Below the pieces are notes generated by a model, which was not told where the DNA came from, made no database searches, and saw nothing but the letters and a program-made list of their open reading frames with translations. The position numbers and the translations under genes were made by a program. Below, one piece after another: positions 1-64,000 of a stretch of DNA of 64,000 nt. This DNA is from Aspidiotus rigidus (Eukaryota; Arthropoda; Insecta; Hemiptera; Diaspididae), in contig JAVHKY010000052.1 in the NCBI GenBank assembly GCA_035079385.1, positions 3,720,001 through 3,784,000 of the forward strand. Reading direction: 5' to 3'. Numbering within the stretch: the stretch's first letter is position 1; every line of letters starts with the position of its first letter.

Positions 1-270
1 AGATGGACCCACGCAGGAACAGTGATAGATTTGGCGTTACTTCCTCCCCCGAGCAGTAAATTTGTTTCGAAATATCATAAAATTTTGTTCAAACCCTCCT
101 CCCAGAAAATTTTTTGCCCACCCCCACCCCCCACTCGTCGCAAATTTTCTGCATACACCACTGCCCAGAAAGTCCCTGGATATCTTGCTTATCCAACAAT
201 GAATCGCTAAACTTCGAGATGAGATCAAAAAGAAAAAACTCGCAGTCCACACAGTTGGCTGCTCGGAATT
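1..270. other. AT/C-rich flank, no gene seen
   Basis: No coding region is supported. Pyrimidine-rich runs such as the C-rich stretch near 115-135 resemble the spacer parts of the modular repeat that begins at 271. The match is too loose to call this another copy. Confidence 0.4.
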
Positions 271-982
271 GCCTTCATTAACTCTGTTAATTGAGGCAAA
301 CAGGGAACCTGTTTTATGGGAGTAATCATGTGAGTGTCATTTTTTGCTTTTTGTCGTCTCAAGTAGATTGAAAACTTTGTTCCTCACCACCTTGAGATCT
401 CTTCTCATTAGGTCAAGTTCTAGGCGCGTTTTTTTTTAGTGGTTTCCCCTGTAGGCCTAATCCACTTCAAAATTTCTATATTAGGAAAAAGTACCCTATT
501 TATGCATTTTTACAGCCTGTGTGGTACCCCCGGTAGGCCTATCCTGTTATCAGTTCGGAGATCTGATGACGTCACGATTTGATGACGTCATAATCTGTGA
601 CGTCACGATCATCGTGCCATCACTATCTGATGACGTCACAGAGCTAGTAAAACCACTAATACAGACCTCCTAGACCTAGTATAAAGGAAGCCTAAGACCT
701 AGTACAGAGCTAGGACAAACTGCTAGTATAAGCTATTGATAAAGATCTTGTAAGCTTATGGTATGAAGGATGCCTAGACCTAGTATAAAGGAGGCTTGGA
801 CCTAGTATACGCCTAGTATAATACGTAGTATACCTAGTATAATATACTGCATGAAGCAGAGAGGATAAGTCCCCCTCCTATCACTTCATCAAAATTTTTC
901 CAAGTCCCTTTTTCTTGCCCGACGGCGCCCAGCGCCCGTCATTTTCCTTCAGTTTACCCCCCGATAAAACAGGTTCCCTGTT
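271..982 (+). repeat. Modular twin-hairpin dispersed repeat, copy 1
   Basis: The copy opens with two short stem-loops in a row: ATTAAC-TCT-GTTAAT, extended by gcct/aggc, at 271-297, then AACAGG-GAA-CCTGTT at 299-313. It closes with AACAGGTTCCCTGTT at 968-982. The interior holds a segment at about 314-480 that aligns with the copy at 33.1-33.46 kb on the other strand, a run of CCTAGACCTAGTATA-type motifs (660-845), one degenerate 45-bp core unit (870-910) and a GC-rich foldback at 920-940. The same modules recur in similar order elsewhere in the window. No coding capacity is visible, so it is non-autonomous. A DINE/Helentron-like or foldback element is possible; the class is not established. 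Confidence 0.7.
567..638. promoter_or_regulatory. Cluster of four CRE-like TGACGTCA palindromes
   Basis: The perfect octamer TGACGTCA occurs at 567-574, 583-590, 598-605 and 631-638, that is four times in 72 bp, at start spacings of 16, 15 and 33 bp. TGACGTCA is the consensus site of CREB/ATF bZIP factors. It lies inside the modular repeat copy 1 and may be a small tandem amplification rather than an enhancer. Function is inferred only. Confidence 0.45.
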
Positions 983-989
983 AAAACTT

Positions 990-2540
990 CATAGGTGCAA
1001 AAAAACGTTTAATGGAATTTCATGAAGAAGATTACCCTACACACCCACTAGTCAACCACATCTCATCCAGGATCAGTGTAGAGGGGAATGTTTGCTTTCG
1101 CTGATTTGAAGAAAAAATAAAAACGAAAATCTGGCGTGAATTTACCCTCACGAATATATTAAGATTTAAATCTTACAGGAAGTACCATAGTAAAGCCACA
1201 ACAAGGTCGCCTTTCTGGGGCAGTACCCACTTTGGATCACAAAGATATAAGATAGTCGGAATGGTTTCAGAATTTTTAAAGTAAATCATACCCAGCACCA
1301 GAAACAATTTGAAGCTTGTGGGAGTATCGAACAAGCTGTAGATCAGGTCGGTATTCTTTGAAGGGACAACAACGTTTGGCAAGATATAAAAAGATGGACT
1401 TCTTGCGCAGTTGAAGGATTGAGGTGGAGAGATTATCCATCAATTCTGAGGCAGGTTCCAAGCTAGCAATGGTTGCCTACCTCTTGATGAGATCTACATA
1501 AACCATTCAGAAACCAAATACCTGAAAGAAGACATTTTGATATTGTGGGTGAGCCGTGAGCACTAAGAGCCAGATGATCACGTCCTCAATGAGACAAACG
1601 AAAAGAACAAAACTATTTGTATGAAAATGCTTACGCAGCTCCGTAAGCAATACACGACTTCTCACCCCCGTTTGCAATTAAGCATTGCGTTTCAATACCA
1701 TCTTCAGCACTCAATGAGACTCACACATCCGCACCATCTTTCTTCCCTCTGATTCACTCTTGATCATCTCCGATTCCTTAACATCATTTGATACGTACCA
1801 GCCGCTCTTTTCTTCATTCATTCATAAATTGAGTAATATTATGAACTGAATAAAACTTGATTTAATTCAACCAAGTTTAGGAATGAACATAGAACGAATA
1901 TCACCCCTGAAGGATTCATCGTTGGGGAAAGAGTGACCTTCAGAAACTATGGCGGCGGGCTAGAGTGGAAATTTGGAAATACTGTCCAGCGTTTGAGAAA
2001 AATTTATGGCCAAATTCAGCTTGATGACAACGCACGGTAATTAAACGTCACGTTGATTAAGTGTGCCTGACACTCAAGTCATACCAAAGGAAAAAGGACA
2101 TCAATCCGAAACCACTTGCGGAGATATGTGAGGTAGATGTTGATTTGATGTTGAAGAAAGAAACTCTTTCAACCTTATGAAAAACAACGCAAGGTTCACA
2201 TCTGAAAAATTACATCGAAGCCTGCAGGGACAAGCAGTAAACAAGTTGGTACTGAAACGTCAAACCCTACTATTTGAATGAAGACCTGCAGTTCCTTACT
2301 CTCCTTGAAACTGTCCAATGGCTAATTTGTAATTGTTGGGTATATGCCATATGCCTACTAGCGGTTGGCGGTGCGCCTGACCGCTAGCCATGTGTTGAGT
2401 AAGACATCTGTGTTTTGTAGATATTTGGACTTTAACGGTAAGAGCTAACTTGACACGGTTGCAGCAAAAAACGGACTAATTCATCTATATTTTTCCAGTT
2501 GCAATGATTAAGGAAACGGATGGACAGTAGGTAAAAAGCC
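990..2540. other. Gene-free stretch
   Basis: Only short open frames are present, with no recognisable domain, and no repeat was identified. One small hairpin with 8-bp arms (CTAGCGGT / ACCGCTAG, 2358-2365 and 2380-2387) is visible. Confidence 0.4.
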
Positions 2541-2544
2541 TGCC

Positions 2545-2692
2545 ATACCCCTGACACATTACATCAGTTTGTATAGAGGAGTGAGACGCACTCAGTCGCT
2601 CCCTATATGAGAAACCGGAAGTAGTTTTCGTATTTCTCTCTCGAACCCAGTACCTTTTCTTAGGTAGTTTCAAAATCTGACGACGATAACTT
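2545..2692 (+). repeat. Left ~140-bp direct repeat flanking repeat copy 2
   Basis: This segment aligns along its length with 4255-4390 in the same orientation: shared landmarks are ACATTACATCAG, TGAGACGCA, TCAGTCG, GGTACC/AGTACC, TTAGGT and TCTGACGACGATA. The two direct repeats bracket modular repeat copy 2. Confidence 0.7.
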
Positions 2693-2917
2693 GCAGCTTA
2701 TTTTGTTGATTGATCGGGATTGCCTTCGTTAACTTTTACTGAGTTGATACAGACCAACAGGGAACCTGTTTTATAAGTGTTTTTTCGTTTATACTTTTTA
2801 CATAAATAAAGATTAAACTTTGTTTCACATTACCTTGGAAGTTCGAACTCAAAAGTCCATATTTCTTCAAGTCCCCCTCCTCCCTATCAGATACAGTTCT
2901 CTCTCTCCCATCATATA

Positions 2918-3830
2918 CGAGGTCTGTCAAAAAAGTTCCCGGACAATTATTTGTACGCGCCAATTGGCAACACTGGCAAGGAAACCTAATTGAATCTTGT
3001 TTTGTTGTACATACTATCGACTACCGAAATACAAAATTTCACGTTGATTCAGGAAAGGGTTTGCCATAAATTAATTTTTTGGGGAATGTCCATAAGGACC
3101 AGTGCGACGATTCCGTCTTCATGCCTTCTGTAGGCCCCAAATACTCCCATCCCATGGCATCTCATACTCGGTCGATTAGGAAGAAGTCCCTACAAGTCAA
3201 ATCAGGCGAATAAGGTGGTGGTCAAGAACTGGTGTTTGTTTTTGGGCAAAAAAACCTTTGATACCAGAGGCCGTACCATAGTTGTACACGTCAAAAAACC
3301 TTCATGGTTGTCTTCATGTTAAACTCATGAATCAAAAATCATAATTACATAATCGAACGCTCTTGTGACTGCCGCTGATACTACTAGCAACATCTTTTGA
3401 TGATTTCCGGTGAGTTTCCGCTTCATACTGTTGACGACAAATAGCGCGAACGCATAAACCGGTTTACCAGCACATGCAACAGCTGTTACCAACTCTTTCC
3501 CCACCCTGAAACGACTGGACACGTTGCACAACGCTGCACGCTCCTCGGTGGACTCTTCAAACAGAGCACATGACATATTTTTCAATTTGGCATTTACTTT
3601 TCCTGGTTTTACAAGGAATTTGATGACACTTCTTTTTCACGATCGTCACGGACTCTCAAGGACATTCCTCCAAAAAATTGATTTATGATAAACTATGCCA
3701 TTAATCAACGTGAAATTTTGGATATTGATGGTCGATAGTATAACAAAACAAGATTCAATTAGGTTTCGTTGCCAGTGTTGCCAATTGGCGCATACAAATA
3801 ATTGTGCGGGAACTTTTTTGACAGACCTTG
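2918..3830 (-). mobile_element. Degenerate mariner/Tc1-like element with ~170-bp terminal inverted repeats
   Basis: The ends carry GAGGTCTGTCAAAAAAGTTC and its inverted copy, a mariner-type terminus, next to TA at 2916-2917 and TTTA at 3831-3834. Inverted similarity continues far inward: 2918-3091 pairs with 3661-3830 over about 170 bp, much longer than the roughly 30-bp TIRs usual for mariners. On the minus strand, near 3190-3235, a broken frame reads PPYSPDL...CRDFFL, matching the C-terminal YSPDL-x-DFFLF motif of mariner transposases. The rest of the transposase is missing or unreadable, including an intelligible DDD catalytic core. An 86-codon frame at 3325-3585 is open but not recognisable. 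The element is dead. Confidence 0.75.
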
Positions 3831-3940
3831 TTTAATTGGAGAGTCAACATTTTTCCAAATCCCACTCCTATGTCCTGTAGCTTCGGGGTCGAACACAATA
3901 TTTGGATAAGCAGATTTTTCTTCGTGGTGACGAACAATAA

Positions 3941-4104
3941 CAAGAAAAATTTTAACAAGGCTTCAATCACCACTTTAAAAATTTTTATTAGAAGCGACGT
4001 TTCGATACAGTATGTGCCCGTAGATGATACCCGGCGGTATCGAAACGTCGCTTCTAATAAAAATTTTTAAAGTGGTGATTAAAGCCTTGTTTAAATTTTT
4101 CTTG
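3941..4104. repeat. Near-perfect long palindrome, possible PLE terminal remnant
   Basis: Arms 3954-4008 and 4037-4091 match at 54 of 55 positions, and pairing continues imperfectly out to 3941 and 4104 (about 68-nt arms around a 28-nt loop). The right arm with the loop contains GATGA, a short stem GATACC/GGTATC and then CGAAACGTC. This resembles the hammerhead layout found in Penelope-like terminal repeats, with the CTGATGA core altered to TAGATGA. Assignment to a PLE end, perhaps two head-to-head ends, is inference. Confidence 0.55.
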
Positions 4105-4254
4105 ACAATATTTGGAATTTTTACGTCCCGCTCTTATCATATATAGCTTGAAGGTCGAAAGTTTTCCAAGTCCCACGGCCAGCGCCCGTAATTTTTCTTC
4201 AATGTACCTCCTCCCCTCCATTCAATAAATTTCCTGTTGAAAAACAGCCTTCTT

Positions 4255-4390
4255 TTTAACGCATTACATCAGCTTGTATAGACGCATGAGACGCATTCAG
4301 TCGTTTTTTGTAAGAATAGATGTACTTTTCACATTTCTATCTCAAACCCGGTACCTTTTTTTAGGTGGTTTCAAAGTCTGACGACGATAT
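4255..4390 (+). repeat. Right ~140-bp direct repeat flanking repeat copy 2
   Basis: Partner of 2545-2692 in the same orientation, with the same order of landmarks up to TCTGACGACGATA. Either the modular element carries long terminal direct repeats, or two tandem copies lie here. Confidence 0.7.
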
Positions 4391-4879
4391 TTATCCGATG
4401 CATAGTTACTCGTATCACTAAAGAGCGAATTTTCAAGAAATTATTTCACATAAACGTCTCCTTTTAAAATCTAAAATTGGATTCATTGCAAAGGAAACTA
4501 TAGAGCTTGCAATTTTTGCTCACCTAATTTTTGTAATAAATACGTAAAAGTTGAGTAGTCTTTCTAAATTTATTCAGAGCAACCCGTTTAAATTCTCTCT
4601 CTGTGTGAACACAATGATATTCAATACGCATCAGTCGAAATACCAATCCTCCTGAAAATCTGAAATCAGACTAATTTTTGTTCTTTTAACTTTTTCATAG
4701 AAATTACTAAAATTTGAGTTATTACAACAATGGAATTTTTATAACTGCGCCGCTTAACGCGTTTAAATATTTGGAACAACGCGTACAGTGAGAAACAGTT
4801 TCACTTCGTCGAAATTGCTTGTTTTTTCCGAATTATTACTCCACCCGGAAGGAGCCAGAACGTTGAAATTAATCTAAAA

Positions 4880-5235
4880 CTTTATTCGAATAAAAAGAAG
4901 ATTTTCAAAAAAGATTCCAAGTCAATAGGTAAAAGTGTTCAAACACCAGACATACAAACATATCATTGTAGTCGAAGTCGCGTCTCTTGTTTAAGAATAC
5001 CATACAGACAGACAAACATTCTACTTTACATAGGCTATTAGACTTTCGTAGATCCGGTAAAGTTAAGAAAATAATAATAAAAACTTTTTTCCTATAGGAG
5101 CTAAAATTTTCATTTATGGCTTGAAAGTTACTCTGAAATAATACGAATATATGGCGAAAATTTCAAGTCAATAGGTGCAGCGGTTCTCGAGTTATAATAG
5201 GATAGACAGACAAACTTTCTGCTTCATAATATTAG
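4880..5235 (+). repeat. Retroposon 3'-tail-like repeat, two diverged units
   Basis: The unit near 5150-5230 reads TTTCAAGTCAATAGGTGCAG, CGGTTCTCGAGTTATAA, then GACAGACAAACTTTCTGC. An older copy at about 4910-5030 shows TTCCAAGTCAATAGGT and later ACAGACAGACAAACATTCT. The motif order (cggttc, cgagttat, gacagacaaac) resembles 3' ends of insect LINE/SINE retroposons as I remember them. No coding part is present. Confidence 0.4.
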
Positions 5236-5339
5236 AATAACGCTTAGTAACTTGTTACTTGAGATATTATGTAGTATAATATTATAACTTCAAAATTACA
5301 AATATTAGAGGGCCCGACAGTTCAAAGTCTACGCATAAA

Positions 5340-8300
5340 GAGTATAAATAGTAGGGATAAAGCTGAAATGTATTATTATGTCAACGCTTATTGTAATCGT
5401 ATTACGCTCTACTGTGTTATAAAACAATAACGAATAAAACGAGAGGCTTACACGAGGTATTTTTATAACTAAGAAAACAAAAGAAATGGCACACAATAAC
5501 AAATGAGACGTTGTAATAAATAGGAAAGATAATTTTCTGACAAAATAATGTATAAAAAAATCACGCATTTGAATGGTTATGAACCCTCTCATCAACCAAA
5601 TGAATCAGACAACAAAAAGTCCTTTAAGAGGTGAATTACTGTGATAAGTACTTTTCTGTTGTCAATGACAAACGAGATATAAAAATATACAAGTTCTTAT
5701 TTCAGACGAACTCCTATGATAATAGGCAATTTTTTCAAAATCTGAGTTCGCAATCTTAAATTACGAATTTTTCATTAGCGAGTCGCTCCTCGAGATGATA
5801 TAAAGGGACTTGAAAAATTACGAGTCTAAATAAGACCCGAAGAAAGATACGAAATGAAAGTACGCCTGAGCAAAGAAACTTTCTGTCTTACTGACACGAT
5901 TCTCAATTTTTTAAACTTCAACTATAGCGTTATTAAACGGTGTTCATGAAAATATTGGGTGCAATTTGCGAATCCTTTTTAATAATCTGGAATGGAACAA
6001 ACCTATTCTCTAAATTACCTCCGAATGCACCATCACGAAACAAATCTACAGTGAATATGAGGGTACGTACCCGCTCATGACAAAAAAAAAAAAAAATCGG
6101 TCTGGCATTTCAATTTAATAAAGAAAACGCATTCTGGAAAATGTTACTCTCCTGAAAATTGCAGATCCGTATAGTCACCAAAAATTTTCTATACGACAAG
6201 AGAAGAGAGGAAAAAAACGAGCGACAAAGTTGGAATAAATAAAACAGAAAAGAGTGAGCGCGCGTAAGAATCTAACAAAATTAAATTTTCCAACCGTCGA
6301 ATTTAACGTGCGTTATAAATGAGAGCGCATTACGTTTCCAGTAGGAAGGGAGACGTTCTTATCGAATGAATATTGTATATTTTAATACGCGCAGGCCGGA
6401 TAGATAGCCAACAATATGAATATTCATCGGCCAAAGAAGACAATTGGCATTTGCGAACAAGTAAAGGGCGCCTCGTCTCTCAATATTAATATGAAGTCGT
6501 TAGTATTTTCGACTTTGACAAAACTCGAGTAATTTCGTGCAGATAGAATGTGGCAAGCTGGCCGCTTTGAACATGCGAACAACTTCCATGTTCGTCGTGC
6601 ACGTCATTTTTCCATCACCAGCGTTATCCTCCTCATCCTCGTAAGAGTCGAGGGATCAATTCAGCCCAATTCGTGCCGTACAAATGTCGCGTCAGCGACC
6701 TGTGTTTTTCTCAGTATTTATACGAAAAATTCGATGTTCGATTTTAATTAAATTGCAGTGTACATCGAATGTGTCTTCTCGAAAAAGAGGGAGGCTCGTC
6801 GGCCGTATCTTCTTTTACGACTTCATTTTTCACGCTAATTAAGAAATTTATCATTTTTACCGTATACAATGCGTACACATACAAAAATCGGAGAAATTAA
6901 AATGCCCGACTGTACAAACTATTGTTTCCATCGGCAAACGTACACGTGTTTATCAGTCATCACGATTCCTCAAGAAATTGATTGTGGTGGATAAAGTGTA
7001 CAGTCAGTCGTTATACTCTTTTCAATTGCTCACGGTGCGTGAAATAAATGTAGCCTCATGTATAGAGTAATGATGACAATAAACAAGCAGTCTGCGAAAG
7101 GCTGGAAGAGGTTCATACTCGGCTCTTCTGAACCAAGTAGCATTGACGTATATCAAAATTGACGATCAGGCAAACTGTCTCTTTTGAACGACTAAAAAAG
7201 AGCGTTTCTTTCTGATTGCTGACATGGCTATTATGTCAATTAAACTTTGTACGGCAGGGATGTTGTCATAATCACAGAACAACAGAACAATCGCTTGCTG
7301 ATGTAGTTTCAATGAATAAAATGATAAGAAATTTTTTCAGCTTGTTTTCCAAAAATCATCTGGCTTTGGCTCTAGACTTTCAGCCTTCAGCTAGCTTGGG
7401 CCGGTCAGTCACCTACGAGCGTTACGATCATACCGTAATTGCTGTCGGGAAACATTTTCTCAATGCCATGGCAATGCCATTTTCGCAACAAATGGCACAT
7501 TATTGGCATCTTTTGAGCGTTCTGATTGGTAAAATTTCAAAAAGTGGGTGTGGTCCCTTGTTCTGTCAAGAATTTGGCATATGGCATCAATTTTTCTCGG
7601 CGGGTTACAATCAAACGAGATCAAAGTAAATTTTCTATTGTAGAATCTTTCAGTAGCGCCCTTTAGAGAAGGTTTAAACCCCAATAAACTTGTTAATTTT
7701 CAATCTTGATGCGAATTCTATAGTCAGTGCTATATAGGTAATTATGAATAACGTAAAACAAACACTCAATCTTAATTTTCTGTTTTTACACCCATCTATT
7801 GAGAATTTTCCTTGTTCCACCCTAAAGCTAGCTGAAGACACTCCTGAGTTAATCATCGATACGTTGAGCTGCAAATCTTGTTCCCGATAGGATAGGAAAG
7901 TTTGATCCTCGATAAAAGCATCGTTTTAGTGGTTGATCGGTTGTAATTCTGAAGTCTCCTCCCCCAAGTGAAGTGAAGTCCTCCTCGGGTATGTCGGTAC
8001 AATGGGAGTCTTGTTTTGAGAAAAAAGATTCGTACCCCCCCCCCCCGTCTATGTTGGCATGTATTACACCGTAGTATTCATCAAATCAGCCCATTTTTTC
8101 ACTTTTCACACAATTCATTGAATTTTTCAGTTTAAAACTAGTGTTATTTGTTTCTGTTTCCTTGCGGCTCTCCCTGAAGATTTCTTTCTTTTTTTTTCTT
8201 TTTTTTTTTTGCAATTCCTTTTACCAAAATAATAGATTCTGGATTAGATTTTGTTGGTCGCTTAATGGTCTTCCATTTTTCATCTATGCTCTCTCTATTC

Positions 8301-10960
8301 TACAAATGTCATTTTTTAACCTTGACAATTGAACCGATACACGCTATTAAGTTGTAAATAGTTCCTCATATTGTTTGTTATCCGATCAATTTTCGTTCTC
8401 TATAGCATATCGTCATTTCCGTAAATAGAAAATCATTATTTCGTTTATTCTTCCCCGACCCTCAATCGTACATCAATACTTGAAATCCTTAAGCCTTATC
8501 GCCTAGCTATCCTTAACTTGACAAACAACCCTAATTTCCGTGACTGCTTTTATAAAAGAAACATTTTTACTATACGTACGTATATCACGTATATATCGTA
8601 ACTCGCAAACAATTTTCGCGCCGAGTGTATGCAGATGGTGAACAGTATTTCCTTTCGGGCAGTCGGCGACTATTTCGTGTTATCAAGATCGGCCATAATC
8701 CAATTAGAGACGAACGTGTCCGGAAATGAAAATCTCCGGAGTCTACTTACGAGGACGAGAAAAAAACGATAAAGAGAGAAAAGTCCTATAAGAACGCTAA
8801 AAGGAGAGTAGAGAGACACGAAGGAGAAGTAATGACGCATTTTTGGAGAAAAAAAAAGTGCATTGGTCAAGGCGGAAATATTTCCCATCCATAATGGCAT
8901 TCGATTTTACGCTTTACCGATCAACATCAGTCGGAGCGCTGCTATATATAAAGGCAAACTGGCAAATTGAAACTTGGTAAAAATACGCGATTCGATTTGC
9001 ATTTGCGTATTCTACGGGAAAGAGAAAAGAATAAAATAAGAATAAAAAAAAAAAAGGAAGAAAAGCTCGCCTCCTTTTATAAACCTTAAGTGGTCTCCGG
9101 TGAACTAACCTTGCGGGTAAAGGCGTCAATATAAGCCAGCGAGGAAAACGCGTTCGTCCGATTTTATTGGGTTGCCTCGAACAGATTTGTCGCCGTTGTC
9201 TCTCTAATACTGGCAAACGCTTTTAAAATTCTGAACGCATTTCGATTGCGATTGATGAGATAAGGAGAAGCGTCTAAATCCGTGCACGATCAGACGTGCA
9301 CCGCCGTGCCGAAAGAATAATCCCGAAATATTGTATTTACGTATCTTATTAGATTTTACAAAAGCGAGCCCTCGTCATTAACGCAATCAAGCCCCGAAGA
9401 GATACTACATTATATCCATATCTGAAGCAATCTTTAGTTCATAATTTGGTCAATATACGGCGAAGAAAGAGGCCAATATTCCACGTTTCGCGCTATATTA
9501 TCACCCTCGTACTTAGCCAGCTTTTATTCCGCTCCCGATTTCTTAAGCCATAACAATTCCAGTAGACTACTTACAGCGAATATTTTCGTTAGGAAAATGA
9601 AACGCTCGAGATTTGCTTTCCTTACATTCGCAACTACACTGTAGGGCTCTTCATCGTCGAAATAATCGTTCACTTTTATGACCAGCAGAGAATCGCAAAT
9701 ATTTCAGGCACTCGAGCACAAACCGAACGCTAAACTCTTCATTGTCGTCTTCGCACCAAAACGATATTGCCCGTATCTTTTCTTTTTCGCGTTCCAACAA
9801 GTCACATCCCAACGCAGATGTTCGCGTAAAATTCGAAATTAACTTTTTCAATTCGAGATACAGTAGAAATTAAAATCATGGTAATGTTACAACTGCCGAG
9901 AAAATGAAAAACGAGGCAGACGCTCGAATTTCCGAATCAAAATGACTTTTATTTGCCGATGAAGCTTTCAAAGGGGATGCTTAAGACTACAATAAATTTC
10001 TTTTAACATAAAGAGCACAGGGAAAATCGGTTTTTCAGATGTAACGACCTACCTATTCGTACGAGCATGCACATAGTTCTTATCAACACATTTATAATGG
10101 GTAACTATAATATTTTATTACCACGTCGAGTAGTGCGCGCGGTTCTATAGCGGAAAAGGATTGCGCATTGAAAAATAATGTTCTGATAAAGAAGAAGGAA
10201 ATACGATAAAGACTAAGGAGCAAATTTTTCAAGTAAAGTAACAATTTTCAAGAAAAAAATGACACAATCCTCGACTTTCATTACAGTATTGGAAAATACT
10301 GTAGAAAACGTATTTTTACTCAATACCTACACTTGAACAAATAATTACTGTTTACTTGTATTCTGGTTGTAGAAGTACTTTTGAAGTGAAGATGAAGCAG
10401 TTTTCACCGTTTACTCGTCTCAAATTTCATGTCCTCCGCCCGTTTTAGTGCAAACTTCATCTACGAATGTATGAGTAGCACAAGTTGGACCTTCGAGCAT
10501 GGATATTAGGAGAAATTTCAATTTCTGATGTCTTCAAGAACGTAAAAGGTGGAAAAAATTTCGTCTTGTCCGCTACGGTCGTCGTTCTCAAACCCAATGT
10601 TTTCATCAAAAAAATTACAAACTCCACTCAGCTTCATTCAGCTCAATAACGGAAGCAGAAACGACTCGAATCAGTAAGTTTATTATTGATAATTGATAAT
10701 AAGTCCAATTCGATTTTGTCCTCGAAGGTACGAACCATTTGAGAGGAGAGAAACATTTAGGCACGTAACATTAATTTACCAAGTCACAATTTTTTTCACA
10801 ATTTTGAAGGTCGAAAGTTTTATAATTGAATTTAAGTCAAAAAAGTTTCAGTCAAAATGAATTTTTTAGGTCGAAAGTCACAATAGAATTTAAATAAACT
10901 AATAAAACTAACAAATTAAATCAAAAAATCAAAAAAATAGGTTAAACTAAGCAAATTAAA
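5340..10960. other. Long gene-free, apparently unique region
   Basis: No frame shows a recognisable domain. Open frames here are short and often lack ATG, including the 137-codon frame at 7216-7629, which starts at TTG. There are homopolymer runs (poly-C at 8037-8046, poly-T near 8190-8215) but no tandem array or TIR pair that I could find. The base composition is compatible with intronic or intergenic DNA. Confidence 0.45.
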
Positions 10961-10968
10961 GTAAGAAA

Positions 10969-11019
10969 TTAGCGCGACCGGTTTCGATACGTCTGGCGTA
11001 TTATCATCAGACGAACTAA
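10969..11019 (-). ncRNA. Hammerhead ribozyme motif of a Penelope-like element
   Basis: Read on the minus strand, the segment has the full hammerhead core: CTGATGA (11010-11004), a 5-bp stem II ATACG/CGTAT with loop CCAGA, then CGAAAC, and GTC (10978-10976) at the expected cleavage position. Stem III would be only about 2 bp, as is usual for PLE hammerheads. Stem I is supported: TTAG before the core pairs with CTAA after GTC, with inner G-C and C-G pairs and a TT bulge. Known family fact: PLE terminal repeats carry minimal type I hammerheads. It lies just downstream of the PLE coding remnants at 11.4-14.4 kb, so it probably marks a pseudo-LTR. Confidence 0.6.
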
Positions 11020-11270
11020 AGTGAGGAGCGGAGAAGATTGTACTCGCACTTATTTTTGAACAGTAAGCTTAAGATAAACAAGAATGGTCATGAATTAATG
11101 TCGGTAAGTAATTTAATATGTAACGGACTATAGGATTGAAGTAAGTTGCTTCCATATCGTTTAGAGAATGATACTTATCGAGTGAAGGTGGACGAATTTT
11201 TCGCGTGCAAGGATAAAATATAATTAAAAGAAACAACGAGGCTTTTCCCGCACTGTTTTTTATTAAAATA

Positions 11271-11312
11271 CCGTGACGTTTCGGCCCAGCTAGTGGCCTT
11301 TATCAAACGAGA
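11271..11312 (-). ncRNA. Decayed hammerhead-like motif at the 3' end of PLE A
   Basis: On the minus strand, TTGATAA stands where CTGATGA would be expected. It is followed by AGGCC, a loop, GGCC, GAAAC and GTC, and then ACG that pairs with CGT upstream of the core. Two invariant core bases (C3 and G8 positions) are changed, so self-cleavage is unlikely. The position about 90 bp beyond the endonuclease end of PLE A fits its 3' terminal repeat. Confidence 0.45.
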
Positions 11313-11403
11313 CTGAAGATGAGGAAAACAAGAACGTAGACTACGGGTAATACAGTACCTAGGTATGTAAGCCGTGAGTCATAAGGTGAAGGAAAACATG
11401 AAA

Positions 11404-12357
11404 TTATCTGCTGATGTTCGAGATGGTAGGAGCGTACACAGATGCAAAATTTACAGTATCACTCTTAAAGTTGACGACAGTATTCGAACGTTTTATTATT
11501 TCAACAACTTCCCTTATTTTACGTTTTTTATCATTAGATTCATTGGCTAAGATCTTGATCTGCTGAAAATTAAACTTATGGTTACATTCTTTGGAATGAA
11601 CAGCCAGAGCAGTGTGATCATTTTGGTTTCTTTCGTCGGTTTTATGTTGGGAGAGTCTAGCAGAAAGTAACTGACGAGTCTCTCCCACATAAAGTTTAGG
11701 GCAATCAGAACAAGGAATACAATAAACAACACCAGCTCTTTTTAGAGGGGGGGTAGGATCTTTTGTTCGAGAGAAAATTTTTTGATCGTGGAGGGTGTTG
11801 TGGTTACCGAAAGCAATACAGATTTTGGGATCTAAAGAACGTAAGAGTTTTTAGATGATCATACTGCTCTGACCTACATAAGGTATAGAAAAATATTTAG
11901 GTTGAGGGTGGTTCCTTACAACAGTAATTGGCTTATAATTAAGTACACGTTTGATGAAATTTTTTGGATAACCATTATCAGTCAGTAATTTACAGAATTC
12001 ACAAATAAGTTGGTCATGAAACACAGAATCAGAAACTTTTAGCCATTTTTCTTTTAGATTGAAAGCAGTATTAAACTTATAATGAAAAGGTTGGTGAGAA
12101 AGAAAATGAATAATTCTACCTGTGTACGTAGGTTTTTTGTAATGACAACATTTTAGAGAACTATTAGTAGTACGTAATATCGATATATCTAAGAAATTAA
12201 TATTATTGTAACTTTTTTCATAAGTAAATTGTAAGCGGTTGTGGAAGTTGTTGATAAATTTAAAAAGGTCGTCAAAAATTGAGTCATGAATCACAAACAA
12301 AGAGTCGTCTACATACTTAGTCATAAATTTAATACCAGTGTCAAATTCTGCAGTTAT
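11404..12357 (-). pseudogene. Penelope-like element A: partial reverse transcriptase + GIY-YIG endonuclease
   Basis: Reading down the minus strand, the RT palm starts abruptly at FDTGIKFMTKYVDDSLFVI (YVDD catalytic box), followed by the region after motif C (NNINFLDISI, KKPTYTG). The fingers and motifs A and B are absent, so the copy is 5'-truncated. After one in-frame TAA near 11850 the frame continues into a GIY-YIG endonuclease: GVVYCIPC, CPKLYVGETRQLLSARL (conserved Arg), and KIREVVEI with the expected Glu. It ends at the stop codon near 11404. PLEs reverse-transcribe their RNA at a nick made by this endonuclease. The truncation point is fused to PLE B. It cannot move by itself. Confidence 0.85.
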
Positions 12358-14440
12358 TTTATGATGTCTTACAGTTTCTATTTCTTCAAGACGATTGAGA
12401 CGCTGGCCTTTTTCTTGAGAGTGGAGGAGCTTCGCTGTAATTTTGTCAGGGTCATGATTGGAGGCGAGACAGTGGAAACCGACGGCAGATTTGTTTGGAT
12501 TTTTTGAATAAAATGCCGATATATGTTCGTTAATTCGATGTTCAGGTCTCTTCCCGTCTGGCCGACAAAAATGCTGGACATTCTCCACAGGTGATTTTGT
12601 ATACTCCTGCTTTCTGTTCAAGAGGAGTCCTATCCTTGAGGATTGACAGGCTTCTCAAGGTGGTGACTGGATGAAACACCGGCGTGTATCCAAATCTTCG
12701 TAGGTCACGTGCCAAAATTTCAGAGGGTCTCCCAAGATAAGGAAGCCATAACTATTGTTTTCTTTTTTCAGTGGGAGGGGGAATCGGAGAACGTTCAGTG
12801 AGGAGTTTTTCCACCATCTTCCTCTTGACTAGTTGGTGAATGTTGATATTCAATCCATTAATTTCGGCGATTTTTTGAATTTAGATTATTTCATTGTTGA
12901 ATGAGCTTTTCAAGAGGGGGATAGATACAAGTCTATGGATAGACGATATCGTAGAGGCGAGTTTATGGGGCCATGTATGGTAGAAGGATTTGTGGATGGA
13001 TACTCCTGAAAACGTGGGCTTCCGAAATATATCAAACTGTGGGGTTACATATTGTCCTACTTGTTTGAAAAATATTTTCAGGTTTAAATAATTTATAGAT
13101 GTGCCTCCGATTTCTATGGTTAGTTCAATGGAAGGATGGTAGGTGTTCAGTTCGTTGTGAAATTCTTCAAAATCGTCATCTGATCCGTCCCAAATACATA
13201 TAATGTCGTCGACATACCGTCGTCAAAATAACTCTTTATTGGTGTGGCGGGATGAGGAGAGGATCTGCTGTTCCATTTTGTCCATATAGTTCTCGGCTAC
13301 TAAGGAGGACAGAGGTCCTTCCATAGGAAGGCCCTCTGGTAATTGGTAGATGGTACCATTAAATTGGACAGATATTGTAGTTGAGGCAGCTTTCGAGGAG
13401 GTGGCGAAATTCGGATATGATGGGAGGATCTAGGTGGTTGACTGGTTGTGTTGTAGGTTTTGTATCATGACATCTATCGCTGGAGCAGTTGGAATCCTCG
13501 GGTACATTGCCTTTACGTCGAAAGAAATTAATTTTGAAGAAGAGGGAAATTGATGGTTATTCAGATTTTCGGCCAGCTCCATAAAGTTTTTAACACTGTA
13601 GGTTGGAGTAAATCCAGAAAGGGTTTTAAACCATTGCGCGAGAAACTTGGCTAATAGGAAGCTGTAGTAAGCGGCTACGGGTCGAAGCGGATTACCTTCC
13701 TTATGTGGTTTAATTTGACCATACAAGCGCGGGGGATTAGGGCACATTTGAATGAGAGTATCAGGTTTGCAGTGGACGACGAGTTTGGAGCCGTTTATAG
13801 CCGTTTATAGCCGTTTATAGCGGCGCGGATACGATTACTGTAGTCATCGAAGTCAAATCCAGGATTTGGGAACGCGCCCAAATTTGACAGGAGGTCTACC
13901 ATTTTCTGGTCGTAATTTGCACGAGGTAGTAAAGCAAGAGACTCGCCTTTGTCTGCTCTGAGTAACACTGCGTTCTCTTGTTTTAGTTTTATTTTAAGTT
14001 GGTTGTGGGTTTTTTGAAGTGAATTTGCTGAAAGTGCCTGAGCAATCATAGATTGGATGAGTTGTTGAGTACGATAGCCGTTTAATCGCATATCCCCACG
14101 AGCTAGATCCGCCAGAATTATGGTTTCCAGTTGATAACGTTTATTGTGAGGGGAATGGAAAATTTCCTTCCTTCGTTGAGTAAATCCAGTTCGGTGGCGG
14201 AGGAAGAGACCGAAGAGAGATTTAGTACAGGAGGAGCAAATGTTGGGGCTGATGTTTGAAACGTTGTACTCAAATTCTTATTGCAGTGACGATTGTTTTG
14301 TTTCTCACTTAAACTCTCAAGTTTTGAAAGTTTGATTTCGCGTAAATGGGCGGCTAGTCTTTCTTGGTGTCTGGTTACGGCTTGGAAAAGTAGCTCAGAA
14401 TCTTGTGGGGGGGTTGAAGAGAAGATGCGGATTCAGCACC
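12357..14440 (-). pseudogene. Penelope-like element B: nearly full RT + GIY-YIG, frameshifted
   Basis: From 14440 downward the minus strand reads an N-terminal part (QDSELLFQAVTRHQERL; LDLLNEGRKFSI), then LLRADKGESLALLPRANYD and CPNPPRLYGQIKPHKEG. RT motif A is LISFDVKAMYPRIP (about 13520), the motif B region is GLPMEGPLSS (about 13310), and motif C is RRYVDDIICIWDGS (about 13215). The thumb follows, with LARDLRRFGYTPVF just before the endonuclease. The GIY-YIG domain starts GVYKITCGECPA near 12610 and continues after a frameshift as FVGQTGRDLN, NEHISAFYSK and NRLEEIE. Breaks: a frameshift near 14120, a 10-bp triplication at 13791-13820, a stop just before RRYVDD, and the endonuclease frameshift. 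All key RT residues are still legible, so decay is moderate. Confidence 0.85.
13791..13820. repeat. 10-bp exact triplication that breaks PLE B
   Basis: CCGTTTATAG is repeated three times without error. Two extra copies add 20 nt, which shifts the frame. On the minus strand the upstream frame ends at ...AAINGYKRL-stop, whereas the downstream RT frame picks up as GSKLVVHCKPD. Confidence 0.9.
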
Positions 14441-14449
14441 TTTCAAGAA

Positions 14450-17400
14450 TTTTGTGAAGCATGGCTTTTGTGGCATGTAAGTTCCTACGGACGGAGTCAA
14501 GCCACAGTCAACTTGAATTGTGGATACTTAGAGGCTAATTGCCATCCAGGCTAAACCGATCTTTTCGGCTAGTTTGCTACACCAAACGATGTACTGTCAG
14601 ATGAAAAAGAAGAAAACTGATCACACCAACCTGAAAGAAACGGTGCTTCCTGCCTCATATACTGTTCCAGCGTTGGAGGAACGATCCGCTCCCAGGCTAG
14701 TTAGATTAAATGTTTTCTTCATCGTCTTGTAGCTTTGAATTTGATTTTGATTAATTGCCTTCGAATTTACAAACGAATCAAATGATGAAATTATTAACTC
14801 TTGATTAGTCCTTGTCCTGAAATTCAAATAGATGATATAACTTTGTATAATTTTCATAATAGGATGCAATAACGCCTCCGAACTTCCGAAGCAGAGGTGG
14901 ATTTCTCTACGCGCCAATTACGCCATGGCATGTAGCGGTAAAAATTTGAGAAGAAAAACGAGAAAAAAATTTTCTTACACTTTTTTCCAAGAACGTTTGG
15001 TTCGCCTAAGTTTAGAGGCAGAGGCGGCGCGAGCCTTAATCCGCTACGGTTCTGAAGAAAACTACCTAGAAGCAGATTTAATGATGGAAATAGGCGTTAT
15101 TAACTACAATTTGTACATTTTGTCCCTGGAGTATCTCGTGCGTCCCTAGAAGAACTAATGCGCATTCTAAATGATACATCCGAGACCATTTAGTACAGCT
15201 CGTTTAGATCGTTTATTTATCCAGACAACTTTATCGGGAGGAAGAAATATGATTGAAACGAGACTTATTATATTATCGTAAGTCATTATTGATAACGCTG
15301 TTGAAATGAACAACTCGATTTCGGTTATTTGGGTAATTGGCTACATTTTGGTCGAGGATTTATAAGAAGGAATATGGCAGTAGTGGTGGTGCGATGATAT
15401 CCAGCGAGAAGAGCATTCACGACGTTGGTCTCGACATCGTCGAACTTTTTTCCCGCGTACCTTATCAATCAAATAGTTTGACAGGAGTACAATAGCTAAG
15501 TAATGATAAGATCGAAACGTTGTACATCGGTAAAAGTGATGCGTTGTGGACGCGCTCAGCTTGCAAGTTCCGGAGACTCGTTTGCTCCAGAAATGAAGAA
15601 GGGAGAAAAAATGAAATACACCGTATGCAAAACGTATCCGGTTCGTCGTCGATTAATCTTCCACGCGTTCTGAAAAGCGGGTGTACGCGAATTTATTTAT
15701 ATAATAGTGATATTCCGCGTGTGAGATTGAAAATCAACATCAAAAAGAAAGCGGAAAAAAGACGGGAGCCTCTTCACCAAAACTTTGTTTTCCGTTTAAT
15801 CTCGAAGGAAATTGATTTCGAAGGGTGTTGACGTTATTCTCGTGATCATTTTTCTTCACGACCACCGTTGGAGTCGCGACCATCAATATCGAATTTCACA
15901 TAACTCCTCCTCCTCAACTCACCCCTTACGTATGTGCATCATGGTACAACGTCATCAATATCGATTCCGTAGCCGCGACAATAAAATAATTACCGGCTAC
16001 CATCAATGCTCGTAAACTGATTTTCCATAGTTTTTAAATTGATTTTACGACTGTATAAATCCTCCGCATAAAGGTGCAGCCTACATGGTCTGCCTTTTAC
16101 ACAAGCCTCGTGTTTAGATTTCGAAGCTCTCAAGTCAATTGGAAATTATTTGTAACATCTGTTCACGAGAACATACGTATTTTATGCACAATACCTCAAG
16201 ACCCATCATTCGTTTGTCTAAGCTGCTCCAAAAATGATAATAATGACAATGTAAATAAAATATCCCACAGACAACAGACATACCTCGGGTGGCTTCTGTT
16301 GGTACACCCTTAAATCTGATACAAGCCTTTCGATCACCCTTACGCGCCTCGTTTCTTTCCCTCCTTATTTGCCCGGCAAACAAAATCTAATTCTCCGACT
16401 GTCTTTCTCGCTTGCACGATAAGCAGTTGCTTGTCTATCTTTGTCGAGCTATAAATTGCAAATTGACTGTATTAGTAGCGTAATTAATAAATTATTATTT
16501 CACTTTCGCTCGCCCTAGCACAGAATAGCGAAACCAAACAAAAGGCAAACAAAACAAAGAGAGGAGGAGAAAAAAAAAGCTCACCTTCGGGCGTACTCGA
16601 CACATATTTCACTGTTTCTCTTTCGAATGGTCATCGTTCTTGTTTTGCTGAAAAACAAAAGCACAAAAATATGCCGCAGGAGTTCGTTTTAGCGGAATAG
16701 GTAGGTATACGGGTTTTTGGACACATTTTTTTATTAAGGGTAATCTTCCCGCGATGAATATACTGTACGAAGTAATGTTCATGCCAAATTGGTTTTGTTT
16801 GCGCAAATATGCGTGCATAGTGAGAGAGAAGATATAGTCGTGCGTGATCCACGTATATCACGGTTAAATAAGCGACTGGCTGACAAAGTTCGTATCTCGT
16901 GGATTAAATTACAGCATTGAGGGAGAGTGAAAAATGTTTCGACAAGAGCCCGCGAGCTACAACAGCGTCGATACATTACGGTAGCAAGAGTAATTAAAAC
17001 ACATGGTACCGTCAAATGAATTGGAGCGTATTTACCTATGTTGAGCATTCTGTCGCTTCAACAACATCGAGAGGAGCGTGCTCGAGCCTCTTTGTTGTAG
17101 AACAATAACGCGTTGAGATAACGCTGTACCATCTAATTTCCCGCAGTGTGGACAAAAAGAGCGTGGAATATCAGCATTCATATGATTGACATAGCATTTC
17201 CCATAGTCATACATAAAATCTACCGCGCGAGGGCTGCAATGCTTCGCTATAAAGTCACCACATCCGAAGGTAGGCTATGTTCAAGTTATTTTTACTCGTT
17301 TTCAAGACAGTGCAAGAGTAGTCAGTTTCTTGATTTTTGCAATCATTTCGATTTAAATCCATGGTACTTCTCTTTTGGTATTTTTTGTTGCATCCTCTCA

Positions 17401-17700
17401 CGCGGATGCACGTTTTAACTTTTGAGCATAAGACTAGAGAATTTTTCGAACTTTACTTCGTTCTGAAGTCGTCGACAATTTCCTTTTCAAACCATTGAAC
17501 TGATTTGTACAGACGGTTATGGTTATTTTAATTGAGTAAAGCAAACCGGTAATAGAGAAGCATTCCCTTAGGGTGGTGAGCACCGTCATCAGTAGATTGC
17601 GTGGCGCTTCGCTTTATTCCGCCGGCCGGTCCTCTCATTTCGCCATACACGGTCATCTCTCATGAGAATTGTTTAGATATTTAGATACCGTTTTTGCAGG
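14450..17700. other. Gene-free stretch
   Basis: Short open frames at 14925-15149 (74 codons, ATG) and 15520-15831 (103 codons, no recognisable motif) are the longest. Neither shows a domain, a repeat pattern or neighbouring coding signal. The rest is AT-rich and looks unique. Confidence 0.35.
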
Positions 17701-17718
17701 TTTGTGCAGAAAAATTCT

Positions 17719-17736
17719 GGGTTTGTGCACAAACCC
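17719..17736. repeat. 18-bp perfect palindrome
   Basis: GGGTTTGTGCACAAACCC is identical to its own reverse complement. It sits in a stretch with further TTTGTGCA repeats (17700-17730). A dimeric protein-binding site or chance are both possible. Confidence 0.6.
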
Positions 17737-17905
17737 TTCCCCGAAAAAGAGGGCGTTACGCTTTGAGGGCTGTTGAAATGAATATAAGAAATGTAAAAAA
17801 CCGCAGTCACGAAAGTAAAGAATCGGAAAAACCCGAGGTAAAAAAATCAGAAAATTCGAAGCACTTTCGGTTGAAAAATTATCTTCAGCGAGAACAAGAG
17901 AGCAC

Positions 17906-18574
17906 ATGACCCAACGATGGAACGAACTGACAACACTCAACTCGAGAAAGAAAGGAAAGGAAAAAACTAATCAGTCGAATAACAAACTGAGAAAAATAAA
18001 ATGTGGACCCACATTTTGGTCCTCATCTCATCGAAATTCTAGACAAAAGGAGGTAATTTTAGCCCAGCTACGAATAGGCCACACTCGTCTTACTCATATG
18101 TGGAGGCCGAGACTTGCATAGGTAACGCATAGAAACACAAGGTGGTTCTGGGTAAACCTATTTAATACTGCTTGACCGTTATTACATGCACGTATATACA
18201 CAAAATCATACTTATCTTCTCACTAATCTCGCTCCTCCATAATGCCCTCACTGTCTCCAAGAAAATTTATCGGGTGATCATTTTTTCTCATGCCCCGTCT
18301 TACAACCCACTCGAACCTCCCTGAATAAATCTTTCAATATCCACGCAGCACTAAACAACAACTCTGAAACCCTCGACTCGACCCCAACTTATTTACGCAC
18401 CACTCAATTCTACAAACTCATCCAATACACCAACAAATTTCGTTCGATCGCTATTTGATTCCTACCATTACTGTATCTAATTTAACCTAATTTAAGTTGT
18501 AACAATAAGATTGTAACGCCGAGCAAATAACCCTTGTGCAGTTTATAATGCTCGTAAAATAAATAAAAAATCAT
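17906..18574 (+). pseudogene. LINE 3' remnant, C-terminal ORF2 plus tail
   Basis: The frame at 17906-18121 ends with NNKLRKIK, then KEVILAQLRIGHTRLTHMW. The signature LxRLRIGHTRLTH is typical of the C-terminal end of ORF2 proteins in I/R1/Jockey-group non-LTR retrotransposons, after the RNase H or RT region. The frame stops soon after, where a CCHC-like segment would be expected. The following ~450 bp have no open frame and finish in an A-rich tail (TAAAATAAATAAAAAATC near 18556-18574), as expected for a 5'-truncated retroposon copy. Upstream of 17906 I see no RT. Clade cannot be fixed. Confidence 0.55.
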
Positions 18575-18883
18575 CGAGTTGTGATTCATAGACAAGTTCG
18601 ATCAGACCTTCGTCCGATGTACGCCTCTTCAGTATGATGACACCACCAGTATTTTTATAATATTATGCTCTAAGGCATTGCGTTTGAAATGCGAATTCTC
18701 CTTGTAGAGCATCACTTCAGGACCCTCTTGGAAGCTATACCCACTGGTGATTTAAGTGGTCAGCAAATCCGAGTCTTCCTCACTGTCATTCCCCCAGTCT
18801 TTCTTGAGTTCAGCCACTCCAATCTTCAGCTGCCGACTAGTCTCTTAGATATGAACGCCATTACAATCTCTGCATTCTAACCT

Positions 18884-19117
18884 ATATATGTAAGAATCGA
18901 TCTTCGTCTTTCTCGGCAACAGGTCTCTATTGATCCGAAGACCTTCGTCTTTCCTGCTACCGAGTCTCTATTGAACGATATCTCAACTACACGTGCAAAA
19001 CGTGAATTAACTGACACTCGCTATCTCTATTCTAATCTCTTATAACAACTACGACGACCTATTCTGTCTGCGAGTGCCAGCGTGCAAGAATATGCAGCAG
19101 CATATTCTTACATATAT
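18884..19117. mobile_element. MITE with ATATGTAAGAAT termini
   Basis: The left end TATATGTAAGAAT (about 18885-18897) is mirrored by ATTCTTACATATA (19104-19116). Flanking bases allow a TA target duplication, suggesting a Tc1/mariner derivative. Just inside the right end is a second hairpin, AAGAATATG-CAGCAG-CATATTCTT (19086-19109). Part of the interior (CGATATCTCAACTACACGTG..., CTGTCTGCGAGT) recurs at 27432-27612 inside the Merlin remnant, so it is a dispersed family. Confidence 0.6.
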
Positions 19118-19327
19118 CTCACTCTTCTCAGCATCAGGAACTCAGTCTTTCAACTTAACAAACAACTCTTGGACTATAACAGGATTATAGAATGCAGGCC
19201 GAAAGCCGAAGGAGCAAAGGGCCCGTCCTTACCGAAGGAAGAACTTCCTCAAGAATAGGAGCCTAATTGACCGAAATTTCTCACGGCTCATAAAGCAGGG
19301 GAGGTATAGTGGTCCTCTCACTTTACG

Positions 19328-19660
19328 TTTTTGAAACATTTTCCATGATAATCTTTTGTGCACTGTTTGCACAAGTTTGCGTGCGCTATATTTCGACGTT
19401 TGTGCACCATTACTTCTTCAGAATGAGGCATGGGGTTAAAGAAATGGTAGCCCCTCATATCAGGGTTTTGAAAAATTTTCCATGCGAATCGCTTGTGCAC
19501 TTTCTACACTACTCTTGTTGGTGTACAACTCCATCCTATAGAAAAAAAGGAGGGGGATGGAGAAATCATACTTCGTATGCCTCCCCATATTGAGATTTTG
19601 AAAAATTTTCCATGTTCATGCATTATATTTTGTGATTTTTGAGCAATTCCTTCTTTTTAA
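19328..19660 (+). repeat. Diverged tandem repeat, three units of ~130-137 bp
   Basis: The landmark TTGAAAMATTTTCCATG recurs at 19331, 19468 and 19598, each followed by related text (TTGTGCAC..., TTGTGCAC..., then decayed). The units are clearly related but much diverged, so the array is old. Open frames across it are a side effect. Confidence 0.6.
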
Positions 19661-22430
19661 AATAGATGAGGGGATCGGAAGCAGTTAGAGGCTAGCTTGA
19701 ATGAATTCGGTTTTGAAGGTTACGGTTTTGTTCTTGCGATATTTGCAATTTCTATGATGTCGGTTTACTTTCTTGACTACACCCTTTTCGTTATAGCCTA
19801 GCCTTCGTTATTTTGACAATCCAAAATTTGTTTGTGCTCTATTAGTCTATTTGCATCATCTTTGCGCTCATTTAGCCCATCAGTGAAGTATTTTTGTTCT
19901 ACTACATAATTTTCAGAGTTCACCTTTTCATTATACTTTTTTAGTTCATCAAAACAATTGTGCACAATTAAGCGGCGGAAATTTTTCCGGAAGCTTTACA
20001 TTTTTCGCACTTATATTTGACTGATCATTTAATTTTTAATAAATTAACAGATTTGTACTAGTATCAGCATCTTCACGCAGCACTTTTTAAACAACATACT
20101 TATTTGGAAGAACTTGAAATGGTGCTTTGCCACACCATCGACAGACAATCGTAAACGTAACTCTCCTCGCGCCCCTTCGATATTTTCCTCTTCTCTGACC
20201 GCGTCCTCTGTACGTGGTTTCAGCCTTCATGTGCTCTAGTGAAGAAAAGAGGGAGGAGATGACAGACCTCAAGGAAAAGGAAAGCATCAAATCATCTGCG
20301 TATGATCTCAGGAACTGAAACATTTTGAGAGCATCCGGGTATCGGATCAACTGGAACATTGATACTCGAAAAAATATAATTTTGTGAATACGCATAGGTT
20401 AAGAAATTCACGTACAGTTGTGGCACCAGAGGCTAAACGTGAAAATTATAGAAAACAAATTCTGGTGAAGTCGAGACATTTTACTTCATAAACTAGCGTC
20501 TTTCGCGTCGTCGCTAGGCGTCGACGCGAAAGACGCTAGCAAGATGAGTACCAATTTTGGGTTGAAGAAAATATTTGTTCATAGAAAATGTTCTAAAAAA
20601 GTGATTTGGAACGGCGTGGCAATCGACTACGACAAAAATAAGATTAGATGTTACATTTACCGATAAGAGAGGAGAGAAACTGCCCCTATAAACAGTTTTA
20701 GATATTTTGATGTGTAACTGCTAAATTTTCTTCTCTTCAAAAAAATAAAACTTTCCTATTTTTTAAACAGCTGAGCTCCTGTACATTCTTTTGCCAGCCT
20801 GGGGCCCCATCCTACCTCATCTATTGATGAATGGCATGAATAGAACAGTCTTCATCAACATGCCAATAAGAGAATATACAAAAAATTGAGTTTTCCGGAA
20901 TATGGGAGTCAAAACAAGATACTCAGGAGTAGGGTGCTTATACATATTCAGGACTTGAAAGCGACAAATCTGTAACAGCGGCACCGTTGGACAATTTATT
21001 CGCTTTTTTTTTTTTTTTAAATTATTGTAACTACACCAACAATTTGCTTTGCTCGTTGTTTGTAAAACGGCATCCTGCGCCCCCTCCCTCTCTACGCTTC
21101 TTTTTATGTTTGTATGAATTGTGTACTAACCCATCAACACTTTGAAAAAATATTCAAAGTCCAAGAATGCTAGTCTACCGTGCAACGCTACCGCTCACCT
21201 AGGTGATGCCGTTTTCACCTTAAAGTAAATTAAAAAATAGCACTCCAGTCACATTCTTTAAAAAAATACATATATATACGACTCCGTCGCTTACCTAACC
21301 AACCGCTGATTTGCTCGCAATCCTCGTTATTCATTCAGATAATAATAAGGGAGTGACGCTAATTAGGGAACGGGCCCCTAATATGGAATGGACTGATATC
21401 TTGGCAAGTAAGTGGCGCAGCCACTCAAAGTAGGTGGAAATGAAAGAGTATCGAAACAAATGATATTTAGTGTCGAATGGGCTTACATTCTATGACCGTG
21501 ACGGCCCTTTTTTCACGTTATTTTTACAAAATTTTTTCTGTTTTGAATCTGAATTTTTCGGGTAATAAAATTACTGCATGGAATCGACCCGTTCATCAAG
21601 ATGCGTAGAAAAGTATGTAGTTTTATATTGCAATGCGTTTTTTTGCAATACAATGATTTTTTGAGCTGTTTTGTAGTGAATAGTGGTAAAAAGCCGAAGG
21701 TACCTATTGTAGAATAATAATGATCTTGTAACATTTTAGGACAAAAAAAAAAAAAAACAAAAATAAACGAATTTTCGCTGTGAATTTTATAACAAACATC
21801 ACCAACACGTTTTTCACATCTTTTTACTTCGTCGAAGCTTCTTTTGTACTTTATACTTACGATAAATATAGTCATTCCATAATTGGAGACTTTTTTTTTT
21901 CAGATTCTGACCTTTTCCAAAAAAACGACTGTCACGGGAGAATGGTAAGTTCGAAAGCTCTCATATACTTTGGGATTATGAACTAGATAGATTTACCATA
22001 TAAATTCAGATTTTATTCAACACAACTTGTTGTGCATGATTTTCTTATTTGCTTCACTCACTCAACATTTTCTGTCTCCAGGAAAAGAGAAATGCCCAGC
22101 CCGTTGGGCCCGACTCCACCTCGGCTGCGCTTCACGGATAGACAATAGGTATACCCCAGCTACGTTAAGTAGAAGCAACATTCTCGATTTTACTTAGAAG
22201 GATGAGAGGTTATTTCTGCTAACACAACTTGAGGTAATAAATTGTCCATGTTTTTCTCGCTTGCACTTCACGCTTACTCAATTTTTAGTAAGTCAAAATT
22301 TGAAAAAGAATGTAAAACGACATAATCCGTTGAGGAATGTCCTCAATTATACAAGTAAATGATAGCAACAATTTTGTGACAGTAAGAGTAGTGTAATATA
22401 TGCTTTCCTTAAAGATTCTCTTAGTAGTTA
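19661..22430. other. Gene-free stretch with one strong hairpin
   Basis: No recognisable coding segment. Apart from the 20493-20539 hairpin, there are only poly-T and AT-rich runs (for example 21005-21018). Confidence 0.4.
20493..20539. repeat. GC-rich hairpin, 18-bp perfect arms
   Basis: CTAGCGTCTTTCGCGTCG (20493-20510) is followed by an 11-nt loop and its exact reverse complement at 20522-20539. It is GC-rich within AT-rich surroundings and shows no obvious TIR or target-site duplication. Possible readings are a foldback element core, a structured RNA or a recombination product. Confidence 0.8.
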
Positions 22431-22449
22431 TGCCCCTGAGGTGAAGACT

Positions 22450-22990
22450 TTGCTGACACTTGATTCCTCCTCACGGTACTCAATTAGAGTTCATGTCGGT
22501 GGCCTATTTCTGTTTGACCGATATTGCGATCCACGGGTCGTCTTTTTGTCCTGCTGCCTACAAGATTGCGACTTTCAATCGCTTAATCCATCGGCTGACT
22601 TATATTTCCGTGAGTCAGGCTGCTTTCCAGAAGGAACTGATGACAATTAAGTACCTGGCTAGAGAGAATCAGGTTAGGTTAGAAAGTGACCTCATGGTCC
22701 AGAGCAGGCTTATTAGAAAATCCCTCGACTCTACTACCTCACCTAGATAGTAGAAATTGTTTGATTGGACTTCCATTTCTATGGGCAAGTTTTTTTGCAG
22801 TTGGGCCGTGTCCTCCGCCCTTTTAGTTTCCGCCCAGCCTTTTACAATCGTGATACAGTGAAAAGTTTATTTGCTAAATTAAAGGACCCTATTCCCATGG
22901 TCGAGAAGAATGGTGTATACAATAGGTCCCCCTCGCGCAATAAATTTATATCGACAGCAGAGCCAAAAATCCGTAAATACCTGTCTTGCA
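22450..22990 (+). pseudogene. Penelope-like element D: RT thumb and start of endonuclease
   Basis: Frame 22460-22750 reads HGSSFCPAAYKIATFNRLIHR...SQAAFQKELMTIKYLARENQV, which matches the PLE RT segment after the YVDD box (AAFNxxIHRL, then KELxxIxxLAxxN). A frameshift then leads to 22765-22990 with QLGRVLRPFSFRPAFYN, LFAKLKDPIP and EKNGVY, the conserved linker that precedes the GIY-YIG domain in PLEs. After GVY the endonuclease becomes unreadable. Motifs A-C of the RT are missing. It is a 5'- and 3'-degraded fragment of a PLE family distinct in sequence from copies A, B and C. It runs into a TTA microsatellite. Confidence 0.75.
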
Positions 22991-23113
22991 AAAAAGAAAG
23001 AATTCACGTATTTTAGAAATCTATCTTATTCCAAGTCCTTGTTCGAGTCACCAACATGTTCTTTGTATCAGTTGTACCTTTTACTTCATTTATTGTGTGA
23101 CTCTATTTTCATA

Positions 23114-23119
<6 letters not shown>

Positions 23120-23168
<49 letters not shown>
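23120..23168. repeat. (TTA)n microsatellite
   Basis: About sixteen uninterrupted ATT/TTA units. It lies between the PLE D remnant and the RTE-like remnant and may have grown from a retroposon tail. Confidence 0.95.
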
Positions 23169-23169
<1 letters not shown>

Positions 23170-23227
23170 CTAAATTTCAATTTAATTCTACTGCTAAAAT
23201 GTTTATTGCAATTAGATAAAATGGGCG

Positions 23228-23563
23228 ATGGAAAGGAGTTTGGGGATTAAAAGAGCAGAAAGAGTGAGGAACAAAATGGTGAGAGAAAAAACAGAGAGTA
23301 AAGGTATACGTTACATAATAAAAAAGCAAAAATTAAGATATGCTGGGCACGCCGTTAGGAAATCTAATAACAGATGGGAAGAGATACTACTAGACTGGAC
23401 TCCATATGACCATAAAAGAGAGTGAGGCCGTCCAAGAAGAAGGTGGATCGACGAAATAAGATCATATGCAGGAGTTGGGTGGCAAAGAGATGCAAGGGAC
23501 AGAATCGGTTGGGAGAGGATAGGAGAGGCTTATGCCCGTAGATGGGTGAGCTTCAAAATGTAA
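23228..23563 (+). pseudogene. RTE-like LINE, C-terminal ORF2 remnant
   Basis: The frame reads RVRNKMVREKTES, then KLRYAGHAVRKSNNRWEEILLDWTPYDHKRE, a TGA stop at 23423-23425, and in the same frame GRPRRRWIDEIRSYAGVGW, RDARDRIGWERIGEAYARRWV and TAA at 23561. WAGHVAR-x-RW, GRPxxRWxDDI and the final W...A(D)RxxWxxxGEAYxxxW are the standard C-terminal end of RTE/BovB-type reverse transcriptases. Only the last ~110 codons remain, as expected for a 5'-truncated insertion. The single stop is consistent with a CpG transition in an Arg codon. Confidence 0.8.
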
Positions 23564-23728
23564 GTCATTTATAAGAAACTTTAATGGAAGTAGAAGCCGT
23601 TTATTATTATAATTGGAGCTTCCTTGTCCCTTCAACGCGGCTGAGTATGTCGGAATTATTTTCACAATTTTCAAAAAGCTCGTTTGTGTCAGTACTGCGC
23701 TGACACAACCCTTGTGGAACTACAGCCC

Positions 23729-23830
23729 GTGAGCGATTAGTCGGCAGTTGGCGCACAGGGTCCACATATACCATCAGCAACAACAACGCGGAAGAAAATG
23801 CATTCCAACAGCCGCCAACTAATCGCTCAC
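23729..23830. mobile_element. Small inverted-repeat element (possible MITE)
   Basis: GTGAGCGATTAGT at 23729-23741 is exactly mirrored by ACTAATCGCTCAC at 23818-23830. Imperfect pairing continues inward (GGCAGTTGGCG against CAGCCGCCAAC). No convincing target-site duplication is visible. Confidence 0.45.
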
Positions 23831-23863
23831 AGACAGTGGGCATAATAATATAACGCTGTAGTA

Positions 23864-25850
23864 AATGCTACCTTTACAAGTGATAAAATGCTGTCATATC
23901 GAGAATAAATTATTTTATTCAATTTACTTGTAAACATTGATATTTGTGCAGTAAATTTGCATTTTCTAACCTTTAGCGCCCACATACGAGTAAGGGTCGC
24001 CACCTATAAATTTGTGACCTTTTTCCCTGTCTCCTTCATTCCAGTTCCTACTCCACAAATCAAGAACATTGTTTGAATTATGCCTTTGTGGCGAAAGAAA
24101 GGCGCTACACTACTTAAACTTTTGTTCTGGCACCTGCTTATGTCAACGAAGCTGAGAGAGACTTAAATACTAATAAAACAAACATCTATTTATTGAACAA
24201 GAAACGGTCGTACATAATAGATATCCGCGTATCCCCAAAACTAAAGCAATATCCATTAGAAGATTCCAAATATTTTAACGATACATTAAGTAATTACAGT
24301 GCACCAACAAAACTTGCTTCTCTTGTGGACCGTAATATCGTCGTTGTCGTAGTCGTCACCGCCACCACCGTCACCGTCGTCACCACAAACATCGATAAGA
24401 TTTTCAATTTTCACAAAAGATGCCAAATCACATTACTCCCAAAGAACACCAACGAAGCGAAACCTTTTATAATTAATTTACCGTCCCATATTAAATGTTT
24501 TCCAATTAATATCACGGAAAATTATGAAAGGGTTATACCTTCCTTGCTGGATAGCTCAGGGGCCAACGCTCTTTCTCTTGCTCAAACGACAGGCAAACGA
24601 CGGGCGGAAAAGTACAAGAGGTATCTACAACAAAAGTCGTCACAACTTTTTGATATCAGTCAACGTCAACTTTATCCCCATGTATACGATTAAACTTGGC
24701 GTATACCTACAGATAATAATAGTTCGCATTACCAGTGTTTAAACAATGTTAACTATTTTGAGATGATCACCGTTCATATAGTGTATTATGTTGTAGTCGT
24801 TATCGTCATTGTCCTCGCCAGTTAACCTCGCGCACTCTTCGTCCGTCCACCTTTCAAAACTCGGGAACACATCATTCATTATACGAGTACTGCATTTCAC
24901 GTTATTATTGCCCGTCCAGAATAGGTAATAATATTCCATACCGTAAAACTAACGACACCGTGATCTTCTTTCTTTTCTTTCTTCTCTTTCCTCTCTTCTT
25001 GCTCTTTTTCCTTTTTTTTACCCTTTTTTCTCTTCTCGATTTTCTAACCAAGCGATAATAAACCAAATAATAGTAATCCATTTAATAATTCAACTGGAAG
25101 ACTATAAGAAACAAAGAGAGAGAGAGTGAGAGAGAAAAAGAAAGAGAAAAAAAGGAAAAGAAAAAAGTAAAGTAAAAGGGGTGAAAAAGTACAAGGAAAT
25201 TTAACTCAAATCGGATCGTATTTCTTGAACGATTTTACCGGAAAAAGATAAATTAACATTTTAATTATTCGTTTTTACAGCTGAATGCTCAATTTGCTCT
25301 TTCTTCGTCTTGCTTTCCTCCATTCTGCATTAGGCTTTCCCTACGCGTGGATTTCCGTGCACGTTTAGATACATTCTTTCGATCCAATTACCGCTAAATA
25401 TACGTAATTGTTCATAAATTAAAATCTGCAGTCTTCATTGTTAGAAACGAAAGAAAATATTCATCACACACGCGTAGGTAGTGAACCAATTTTATTCGTT
25501 CCTGCAATATTGAGTACAGCTTGCAAAAGAAACTGATGAAAGTTATTGGTTATACCATTATTATTTTGTAGGTACGGACCGATGGCTAAAACACTACATG
25601 TAGGTACCATACCAATAGCTGAAGTGTTGTTCGTAGGAACTGTGGTGAAAAATTTTATTTTTGGCACATTGAACTCAAAATTCTTGATCGTGATGAGAAG
25701 TCAAGCATAGGCCGAGTTATGTGTAAAAAGGTATCACAAAATTAGTCAGAACCATGTGTGCAATTATTACTAGTACATACTTTTTACTTCAAGTAAGTGA
25801 GGAAAAGATGATGGATTTCATTTGACAAAGAGAGAAAACACCTTAATCCT
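23864..25850. other. No supported gene
   Basis: A 166-codon open frame at 24193-24693 begins at TTG, contains a low-complexity Val/Thr stretch from GTC/ACC repeats, and shows no domain. I do not call it a gene. Pyrimidine- and purine-rich tracts occur at 24960-25030 and 25110-25190. Confidence 0.4.
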
Positions 25851-25857
25851 CTTTCTT

Positions 25858-26880
25858 CTTTCCTTCTTTATTTCGCAATGGCGCTAGGGCTAAAGAGTCC
25901 TGTGGCGCCTAGAAAAATTAATACAACACTATAATTAATACTTAATAGTACCATAAAAAAAAAAATACAAATAAAATAGAATAAATAAAATAAATATGAA
26001 AGTGAGAAGGAAAATAAATGAATAAATTAATTACCGTAATTAATCAATAATAATGATAATAATAAATTTAAAAAAAAAAACTTGATCATAGTAATATTAT
26101 TTAAAATAAATAGAATGAAAATAAAATAGATGAAACGCACTTACACACAGAGGCACTCTGAACACTCACGCAACGCAGTGCTCGCTCCCCTCTCACTCAG
26201 TCTCGACGACGGCTGTTATGTTCAGTTCTGTCGGTCACAGAATACTTCTGTTTTGAAGCAGATAGACACGTAGTCTGTTTTTGAATACAAAGGGGGTGAC
26301 AAATCCTCCCTCCTCTATTCTGATGTAAACCAGCGACGGCAGCGCATTCCAAAGTTCAACCGCGACAGATCGAAAAGACCCAGAGTGCGCAGATGTTTTG
26401 GCGGTGGGCAAAACGTAGTTATGGTTACCATGTCGTGTCCTATGAGAATGATTGTTACAGAGTCGTTCGAATTTACTTTGTAAATACCGGGCCCTAAGGT
26501 TTACAACGACTGATTTAAAGAATAACAAGAGCAACTGCCACTGCCGTCTCTAGTCTAGTCTGAGGAGTCTGGAGTCTTCCTATACCGATGCGACGGACTC
26601 ACGACGAGGTATACGATAAATGAACCTCATGCAACGATTCTAAATCCTTTGCAAACGATTTTTATTGACCCTGGGGATCGCGACGTGAAGTGGTCCACCG
26701 TAATCGAAAATAGGCAGCACTAGAGCGTCGATCAGCGCTCCATGTGGCCTAAGAAGTAGCAAAAAAGGCGTCACATCTGTAGAGTCTGTTGAGAACAGCA
26801 AACGATCCTCTGGAAACGTGACCTGCCCAAGGATCACTGGATAAGATCTGATCAAAAATGATACCCAGCTTGGTGCCGTT
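25858..26880 (-). pseudogene. LINE remnant: ORF2 C-terminus and 3' UTR
   Basis: Minus-strand frame 26855-26640 reads LIDALVLPIFDYGGPLHVAI...NRLQRI, the segment after the RT core in many LINEs (LVLPxFDYGDxV, KLQRIQN). After a break, 26534-26235 reads TRHGNHNYVLPTAKTSAHSGSFRSVAVELWNALP...FKNRLRVYLL, the usual C-terminal block (SFxxxAxxLWNxLP, FKxxL). An AT-rich 3' part follows, ending in GGCGCCACAGGACTCTTTAG and CCATTGCGAAATAAA, an insect LINE 3' terminus by memory of similar sequences. EN and RT catalytic motifs are absent: 5'-truncated and frameshifted. The clade (CR1/L2/R1-like) is unsure. Confidence 0.7.
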
Positions 26881-27193
26881 ATAGTATGCGCTCTGAAGGT
26901 TTGTTTCTATTGCTGTGCGTTAGTGTGCACTAGCGTGCGTATGTAACTGCTATAGCTTGCGTTCTGCCTGCGGCTGAAGAGGTAGTCCACCTCATTGACT
27001 TGAATAATATGATCTTGTATCCTTCCAACTCGCACATAAAGTTGGTATGATATGGAAGTTGAATGACTCGAATAAATCGATTTTACTTAGTTACCAAGAT
27101 AACGTATTTTGTTTGTTCGTCATAAATACTTTCTCTCGTTTGAAATATGTTGTTATAAGTCTTTTACGTGGAAGCAGTAAGTTCTGAAGCTAG

Positions 27194-28350
27194 TTGCTTA
27201 AAATTTTCGTTAGACAATTTACTGTTAGCGATTTAGATTGTCAAGACCCATACCACAAGTGCGGTAGTCAAATGGCACAGAAAAGAAGGAAAACACGGAA
27301 AGACGAATGGACGCTGATTTTCCGATGTACAAAGAGGAGATGCCGAACAACGCGGTCTGTCAGATCTGAGAATGAATTATTTTTCTACACCGACCTGAAC
27401 GGCAGAATGAATTCTAAGTGAACTCATGTATCTATGTAAGAATATTGGCTGATCGTTTACCTGTGCTCTAAGTCTTTCCGGCATTCCGTTTTCCCGATAT
27501 CTTAACGCACGTACAAAACGTGAAGTCAATTGACAACTATGTACTACAGTACTATTTTCCATCTTATAAAACATCAACTACCAAACCTGTCTGCGAGTAT
27601 CGATGCAACGCTACCAACACGAAAATTCGTGAGAACGGTAAAGCGTTCTTACCTCTATTCATAGCTGAAATGCCTACAACTACTGTCTGCAAGTCAACTG
27701 CGAGGTCAACTAATGCAGCTAGCGATTGGTTCAATTTCTTCCGAAAAGTGTACAGTAGTGTGATATCAAAGAGGACGCAAATGGTAAGGATACATGAGAA
27801 TCCAATACAAATTGGTGAAGCTCGATTCGCAGGTAGACGAAAGTAAAACCGCGGCCGGTTGTTGATCGGAGACCCGCAGCCACTCAGTGAGGATGAAAGC
27901 GCGGAGGTGAACAATACGAGTAGGAATCATGGCGCACGGATTGACAGGCCGTGGGTCTTCGATCTTTGTGTTGGAAATGATTGCCGGTACTTTTATGTCC
28001 CGCATCGTGATAAGCCAACACTGCTCCCCATCATCAAACATGAATGTCGAATTGGCCCCATTATTCATTCAAATGAGTGGCCTGCTTACCGTTGTGTACG
28101 TGCCGAAAGTTTTGTCCACAGAACCGTAAATCACCAAGAACATTAAGTAGATCCCATGACTGGAGCTCACACCCAAGCTGTCGAGCGTTCGACGCTGGAT
28201 GCCAAAATTAAGATATTGAAAAAGATGAGAGGTGTTCCAATGTCAACTTTCCAGTCTCATCTAGATGACTATTGCCTGCGAATGTATAGACGCCATTCAC
28301 TTGACTTATTTCTCGCCTTTTTGGAAGACCTACGAGTGACTTACACGTAA
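27194..28350 (+). pseudogene. Merlin (IS1016/ISXO2-like) transposase fossil
   Basis: The first part, 27194-27420, carries a zinc-ribbon pattern (CQDPYHKCGSQM ... FRCTKRRCR, then SVR). The second, about 27600-28350, reads SDWFNFFRKVYSSVI, IQIGEARFAGRRK-stop-NRGR, WVFDLCVGNDCRYFYVP, IIHSNEWPAYR, HRTVNH, DPMTGAHTQAVER, as in DDE transposases of the Merlin superfamily. Two catalytic Asp positions are changed: IDE to IGE, and SDEW to SNEW. A stop replaces the Tyr expected after GRRK. Between the two parts, 27432-27612 matches the MITE family at 18.9 kb, an insertion. In the family this enzyme cuts and pastes elements with 8-9 bp duplications; this copy is inactive. I did not find its TIRs. Confidence 0.8.
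27432..27612 (+). mobile_element. MITE fragment nested in the Merlin remnant
   Basis: It begins ATGTAAGAAT like the element at 18.89 kb and shares CGATATCT, ACAAAACGTGAA, CTTATAA and CTGTCTGCGAGT in the same order. The right terminus is lost or has decayed at about 27612. Confidence 0.6.
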
Positions 28351-28359
28351 CTCGCCATT

Positions 28360-30840
28360 GGACAATGATTATGATAAAGATATTTCATATCTTCTACTTC
28401 AGAACAAGACTTTCGCTAGTGACAGTCGATTTTGTTTTGGAAGACAATGTAAGCTGGCCTCCTCGTGGTGTCTTCTGGGTAATGCTAACATGCTTACACA
28501 CCTTTGTTCACAGACAGAGCGCATACTGCAATAGTTTCACACTGTCTTGCAAAATGTTTTCCTGAGATTAAGTCCCGTTGATCATTCATCATTACCACTT
28601 ACTGCATTGTGCTCTGACGTGTGCACATGCGCATGTGTTTACCTTAATTAATAATTAACTTTCTTTTTATTATTCAGCTCCTTGTTGCAGTTATCTCTGT
28701 TGATAATTCGTTAATTTGAAAGTTATTCTTAATACAGTTATTTCTGATGTTTTGTAATTTCTCATCATTGGAGTTTCGCGTGAATAATTTGTATGGGTAA
28801 TTTGTAGTTCACCATTCGGTACAAAGGGTATGGTGGAGTCGTATTTACAAATATTGATTCTGATAACGCGCATCTGAAAAAAAGGATTTAGTATAAAATT
28901 TATTCGCCCTCGGAGACATTAAACGCGTGTTTTATTTATAATTTTATGCATAAACAGGAATTTCAAAACCGCTCTTGGAATGACTCGAGACTTTTCAAAG
29001 TTTTCTTCTTCAAATTTTTTCCAGTTTTTTTTCTCGGGGTTGTTGAAGAATATTTATATCTGTGAAGTAGGTACCTACCTAAGTTCTGTATACGTAATTT
29101 TCCAATATTTTTTATATTCGAAAAAGGATTTTACCTTATTCGTCGAGACCCGTTCGCGTTGCTGTAATTAAATTATATTTAATGTCGCAGTCAGGTTCAT
29201 CCTCGATCGAAGAATAGAAAGCTGCCTGTATATCTTCCATGGTCGTTAAAAATGAAATGATTCCGCGGATGAAGGAGAGGAAAAAATAGAAGCGGAAGAA
29301 TTAGTAAGGGAAAAAAAAGAGTAGAGTAAACTGGAAAGTCGTTAAACAAATTTTATGAATCAAGTTATATTCGAGAGCGCGAAATATTAAGTATTTGAAT
29401 GAAGCGAGCGGTTTCTAAGACTTAAAAACAGCGTATTTTGTATGCTGATTTAATCCTTTTTCTATGTCTTGTTTCACACAAATTAATTAAAGAACGATAC
29501 ACAAAAGAGGAAAGGGCTGTAGGTAGGTATAATATTGAATGTAAAACAATGACAAAGACGAAAGGAGTGGGAACGAAAGATTGAAGGAGGAAAATATACT
29601 CTCTCCGCCACTCTAGGCTTTTATAATGAAAGTGAAATAAGGAAAAACAAAGAAGGTTAATACCGCCGTCCTGTTGAGTAAGCATGGTACTCGTCGTAGT
29701 CTAATAATTCAAGCAAGAGAAATGCAGCTCACCTTATTATTTTCTGAAGACTAAGCGTTGTTCTAATGCGACAGTAGTAAAGTGTATTTAGAACATATTT
29801 GTATTTTAATATCCCCGGGGAATACAGATTTTCTGTAGCGCGAGAACAAACGAATAGAATATAGAACCATCTTTGTACGCTTTACTAATGCTACGTGAAA
29901 GGGTTAAGGCTATTGCGATCTGTAAAGTCAAAACCACATTCTTGTGACCGAAATTATTCGTCTCGTCTAATCATTTTCGGTTGTTGCCTACAGTAATTGG
30001 GAGAACGTCTTCGCTCATTCAGTCCGAGGAAATTATTTGTCGTACGAGTATACGCTTTCAGCCCCAATTTTACACTACTCTCTTCTCAAGAAAACCGCAG
30101 GGCTTATTCGTATTCCGAAGAACGACGATTTTATACAACTCTTTCGAGAGTATACCTCTACACGTTATTGTTCATGAAAGCTCAACTTGATATCACAGTA
30201 CATTGTGGAGGAATGGGCACGACATAAAAATTGTGTCTCTCAAAATGTGATAGTTAATGCAGAATTCCACTAGGGCTGCAACGATCTTAAGATGGTTCAG
30301 CGTATTTTTACACACCCCGGTAGTAGCACTATATTACTGTTGATACTCTAGTATTGCTGAATTTTTTAAAATTTTAAAAAACTAGCCGCTTGCGATGCAT
30401 CTTGGCGGCTAGGCCTGCGGCTCTCGCCGGGTCGCGCTCTGCACTCGCTGTAGGACGCAACGCCGAAAAACTCGCGCTTCGCACACGATGAAACTGCTAA
30501 AAGAGAAAAATACCTCAGTAACGAACTTGTGCTTTGCCCTTGCCTTCAGGCAGTTGGGAGCAAAGTTTGAATTTTAAGAGCTCGAAATATTTAAACTTTC
30601 AATATTCATATATTTTTGGGTGGCATTTTTCGGCCCAGCTAAATAGGTATTCATCATAGCAGATTTGCCTCGAACGCAGCAAAAAAAAGGATCAGCATCA
30701 AAAAAATAAAATATTCAGTATAAAATAAATATGAACATTAAATTAGTGTAGTTCACAGCATAATACACGATGCACAGCAAAAAAATTAATTGACATTATT
30801 TTGAATTAAAAAAAAATTTAAAAAAAGTAAAATGATATTA
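28360..30840. other. Gene-free stretch
   Basis: No domain-bearing frame seen. A GC-rich patch at about 30385-30490 stands out from its AT-rich surroundings but contains no recognisable gene. Confidence 0.4.
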
Positions 30841-30855
30841 TTGAACAATAAGAGC

Positions 30856-31310
30856 TCATTTCGCCTTCTGGGGCCTGCCTCTCTTCCTCTTTTGGCCTAG
30901 GGGCACTGATTTAGCTGCTGCCGGTGCTTCAGTGAGACGAAGGCGAATATGCATTCCTAGAACATGTTTACAATTATATCTTTTTTGGAAGCAAGGGCAT
31001 GAACAGTGGGACTGCTGCATATTGTCCGTATCAACGGAGATCATCCATGTCCCCAATCTATGTTCTTTGAAATCATCGAATGTTTTCCACTTTCCAGCTT
31101 CTTTTTGAAATTTGTGAAGGGTTCGAGTCGTTATAGGCTTACTTGACTTTGACGATGCGACGAAGTAAGTTCCCGTATCATTTTGCAACACAACCTTATT
31201 TTGAGATGCCCATTGATATGCAGTAGTCCAGTCTGATAATGACACCACTGGGACCTCAGCGAAATATACACGGTATGTGGCACTATGTAGTGTGGCGACG
31301 TAGGTATATA
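30856..31310 (-). pseudogene. SWIM zinc-finger fragment, probably from a MULE transposase
   Basis: The minus-strand frame is open from about 31310 to the stop at 30856. The visible core is CSCPCFQKRYNCKHVLGMHIR, a SWIM zinc finger (CxC, 8 residues, CxH). Upstream, residues such as GTYFVASSKSS and GTWMISVD look like the segment usually preceding SWIM. The C-terminus is basic, with QKRKRGRPQKAK including an AT-hook-like RGRP. SWIM domains sit C-terminal to the DDE domain in Mutator-like transposases. No DDE part is found upstream, and the frame lacks a plausible ATG at its start. A 3' exon of a domesticated or host SWIM protein cannot be excluded, so pseudogene is the cautious call. Confidence 0.6.
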
Positions 31311-31319
31311 CCTAATGCA

Positions 31320-32130
31320 GAATTTACTACGCGGAATAATGAAATAATTTTTATGTTTGCTGTTCAATTTCACTTTTTTTACTGTGAATATGGTTGTTGT
31401 GAATAAGTACAAAATTGCTACTCATTTTGCATATATTGAGGGTCACTTCGTTGCTGTGCTGAATACCTACTTTGCTGTGCTGTAAATATTTCCCCTATAT
31501 TTTTCCCAGTTCCCGCAATGCACACTCTACCTACACACATATGCTCAAGACTCAACTAACAAACAGCATGCTGGAATATGTAATTTTGTTGTCTTGCTCT
31601 GTCAAGAGCAAGATTTAGGTTTCTAACCAATAACAGTTTTCTTTTTCAGAATTTCCTTCATCTCATTACAGCCATATCTTACCACTTTTTCTGATAGTAA
31701 AATTTTCCTAGTAAGAATCTACTGGTATTGGGTGATCTTATCGATAAATAAGTTAAGAGCAGTGAACAGCAACGTTCTATATTCATAATTCAAACGTACT
31801 ACAATTCTATTCATGCCATCAATTCAAAAAACACGTCAAACTACTTACTATTTTTAAGCTTTTTCTCCTGTTAATGAGTGAGTAATGGTCCACTTGCGCT
31901 TGTTATGTTGTAAGTCATCTCATCTGGTCAAATTCGTTCACAAAAGAAAACAGAAAACCAGAGCGTTTATTTTGTATGGTCATTCCCATGGAATTTTGAG
32001 TTCAACTTTTTGCTAATCCTACTTTTATCTAAATTTAAGGAAAGATATATGTGAGTAAGGATCTAAAACAAGAAAAGGATGCAAGAATGTGAACAATGAT
32101 GGGCCTACGTTTTGGACAGAGACAAATCAA
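31320..32130. other. No feature seen
   Basis: AT-rich sequence with no coding signal or clear repeat. Confidence 0.35.
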
Positions 32131-32136
32131 CAATCA

Positions 32137-32790
32137 AGTATTTGGAACCTTCCTCGAAGTCTAAACTTCATATGATTTGACTTGAACGCAGGAAATTTGT
32201 TGTAACTTTTTCTTAGACTAAGGTATTCCTATTGTAACCACGATCATTTCTTCAAATTTCTCCGAAAATTTTTTTGTAGGAAGAATCAAATGTTTAGAAC
32301 TTTTGGCCCTTGAAGCTTTAAAATCTGTATAACTCAAACGCGGGTTTATTTTGAGGGAAATTTTACGTATAATCTTTAAGAACTGAGGTATTTTCATTGA
32401 TTTCAATCATTTTCCAGACGGTCTAAAACAGTGGTCTTGAACATAAAAAGTCAAATTTATTGGAACCACCCTGTGAAGCCTCAAAAAATGACCTGAATTA
32501 TTATCTTCGAACGAGGGGTATTTTGAAGGAAATTTTTGGTAGATTCTTCTTAAACTCAGGTATCTTCATCATATCTGTGATCATTTCCCTGGATTTCTGA
32601 GAAATCGTTTTGACAGGAGAAATGGAACTTTTGAAACTCCCTCACTAACTTCAAAATTCATTTGAATGACTGAAACGCGTGTCCATCCCATAGGAAATTT
32701 CACTTGGTATCTTTTCAAACTGATGTACTTTTACTATAATGTCTACCACAATTTACAAAAAAAAAGTAATTTGATAAAAGAAGCTCCCAT
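32137..32790 (+). repeat. Old satellite-like tandem repeat, four units of ~155-170 bp
   Basis: Four successive stretches (about 32137-32290, 32290-32455, 32456-32627, 32628-32790) share ordered landmarks: GAA(C/CT)TT/CC...GAAG, ...TTGAACGCAGG or CAAACGCGGG or CGAACGAGGGG or GAAACGCGTG, GGAAATTT, an A/T-rich run, (A)ACTnAGGTATnTTCAT, GATCATTTCC or its decayed forms, and GAAAAT/GAAAT. Similarity is low but consistent in order and spacing, so it is a decayed tandem array of near-nucleosomal period. Confidence 0.65.
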
Positions 32791-33100
32791 ATAGCGTTAG
32801 GGGTCGCCGGGACGCACTTCCTGATTGAATTCCAGTTTGTACTAGATCTTCACACGGTAACAAATTTTTACATTTCTATCCTAAAATTCAAGGTCGTCGG
32901 CTTGTCATTCTCACTGCACTGCACTGTCAATATGAATACAAAAAAATTACAAAATAAAAATAAGTAACGTTCTTCCAATCACCTTGTGGAGATATTGTAT
33001 CTTTTAGACCGTGCTGTTTATATATTGTGTATGCCCTACCTATGGTATATAGACTCTACAAAGGCAGATGTCTCTCTATCATTTAAGAGAGAGAAATTTG

Positions 33101-33458
33101 CTTTATGGGAGGGTAATTTGAAGAAGAATTACGGGCGCCGGGCAGCGGAGGCAAAACGTATGGCAAAAATTTCAACTTCCGAGCTATATATGAAAGAAGG
33201 GGACTTCGAAAAATTTCGAGCTTCATATGACAGGGGTGGCCGAGCTCTACCAAATAGAAAGAGGATTTGGAGAAGCTTTGGACGTCAAAGTGGATTAGAC
33301 CTACTCAGGAAACCACTAAAAAAAAATGCGGCTAGAACTTGAAGAAAAACCATCAAGGTGGTGAGGAGCAAATCAAGCTGTATAGGAATGACAATGCACA
33401 CTAGTGACTCCCATAAAACAGTTTCCCTGTTTGCCTCAATTAACGAAGTTAATGATTC
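33101..33458 (-). repeat. Modular twin-hairpin dispersed repeat, copy 3
   Basis: On the minus strand it starts with the stem ATTAAC-TTC-GTTAAT (within 33432-33458) and AACAGGGAAACTGTTTTATGGG, continues with CTCCTCACCACCTTGA, TTTTTTTTAGTGGTTTCC and TCTAATCCACTT as in copy 1, then a 45-bp-type core (GAGCTATATATGAAAG, 33180-33225) and the GC module (ACGGGCGCCGGGCAGCGG, 33131-33148). An open frame across it on the plus strand (32986-33342) is incidental. Confidence 0.75.
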
Positions 33459-33509
33459 AATGTTTTTTGTTTTTTTTTTTGCATTACAAGTTGGTTGAAG
33501 CATGATAGA

Positions 33510-35840
33510 AGAAATACATTTCTCTCAGTTCAGATTGCGGGCGTCTATCTTTTCTGCTTGTGAGTATTTCGAACACCAAGTAATTCATTTCATCATTCTG
33601 AAATCAAGATAGTAGATCGAGAGGAGAAACTTTCGATAGACCAAAGAAAATACTAGTATAATTTGTACACAAAATTGTGGAATATGCAGCTTATTTTTAA
33701 TTTTTCACGGGACTATTAATTCAAAAAAGTGATGAAAGGGAACGAAAAATTCTTATACTCCATTTAGAGGACACTCCATAAGCAACAAATTGCACCAACC
33801 CGTCAACCTCTGCTAGTCCCAGCTAATAAGTAATACTCTAATAATAGTTGGTATTACCTCACTAATTCAATATCATGCATAATCAGGTATTGTAGGACCT
33901 TTTTATATGAAGGAAACCATCTATAATTTGATCTAATAAATCTTAAAAATATATTCAAAATTAAGGAAATAAAATACAAAACGTCCCAATAGATGTATAG
34001 AACAGGAGTAAATCATGTGCGTTGTTCATAGGACAGTATTTCTGCCCAATAGCTTATATTGTCATCATCATTACTTCTCATCATTTGAAAACCGGGTCTG
34101 CAATCATCCCAGCAACAAGCAGCGTTGATTGAATCTGGTCTAATTAAAAACATTCTACATGGGTAGAATTTTTATTGCAACCTTACTACTCGTATACCCT
34201 ATTTTGGGCACGCTAGAAAAAAGAATTGTCCCACTATGTACCATTCGCTCATAAATAAATGTACGAACTTATGAATAACTGCTCGATGTATTTGTGAATC
34301 ATTATTGAATTCCAAACTGTCATTAACGTCGGGACGTCCGGGTCTTGATTCAATTACTGTATTTCTTAATTAAGTACAACGATTTGTTACGTTTGGAGGC
34401 TTATAAAATATCCCCATTCTGGAGAAGTGTACGCAACAGTCATAATAAAAATAATGTATTCGAGAAGATTTTAAATAACAATTTTGGTATGCGTTTTCGC
34501 TCGCTTTTCCTTCTCTGATTGTGACTCCTTCTATTGTTTCTAATCAATCTCTTTTTTTTTCCTTTGTTCTATTTTCTTTTGTGTATAGATAAGCGAAATC
34601 GCCAGAAGTCTCGGAAATTCTTGTCGACGACGTAAATGACGAAGTACAAAGACTAAGAGAGATGGAAATCGTTAAAAATAGCAGCCAGAGGTGAGAAGAG
34701 AAAATTGTCTTTACTGACTGTGTAAATCTGGTCTGATTTTGACAGCATTTTATAATTTCACGGTGACAACTATCTCGAGCGGAGAAAAAATCGAAAAAAT
34801 CAAATCCTTTTTAAGAGAAAGTTTATTATTTACGGGGGAAAAAAAGAAGGAAAAAAATGTACGTGGGATATAAATGTTAAGCGAAAGAATACTCGCACAT
34901 TAAATGTTGCTGTGTACTGTTACTATTTTTGCTTTCAGAAACAGAGATGGTCTCTCGAAAAAGACATTTCTCTTTCTTTTCTCTTCCCCTCCCCCCTTAC
35001 TTCCTAATAAGATGATGCGAGGGCGAAATGGATGAAAGGAAAAAATGAATTTGTTCTGGAGATGACGAAAAGAAAAGCTAAAATAAAAAGGCAAATATTT
35101 ATAGACGTCACTCGCGAATGTAAATTAAATATTAAAAAGCTTATTTTCGATTTTACGAAGCGAACACGTTTCTAAATATTTGAGCAATCTATCGTTAAGA
35201 TTTCTTATTTTTTCTCGCTTCCACTTCTTCAGCTATACTGAAAATACATTCGAGTATTTCCGAACTGCACAATAAGAGTAAGTAATTATATACGAGAGAT
35301 ACGTCTGTGTCGAATAAATTCGACCTTATTTATCCTGCTTAAAAGATTTTGAACGAGAGAGGATAACAAACGAGATTCGGTTACACGCGAGGAACAAAGG
35401 AAATGCTGAAATTGGTATTTTATTTATTCTTCGTACCTCTACGGTGCTGTACGGATATAAGCCGCTCTATGGGCGAGTAATAGCGTTTGAAAACAGTAAA
35501 ATGTATTTGAATCGTTGGATGGTGTGAGATGATGAAAGAGCTGGGATCTAAGAATTGAATAGTATTTGTATGATTGCAGTCAGTACGTCTAATTTCAGTT
35601 TTGTGAAGTACAACTTGAAAACGAAAAAAATGTATTATTCGATGTTCGCTTGCCATTACGTATGAACAAAGAATGTAATAGGTACTACTATTTAAAACTT
35701 TAGCTACCGTATATGAGTATAACCTTTATACTTTTCTGGAATATTCAACTGGAGTACTAATCAGATTTGCGAAATTTATCTCTCATTTTACTCCGACGGT
35801 ACGCGACAAAAATTTACCAATAATGTCTAATATGGAACAT
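33510..35840. other. No supported gene; one weak exon-like segment
   Basis: Near 34550-34690 a pyrimidine tract ending in AG precedes ~100 bp ending in AG|GTGAGA, an arrangement like splice sites. All three frames of the enclosed segment meet stops, so it is not a coding exon by itself. The remainder has no recognisable element. Confidence 0.3.
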
Positions 35841-35847
35841 AATTATA

Positions 35848-35859
35848 AATAGCCTTTAG
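35848..35859. repeat. Target-site duplication of the LINE (3' side)
   Basis: AATAGCCTTTAG, identical to 40397-40408; a following T is shared as well, so the duplication is 12 or 13 bp. Confidence 0.9.
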
Positions 35860-36032
35860 TTTTTTTTTTTTTTTTTTTTTTAATATAATAGATCATACAT
35901 GAACTGCCTAATGGCATTTACATATAGGTAGGACAGATATGGGATAATTAACTTTACTTAGCTAATAGTGCAACCACTATTTTACTACAACTTGATATTA
36001 GGAGATGAATTTGCATTGAGTACAATAAGTAA

Positions 36033-38720
36033 CTATTCAATGCCCGCTATAGGCTTACGCTTTAGTCGTTGGGTTGACGGTTGTTCCAGTAGCTGAAGTG
36101 CCTCTATGTTTGAGTGGTCGTGGAGTCGTTTGATGTACCTTGTTGTGGCTTTTGATGCGATTTGCTGCACAGTTTCCAGAGCCAGGTCTTCGTGCAACTG
36201 TTGGTTTGTAACATACCACGGAGCTCCTGTGATTTTACGGAGTGCATTGTTCTGGAATCGCTGTAAGATCTCTATATTGCTACTTGCTGCCGAGCCCCAT
36301 ATTGGTATTCCATACGTCCAAATGGGGCGAAGAATCATGATATAAAGTAGCCTTTTGTTCCGGAGTGATAGCCGACTCTTAGCTCTGAGCATCCAGAACA
36401 TAGTGCGAAAGCGGAGTTTGAGTTGCTCTTTTTTCTTGATTATATGCACTTTCCAGTTTAGCTTACAGTCCAAGTGTAAGCCTAAATATCGGGTGCAGTC
36501 AGCGCGCTGTACAGGTTCGTCATTTATATATGTGGGGTCATATCCATGCTTTCTGAGGGCAAAGTCGACACGGACAGTCTTGGATGCATTTGTTTGGATT
36601 TTCCACCTGGTGGTCCATTCATTCACTTTGTTGACAGCTCTCTGCAATTTGGTGACTGCAGCAGTGTAATCTTCATGCGTAGCAAGTATAGCGGTATCGT
36701 CTGCAAATGTGGCCAGGGTGGAGTCCCCCTGCTCTGGAATGTCAGCAGTATATAGTGTATACAACAGGGGACCAAGAACACTGCCCTGTGGTACACCCGC
36801 TGCTATTGGCTTGTCAGAAGAGTCAGCTTCTCCATAGTGAACATAGAATCTTCTGTCGCTAAGGTAAGAAGATATAATTTGCACATGACAAGTTGGAAAG
36901 TGTTTACTGATTTTGTGGAGGAGCCCGGGCATCCATACTCGGTCAAAGGCTTGACTAACATCCAGAAATATGGATGGGCAAAACTTTTTCTCTTCCAGTG
37001 CCTTTCTAATTGCTGCTCCAACACGATGGACCTGTTCAATGGTAGAGTGCCTCTTCCTGAATCCAAACTGGTGGTCTGGGATTAAGTTCTTGTTTTCAAC
37101 TATTTTCAGTAAGCGCCTCATGTAAAGCTTCTCAAATAGTTTGGAAAGTACTGAAAGCAGGGATATTGGACGATGCGAGCTGGCTATTTCTGGCGGTTTA
37201 CCCTCTTTAGGAATCATAATTATCCTCGCCAACTTCCACTGTTTTGGTACATATTGCAGTCTTAGTACTGCATTATATAAGTAGGTTAACATTACCAGGC
37301 CTTTGCGTGGAAGCTCTTGTAGAACACGAGCCGAGATTTGATCGTGTCCTGGCGCTCTCTTAGGGTTAAGTTTCTTTTTAATCATAGCTTTGATTTCACT
37401 CGGAGAGAATAAGTCAACTACTTGCTCCTCTGTTTGGTAGAGGTCAGGAGAGATATCAGTGGCAATATCATTAGGTTGGAATCTTTGCTCAAGGTGTTCG
37501 GCAAAGACTTCAGCCTTCTCTTTATCAGATCTCGCCCAAGTATTATTTGGTCGTTTCAATGGAGAAATGTAGTCTGGTGGTTTATTTAACGAACGAGCTA
37601 CCTTCCAGAGTGAATAATCAGTGGCTTCTGTGGCTCCCAGAGTGGTTACAAAGTGATTGAAGGAATCATTGTTGTGCTCACAGATACGGGTTTTGACCAG
37701 TTTACAGAGGTTATTAAATGCCTGCTTGTGCAGAGGGTTGCGCGATAGCTGCCAACGGTGTCTTGCTTTCCTACGTTTCTGGATCAAGTCCAGGATTTCC
37801 TTGGGATAGCACGCATGATAGTGTTGTCCTTGAAAATTCATGGGTGTGGCCGATTTTGCTTCATGTTGAAGTAGTTTTGTGAAGGAATCGACTGCTTCCT
37901 CTAGTTCGTGTGGCGATTTCAGGCGTATGCGGAGGTTAACATTGTTGTTCACACCATCACGGAAAGCATCCCAGTCCGTATGTTTGTTAGTAAGTTTAGG
38001 AGCCATCTGTTTGCGTATAATGGAATTGCTAAGAGTTAGGATAAGTGGCGAGTGGTCTGAGGACAGGTCATCAATGTTCACAATTTCAGTATAGTTGGCT
38101 GATACTGCGCTTGTGATAAAAAAGTCAATGCAGTCTGGTATTTTGTCAGGATCGCTGGGCCAGTGTGTTGGTTTACCATTGGAGAGGCATTTTGCGTTTG
38201 CGTCAGCTGTGGCCTTCCATAATTGGCGGCCTTTAGTTGTAGTAGTGCGAGATCCCCAGTAAGGATGCTTGGCATTAAAATCACCACCAATGATCCATTT
38301 GCTTCCTAGATGATTGAAAAAGTGAGTGTACTGATCGGCAGTAATTTTGTGTTTTGGCGGACTATAAACCGAAGCAATGACAAGCTCAGTGCCACAGTGG
38401 AGCCTAGTGGATATGCCTGCTGCTTGGATGGGTTCGGTGCAGTAGGAGCTGATTTCATGATGTGGTATGGTGTTCCGGATATAGAGGGCAGCTCCTCCAT
38501 GCGCTGCATCTTTTGGGTGGTTGCATGTATATAGCTTGTAATTCCTTATTTCAGCATACGATCTTGACGTGAGGTGAGATTCTGATATCAGTGCTATGTC
38601 AATTTTTTCAGTATTCATGAATTGCGTTAGTTCAATCTTGCGTGCCAAGAGGCCATTAGCATTCCATGTGAGGATTTTTGTGGTTTGACGTGTAGAGGAA
38701 GCTTGGGCGGGGCGCGCCAT
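36033..38720 (-). CDS. LINE ORF2: AP-endonuclease and reverse transcriptase
   Basis: 895 residues. The N-terminal endonuclease/exonuclease/phosphatase domain (about 15-230) shows WNANG (19-23), Glu47 in SESH, GGDFNAKHPYWGS (145-157) and SDHSPL (221-226), the residues used to nick the target. The RT domain (about 490-760) has motif A FLDVSQAFDRVW (585-596), motif B AGVPQGSVLGPLLY (641-654) and catalytic FADD (672-675). The C-terminal part (GTTYGIPIWGSA-like PIWTYGIPIWG, then RFQNNALRKITGAPWYV) is as in X-element/Jockey polymerases, and no RNase H is seen. The ATG at 38718-38720 shares its A with the ORF1 stop (TAATG), so translation probably depends on termination-reinitiation. The length is normal for the clade. 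No inactivating change is visible. Confidence 0.92.
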   Translation of the reverse strand: MARPAQASSTRQTTKILTWNANGLLARKIELTQFMNTEKIDIALISESHLTSRSYAEIRNYKLYTCNHPKDAAHGGAALYIRNTIPHHEISSYCTEPIQAAGISTRLHCGTELVIASVYSPPKHKITADQYTHFFNHLGSKWIIGGDFNAKHPYWGSRTTTTKGRQLWKATADANAKCLSNGKPTHWPSDPDKIPDCIDFFITSAVSANYTEIVNIDDLSSDHSPLILTLSNSIIRKQMAPKLTNKHTDWDAFRDGVNNNVNLRIRLKSPHELEEAVDSFTKLLQHEAKSATPMNFQGQHYHACYPKEILDLIQKRRKARHRWQLSRNPLHKQAFNNLCKLVKTRICEHNNDSFNHFVTTLGATEATDYSLWKVARSLNKPPDYISPLKRPNNTWARSDKEKAEVFAEHLEQRFQPNDIATDISPDLYQTEEQVVDLFSPSEIKAMIKKKLNPKRAPGHDQISARVLQELPRKGLVMLTYLYNAVLRLQYVPKQWKLARIIMIPKEGKPPEIASSHRPISLLSVLSKLFEKLYMRRLLKIVENKNLIPDHQFGFRKRHSTIEQVHRVGAAIRKALEEKKFCPSIFLDVSQAFDRVWMPGLLHKISKHFPTCHVQIISSYLSDRRFYVHYGEADSSDKPIAAGVPQGSVLGPLLYTLYTADIPEQGDSTLATFADDTAILATHEDYTAAVTKLQRAVNKVNEWTTRWKIQTNASKTVRVDFALRKHGYDPTYINDEPVQRADCTRYLGLHLDCKLNWKVHIIKKKEQLKLRFRTMFWMLRAKSRLSLRNKRLLYIMILRPIWTYGIPIWGSAASSNIEILQRFQNNALRKITGAPWYVTNQQLHEDLALETVQQIASKATTRYIKRLHDHSNIEALQLLEQPSTQRLKRKPIAGIE

Positions 38721-38722
38721 TA
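38718..38722 (-). promoter_or_regulatory. TAATG stop/start coupling site
   Basis: The minus strand reads TAATG, with TAA ending ORF1 and ATG starting ORF2, sharing one A. The same UAAUG junction is known to couple translation of the two ORFs in the Bombyx LINE SART1, so ribosomes may reinitiate here. Confidence 0.7.
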
Positions 38723-40192
38723 TGATTTTGTGCCTATTGACTTTGAACCTGTTATATTAACTATAATAGTTAGCATTTGGTCCATGCGTTCACCTAGTTT
38801 AGTAAGCTGCAGAGTGAGATTTTCAACTAGCTTCTCTAGCAGTGTAAGACGGTTGACAGTTTGATCAGAAGTTTCAGCAGCCTCAGCGTAGGAACGGGGT
38901 GGTTGAGTTCGCCTCTTAGGTACGTTTGCGTTATTATTGATTTGACTGGAGGGGGGAGGAAGATTTTGGTTTTCACGAGTCTTTAACGGTGGGTTTCTAT
39001 TTTTTGACAATTTTTTGTATTCGGGGCACCCTCTATAGTTTGCTGTATGGCTTCCACCACAAAGGCCACATTTGGGGGGCACGTCACGTTCTTTTGTGCA
39101 TACTCTATTATCATGTTCCTCGCCACATTTCACGCAGACAATAGGGAGGGCACAATATGTTCTTGTGTGCCCATATTTCTGGCATCGCTTACATTGCACA
39201 ATGTCACGATGGGGACGGGGAGCTTCAACGCGAATAATTGTGTGTAGCAGCGTCTTTAGTTCATAGATACTTTTATTGTTATCTTTTGGTTCAAGATCAA
39301 CAAAGAATAGCGGGAGCGGTTCTTTAGTGCTCCAATGTCGGATATTAACAATATTTCTGACCTCATGCCCATTGTCATTCAAGGCCGTTTTGATTTCCTC
39401 AATGTCTGTCGAGCTGTGGAGATTTCTAATCACCACCTTGAATGCTCGATCTGTTTTCACTTGGTAAGTATAGAATTTAATGCCGTTTTCACGTAACTTT
39501 TTGACCAGAGCCCTGAATTCATCCGAAGTTTCAACTATAACTTTCACCACATTATTGGCGAGCGATTTTGTGAGAAGAGTATCTGCGTTAGTGAATTCAG
39601 ACAATTTATTCATCATACCTGAGAAACTAACAACGCCTTGTATGAAGATTGGGGGTGGTTTGGGTTCTCTTTTCTTCTCTTCATCGCCGGTTTGTTCATC
39701 CACCATGGGTAGACCCTGGAATCGATTCTTTACAGAAAGACTGGACTTTTTTTGCGTTTGCTCAGGGGAGTTTCCACTGGAACTATCATCTCGACCCCTT
39801 TTTCGTGCTGACACCGTCTGCCATTCGTTGATTAAGGGTAGTTCGGACGCAGAGGATTGACTGGACGCAGGGAGCTCCTTGGTGTTTATCTGCTCATTAT
39901 TCACTTGAGGGACGACCTGTCCATTTGACGATGCAAAATAGTCTGTTATTTTCCCATCCATTGATTTCACCATGTGATTGGATTCTTCTTTCAAATCGTT
40001 TTCACTTGTTGATCGTTGACCTTCAACCTTGTGCGTAGTGTCGGAGTTCAGTTCGCTTTTGTTTACATTTTTCTTGATGATACTTAAAATTTCTTCACTT
40101 GTACATTTACAAAGAACAACAGTTTTGCTATCAACAAGTTGTGTTTTTTTCGGACTAGTTTTGTTTGTAAATTTACGTAGCAAATTCGACAT
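38720..40192 (-). CDS. LINE ORF1: gag-like RNA-binding protein with three CCHC knuckles
   Basis: 490 residues. A polar, low-complexity N-terminal third (1-175) precedes an RRM-like/PRE_C2HC segment (about 180-330, with FKVVIRNLHSSTDIEEIK). Then come three zinc knuckles: C334-x2-C337-x4-H342-x4-C347, C353-x2-C356-x3-H360-x4-C365 and C375-x2-C378-x3-H382-x6-C389. The C-terminal tail has PPPRSYAEAA-like text and a short leucine-rich coiled coil (about 446-480). This is the architecture of Jockey/X-element ORF1 proteins, which coat element RNA and escort it to the nucleus. The start is the first ATG of the frame at 40192. The stop TAA (38722-38720) overlaps the ORF2 ATG by one base. Confidence 0.9.
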   Translation of the reverse strand: MSNLLRKFTNKTSPKKTQLVDSKTVVLCKCTSEEILSIIKKNVNKSELNSDTTHKVEGQRSTSENDLKEESNHMVKSMDGKITDYFASSNGQVVPQVNNEQINTKELPASSQSSASELPLINEWQTVSARKRGRDDSSSGNSPEQTQKKSSLSVKNRFQGLPMVDEQTGDEEKKREPKPPPIFIQGVVSFSGMMNKLSEFTNADTLLTKSLANNVVKVIVETSDEFRALVKKLRENGIKFYTYQVKTDRAFKVVIRNLHSSTDIEEIKTALNDNGHEVRNIVNIRHWSTKEPLPLFFVDLEPKDNNKSIYELKTLLHTIIRVEAPRPHRDIVQCKRCQKYGHTRTYCALPIVCVKCGEEHDNRVCTKERDVPPKCGLCGGSHTANYRGCPEYKKLSKNRNPPLKTRENQNLPPPSSQINNNANVPKRRTQPPRSYAEAAETSDQTVNRLTLLEKLVENLTLQLTKLGERMDQMLTIIVNITGSKSIGTKS

Positions 40193-40396
40193 AAGCTACA
40201 AAGCTGCCGAGTCAGCTTTTCACGCGGTCACGAGCTGCAAATGAGATGCACTCGGTGTGTATCGTTGTTATTACGAATTATTATTGTTATTATTACATAT
40301 ATATATATTTTTTTTTGAACACTAATGAGTATATTACGCGAAAAACATTAACGTGAAGGCAAACGTGCTATTCACGACAAAGACAGCGACGAACTT

Positions 40397-40408
40397 AATA
40401 GCCTTTAG
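40397..40408. repeat. Target-site duplication of the LINE (5' side)
   Basis: AATAGCCTTTAG, matching 35848-35859 exactly. It fixes the 5' end of the element at 40396 and shows the copy is not 5'-truncated. Confidence 0.9.
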
Positions 40409-40494
40409 TAATTAAAAACTATACATAGAAACTGTACTTACGGCCCATATTCTGGTCATAGCCCTCGCTCGACCTCGACCATTCAGTCCGGTCC

Positions 40495-40745
40495 GTCGTC
40501 ACCAGAGTAAACAGAGGTCGTCTTCGCTACTTTTACAACATGAACAAACACGGGCATCATCCAAATTTGTAATTTAGGTTCGCCTAATGCGTTGAGTGCG
40601 CGTAAGCTGTGCACCACGAAAATTGTTGAGTGTTGCAGATTCACCGCTTGGTTAACTGCGTTAGGCGAACTCTAAACTGTGAATTTCGAAGATGCTCGTG
40701 TCACGAGCTCTCTTGGACGAACTCTGTTTACTCTGTGGTCACCAC
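40495..40745. mobile_element. Foldback MITE
   Basis: Outer arms CAGAGTAAACAGAG (near 40504) and CTCTGTTTACTCTG (near 40725) are inverted. Imperfect pairing continues inward through GGTCGTC/GGACGAAC and CATC/GATG to a strong inner pair TTTAGGTTCGCCTAATGCG (from 40573) with CGTTAGGCGAACTCTAAA (to 40676). The arms together span about 100 nt each with indels. No coding content. Confidence 0.6.
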
Positions 40746-40749
40746 TCTT

Positions 40750-41280
40750 TCGTAATATTGACTCCCAATACATTTGGTTCCTCCCATTTTGTTTTTCGAC
40801 CACCCTTCTTTCTTTTTTCCTCACTGAAACCAGTTTTTCATCTTTGCGGCCCATCTCTCACCCCCTTTTTAGCGACATGCCCGCGCAGTCCTACTTTATT
40901 TTCCTTATTTTGTGAATGAATTCCCGACTGCTTTTAAATTTTTTCTTGGTACCTATCCTTTATGCCAATCCTGTCTTTCCTTCTGACATTCGTCCTCAGC
41001 ATGGAGTTTTTTTTCTTCCAATTTCTTTGTTGTTACACAGCTATTCAGAATGCCACTTTTGTAACTGTTTCTGAATGAACCTTTGAATACCCTTTTTGGG
41101 GGACCAGTATTTTTTCAGGCCAACGCGATCTTCCTATCCACCTCTCCATCTGTTCTGCTACTCACACTTATTAATTGCCCTAGGTATATTACATCATTTG
41201 CCAACTCAATAATTCGTCCATCAACCCTCTGTTCTCTTTTCCATTTCATAGAATCTTCGTTTTTTCAATGTTTATCCCTA
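40750..41280. other. No gene; pyrimidine-rich
   Basis: T/C-rich sequence with short open frames lacking domains. Confidence 0.35.
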
Positions 41281-41285
41281 GACCT

Positions 41286-41552
41286 GCCTTTTTAACAGGG
41301 AACTTGTGTTATGGGGGGCTTTTTGAGAAATTTGCTGTGCGCCATCCGCCGTCCGGCAAAAAATTTAGAAAAAATTCGACTCTCGAGCTATATATGATTG
41401 GAGGGGGACTTGGAAAAATTTCGACTCTCAAGCTATATTATACTAGTCTTATAGTAGGTCTAGGCTTCATTGAATTTTCAATACCAAATCCCATTTGAAT
41501 CATAAAACAGGTTCCCTGCGTTCCTCGTTTAACTTCGTTAAGGAAGCCGTCG
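41286..41552 (-). repeat. Modular twin-hairpin dispersed repeat, copy 4 (short, near complete)
   Basis: On the minus strand: the stem CTTAAC-GAA-GTTAAA (about 41527-41542), GCAGGGAACCTGTTTTATG, ATTTGGTATTGAAAATTCA, GAAGCCTAGACCTAC, AGTATAATATAGCTTGAGAG, two 45-bp core units (TCCAAGTCCCCCTCCAATC, TATATAGCTCGAGAGTCG), a GC module (GCCGGACGGCGGATGGCGC) and the closing motif CACAAGTTCCCTGTTAA at 41289. At ~265 bp this is the most compact copy and a useful reference for the family. Its left half matches 63828-63990 almost base for base in inverse orientation. Confidence 0.8.
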
Positions 41553-41689
41553 TTTTCCTCTTCTGATCTAATTCCTTTATCATACCTTCCAATTCCTCCA
41601 TGCTTTTTGCTACAAGAACTATGTTGTATCCGCAAATCTCAGATGATTTGTCCTTCACTGCACTACAAGATCGATGCCCGTAAAAATAT

Positions 41690-41975
41690 GACAGGAGAGA
41701 AACTTGGAAAAAATTGAACTATCAGAGAAGTTGAAATTGAAAATATTTTGCACATCGAGCTATACAATTATTATGACAAACGGATAACTTGGAACATTTT
41801 CAACTTTCAAGCTATTATATGATGAGAGAGGAACATGGAAGAATTTCAACTTCCAAGATATACCTATTTGACAGGAGGAGGACTTGGAAAAATATCAACC
41901 ATCCTTCTACGCCAATGGTGATACGCCAAAAATTTCAAAAACCCCTCCCCCCATGGAACAGGTTTTGCGTAATAC
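41690..41975. repeat. Modular repeat, decayed copy
   Basis: Several degenerate 45-bp core units (TTCAACTTTCAAGCTATTAT, AGGAGGACTTGGAAAAAT) are followed by CCATGGAACAGGTTTT near 41950, a worn terminal motif. Confidence 0.55.
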
Positions 41976-41984
41976 CTTAATTTA

Positions 41985-42700
41985 GATTAGGTAGTTGACA
42001 TCATAAAAAACTGGAAAAGGACCTAACGTCATCAGGATTAAACGGAATAATCTCTATACAATAGGGAATACTCGACGTCAAGTGGGTGGACCCGAAGGAA
42101 TATATTGAGGGCTTTAAATAAGTTTGTTCCAATTGAGCTAGATGAAGGAAGGGATTTTCAAAATCTCAACACAATCAACTGGAGAACAGAAGTAGGAGTC
42201 GTTTTATTTGTATGTAAAAAAGAAAAGTCATAGAACTAATCATGGCTGAAGATTGGAATGACCGTAGTAAATGAATCAATTAATCTTAGAATCAAAATGT
42301 TTTTCATCCATTAATTTGCAGATTACAGGAGGACGTCGCAGAATCAATTATTACTATGTATATGAATAATTAGAAGAGATGGATGCAGATGACTGAAAAA
42401 GAAGGAGAGGAAGAGAGGGAGAAATGGAAGAGTACGATACTGACGAAGAGAACAATTTGTAAGACTCGGGAAACGATAAAGAAAAGAAAGAAAAAAAAAG
42501 TCCTATGGAAGAATGAGTAAAGGATGAAAGAGTGTAAAATTTAACAAAATTGAGAAAGAAGAAAAGCTTTAAAAGAAAATTAGGCGGATTGAACAATGAG
42601 ATGAAAAGATACAAAAAAATTTTCTGGCATAGCCAAATAAATGAAGATCATGTTCCATGTCTTTTATATTTTATCAGTCATCTTGAAATATTTTAGTCTA
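41985..42700. other. No gene seen
   Basis: A/G-rich DNA, strongly purine-rich at 42360-42600. Minus-strand open frames there are composition artefacts. Confidence 0.35.
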
Positions 42701-44203
42701 GGCTTCTACTAGGTCAAGTGTTCGTGAGATATTATTCGTTTACCCCCTTACCTATCTTGGCGTCGTATAAGTCTTGTATTCTCGGTTGGTATTGGGTCGA
42801 TTTATATGAAATTGAGAATAATTGAAGTTTTATATTTGCTGTATGGAATAGGGTTATTTTTTTGATAATCGGATTGATAGAATTAAAGATTTTTCGATTT
42901 TAATTTAGAAAAATTCGGAGCGGGGTAAGTTGAACGTCAGTTCGTTAACCATCCGGCGTTAAAGGAATGAATGTTGCTATGGAAAATGACGAGTGTTACT
43001 GACTTGTGCGCGAAAAGTGTTTCTTTCTCAGAAGGGGAGGGGGTTGTAAGTTGTGTATTATCAGTACACGAGATTGAATAAAAAATAATGGTTGGCAAGT
43101 TTTGAAAATGAATTTCTATCGGAAAACGACGTCATTATTGTCGTTATTAACGAAAACGACTATAAGTGAAATATAATGTAGGCCAGCCAATAATGAACAA
43201 AATGGAAACTAAAAGAAATAGAGATGTACAAAAATAAGATACAAAAGTCGGTTTTGCTTTCGCGCTGCGAAGGCTTTTTTGAGGTATCACCTTTCGTGGG
43301 GTGAACTCGCGGGTGCGTAATTTCTTGGTGACACCAGTGCCGGTGAACGCTGTCAATGAAGGATCCACGGAGTTGTTTAATCTGCGCGAGAGTCTCATCA
43401 CTTATGAAGACCCGGTCGCGAGTGTGCTGCAGATTCCGAAGGATGCAAGAATTTGTATAGTAATGGAGGCATTATGACTGCATCAAATTCAAACGAAAGG
43501 AAACGCAAATGCTACTTCTATGGCGACAACGCGCAAACTTTGTATTGCTGTCGAAAATTCCTCAGCTTATCGACCGAAGCCAGGAACCAATTTGTAAGAA
43601 AACAACGTTTATGTCCAGAATACTTCGAAGCCATCCAATTCTCTCACAGTTTCACAAATGGACATTTTCGAAAAAAATCATCGCCCATCAATCGAGACTC
43701 GATAGCTTCCTGTACCACCGATCACATTTGGCTTCTCGGATTCAACTAATGCTCCAAAATGTCGCTGATTAATAAAATATTGTAAGAACTGCAATAAAGT
43801 TTTTTATTGCAATGATATTTTTAGAAGAATACTGTCTCCGTCTTGATGTCGTTCATTTCCAAGGAAATGTAAATTAAAATCGTTGATCGTCGTGATTTGT
43901 CACACATTACGTACAAAAATGTAGAAGCTTATAAGAGAAATGCCGAAAGAGAATTCAAGTCTCCTATGAGAAATATGAGGTGTCGCATTTATAAGAGAAA
44001 TATTTTGAGGTATCACCTTTCGTGGGGCGAACGAGCGGAGCGACCTTTTGTATATTTTGAGGTATCACCGTTCGCCCCCTGTCTCGCTGTTCTATTGGAA
44101 TGGTGTGAGAATATTCAAGTCTTCTATGAGAAATATGAGGTATCGCCTTTATGAGAAATATTTTGAGGTATCACCTTTCGTGGGGCGAACTCGCGGTTGT
44201 TTG

Positions 44204-44357
44204 ATTATTTATTTATTTAATTATTTAAGCACACGGGGTTTACTCGCAAATTTCTGAATCACCCACGGGGTAGAGATGTGCACGGACGCACGCTTGCACG
44301 GACGCACAGACTCTCGGACTAATTATTTAATTATTTAAATTATTTAATTATTTAATT
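44204..44357. repeat. ATTT/AATT tetranucleotide array, block 1
   Basis: Two short runs of TTTATTTAATTA type around a GCACGGACGCAC duplication. The sequence next to the first run (GGTTTACTCGCAAATTTCTG, AATCACCCACGGGGTAGAG) recurs at 49805-49850 beside the last ATTT block. Confidence 0.8.
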
Positions 44358-44639
44358 GAAGCCTTCTTTTCAAGAAGGGCGTATCTCGAAAAAACGCGTT
44401 TTGAGAAAAACGAACGCTGGTACGAAGCGTAGAGAAATCAGAATGCGAAGAAGTGTGGTCAGTGCACAGGTGGCATCGATCATCTTTCAATCCCCCCCTA
44501 TTACCCGTCCAAAGAGCGTAATTTAAAAAATTCGTTTACCCCCTTACCTATCTTGGCGTCGTATAAGTCTTCTATGAGAAATACGAGGTAGCGCGAACTC
44601 GCTGTTGTATTGGAATGGTATGTGACAATTCAAATCTAG

Positions 44640-44795
44640 GGAACTTGGAAAAATTTCGACTATCCAGCCTTTATTTATTTAATTATTTAATTATTCAATT
44701 ATTTAATTATTCAATTATTTAATTATTTAATTATTTAATTATTGAATATTATTTATTTATTTATTTATTTATATTTATTTATTTATTTATTATTA
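44640..44795. repeat. 45-bp unit fragment followed by ATTT/AATT array, block 2
   Basis: GGAACTTGGAAAAATTTCGA followed by CTATCCAGCC is a partial 45-bp unit. It runs directly into about 120 bp of ATTT/AATT repeats. Confidence 0.8.
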
Positions 44796-46193
44796 CTTCT
44801 TGTACTAGGTCAAGTGTTCGTGAGATAGTATTCGTTTACCCCTTTACCTATCTTGGCGTCGTATAAGTCTTGTATGAGAAATATTTTGAGGTAATTATGG
44901 GTGTTCCATATTTTGAGGTATCAACTTTCGGTGGGGCGAACGAGCGATCTCGCTGTTGTATTGGAATGGTATGAGAAAATTCAAGTCTTTTTTGAGAACT
45001 ATGAGGTAGCGCGAACTCGCTCCGCTCGTTCGCTCCCTGTCTCACTGTTGTATTGGAATGGTATGAGAAAATTGAAGTCTTCTATGAGAATGATGAGGTA
45101 GCGCCTTTATGAGAAATATATTTTGAGGTAGTTATACATCAACCTTTACTAAGGAAACACGGACGCTAGGGTTAAAAAGCATATAAGTCAAGAAGTTATC
45201 GTTTGAGAAAGCAATATTTCGGACGAGCTATTAGTGCTTTTTATAGTATTTAGTAATTTACTTATTAGCATTCACGATAATTACCTATGTAGAATAATAA
45301 CTGAAACTTGAATATCTCTTGTTCGGGTAGAAATAAGCGTTCGTAATTGAACCTTCTGTAAATATTTGTTGCTGATATCTTCGTTTTGTTTAAACATCGT
45401 CGTTGTAGTTACTCCTAAAAGGGCCGGTACCATCACATTGTCGGACTCATGATAGTGGAAGATTTGTGTCTTTTCTGATGGAATCTGTTTATGGACGCGT
45501 ATTCTGGCTCGGGGCAGAAGGCTTTTTTGGTCGACCACGGCTGTGATTTCGTCGTTTTGTTTAGTAGAAGATAGAGTTGGTACCGTAATAATTTCCGATT
45601 TACGACGGCGACGGAGAAAGGTTGTTATTCCTTCGTGCAGAATTTTTCGTCAGTGTTCACGACTTCGTCGAACATGGACGTCTTAAATTGTTCGTTGCAT
45701 ATTAACTTTGTCTCTGGCTCATCACGACTTCTTCTTGATGGAAGTGGAGGCCTCTTTTGGTCGACCATGGGTGCGATTTCGTTAGTTTTCGTTTGTTGAA
45801 GACGTCAAATCTTACACTGCTTTTGTTAGGTAGGAAAATGCGTTGCTTCTTATCGCTGTTATCGTCCATGCCCGAAGATCTGTAGCTGTACCGTCACAAT
45901 TTCGCATCCGTGATAAGGAGAGGTTTCTCTTCTTCTCTGAGAAAATCCGTTGATGACCGTTTACGATGATTTTCGGAAATAATTTCTGATGTGTGGTCTC
46001 TCATGTTTCGCAGGGTTTGGAATGAAGATTCGCCGAATACTTTCTGGTTGCGTTTTAAAGAACGACGTACTTATAGGAAAGGTCTTCAGTGGTATACGTA
46101 TAATTTTGTGCTTACAAATTTTGAGTTCCGAAAGAGAAAACGAGAAATTTTGAGATGTGGCGAAGATACGTCCGATCGGTAGAAGACCCATTT

Positions 46194-46224
46194 ATTTGCG
46201 TACCCTATTACAGGGTACGCAAAT
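46194..46224. repeat. 13-bp-armed perfect hairpin, copy 1
   Basis: ATTTGCGTACCCT, loop ATTAC, AGGGTACGCAAAT. Imperfect pairing extends outward (ATCGGTAGAAGAC against GTCTTCTACATCGGT), giving arms of about 40 nt. Confidence 0.85.
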
Positions 46225-46262
46225 TACACGGAAATGTCTTCTACATCGGTCGAACGTTCGTT

Positions 46263-46334
46263 GGTGCCAAGTCGCCGGAAATCTTACTGGCAGAGGGCAA
46301 CCCTCATGCCAGTAACCGTCGACGACTTGGCACC
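46263..46334. repeat. Second hairpin with two perfect arm segments
   Basis: GGTGCCAAGTCG (46263-46274) pairs with CGACTTGGCACC (46323-46334), and inside it TTACTGGCA (46284-46292) pairs with TGCCAGTAA (46307-46315). It sits 38 bp after the first hairpin. Confidence 0.85.
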
Positions 46335-47503
46335 CTTCGCCACAGTAGTCCGCATTTATGTTGGCTTCCACGCCGGATTTTGATGTAGTCGAAATTGTGA
46401 ATCTTGACCTGTCCATTTCTTCGGTTAATGAGTACTTTCTGGTTATTGTTTGTTAATTGCGCGTATGAATTTTGGTTCGCAATTAAAATTTTAGAGAAAA
46501 ACAGTCATCATTTGGATGTCGTTGATTTCCAAGGAAATGTAAATTAACTTTGTTGAACGTGACCTATTGCATGCAGTTTCACGTAGAAAAATGTGATTTT
46601 TATACCATAGACATTTTTCTTTATCGAAATGGAGACGCTATAGATAGTGTATTGATTTTATGTTAACGCTATTTAATTCATGTGTTCGTGAATGAGATTT
46701 TCAAAGTTATAGATTTACGTTAAATTCCCTGAAGTGAGGAAGAGGTTTTATGTTTTGATTTGCGTTTCACTATTTTTTAGGTCTAATGTAGGTATTAGTA
46801 TATTCTTGCATTCATTTAGAAACGACGAAATTCGAGATAAGTGTTTTACTCAACGAATAGAGATTTATGCATGAAGGTTTGCTGTGGTACTACATAATTT
46901 CGAATCCATAATATCGAAAGGTTTCTATTTTCTTTTTTAGAGTTTGTTGCAGGGCTTACGACAATTTTTTGGAACAACTACTGATGATGCTCGCGTTTGT
47001 TTTATTTGTTATAATACAGCGTTCGAAATGCATTTTTTCGTGGAATAGTTTCTGCTTTTGTTTTGGATGACGTTGTCGTTATACGAGAGGTCTTCATTGG
47101 TAAACGTCGCTGTTGTAATTTCTGCCTGAGAAGGTCTGCCGTTGTACTACACAATTAATTTCGCTTTTATAATATCGAAAGTTTTATATTTTCATTTGGT
47201 AGAGTCTGTTTCAGGGCTTATGACAATTTTCTGGAATAACTATTGCTGATGCTCGAGTTTCTTTTGTTTGGTAGAAAACAGCGTTCGGAATGAAGTTTCT
47301 GCGAATAATTTATGTTGCTTTATCCGCTTCTTCGAACATCGCTTATGCCCCTGTAGAATTTAGTGAACAGCGTGTAAAGATCGCTGTTGTCGTTTCTGCC
47401 TGATAGATTTGTCTTAAATACAAGAATTTTGAGTATAACGAAACTGAAAACAAGAACTTTTGAGATGGATGAGACACTTTGGATCGTTGTAAGCGACATA
47501 TTT

Positions 47504-47534
47504 ATTTGCGTACCCTATTACAGGGTAAGCAAAT
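47504..47534. repeat. 13-bp-armed hairpin, copy 2
   Basis: Same stem and loop as 46194-46224 with one mismatch (AGGGTAAGCAAAT). It is followed at about 47570 by GGTGCCAAGTCGCTGGAAAT, the left arm of the second hairpin, whose right arm is missing here. Confidence 0.8.
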
Positions 47535-48007
47535 ATCGGCATTATATCGCCTACTTCGATCGGAGGTTTTTTGGTGCCAAGTCGCTGGAAATCTTAAGCC
47601 CAGTATACAATGTCAAATAGTGTAGCTCAGACTAGTATGAAGCAAACCCAGTATAAAAAATGTCAAATAAATTTTTTCGAAATTAGGGTAGGGCTTGGAG
47701 CTCGTTCGCCCTTTCTTCGTTTAGTATAAGTTTATTAAAAAAAAACTGCCGAGAAGTCTGAATGATCTGTGTTGTCTAGTCTTACTTTTGATGTATAACT
47801 CACATGATCGACATACTTGTGTCGAAACATTAAAGTGTTTTCAACGCATAAATACAATTTATAATCATTTATAAATATATATGCGTATGTTATATAAGAT
47901 TGACGTATAGATATAACATCGGTACCTAAAAATGAAGCTTTAATTAATTAGTTAAATTATTTTCGACAGTTGTAAGGAGAGGTCGATGATGTGAAAAGTA
48001 GGATATA

Positions 48008-48036
48008 TATCTAATTATTAATTATATTAATTATTT

Positions 48037-48074
<38 letters not shown>

Positions 48075-48094
48075 TTATTTAATTATTTAATTTT
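48008..48094. repeat. ATTT/AATT array, block 3
   Basis: Tetranucleotide repeat abutting the minisatellite. The junction reads TTTTAACAGGGAAAG, i.e. it retains the AACAGGGA end motif of the modular repeat family. Confidence 0.85.
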
Positions 48095-48110
48095 AACAGG
48101 GAAAGAAAAA

Positions 48111-48833
48111 TTTCGACTCTCGAGCCATATATGATAGAAGGGGGACTTAGAAAAATTTCGACTCTCGAGCCATATGCGATAAAAGGGGGACTTAGACAAA
48201 TTTCGACTCTCGAGCCATATATGATAGGAGAGGGACTTGGAAAATTTTCGACTCTCGAGCCATATATGATAGGAGAGGGACTTAGAAGAATTTCGACTCT
48301 CGAGCCATATATGATAGGAGAGGGACTTAGAAGAATTTCGACTCTCCAGCCATATATGATAGAAGGGGGACTTAAAAAAATTTCGACTCTCGAGCCATAT
48401 ATGATAGGAGAGGGACTTAGAAAAATTTCGACTCTCGAGCCATATATGATAGAAGGGGGACTTAGAAAAATTTCGACTCTCGAGCCATATGCGATAAAAG
48501 GGGGACTTAGACAAATTTCGACTCTCGAGCTATGTATGATAGGAGGGGGACTTAGAAGCATTTCGACTCTCGAGCCGTTTATGATAGAAGGGGGACTTGG
48601 AAAAATTTCGACTCTCGAGCCATATATGATAGGAGAGGGACTCAGAAAAATTTCGAGACTCGAGCCGTTTATGATAGAAGGGGGACTTGGAAAAATTTTG
48701 ACTCTCGAGCCATATATGATAGGAGAGGGACTTAGACAAATTTCGACTCTCGAGCTATGTATGATAGGAGGGGGACTTAGAAGAATTTCGACTCTCGAGC
48801 CGTTTATGATAGAAGGGGGACTTGGAAAAATTT

Positions 48834-48906
<73 letters not shown>

Positions 48907-48967
48907 AGCCATATATGATAGGAGAGGGACTCAGAAGAATTTCGACTCTCGAGCCATATATGATAAG
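48111..48967. repeat. 45-bp minisatellite, block 1 (16 whole units + one expanded unit)
   Basis: The unit begins TTTCGACTCTCGAGCC, then (A/G)TATATGATAG, (G/A)AG(A/G)GGGACTTAG and AAAAA. Units start every 45 bp from 48111 to 48831 without indels, so 16 are complete; the next is split by (CT)n. Variant units (CATATGCGATAAAAG, TATGTATGATAGGAGG, CGTTTATGATAGAAGG) recur in fixed order. As 45 is divisible by three, long open frames run on both strands (284 codons plus, 277 minus). They encode only a 15-residue repeat and are not called as genes. The same unit occurs singly in the dispersed modular repeats. Confidence 0.95.
48837..48905. repeat. (CT)n microsatellite grown inside a 45-bp unit
   Basis: About 34 CT units stand exactly where a normal unit has CGACTCTCGAG, so the dinucleotide run expanded from the CTCTC seed. 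Confidence 0.95.
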
Positions 48968-49147
48968 GATTATTTAATTATTTAATTATTTATTTATTTA
49001 TTTATTTAATTATTTAATTATTTAATTATTTATTTATTTATTTATTTATTTAATTATTTAATTATTTATTTATTTAATTATTTATTTATTTAATTATTTA
49101 TTTATTTAATTATTTAATTATTTAATTAAATAATTATTTAATTATTC
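48968..49147. repeat. ATTT/AATT array, block 4
   Basis: About 180 bp of tetranucleotide repeats separating the two minisatellite blocks. Confidence 0.95.
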
Positions 49148-49455
49148 ATATATGATAGGAGAGGGACTTAGAAAACTTTCGACTCTTGAGCTATATATGA
49201 TAAGAGAGGGACTTGGAAAAATTTCGACTCTCGAGCCATATGCGATAAAAGGGGGACTTGGACAAATTTCGACTCTCGAGCTATGTATGATAGGAGGGGG
49301 ACTTAGAAGAATTTCGACTCTCGAGCCGTTTATGATAGAAGGGGGACTTGGAAAAATTTCGACTCTCGAGCCATATATGATAGGAGAGGGACTTAGAAAA
49401 ATTTCGACTCTCGAGCTATATATGATAGAAGGGGGACTTAGAAAAATTTCGACTA
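49148..49455. repeat. 45-bp minisatellite, block 2 (6 whole units)
   Basis: Units start every 45 bp from 49177 to 49402; the last breaks off at TTTCGACTATTTATTT. Units 2-5 here repeat the variant order seen at 48471-48650, a 180-bp higher-order pattern. Confidence 0.95.
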
Positions 49456-49800
49456 TTTATTTATTTAATTATTTAAATATTTAATTATTTATTTATTTAT
49501 TTATTTAATTATTTAATTATTTATTTATTTATTTAATTATATAATTATTTAATTATTTAATTATTTAATTATTTATTTATTTAATTATTTAATTATTTAT
49601 TTATTCAATTATTTATTTATTTAATTATTTATTTATTTAATTATTTATTTATTTAATTATGTAATTATTTAATTATTTAATTATTTATTTATTTATTTAT
49701 TTATTATTTAATTATTTATTTATTTATTTATTTATTTAATTATATAATTATTTAATTATTTAATTATTTAATTATTTATTTATTTATTATTGATTATTAT
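49453..49800. repeat. ATTT/AATT array, block 5
   Basis: The longest block, about 350 bp, with internal higher-order variation (AATTATATAATT, TTATTCAATT). Confidence 0.95.
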
Positions 49801-49899
49801 TATTACGCGGGGTGTACTCGCGAATTTCTGAATCACCTACTGGGTAGAGATTTCTCTTGACGGGGGGGGAGGGGGGGGGTGTACTCGCGAGTTTCAAAA

Positions 49900-51890
49900 T
49901 CGGGGTCTGGCGAGAGAAAAGACATGGAACATGTCAAAAAAAAATAGTGTATCTACAAACCAATTAATATTAAACCCCAGAGTTACTCCCTTTGTTTTAT
50001 GTGCCTTACCCAAATTTGTAAATATGTAACAGAAATAAAAGTAGAGTACTTTGTGTTCACATAAAAATTTTGAATACAGGTCCAGGGAAGTTATCTGGAG
50101 CATTTCTACTTTTATTATTTTTTTTTTTTTCAATATCCAGAGTAGAAATACATACATAATTTTACTGAGAAAAATTATTTTTATTTACATATTTTCCATA
50201 AGAATTTGCTTCATCAATAATTTATTGATAATTTCTTACTTCTTCTGTTTTATAATGAGTGATGATAAGACAATATGAAGAAAAGAATGATTTTGAAAAT
50301 TCAGATGACACAAATATCAAAAAATGTATAAGATTAAATGAAAAAATTAATATATATAAGTACTGTATATTCGAATTCCAAAAAAGAAGAAATGTCTCAA
50401 AATAAAATACGTGATAACGAGAGAGGCTTCTTGCTAGTTTATACTAAATGCGTTCACCCTAATAATAATTTTGTATTTTTTATTTAAACAATTAATTTCC
50501 TTGAATCATTTGAACATGATTGTGTTACTTGGTATTCTACTATTTATCGCAAATATATAATTATTATTATGAACTTACTTCTCACAATTGAATTGATTAC
50601 GATAAATACGAAAAAAAAAATCTTTTCATTTAAAATTTTGAATCAGTTTTTTATGAAATTTTTTGCTTTAAAACAATGAAAAAGATGACACCCTACACAA
50701 TCGTACAGATCAAGTTTTTTGAACTGAGCTCTATCCTCTTCTATGGAGTTCTAGCGCAGCCGAGATATTTATTTTCTTAGACATATGAGCTCATATTATA
50801 CTTTCTCATCAGTTTTATTCTTTATTAACCATAATGAATGATAGTAATTTTCAAACACTCGATAGTACGAGTAGCCAAAACTCTTTCTTTTCTTCTGCAC
50901 GCGCACTCTCTCTTTCATCATATTGTAAAATGCTGAGTGTATAGAAAACGATTGAATTGCTTCAGTGACAGAGTAAGCGTTTTTATTTTATTTCTTTTAC
51001 GACTACTAAAGATGAAGTTTTCCTAATTACCACGACTCGACTCCGCTTCAAAGACACCTGCAACTGAAGAGGCAAGCATTGTGAAACATACGGTCTAGAT
51101 TCTCTTTTTGGATTGACGTTCGGGAGTGGTATAGAAATAATCTTTTCTATTTCATATAGGTACTTATTCTTTTTATAGCTTCAAAATATTGCATTTGTGT
51201 CATTTTTTTATGGTGAGAACGTCTTTTAAAAGGCGCGATAAAATCTCGGTTTAATGTTGCACGATGGTTAAGTGAATTGGTTACATACGCTCATAATGTA
51301 TATGTGTACATAGCCTATAGATCTATAATTTCTGACATCAGTTTCTAATTTTTTAAAAATTAGCTGTACGTATTAACCACATGTGTATTTTGTCGACGCT
51401 TTGAAGTTATGAGTAACGAGATACCTACGCCAATATCGCGGAGTACGTAATTGCATTAACAGAATATTGTATGATAGACACAAATACTACATGAAAGATC
51501 ATAATTATAGAAGAAATTATTAACCCGAACTCCCTCTATGAGAGATGAAGTCAAGCAGACTAATAGAATCGAGTTTCATAATTCTATTCCTAGCTGACAT
51601 ACTCGTACTAACGTAAAACTTTTTCTGGATCAAAAAAACTTTGTGTTTAGTTTCTCTAATTGGTTATATGGATCAATATCAAATGTCTGATGCGTGGAAT
51701 TTCAAGAGAAGAGGTGGTCATCATTTCCATAAAAATGATTTCCTTGACACTGCACTGTCTAACATTTGTGCAAACTTCGATATAATCGTTGCATAAAATA
51801 ATACATGATATGACCCCCCATTAGGATAGCCTCTTCGAGTAACGAGACGTGCAATGTTTCATACACCAATTGACTTACCCCCTTCAATAA
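49900..51890. other. Gene-free AT-rich stretch
   Basis: No recognisable coding or repeat signal apart from poly-A/T runs. Confidence 0.4.
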
Positions 51891-51898
51891 ACCAGATA

Positions 51899-52180
51899 TG
51901 CAATGCTTCAAACACCATAAGTCACCCTTCTATTATATATTACGGCTCGGGAGTCAACATTTTCTAAATACCCCTCCTATCATATATAAATTGAGAGTAA
52001 ACATTTTCCCACGTAGCAACCCCCCCCCCCCCATCATATATAGCTCGAGAGTCGAAGTTCTACAATTTCCCCTCCTATCATATATAGCTTGAGAGTCAAA
52101 ATTTTTTCAAGTTTCTGGTTGAACGGCGCATGGGAAATTTTTCAAACCCCCCTCAAGAACAGGTCAACTGATGAAAATTT
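51899..52180 (-). repeat. Modular repeat, copy with four degenerate 45-bp units
   Basis: Units near 51930, 51975, 52035 and 52080 read CATATATAGCT(C/T)GAGAGTCGAA on the plus strand with C-rich joints (poly-C 52021-52033), followed by GAACGGCGCATGGG and CTCAAGAACAGGTCAAC, a worn terminal motif. Confidence 0.65.
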
Positions 52181-52229
52181 ACCGCAAGTGTTACATTATT
52201 GGAATTCATATTGAGTGAGTAAGGTGTAA

Positions 52230-52560
52230 GTAGAGCACTAATATTGAAAAGGTTTTTCAAGTGTACAATTCTACTTTATTAGTTGCTTTTACAAGAGTAC
52301 TTTCGGATTTGTTTCGCAACTGGAGAACAAGGCCTTAAATATGAGTTTTTATAGTATAACAATGTAATCTCACAGGCTGTAAGAATGCTATGTTGTGATT
52401 GGTTCACTCTTAGAAACTTATTCTATAATAATGTGATATTGTGTTCTTATTGGCTATAATATACTGCTTAGTGATTGGTTCACTCTATTGACCTAAATAC
52501 TGCGTTTCTATTGGCTACCTGGTTTCCTGCCATCTCATTGGTTGGTTCTGTTCTTCTCGT
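52230..52560 (-). promoter_or_regulatory. PLE C 3' terminal region with five CCAAT boxes
   Basis: ATTGG (CCAAT on the minus strand, the strand of PLE C) occurs at 52398, 52449, 52474, 52510 and 52537, five times in 144 bp, twice within the exact repeat GTGATTGGTTCACTCT (52395, 52471). Downstream, about 52290-52330 on the minus strand, is AAGGCC...GCGAAAC, resembling a decayed hammerhead/terminal-repeat segment. PLE terminal repeats can carry promoters, so this may be the old promoter. That is inference. Confidence 0.45.
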
Positions 52561-54304
52561 CGAATTAACGGGCTTAATAATGTTTCTCTATCAAACGTAA
52601 TTACATTGTTCAAGAGGCTGGCTTTCTTCCTCTTTGCTTTTGCGATCTCCATTTGTTCCCAGAGTTTTATTCTTTTTGTGCGATTCTCTACGTGTATCAT
52701 TTCAAATATTCCCTCCCCATTTTGGTGTTCTTTGTTACAGTGTTTACCAAACAGTAACTTGCCATCTTCTTTCTCCTTTGACTTTTCGTACTCCTTTTTC
52801 ATGATCTCAAACTTTCTCCTAGTCTCACCAATGTAGATAGCCTCGCACTGCTCAAAACTGAGCTTATACACTTCGCTCAAGGTTTCCTCGTACTCTTCTT
52901 CCGTCGTGTCATTGCTGATTCTGTTCAGCATAGGTTGGTTGTTATGGACACCCTCATTTACATCATGGCCATTGAACGCCTTTTTCACCTTGATTGTGTA
53001 CTCTCTTAAGTGTGGTATCGATCCGGAGTACTTTCTCACCGTGCTATCATGGGTTCTCTTCTTTGTTTCCATTTTCCCTAAGACTCATCCACCACATCTC
53101 TATGGTAGCCATTGGCTTCTGCGATCTGCTTTACTATCTCAATTTCTTTCATCTTCTCCTTGTTGTTCTTGAGGACAGAAATTGCTCAATGCCAGTAGTT
53201 CTGGATTGCTGCCAACTTGTGCCTGGGGTAGGAGTCATTTGGGATGGTGTCAGTATGCGTCGGCTTCCTGTAGATTTTGTATTCTATCCTGTTGTTCACA
53301 GTGTGAGTGTAATAGCCGATGGTCTCATTGCCTTTTTCCACTGTGAATTTGATGCTCACATTCATTGCATTCATTTCCAAAAGGAATAGGTCCACCTGTC
53401 TATCAGTGCCCGACCACTCAATTAGGATATCATTTACATATCTGTCCCAGTGTTTAATCGAGTTTCTGAACTCGCTGCCCTTCAATATCTTGTTTTTCAT
53501 ATCATTCATGAACATCAGTATTAGTGACAGCGGTGAGCCCATCTCGAGTCCCTTTTCCTGACCGTAGTACTTGTTATTGAAGCGGCAGTAGTTCTGACTC
53601 AAGATGTCTGCCACTATGTCGACGTACTTTGCCAGGGGTCTCATTGGACGGTTTTCTTTGTGGAGTTTTACAAGTCCCTTGAGTTTTGGTGCAACCGCGT
53701 TCATCTCAAGCGTCCTTCCATTGCCAGGTACATTGTTCCGTTTCAACTTTCTGTGTTGGGTCCTTTGTCAGCTCTCGGCATCCATTCTTTGCAACGTACA
53801 ACTCCACTTTGTAGGTGTAGCCCTCCTTCTCCATTACCACTACCGTGTTGCCTTCGTCCGACTTTGTCAAAAACAGGTTGTTCTGTCGGATCTTTTTTTG
53901 TAGATTTGTGACCTTCCTCTGCATTACTTGCACTCTGTCACTGGTTTGGCCCATTATTCTCCTTGATGTCCAACAGCACATTCCCAATTTTGGTTCGGGC
54001 TTCTGGTCTCATGTTGTGTTTCATGGTTTGGATTACTCGTTCGCAGCTACTGGCCATACTTTCAAGCTTACACTGGTTCAGTCTCTCTGGCTGCACTCGA
54101 TGCCTTTGTCCAGCAGTATTTCATCTTCTTCTGTGAAAGTGACGTTTTTAGGTTCTTGGTTCTGGGAGCAAAGTTGTGCTCAGCTCTGGCTGTCTCTTCC
54201 TTTCTTCCATCTTTCTTCCGGGTCACTTCGGCAAGCTTCTTCTTGATCGGTTTTGTTTGGGCTTCCATTCGTATTTCCACATAGTCCTCACCTGAGTAAA
54301 CCAT
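52515..54304 (-). pseudogene. Penelope-like element C: RT with internal deletion + GIY-YIG endonuclease
   Basis: Minus strand, N- to C-terminus: 54304-54068 (basic, FAPRTKNL); 53987-53706 (NLFLTKSDEGNTVVVMEKEGY, the PLE 'K(A/S)DKG' block); 53746-53186 (PKLKGLVKLHKENRPMRPL, KGLEMGSPLS as motif B, RYVNDILIEW as motif C, YKIYRKPTHTD); and 53072-52515 (EVYKLSFEQCEAIYIGET, LFGKHCNKEH, a GIY-YIG domain). RT motif A is missing: the frame jumps from SQNYCRF to NNKYYGQEKG, an internal deletion. The catalytic YVDD is YVND, and the first Gly of GVY is Glu. Several frameshifts separate the pieces. The family differs in sequence from PLEs A, B and D. It is inactive. Confidence 0.85.
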
Positions 54305-54309
54305 TCAGC

Positions 54310-57060
54310 CTGTTGATTTTCATGTAGAGTCGACGCTAATCAAACTTCTGCATCTCTTCCATCTCGAATCCAATGAATAATAATCCGATAAACGTAATGC
54401 TAAAGCTTTGTCTCCTTTCGACTATAAAAGCATAACTACTAGAGCTTTCTTTTTCGTCTTGCGAATTTTTCATGAACATCTTCACATCAGCCGATTTCGC
54501 GATCTGAAATTAGAATTTTTCCAGATTGGTCTCAGAATTTCCGAAGAAAAATCTTGGTTTTTCTTACCTTTGCGGGAATATTATCAAGGCCAACTGATTT
54601 TTTAATTTTTTCAATGCATTTAATAATGATGATCAAGTACGGTTTTGAAATAAAACTTCACATGCAATCATCGGAAAATCTAGGACAAGAACGTCACTCA
54701 ATTTATGGAATGAAAATTGTGCTGCAGAAATGTACAAACGGTTGAGTCCAAACAGGAAGAAATAATTTTTAATCAGTTGATTAATTCGAGATTCGGAAAT
54801 ACAATTTAGGTTTCTTTTGTACACCAAATTGAACACATCATGAAATTCCTTTAGAGTACAGACGTAAGTGTAGTCATTATTTTTTGGGGGAGAAGCTTTA
54901 TTTTACAAGAATACTTGTACTTCTTGATTACCATTTTCAGACCATATTTTGTGCGCCTAAAATTAACTCTTCGATATCAATAAGAAACGAGGATACTTTT
55001 TGATTTCTCGTGTCTCATGCGAGTCTTTTCTTTTTTTTTTTTTTACTTTCAGAACAAATATTGACGCGGACCTTCGTAAATACATGATGTACATGTCAAT
55101 TTCACGAGCTCCACTTGATAATCTTCTTTTGATTATTGTACGCACTATTCTTTGATGTTCTCAAAGAGGCTTTCTATGACTGATTGGATAAAATACGGAC
55201 GTAACTTACACCGAAATCGTCCGTTCGTGTACATACACAATATTATTTCGAAAACTTTGATGATGGGGACTTTACTACGGTTTCGTTCCGAAATTTGTGT
55301 ATTTCTTCTCTCCATTTCCTTCGTCTTATTTAGTTCGCTGTTGTCCTCCTTGATCTAATTTTTTCCGATTTGTTTTGTGTGGGTATCGTTGAACCTACAG
55401 TTGTTAAAGCTTAAACGTATGTCTCACCAAGCGTAGAGGGGTGCACTTTCTATGGCCAGATACAATCATTCTATTGTAGGGTAAACATCTACGTCAAAAT
55501 TCTGTTCATATTGCGACAGTCAGAGTATAGTATACGTCAATGTCATCGTTCTAGAGCTATATCACTATTCATTGTGAATTATTCCTTTCTCCACTCTTTT
55601 TCTGTCTTTTTGTCTGTCTTTCTCTCCCTCTTCCCTTTTTTTTTATTCAAGAATAATTACTTCCTAAAACTTATCTTTGGATTATTGGTTATTGTTCGAA
55701 CTTGATTTTTTTCATCTACATATTTCTGTGATTGTAAAGCTAACAGCATAGGAAAGGGTAAAAAAAAAAGAAAGGGTAAAAAAAAAAAACTGAAGTAAGA
55801 TGATGTTCTTCCTGTGACAAATGATATGTAAATGTGAGTTTTGTGTGAGAATGCTGTTTGTGAGAGCAGAAGATTATTCTAGATTTGAAAATCAGACGAA
55901 TGAGAAAAAATATCTCAAATAATCTGTCAAGAAGAAGGAAATATACTACCTAATGTTTTCAGTTTGTTTCAACAGAATAATTCTAGTTCAGACATTAAAA
56001 TCAAAGACTCGGTAGAGAAACAATACTTTTTGAAGGAAAATCATGACCTATACCTCATTTAGAGTCTAATTTATATGTTGTGCGAAGTATTTTCAAATCA
56101 ATCCAATAATAGGGAGTCTTGAATGGACGTGAGCGTAGAAAAGAACGAGGGAAATTTCAAGATAAGAAATTTGCAGTCGATCCTATACTTTATGAGCCCT
56201 AAACTATGAAATAAGTTTGAGGTTTTGACGCGTTCGTGGTTGCAATTGGTTGACTCAACATTTGTAGAAGGCATTAGAGGGTGAGATTACATGATTGTTT
56301 ATTACTCAGAATTGAAATTAAAAAACTTTTCGCTCAAGTTTACAGTTTGAAAAGACGTTTGTGTTGAAAGCATTATAGAGTACGATCTTTTTTATATGTA
56401 GGCTGATTTAGATTTTTTCAAGTTCTGATTTGGACAGAATAAGTCGAAACATTTCTACGGTTTTGCCATTTTGGCTCCAGTTGGGTCACATTTAATCGAA
56501 CACTGTTCCTGGCTATATAATACAACAAAATTAATTTTCTTAAAACAACTAAACGAGCACAATACCTCAAGTACGAGTATTTTCGAATAACACAATAACT
56601 GATTTCGATCAGTCAATTTTCAAACTAGATGAATTACTCAAGCGTTGGATTTAAAAAATGAGACTGACATCCGCGAAAGAAAATAAAATATAAATAAATA
56701 AATAAATAAATAAATAAAATAAAGTTTTCTACCAAACGGTACGTTTTGACGTCACAACGATTCATAATCTGTGTCACCTTAGATTTAATTTTTGCTCGGC
56801 ACTTTTAGAATTTCTGTGCAGTCTTGGTGAGTTTAATTTTTGCACAGTCTTCGAAAAAGTTTCTTCTTTTCGGTACCTCAGTAATGGTAACATATACCTA
56901 CCGTATGAATTCTACGACTGTAAATACTGTTATTATACTAAACTTATTTGATCAAAATGTATCTCAATTTCTTCAGTTTTATATCATTATTTTGGCTGGG
57001 GACACTTATACTATGATTATTTGCGGGGATATTTTTTGTATTTTGGAGCTTGACAAGTAT
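54310..57060. other. Gene-free stretch
   Basis: No domain-bearing frame. Contains (AAAT)n at 56692-56722 and several poly-A/T runs. Confidence 0.4.
56692..56722. repeat. (AAAT)n microsatellite
   Basis: About seven TAAA units. Confidence 0.9.
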
Positions 57061-57079
57061 AAAGGAATCAAACCTTTCA

Positions 57080-57165
57080 GGTTTCAGATCTAAATAGAAC
57101 AAAGATGTGGATCTCTTGGTTTCCAGACCTTGATATAATTATAGAAAAAATCTAGATTTCTTGAG
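57080..57165 (-). repeat. Dispersed repeat shared with 63.5 kb
   Basis: The reverse complement aligns with 63500-63590: TAGATTTTT(T)CTA, TCAAGRTCTGRAAACCAARAG, ATCYACAT, TTGTTC, GATTTGGTTT-like ends. Element type unknown. Confidence 0.5.
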
Positions 57166-57741
57166 CTCTACATCGCGGTAGGAAAAAAAACTCTAGATCT
57201 ATTGAAAAAAATGAAAAAAATTATTTTCCGTTATGTGACAGTCCAAGTGATCCGGATACTGAGGTACATGGCGACAGTAGTATAGACGTGTCTTGAACCC
57301 ACCCACCCCATTCACTCATTTTTCTTGAAAATGAATATCGATATTAGAGGAAATACACTTCAAAAAAATATAATTTTTCAGGCTGCATAATATGAGACAT
57401 TATCTTACTCGTATTTTAGACTTTTTTAGAGAAATCGCCTGTCTGTCATTTTCATCAAGGTAAGTGTACAGTAAAAACTACCAGATCAGTTTGTCAAGAA
57501 ATTGCTATAATTTTACAAAAATTATACTTCAAACTTCATCCGGGTCCTGTAAGTGATGACACTATTCGATGGTAAATTTTATGGAGAATCTTTTGTACTC
57601 GGGTATTTTTGCTCTAAATCTCATACTTTTGGAGAAAAATTGAAAAAACCAAAAAACGTGTCAAGTAAGCCCACCTTTCAAGTGGTTCCGCAAGTGGGGG
57701 GGGGGTGTGATGGTTTTTTACCACATAACAAGGACACCAAG

Positions 57742-57908
57742 CAGGGTTGCGATGTTTTAAACAAACGACGTTTAAAACGTGTTTAAAACATGTTTAAAAC
57801 AGCAAAAATCGAGAAATTTACATTGGCTCTTATGGGAATGTTTTAAACAAATTTTTTGTTTTAAACGTGTTTTTTTTTAAAAAAACCGTTTTTTTTTTTG
57901 CAACCCTG
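57742..57908. mobile_element. hAT-type MITE (167 bp) with 8-bp target duplication
   Basis: TIRs CAGGGTTGC (57742-57750) and GCAACCCTG (57900-57908) fit hAT termini. The flanks ACACCAAG (57734-57741) and ACATCAAG (57909-57916) form an 8-bp duplication with one change, the hAT length. The interior is mostly repeated GTTTAAAAC/GTTTTAAAC motifs and A/T runs that can fold back, with no coding sequence. Confidence 0.85.
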
Positions 57909-58072
57909 ACATCAAGGCCAACACTTTTCAGCAATAAAATCTTCGATGGACATTTTTTTTTTGAAAGCACTTATTTATTGTAATTCTACTGGGCTAGAGC
58001 CCACAAATTCTATCATTAGCTGATGCTTTGTAGAGTTATTTCAGTCAATCAAAAGGAATTTACTTGTTTATT

Positions 58073-58656
58073 TTAAATTACCGAAGCACATCTGCATAAA
58101 AGCACAACCCACATCCATTTTAGATTATCATTTGTTGCAAGGCGTATTATATAAGATCTACGGTCACTAGAACAAACTTTACAAAAGTCAGGCAACTGCA
58201 GCCCTTGCGCATGAAAATCGATTACGGACATTGCATTATAGATCAATTGGTCTACCATGCAAAATTTGTCTACCATTTCAAGATCACTCAACCCATTCCA
58301 CGACTCATCTCGTTTTGGGTCCTTCTTTATACCATTAATCACTTGAGTCCTGAAGTTGGAGTCAGGCCACACATGAGCCACCCAGAGACATTCTCTGTAT
58401 TGATCTGATGTGTCTTCATAATTAATGATTTTCTTTATATAAACTTTCACGTACAGTCCTCTTCTTCAGGCTTTTCGATGTACTGATAAAGATGAGTAGC
58501 CTTATAACTTTTTGAGTCTAATAACATATGTCCAACTGACGCATCTGCAGTTCGATTATATCCACTTCGAGACTGATTTATCCTTCGACGACCAATGCTT
58601 CTTCCTTTCTCTCCAAAAACTTGCGTGAAGTCCCTTCCATTCCTTCCGTTCAACAT
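58073..58656 (-). pseudogene. Unassigned coding relic, ~195 codons with one frameshift
   Basis: Minus strand. ATG at 58656 begins a 69-codon frame (MLNGRNGRDFTQVFGEKGRS, rich in Arg/Gly, later DASVGHMLLDSKSY, IEKPEEEDC) that stops at 58447. The next frame, one shift away, continues without a gap as VKVYIKKIINYEDTSDQYRE, CLWVAHVWPDSNF, GLSDLEMVDKFCMVDQLIYN, LPDFCKVCSSDRRSY, LKWMWVVLLCRC and ends at 58073. Amino-acid usage looks like a real globular protein with a CxxC pair. I do not recognise the family. Possibilities are a processed pseudogene, a transposon-encoded protein, or two exons. A single small indel explains the break. Confidence 0.45.
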
Positions 58657-59099
58657 TGCTTATATGTTTTGGTTTTCAGGAACTTAAATGCTCTAGAACA
58701 TGATCTTTGATTGTTTGAAATGATATCTAAGCTAATTCATTTACTTATCAATCAAATTATCCAGTTCCAGTAGAATTCTATTATCAGAGAAAGTGGTTAG
58801 ATGGGAACAGTGAACTACATGGGAAGTGAGAATACCTTTTGTTTTGTAGATGTTGGATGGATATAAAGTCTTATGAAGTAGAGTATTGAAGAAAAAAGAA
58901 TGAATGATTGTGTAGGGTAGTATCTTAATACATGAACATGAAATCAATATCAAACTAAGATAGTGTATGTGTTTCAATCTCGCGTTTATTCATTGTTATT
59001 CTTTACTTACTACCTACGTCTACGTGTCGCAAATCGTTGAGGGCTTATTGGTTTGTCAATCCTATGTAATACATAGTCTGTGTTATACGCGATCCGATT

Positions 59100-59490
59100 T
59101 GTCAAAAAAATATTTTATCGCGTAGCATAGTGTGACGTTCTACCAGTCACCAAATATCTCTTGACGCCAATAATAAAGAACAATATTACGAAAACCAAGC
59201 TTTATTACTGGTACCGCAAGTACAACACTTCTAAACACCGTTAGACTGTAACACAATCGCGTTAAAGAACGAGAACACGTTAACTATCGCTTTAAGATTA
59301 CAACTGAATCGCTCCATCGGACTGCAGCCGGCCATCCATAGTCTCACCCTTAATTCCGAAATTCCCGAGATTTCCTTCAGAACGGCAAACAGGCTATGCA
59401 AGAGTCCCAACAATCAATCGAGCATGTTCCAGGTTGTTCACGCGCATTCGGCGAATTAGTTAGGCAATAAGTGCGCTTCCTTGTGGCGTC
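59100..59490. other. Unassigned stretch with LTR-like features (weak)
   Basis: On the minus strand, GTACCAGTAATAAAGCTTGG and TTGTTCTTTATTATTG look like a polyadenylation region preceding TTTGGTGACTGG, as in LTR/leader junctions. No partner LTR or coding region is present, so this is not called as an LTR element. Confidence 0.2.
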
Positions 59491-59493
59491 TAC

Positions 59494-59786
59494 TATTCGC
59501 ATGAGGACACAACTGTAGGTGCGCTAGAGTCGTGCCCGAAAAGGGGATTCGGCAAAAATTGCCATAAACCTGTATAAAACTAAAACGGGCTGTATCTTTG
59601 TCAATATTGAAAAATACAAAAAAGTAGTAAGAGCATTTTTTTATTATTTTCATTCATAGAATAACCTAAAAGAAGAAAAAATTAAGATTTCAACAATTTT
59701 CTGTAACATCCCCTTTTCAGGCAGCTTCCAAAAATGGCCACCACAGTTTTCATAGAGGGCGCCTACTTTGTGTCCTCATGCGAATT
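59494..59786. mobile_element. MITE with TTCGCATGAGGACACAA termini
   Basis: Left TTCGCATGAGGACACAA (from 59496) and right TTGTGTCCTCATGCGAA (to 59784) are inverted, with further inward similarity (TGTAGGTGCGC / GGCGCCTAC; GAAAAGGGGAT / ATCCCCTTTTC). The interior is AT-rich and non-coding. The target duplication is unclear; TA is possible. Confidence 0.75.
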
Positions 59787-60557
59787 ATTAAAAGTTTAGC
59801 GGCATGTGCAAGCTTGGTGCTTGCGGCTTTATTGTAGAACGCCACAATAGTTTGAGGGCCCAGAATACCTCATATCTTTTCATATTGGCGTATGCGATCG
59901 ATTTGTCATAGGTTCATATTCGGCAAAGTAGGTTGCATCATAACACATTTTCATGCGTTAGTTATTTGAAGAAAACAAGGAATGATAATTATGAATGATG
60001 TAGAAGTGTGGAGTAGAATGCAACAATATTAAATGATCAAAGAAGAGTACAGTGAGTCAATGAAATTGAGAATAAACTGAATAAACTGTTGAGAAGAAAA
60101 GTGAGTATTATAGGTAAGTCTACTACATATATGGTTATTGGGTGTTTGTTTCAAGTTACTCATTACCTACCTATACTTAGCAGTGACTGGAACTCGCATC
60201 AAGATCGAGAATACCTACCGGTAATGAATATAATAAGTTAAGAAATTGTTGAATGTTTGTTTACTTATAAAAAATGGATGAAAATTTCTGCGAAGGGAGA
60301 TAAGTATTATCAAAAAATCAAGAACAAACTTCAGAAGAACGAATGATAAAGCGTAATGCCAGAGATGTTGAAGGCAGAAACTTAGAAATAAATCCCAACA
60401 TTGCAAGCCAAATGACAGAATTAACGATGGGTGAAACTAAAAGCATCAAGCTAAAAGCCAAAGAATAACATGTATGTATTTAGCGTAGAAATTAGAGAAG
60501 GATGACAAGTTGAAAGCTCAAAGGTGTACCTATATTATAGAATAAGAGCTAAAACTA

Positions 60558-60853
60558 GAGCCCTATAAATACGAGTGAGGACATGGGCCACCATATTTAG
60601 TCGTTACATCATCATCATTTTCAAAGTCTCCTATTCTAATGACTGATAACAGTTTATCATAATTTGAAAATAATAAGAGAACATACTAGACTAAATGCCA
60701 AAGCAAAATGCAAGATTCAACCTTGTTGAGAAATGCAAAACAGCTTGACTAATCACACAAATTCCTCATCTGAATGGGGAGCTATGGAGATAAATGATGA
60801 CGTAACGACTAAATATGGCGGACCATGTCCTCACTCGCATTTATAGGGCTTTA
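60558..60853. mobile_element. Mutator-like MITE: ~55-bp TIRs, 9-bp target duplication
   Basis: The left TIR (AGCCCTATAAATACGAGTGA...) and right TIR (...TCACTCGCATTTATAGGGCT) match over about 55 bp with a few changes (CCATATTTAGTCGTTAC present in both). CTAAAACTA flanks both sides (60549-60557 and 60854-60862). Long TIRs plus a 9-bp duplication are the Mutator pattern. No coding sequence. Confidence 0.8.
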
Positions 60854-60862
60854 CTAAAACTA

Positions 60863-61980
60863 AGAAGTCAAACGCTGAGTCGAGCCGGAAAGTCAAGAAG
60901 CTTAGCAAGAACCTCTTCCAGCCGATCGGCAGTCGGGTGCTTGTTTCAGTTTCTGACCACTGTGCAATGCCATCTAAATCACTATTTTCTTCAGAACATT
61001 TTTTAATATCTTTCAAATTCTCCAGTATCGCCTTTTCTATGGTATTTACAGTCTTCATCTTCCTCTTTATCGTTTTATTCCTTCTATAATTTCATATCTT
61101 ACCTCACCCTTCTCTTCTTCCGGTAATCGAGATATTAGCGGAAATTGTATTTTTTTTTCCCCCAAACTAGTTTTTCACGGAAAATTATTTTAAAATATTG
61201 AAAAGATTCTTCTAACATTCAGAGGAAGCAAAATAGAACGAGAATTTTTAATATTTTTAACAAGTTATTATATATTTTTTAGTAACGTTAACCAACGACA
61301 GGTTTTCTCCTTTCTTTGTTTCCTTATATCGGGCTTTTGACAAAAAAAATCGCGGGCCTTCATATTTAGAAGTTGCCTACTTTCGTACTCGCGGTTGAAG
61401 TCGGTTCCTGCTGTATTAAGGAAGAGGCAGAGTTCCAATTCATTAAATTGAAGAAGGACGACAGACACGCACATATTCGCTGAATTCGTTTATGGTGCTT
61501 CCTAAAGGCTGAGGGCAAGAAAACGTAGACGCATCTAGAGGAAGAATTTCTATTTACGGGAAGCAAATTTTTCACGGGAAATCATGGTGTATGTATGTGG
61601 GAAAACGATATAATGTATAACGACGGTGCGGTAAATTGGGTTTACACAAAGAGAGGTCGGAACCAAAAAGGCGAACACTAATCTAGAGCGCGCGCAAAAT
61701 TTGCTGAAACGTAAAATCTCGATACAGAAAAGTACAATCGTATACTCTAGGAAAGATATTTCACTTCAATATCGCTATACACGACGATTGTCGCGATACT
61801 GACGCTGGAAAATGTGCTCGATGGTATTCGTTCATATACTTTTATACGATTAAACACGTGTTACAAAGAGAATGGAAGAAGGAAAAAATGAAAGAAAAAG
61901 GGACCGCGAAATGCATTGAAAATAATAGAGTTTGAAGATGTGTTTCACGTACACTTTATAATATCGAAGCATAAACGAGT
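60863..61980. other. No gene seen
   Basis: Short frames only; no element recognised. Confidence 0.35.
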
Positions 61981-61983
61981 GTG

Positions 61984-62216
<233 letters not shown>

Positions 62217-62219
62217 AAG

Positions 62220-63660
62220 ATAGCTATGTAGAATTCATTTCAACTTTTGCTACCCCATTTTTTCCTGTGTTGTACCTATAGGTATATTTACAGTGTATGA
62301 TTGCCTATATGTACTCTTTCTTCCATTTTCCTACCCCTATTACATTCTTCTCTATCATCTTATATTGTTGTATAAATAGTCTTTCTCTTTGATGCGCGGT
62401 GACAATTTAAATGCCTCCGTGCCAGCAGTCTAGCAATGTTGTTGTTTTCCTTTTTTTTCTCTTCACCCCTGCTCTCGTTTTCTCTCTTTCTCTGGTTTTT
62501 ATACACACGTCAATTTACTATCCGCAAGAATAATAAATATAGAACGCTCGCACCGGCAAGCGTTCTATCGACGTCGACGACAACGTGTTGCCCATTACTG
62601 CACAAAATAGGAAGGGAAATTTAATCAAGGAAAATCGTATAGCGTTAAAAGACTTTTCCTTCGGTATAGTTTTTGCGAGGTCACGTTCTCGCGCATTATG
62701 TGCAAACGTCTTGCGTTCTCCTCTCAATCTAATTGTATGAAAATTACCAACAATAGCGTTTTTTTTTCCTCTCACTCTCTCTCGCTCTTTTTTCCTTCTC
62801 GTTTTTCCATTCGTTCCGAATCTTTTTTCAACCTCCCTTTTTATCGTTGTCCGTTTCCGTTGTTTATATACTGTCGCATACCTCGTATACGCTATATTAA
62901 TTCGATACAGAGCTCGTCTTTTTTTTTTCTTTTTTTTTTTTTTGGAAAAACCGATGATGGGAAAAACTTTTGTCTGTTTCGAGGCAGATAAATACTTTTG
63001 ACGCTGATGAATTTTTATTTGGTTAACGTAAATTCTATGCAAAATAGTGCGTCCCGATTCTGATGAGCGCAACGGATTAAAAAAAAATAAAAAAAAAAAA
63101 AAAAAAAACGACGAAGAGAGAATGAGAGTGAGAGAAAGGGGTCCAGTACGCGCAATTCCTTGTCGAGTAATTTGATCGCGTTGGAAATGAGTGAGGCAGA
63201 AGTATACGATTACTCATAATCCAAATGCGCGTGTACGAGTATGTTACACGGAAACATTCACCAGTCTCCACATTTATTTGTTCTCCATTACGTACAATTA
63301 CCGACAAATTAAGTCGAGAACACGCGAAAATTGTTAATTTTAAATATCTTGTACGAATATATGTAAGAATGAGTTGCCATGCGCCTTGGTATCCGGGTCT
63401 CTTGGGGTTTATTCCCTACTTCATTATAAGATGATGGAAATTCATCTTTCAATATTTTCTGAAAGACAGATCTGAAGCTTCTTTTTCTACCAAGATTTTA
63501 GATTTTTCTATGTCAAGATCTGAAAACCAAAAGATCTACATTTTCTTGTTCCACTAACATCTGGATCCTGAGAGATTTGGTTTCGTTTTGCCAGTCAAGA
63601 TCCGAAATGCAAAAGTGTACCGACAAATAATCATCTAAATGTACGGATACTGCTGCATAT
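62220..63660. other. Gene-free stretch with homopolymer runs
   Basis: Poly-T (62760, 62918-62942) and poly-A (63080-63108) tracts give spurious open frames. 63500-63590 is the partner of the repeat at 57080-57165. Confidence 0.4.
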
Positions 63661-63670
63661 TCATCAAGAA

Positions 63671-63790
63671 ACGACGGCTTCCTTAACAAAGTTGAACGAA
63701 GAACGCAGGGAACCTGTTCTATGAGTCAAATTGATTTTGGTATTGAGACGAGATGGTGGAAGACTCTACATATGAGATAAACAAAGTTCC
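63671..63790 (+). repeat. Modular twin-hairpin repeat, end segment a
   Basis: ACGACGGCTTCCTTAACAAA, then GCAGGGAACCTGTTCTATGA and GTCAAATTGATTTTGG, after which similarity fades. It is repeated 157 bp further on. Confidence 0.75.
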
Positions 63791-63827
63791 TAAAGATTTA
63801 GTTTTCGCCAAATACCAAGAGAAAAAA

Positions 63828-64000
63828 CGACGGCTTCCTTAACGAAGTTAAACGAGGAACACAGGGAACCTGTTTTATGAGTCAAATGGGATTTGGTATT
63901 GAAAATTCAAGGAAGCCTAGACCTAGGCCTAGACCTACTGTAAGCCTAGTATAATATAGTTTGAGAGTCTAAATTTTCCTCGAATCTCCAGCTATGATAG
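63828..64000 (+). repeat. Modular twin-hairpin repeat, end segment b (runs off the window)
   Basis: ACGACGGCTTCCTTAACGAA, ACAGGGAACCTGTTTTATGA, TCAAATGGGATTTGGTATTG, then GCCTAGACCTAGGCCTAGAC and AGCCTAGTATAATATAGTTT leading into a 45-bp-type core at the window edge. It is the inverse of 41400-41552. Confidence 0.8.

What the first reader, a model, noticed from the sequence alone, without database searches (positions are those of the whole stretch)
271..982. A modular, apparently undescribed non-autonomous repeat family with twin hairpin ends
At least six copies (271-982, 2721-4243, 33101-33458, 41286-41552, 51899-52180, 63671-64000) share an ordered set of modules: a TTAAC-nnn-GTTAA stem, an AACAGG-GAA-CCTGTT stem, CTAGACCTAGTATA motifs, one or more 45-bp core units, a GC-rich foldback, and a second AACAGGTTCCCTGTT at the far end. 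Copy length varies from ~265 bp to over 600 bp because the core is variable. Hairpin ends plus an internal tandem-repeat zone recall DINE/Helentron elements, but I see no Helitron-type CTRR terminus.
Basis: partly seen in the sequence, partly recalled or inferred. Interest (0 to 1): 0.8.

Follow-up and report, generated by a model that had tools for sequence, protein, structure and literature searches.

The report
Hairpin-ended rolling-circle hitchhiker DNA
This is a family of small non-coding jumping-DNA copies of the Helentron type, which carry their own tandem repeats around the genome, probably by borrowing enzymes; the family looks new but the kind is well known.

Summary
The repeat family is real and genome-wide: in the window's own 441-Mb eukaryote genome the 271-982 query gave 2256 first-look candidates, and all 40 that were scored matched. 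The element is window 238-982, minus strand: T-run | AACAGG-GAA-CCTGTT, GC-rich foldback, tandem repeats, AACAGG-TTC-CCTGTT, a 27-nt hairpin, a terminal hairpin, GAG | T-run. That is the published layout of HINEs, non-autonomous partners of Helentrons (PMC4067079). Two usable paralogous empty sites show insertion into T-runs with no non-T duplication. The genome also holds a Rep/helicase/endonuclease Helentron type whose 5' ends have the same geometry but other letters (T-run | GACGTG-GAA-CACGTC): a sister family, not the partner. No coding element with AACAGG ends was found, but that search is incomplete because the genome service stopped answering. At least two subfamilies differ in their 3' ends. 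The 45-bp core also forms satellite-like arrays in the window. Verdict: new member of a known kind.

The parts
238..982 (-). Complete HINE, subfamily A; 5' end at 982, 3' end at 238; T-run on both sides (A-runs on + strand)
   Evidence: Ends from 20 aligned genome copies: right end shared by 20, left end by 17; profile hit 1-762 (this copy is one of the 18 in the profile)
968..982 (-). 5' palindromic subTIR AACAGG-GAA-CCTGTT, abutting the T-run
   Evidence: folds as a 6-bp stem with 3-nt loop (z -3.1 for the 93-nt end)
299..313 (-). 3' subTIR (inverted copy of the 5' one), 61 nt from the 3' end
   Evidence: Inverted pair I4, 22 nt, 95%; hairpin
271..297 (-).
   Evidence: DNA fold of 238-320(-), z -4.25, 0 of 200 shuffles as stable
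242..263 (-).
917..940 (-). GC-rich foldback near the 5' end
863..908 (-). Core unit related to the 45-bp array unit
   Evidence: profile positions about 70-145 hit the arrays
669..844 (-). CTAG-rich tandem units (CCTAGACCTAGTATA type)
560..639 (-). Tandem 16-bp TGACGTCA units
2689..4238 (-). Diverged copy with both ends, broken by two foreign inverted-repeat elements
33095..33463 (+). Diverged copy; 5' subTIR decayed, 3' subTIR and TTAAC hairpin kept, terminal GC hairpin absent
41294..41552 (+). Short subfamily B copy; 3' end ...GGAAGCCGTCG then T-run
63828..64000 (-). Subfamily B copy; its 5' subTIR lies just past the window (64056-64070 in window numbering)
63672..63744 (-). Subfamily B 3'-end fragment
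   Evidence: weak, E 0.006
48091..48841 (+). TTTTAACAGGGA (first 8 letters of a 5' subTIR after four T) running straight into a 16-copy 45-bp array; a second array at 49147-49454
   Evidence: the 8-letter match was not tested against chance

Best explanation
The family is a HINE: a non-autonomous member of the Helentron (Helitron2-type) rolling-circle transposons. A Helentron Rep/helicase/endonuclease protein supplied in trans nicks at the T | AACAGG 5' end, the helicase peels off a single strand, the 3' hairpins mark where to stop, and the freed strand (possibly circularised) is joined into a T-run elsewhere, so no duplication of non-T target sequence arises. The internal tandem units expand or contract during copying and sometimes grow into satellite-like arrays. 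SHOWN: the ends, hairpins, T-run target, lack of non-T target duplication at two usable empty sites, copy relatedness, and a Helentron-type gene set in the same genome. INFERRED: the enzymatic steps, which protein moves this family, and the route of array growth.
For: Sharp shared ends in 20 aligned copies (L010 and L011 have the same flanks, so 19 sites). Of 40 fetched places, all 40 scored, 34 had a 5' end by a strict motif, 30 a 3' end by a fuzzy motif, 25 both (in L047 and L035 the fuzzy 3' match is imperfect). Of those 25, 22 have at least 3 T at the 5' side, 23 at the 3' side and 20 at both, against 4.4% background; two pairs of near-identical loci (L010/L011, L036/L037) are inside the 25. 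Empty sites: L013 filled T5 + element + T4 against T5 in a 94% paralog about 1 kb away; L016 filled CCAC-T5 + element + T3-CAAC against three 74-76% paralogous alignments with 5, 6 and 5 T. 3' end hairpins z -4.25, 5' end z -3.1. Layout agrees with PMC4067079 passages and sections 6-7. Helentron-type genes: L082 has Helitron_like_N + DUF6570 in one open frame and PIF1 + Exo_endo_phos in the next; L081 and L082 Reps have FFKRIEFQHRGSPHAH and YVVEYVNK, with the published Helentron-diagnostic S between G and P. 5' ends of 3 loci are T-run | GACGTG-GAA-CACGTC, and a fourth has one mismatch.
Against: No coding element with the AACAGG subTIRs was found: 0 of 30 Rep loci at up to 2 mismatches (3.3-3.5 kb each), 0 of 5 ten-kb Rep loci as an exact match (L083 has one 15-mer with 2 mismatches, L082 one with 3) and 0 of 5 further Rep-upstream regions at up to 3 mismatches. 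The test is weak: the motif could be read in 23 of the 30 top loci and is the canonical-Helitron RGL type in all 23. Subfamily B's 3' end does not fold better than shuffles (z -0.54). Filled sites hold 4-5 extra T, so a T-only duplication cannot be told from element-borne T. Only 2 of 25 copies gave usable empty sites; L041 and L023 were too diverged to count T, and the other junction-spanning matches (L021, L022, L026, L027, L036, L037) were to low-complexity or HINE-related sequence and were dropped. Only L082 was seen with helicase and endonuclease, in a separate frame, and the endonuclease match (E 7e-5) is below Pfam's cut-off.
Confidence: 0.93

Rival explanations
1. A cut-and-paste MITE with 22-bp palindromic inverted repeats that duplicates TTTT on insertion.
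For: 22-bp inverted pair I4; filled sites have 4-5 T more than empty sites, which a T-run duplication would also give.
Against: One of the inverted repeats is not terminal: it is 61 nt inside the 3' end, followed by two hairpins. T-run lengths range from 0 to 7 at the 5' side and 0 to 10 at the 3' side. Helentrons of this genome have the same 5' end geometry.
Confidence: 0.04
2. A canonical Helitron derivative.
For: The genome has many canonical Helitron Reps (151 PF14214 matches from 150 scored of 368 candidates; RGL motif in 23 of 23 readable of 30 loci).
Against: The ends are T|AACAGG and GAG|T, not the TC and CTRR that I recall for canonical Helitrons; palindromic subTIRs are a Helentron trait.
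Confidence: 0.02
3. A SINE-like retroposon read on the plus strand, with a short A-tail and 5' truncation.
For: Plus-strand copies end in AAAA and 3 of the first 20 are truncated at the other end.
Against: A-runs lie on both sides; the two usable empty sites show no target duplication outside the A/T-run; hairpin ends and same-geometry Helentrons.
Confidence: 0.01

Closest known systems
HINE-Mo families of the mite Metaseiulus occidentalis (Thomas et al. 2014, PMC4067079; passages and sections 6 and 7 read)
   Same: Palindromic 12-15 bp subTIRs near the 5' end and 38-60 bp from the 3' end, 3' palindrome, tandem or microsatellite repeats in some copies, T-rich target, no target-site change seen.
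   Different: Its subTIR letters were not seen by me (figure and supplement); here the 3' subTIR is 61 nt from the end, a 27-nt hairpin lies between it and the terminal hairpin, and there are CTAG and TGACGTCA tandem blocks. A partner was identified for two mite subfamilies, not here.
Cg_HINE elements of the oyster Crassostrea gigas (PMC7492417; passages read)
   Same: Satellite-like tandem units carried between HINE end modules; T-rich targets, no TSD; no autonomous partner could be linked there either.
   Different: Oyster subTIRs are normally 11-12 bp with a separate 7-12 bp complementary repeat, not self-palindromic 15-mers.
Drosophila DINE-1 / INE-1 (as described in PMC4067079 passages)
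   Same: subTIRs, 3' stem-loop, central repeats, TT target.
   Different: DINE-1 subTIRs are not palindromic and DINE-1 has a conserved core sequence.
Helentron-type loci of this same genome (L081, L082, L086, L089)
   Same: T-run followed by a 15-nt palindrome with 6-bp stem and GAA loop.
   Different: GACGTG stem instead of AACAGG; Rep present at all four places, helicase and endonuclease seen only in L082.

Membership tests
HINE (non-autonomous Helentron) | Palindromic 12-15 bp subTIRs, one near each end, inverted to each other | tested here: met
   15 bp; inverted pair I4 22 nt, 95%
HINE (non-autonomous Helentron) | 5' subTIR 2-4 nt from the end; 3' subTIR about 38-60 nt from the end | tested here: met
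   5' abuts the T-run; 3' is 61 nt from the last base before the T-run, one nt over the published range
HINE (non-autonomous Helentron) | Palindrome close to the 3' end | tested here: met
   Subfamily A. Subfamily B: weak single fold, z -0.54
HINE (non-autonomous Helentron) | T-rich/TT target without target-site modification | tested here: met
   T-runs in 20 of 25 copies on both sides; 2 usable empty sites. T-only duplication cannot be excluded
HINE (non-autonomous Helentron) | Tandem or microsatellite repeats in some copies | tested here: met
HINE (non-autonomous Helentron) | Autonomous Helentron with the same subTIRs (at least 11 bp identical) | tested here: inconclusive
   None found in 30 + 5 + 5 Rep loci; the wider search (PF20209) did not complete from then on
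Helentron (coding, in this genome) | Rep + PIF1 helicase + AP-type endonuclease, with S in the RG-S-PHxH motif | tested here: met
   L082, over two open frames; endonuclease match E 7e-5, 23.1 bits against a cut-off of 27.4. RPA gene not looked for
Canonical Helitron | 5' TC and 3' CTRR ends (recalled) | tested here: not met
   Ends are T|AACAGG and GAG|T
TIR transposon / MITE | Inverted repeats at both termini | tested here: not met
   The 3' one is 61 nt inside
TIR transposon / MITE | Fixed-length target duplication | tested here: inconclusive
   No non-T duplication at L013 and L016; a T-only one cannot be excluded

The most novel reading that the evidence does not exclude
The subTIR is a two-part code. 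Its frame nACnnG-GAA-CnnGTn next to a T-run is shared by this HINE and by the genome's GACGTG Helentrons and would be what any Helentron Rep recognises, while the free stem letters set the family. One Helentron could then drive HINEs with a different subTIR, which would explain why the oyster HINEs and this one lack an obvious partner.
Probability: 0.12. Interest if true: 0.5.

Novelty: new member of a known kind. Interest (0 to 1): 0.27.

Why it matters
It adds a well-delimited HINE family, with exact ends and T-run targets and with a 45-bp unit that also stands in satellite-like arrays, in a genome that also holds a coding Helentron type. If the shared GAA-loop frame is what Rep reads, it would give a testable rule linking orphan HINEs to their drivers. 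For annotators it prevents a misfiling as MITE, SINE or unknown repeat.

Tried and rejected
Rejected: SINE reading (A-runs on both sides), MITE reading (one repeat 61 nt inside, no non-T duplication), canonical Helitron (ends wrong). 51899-52180 was rejected as a full copy. The top 30 PF14214 loci were first taken as possible partners; the catalytic motif could be read in 23 of 30 and was the canonical RGL type in all 23, so that negative says little. A candidate 3' subTIR of L082 (L091 minus 2582, 2 mismatches) was not accepted: no T-run follows and a chance match is plausible by my own rough estimate, not computed in a call. Exact-palindrome scans of L087, L088 and L090 gave no palindrome of this kind abutting a T-run (L087 has a 5-bp stem with a 4-nt loop after a T-run at 2009). 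A family-profile search of the Rep loci hit only internal tandem-repeat stretches in L054 and L081, no ends. The end string was found in 0 viral contigs, no phage record matched the element and 0 PMC papers held the string. Literature on the kind was searched; apart from the three papers named as read, those are listings only. Species not identified.

Not reached: a genome-wide search for DUF6570 (PF20209) with loci, 3'-end mapping of the Helentrons, a genome search with the end sequences and a wider empty-site search, because the genome search gave no answer.

Full report
What was checked. The finding names six places in a 64-kb window. A search of that genome with window 271-982 gave 2256 first-look candidates, of which 40 were scored and all 40 matched; besides the window's own copy, 11 matched over (almost) the whole query at 82-90% identity and the others in pieces. 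Counts are lower bounds.

True ends. Twenty of the 40 copies were fetched first with flanks and lined up. On the window's plus strand the right point is AACAGGTTCCCTGTT followed by AAAA, at 982, shared by all 20. L012, L014 and L020 keep the 5' end but lack all or part of the terminal hairpin. L010 and L011 have the same flanks (99.9% identical over 3.7 kb); the other flanks differ. Read on the minus strand the element is T-run | AACAGG-GAA-CCTGTT ... AACAGG-TTC-CCTGTT, a 27-nt hairpin, a GCAGC...GCTGC hairpin, GAG | T-run. With the other 20 places, 34 of 40 have the 5' end by a strict motif, 30 the 3' end by a fuzzy motif and 25 both; the strict motif undercounts, since a looser scan saw a T-preceded palindrome in L032, L045 and L049 too. 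In L047 and L035 the fuzzy 3' match is imperfect. L036/L037 are a second near-identical pair.

Structure. The 3' end folds into three hairpins with z -4.25 (-2.99 for a consensus version) and the 5' end into its palindrome plus GC-rich foldback with z -3.1. Between the ends lie tandem blocks: 16-bp TGACGTCA units, CTAG-rich units, and a core unit related to 45-bp arrays elsewhere in the window. Eighteen aligned copies (L022 and L026 left out for length) have mean pairwise identity 0.946 (0.871-0.999) outside gaps; some copies are therefore probably recent.

Target. Of 25 two-ended copies, 22 have at least 3 T before the 5' end, 23 after the 3' end and 20 at both, against 4.4% of flank positions preceded by TTT. 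The flanks of the 25 copies were joined in a script and matched to the DNA fetched so far. Two copies gave usable empty sites. L013 has a 94% paralog close by with five T where the filled site has five before and four after the element. L016 has three alignments of 74-76% (two in overlapping stretches of L013, one in L045) with five, six and five T. L041 and L023 have paralogs too diverged to count T; the paralog of L023 is in the window's own retrotransposon frame. Other junction-spanning matches (L021, L022, L026, L027, L036, L037) were to low-complexity or HINE-related sequence and were dropped. No non-T sequence is duplicated at L013 or L016. Filled sites hold 4-5 extra T, so element-borne T and a T-only duplication remain indistinguishable; PMC4067079 reports a like uncertainty for mite HINEs (section 6). 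In L036/L037 a subfamily A copy ends in TTTT and a subfamily B copy begins at once.

Subfamilies. Window 41294-41552, 63828-64070 and part of L036 share the 5' end but have another 3' end, close to CGTTCCTCGTTTAACTTCGTTAAGGAAGCCGTCG (or ...CGTCA) then a T-run. This B form is about 245-260 bp and its 3' fold is not better than shuffles. Window 33095-33463 has a third 3' variant.

The enzymes. The genome has 151 matches to Helitron_like_N from 150 scored of 368 candidates. Of the top 30 loci the catalytic motif could be read in 23, all of the RG-L-PHxH type, whereas L081 and L082 have RG-S-PHxH, the published Helentron signature (PMC4067079 section 7). L082 has DUF6570 + Helitron_like_N in one open frame and PIF1 + Exo_endo_phos in the next, with the two-tyrosine motif YVVEYVNK; the endonuclease match (E 7e-5, 23.1 bits) is below Pfam's cut-off of 27.4. 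In L081 the likeness to L082 stops before the helicase. Sequence shared by L081 and L082 begins exactly at TTTT | GACGTG-GAA-CACGTC; L086 has the same 15-mer after a T-run and L089 a one-mismatch form. L087, L088 and L090 showed none. So a Helentron type of this genome carries a 5' palindrome with the same 6-bp stem, GAA loop and T-run contact as the HINE, and shares nACnnGGAACnnGTn with it. It is a different family by the 11-bp rule of PMC4067079. The comparison was made after the fact, its odds were not computed, and chance agreement of some letters is not excluded.

What was not found. No coding element with AACAGG ends was seen in 30 + 5 + 5 Rep loci, and a family-profile search of the loci fetched up to then (L051-L085) hit only internal tandem-repeat stretches in L054 and L081, plus one hit at E 0.94 in L082. 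The end strings occur in 0 papers of the PMC library and 0 viral contigs (records of this genome may be left out there); Repbase and Dfam could not be consulted.

How it most likely works. By analogy with Helraiser, where a 3' hairpin acts as terminator and its bypass or loss gives truncations and transductions (PMC4778049, passages), a Helentron Rep in trans would nick at T | AACAGG, the helicase would peel the strand, the hairpins at the 3' end would set the stop, and the strand would enter a T-run. The 3'-truncated copies fit this. The array that starts on TTTTAACAGGGA at window 48091 and continues as 16 copies of the 45-bp unit fits growth of the element's own core; a link between HINE central repeats and classical satellites is reported for the oyster (PMC7492417, passages). 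These steps are inferred.

Verdict. This is a HINE, confidence 0.93, a new member of a known kind. The most interesting open point is whether the shared GAA-loop frame lets one Helentron drive HINEs with other stems.

Noticed in passing
window 48091-49454: Two 45-bp arrays (16 and 7 copies) with CT and ATTATTTA microsatellites between them; the first begins directly on TTTTAACAGGGA, the start of the HINE 5' end.
   Followed up: partly
window 49921-49935: Another 15-nt GAA-loop palindrome, GACATGGAACATGTC, beside a long A-run, close to the second array; possibly an end of a further Helentron/HINE family.
   Followed up: no
window 36033-40195 (-): Two long overlapping open frames: endonuclease + reverse transcriptase (907 aa) and a PRE_C2HC protein (491 aa), a largely open non-LTR retrotransposon. 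A paralog of one HINE target site (L023) lies inside it.
   Followed up: partly
window 2914-3834 and 3941-4104: Two foreign inverted-repeat elements (97-nt arms 94% and 68-nt arms 97% complementary) nested in the diverged HINE copy.
   Followed up: no
L054:2138-2487: CTAG-rich stretches like the HINE's internal tandem block sit right at the end of a 554-codon canonical-type Helitron Rep frame (E 9e-10).
   Followed up: no
L081:7382-10000 (+): An open frame of at least 873 codons made of tandem repeated units that read like zinc fingers, 2 kb downstream of a Helentron Rep; seen by eye only.
   Followed up: no
L084:2726-8029 (-): A 1768-aa open frame with OTU protease, Helitron_like_N and PIF1 domains, RGL motif: a canonical-type Helitron with an N-terminal OTU domain.
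   Followed up: partly
L003 and L004 (G000:C9 and C61): 3.7-kb stretches 99.9% identical on two contigs, so the assembly may hold both haplotypes, which could give allelic empty sites.
   Followed up: no
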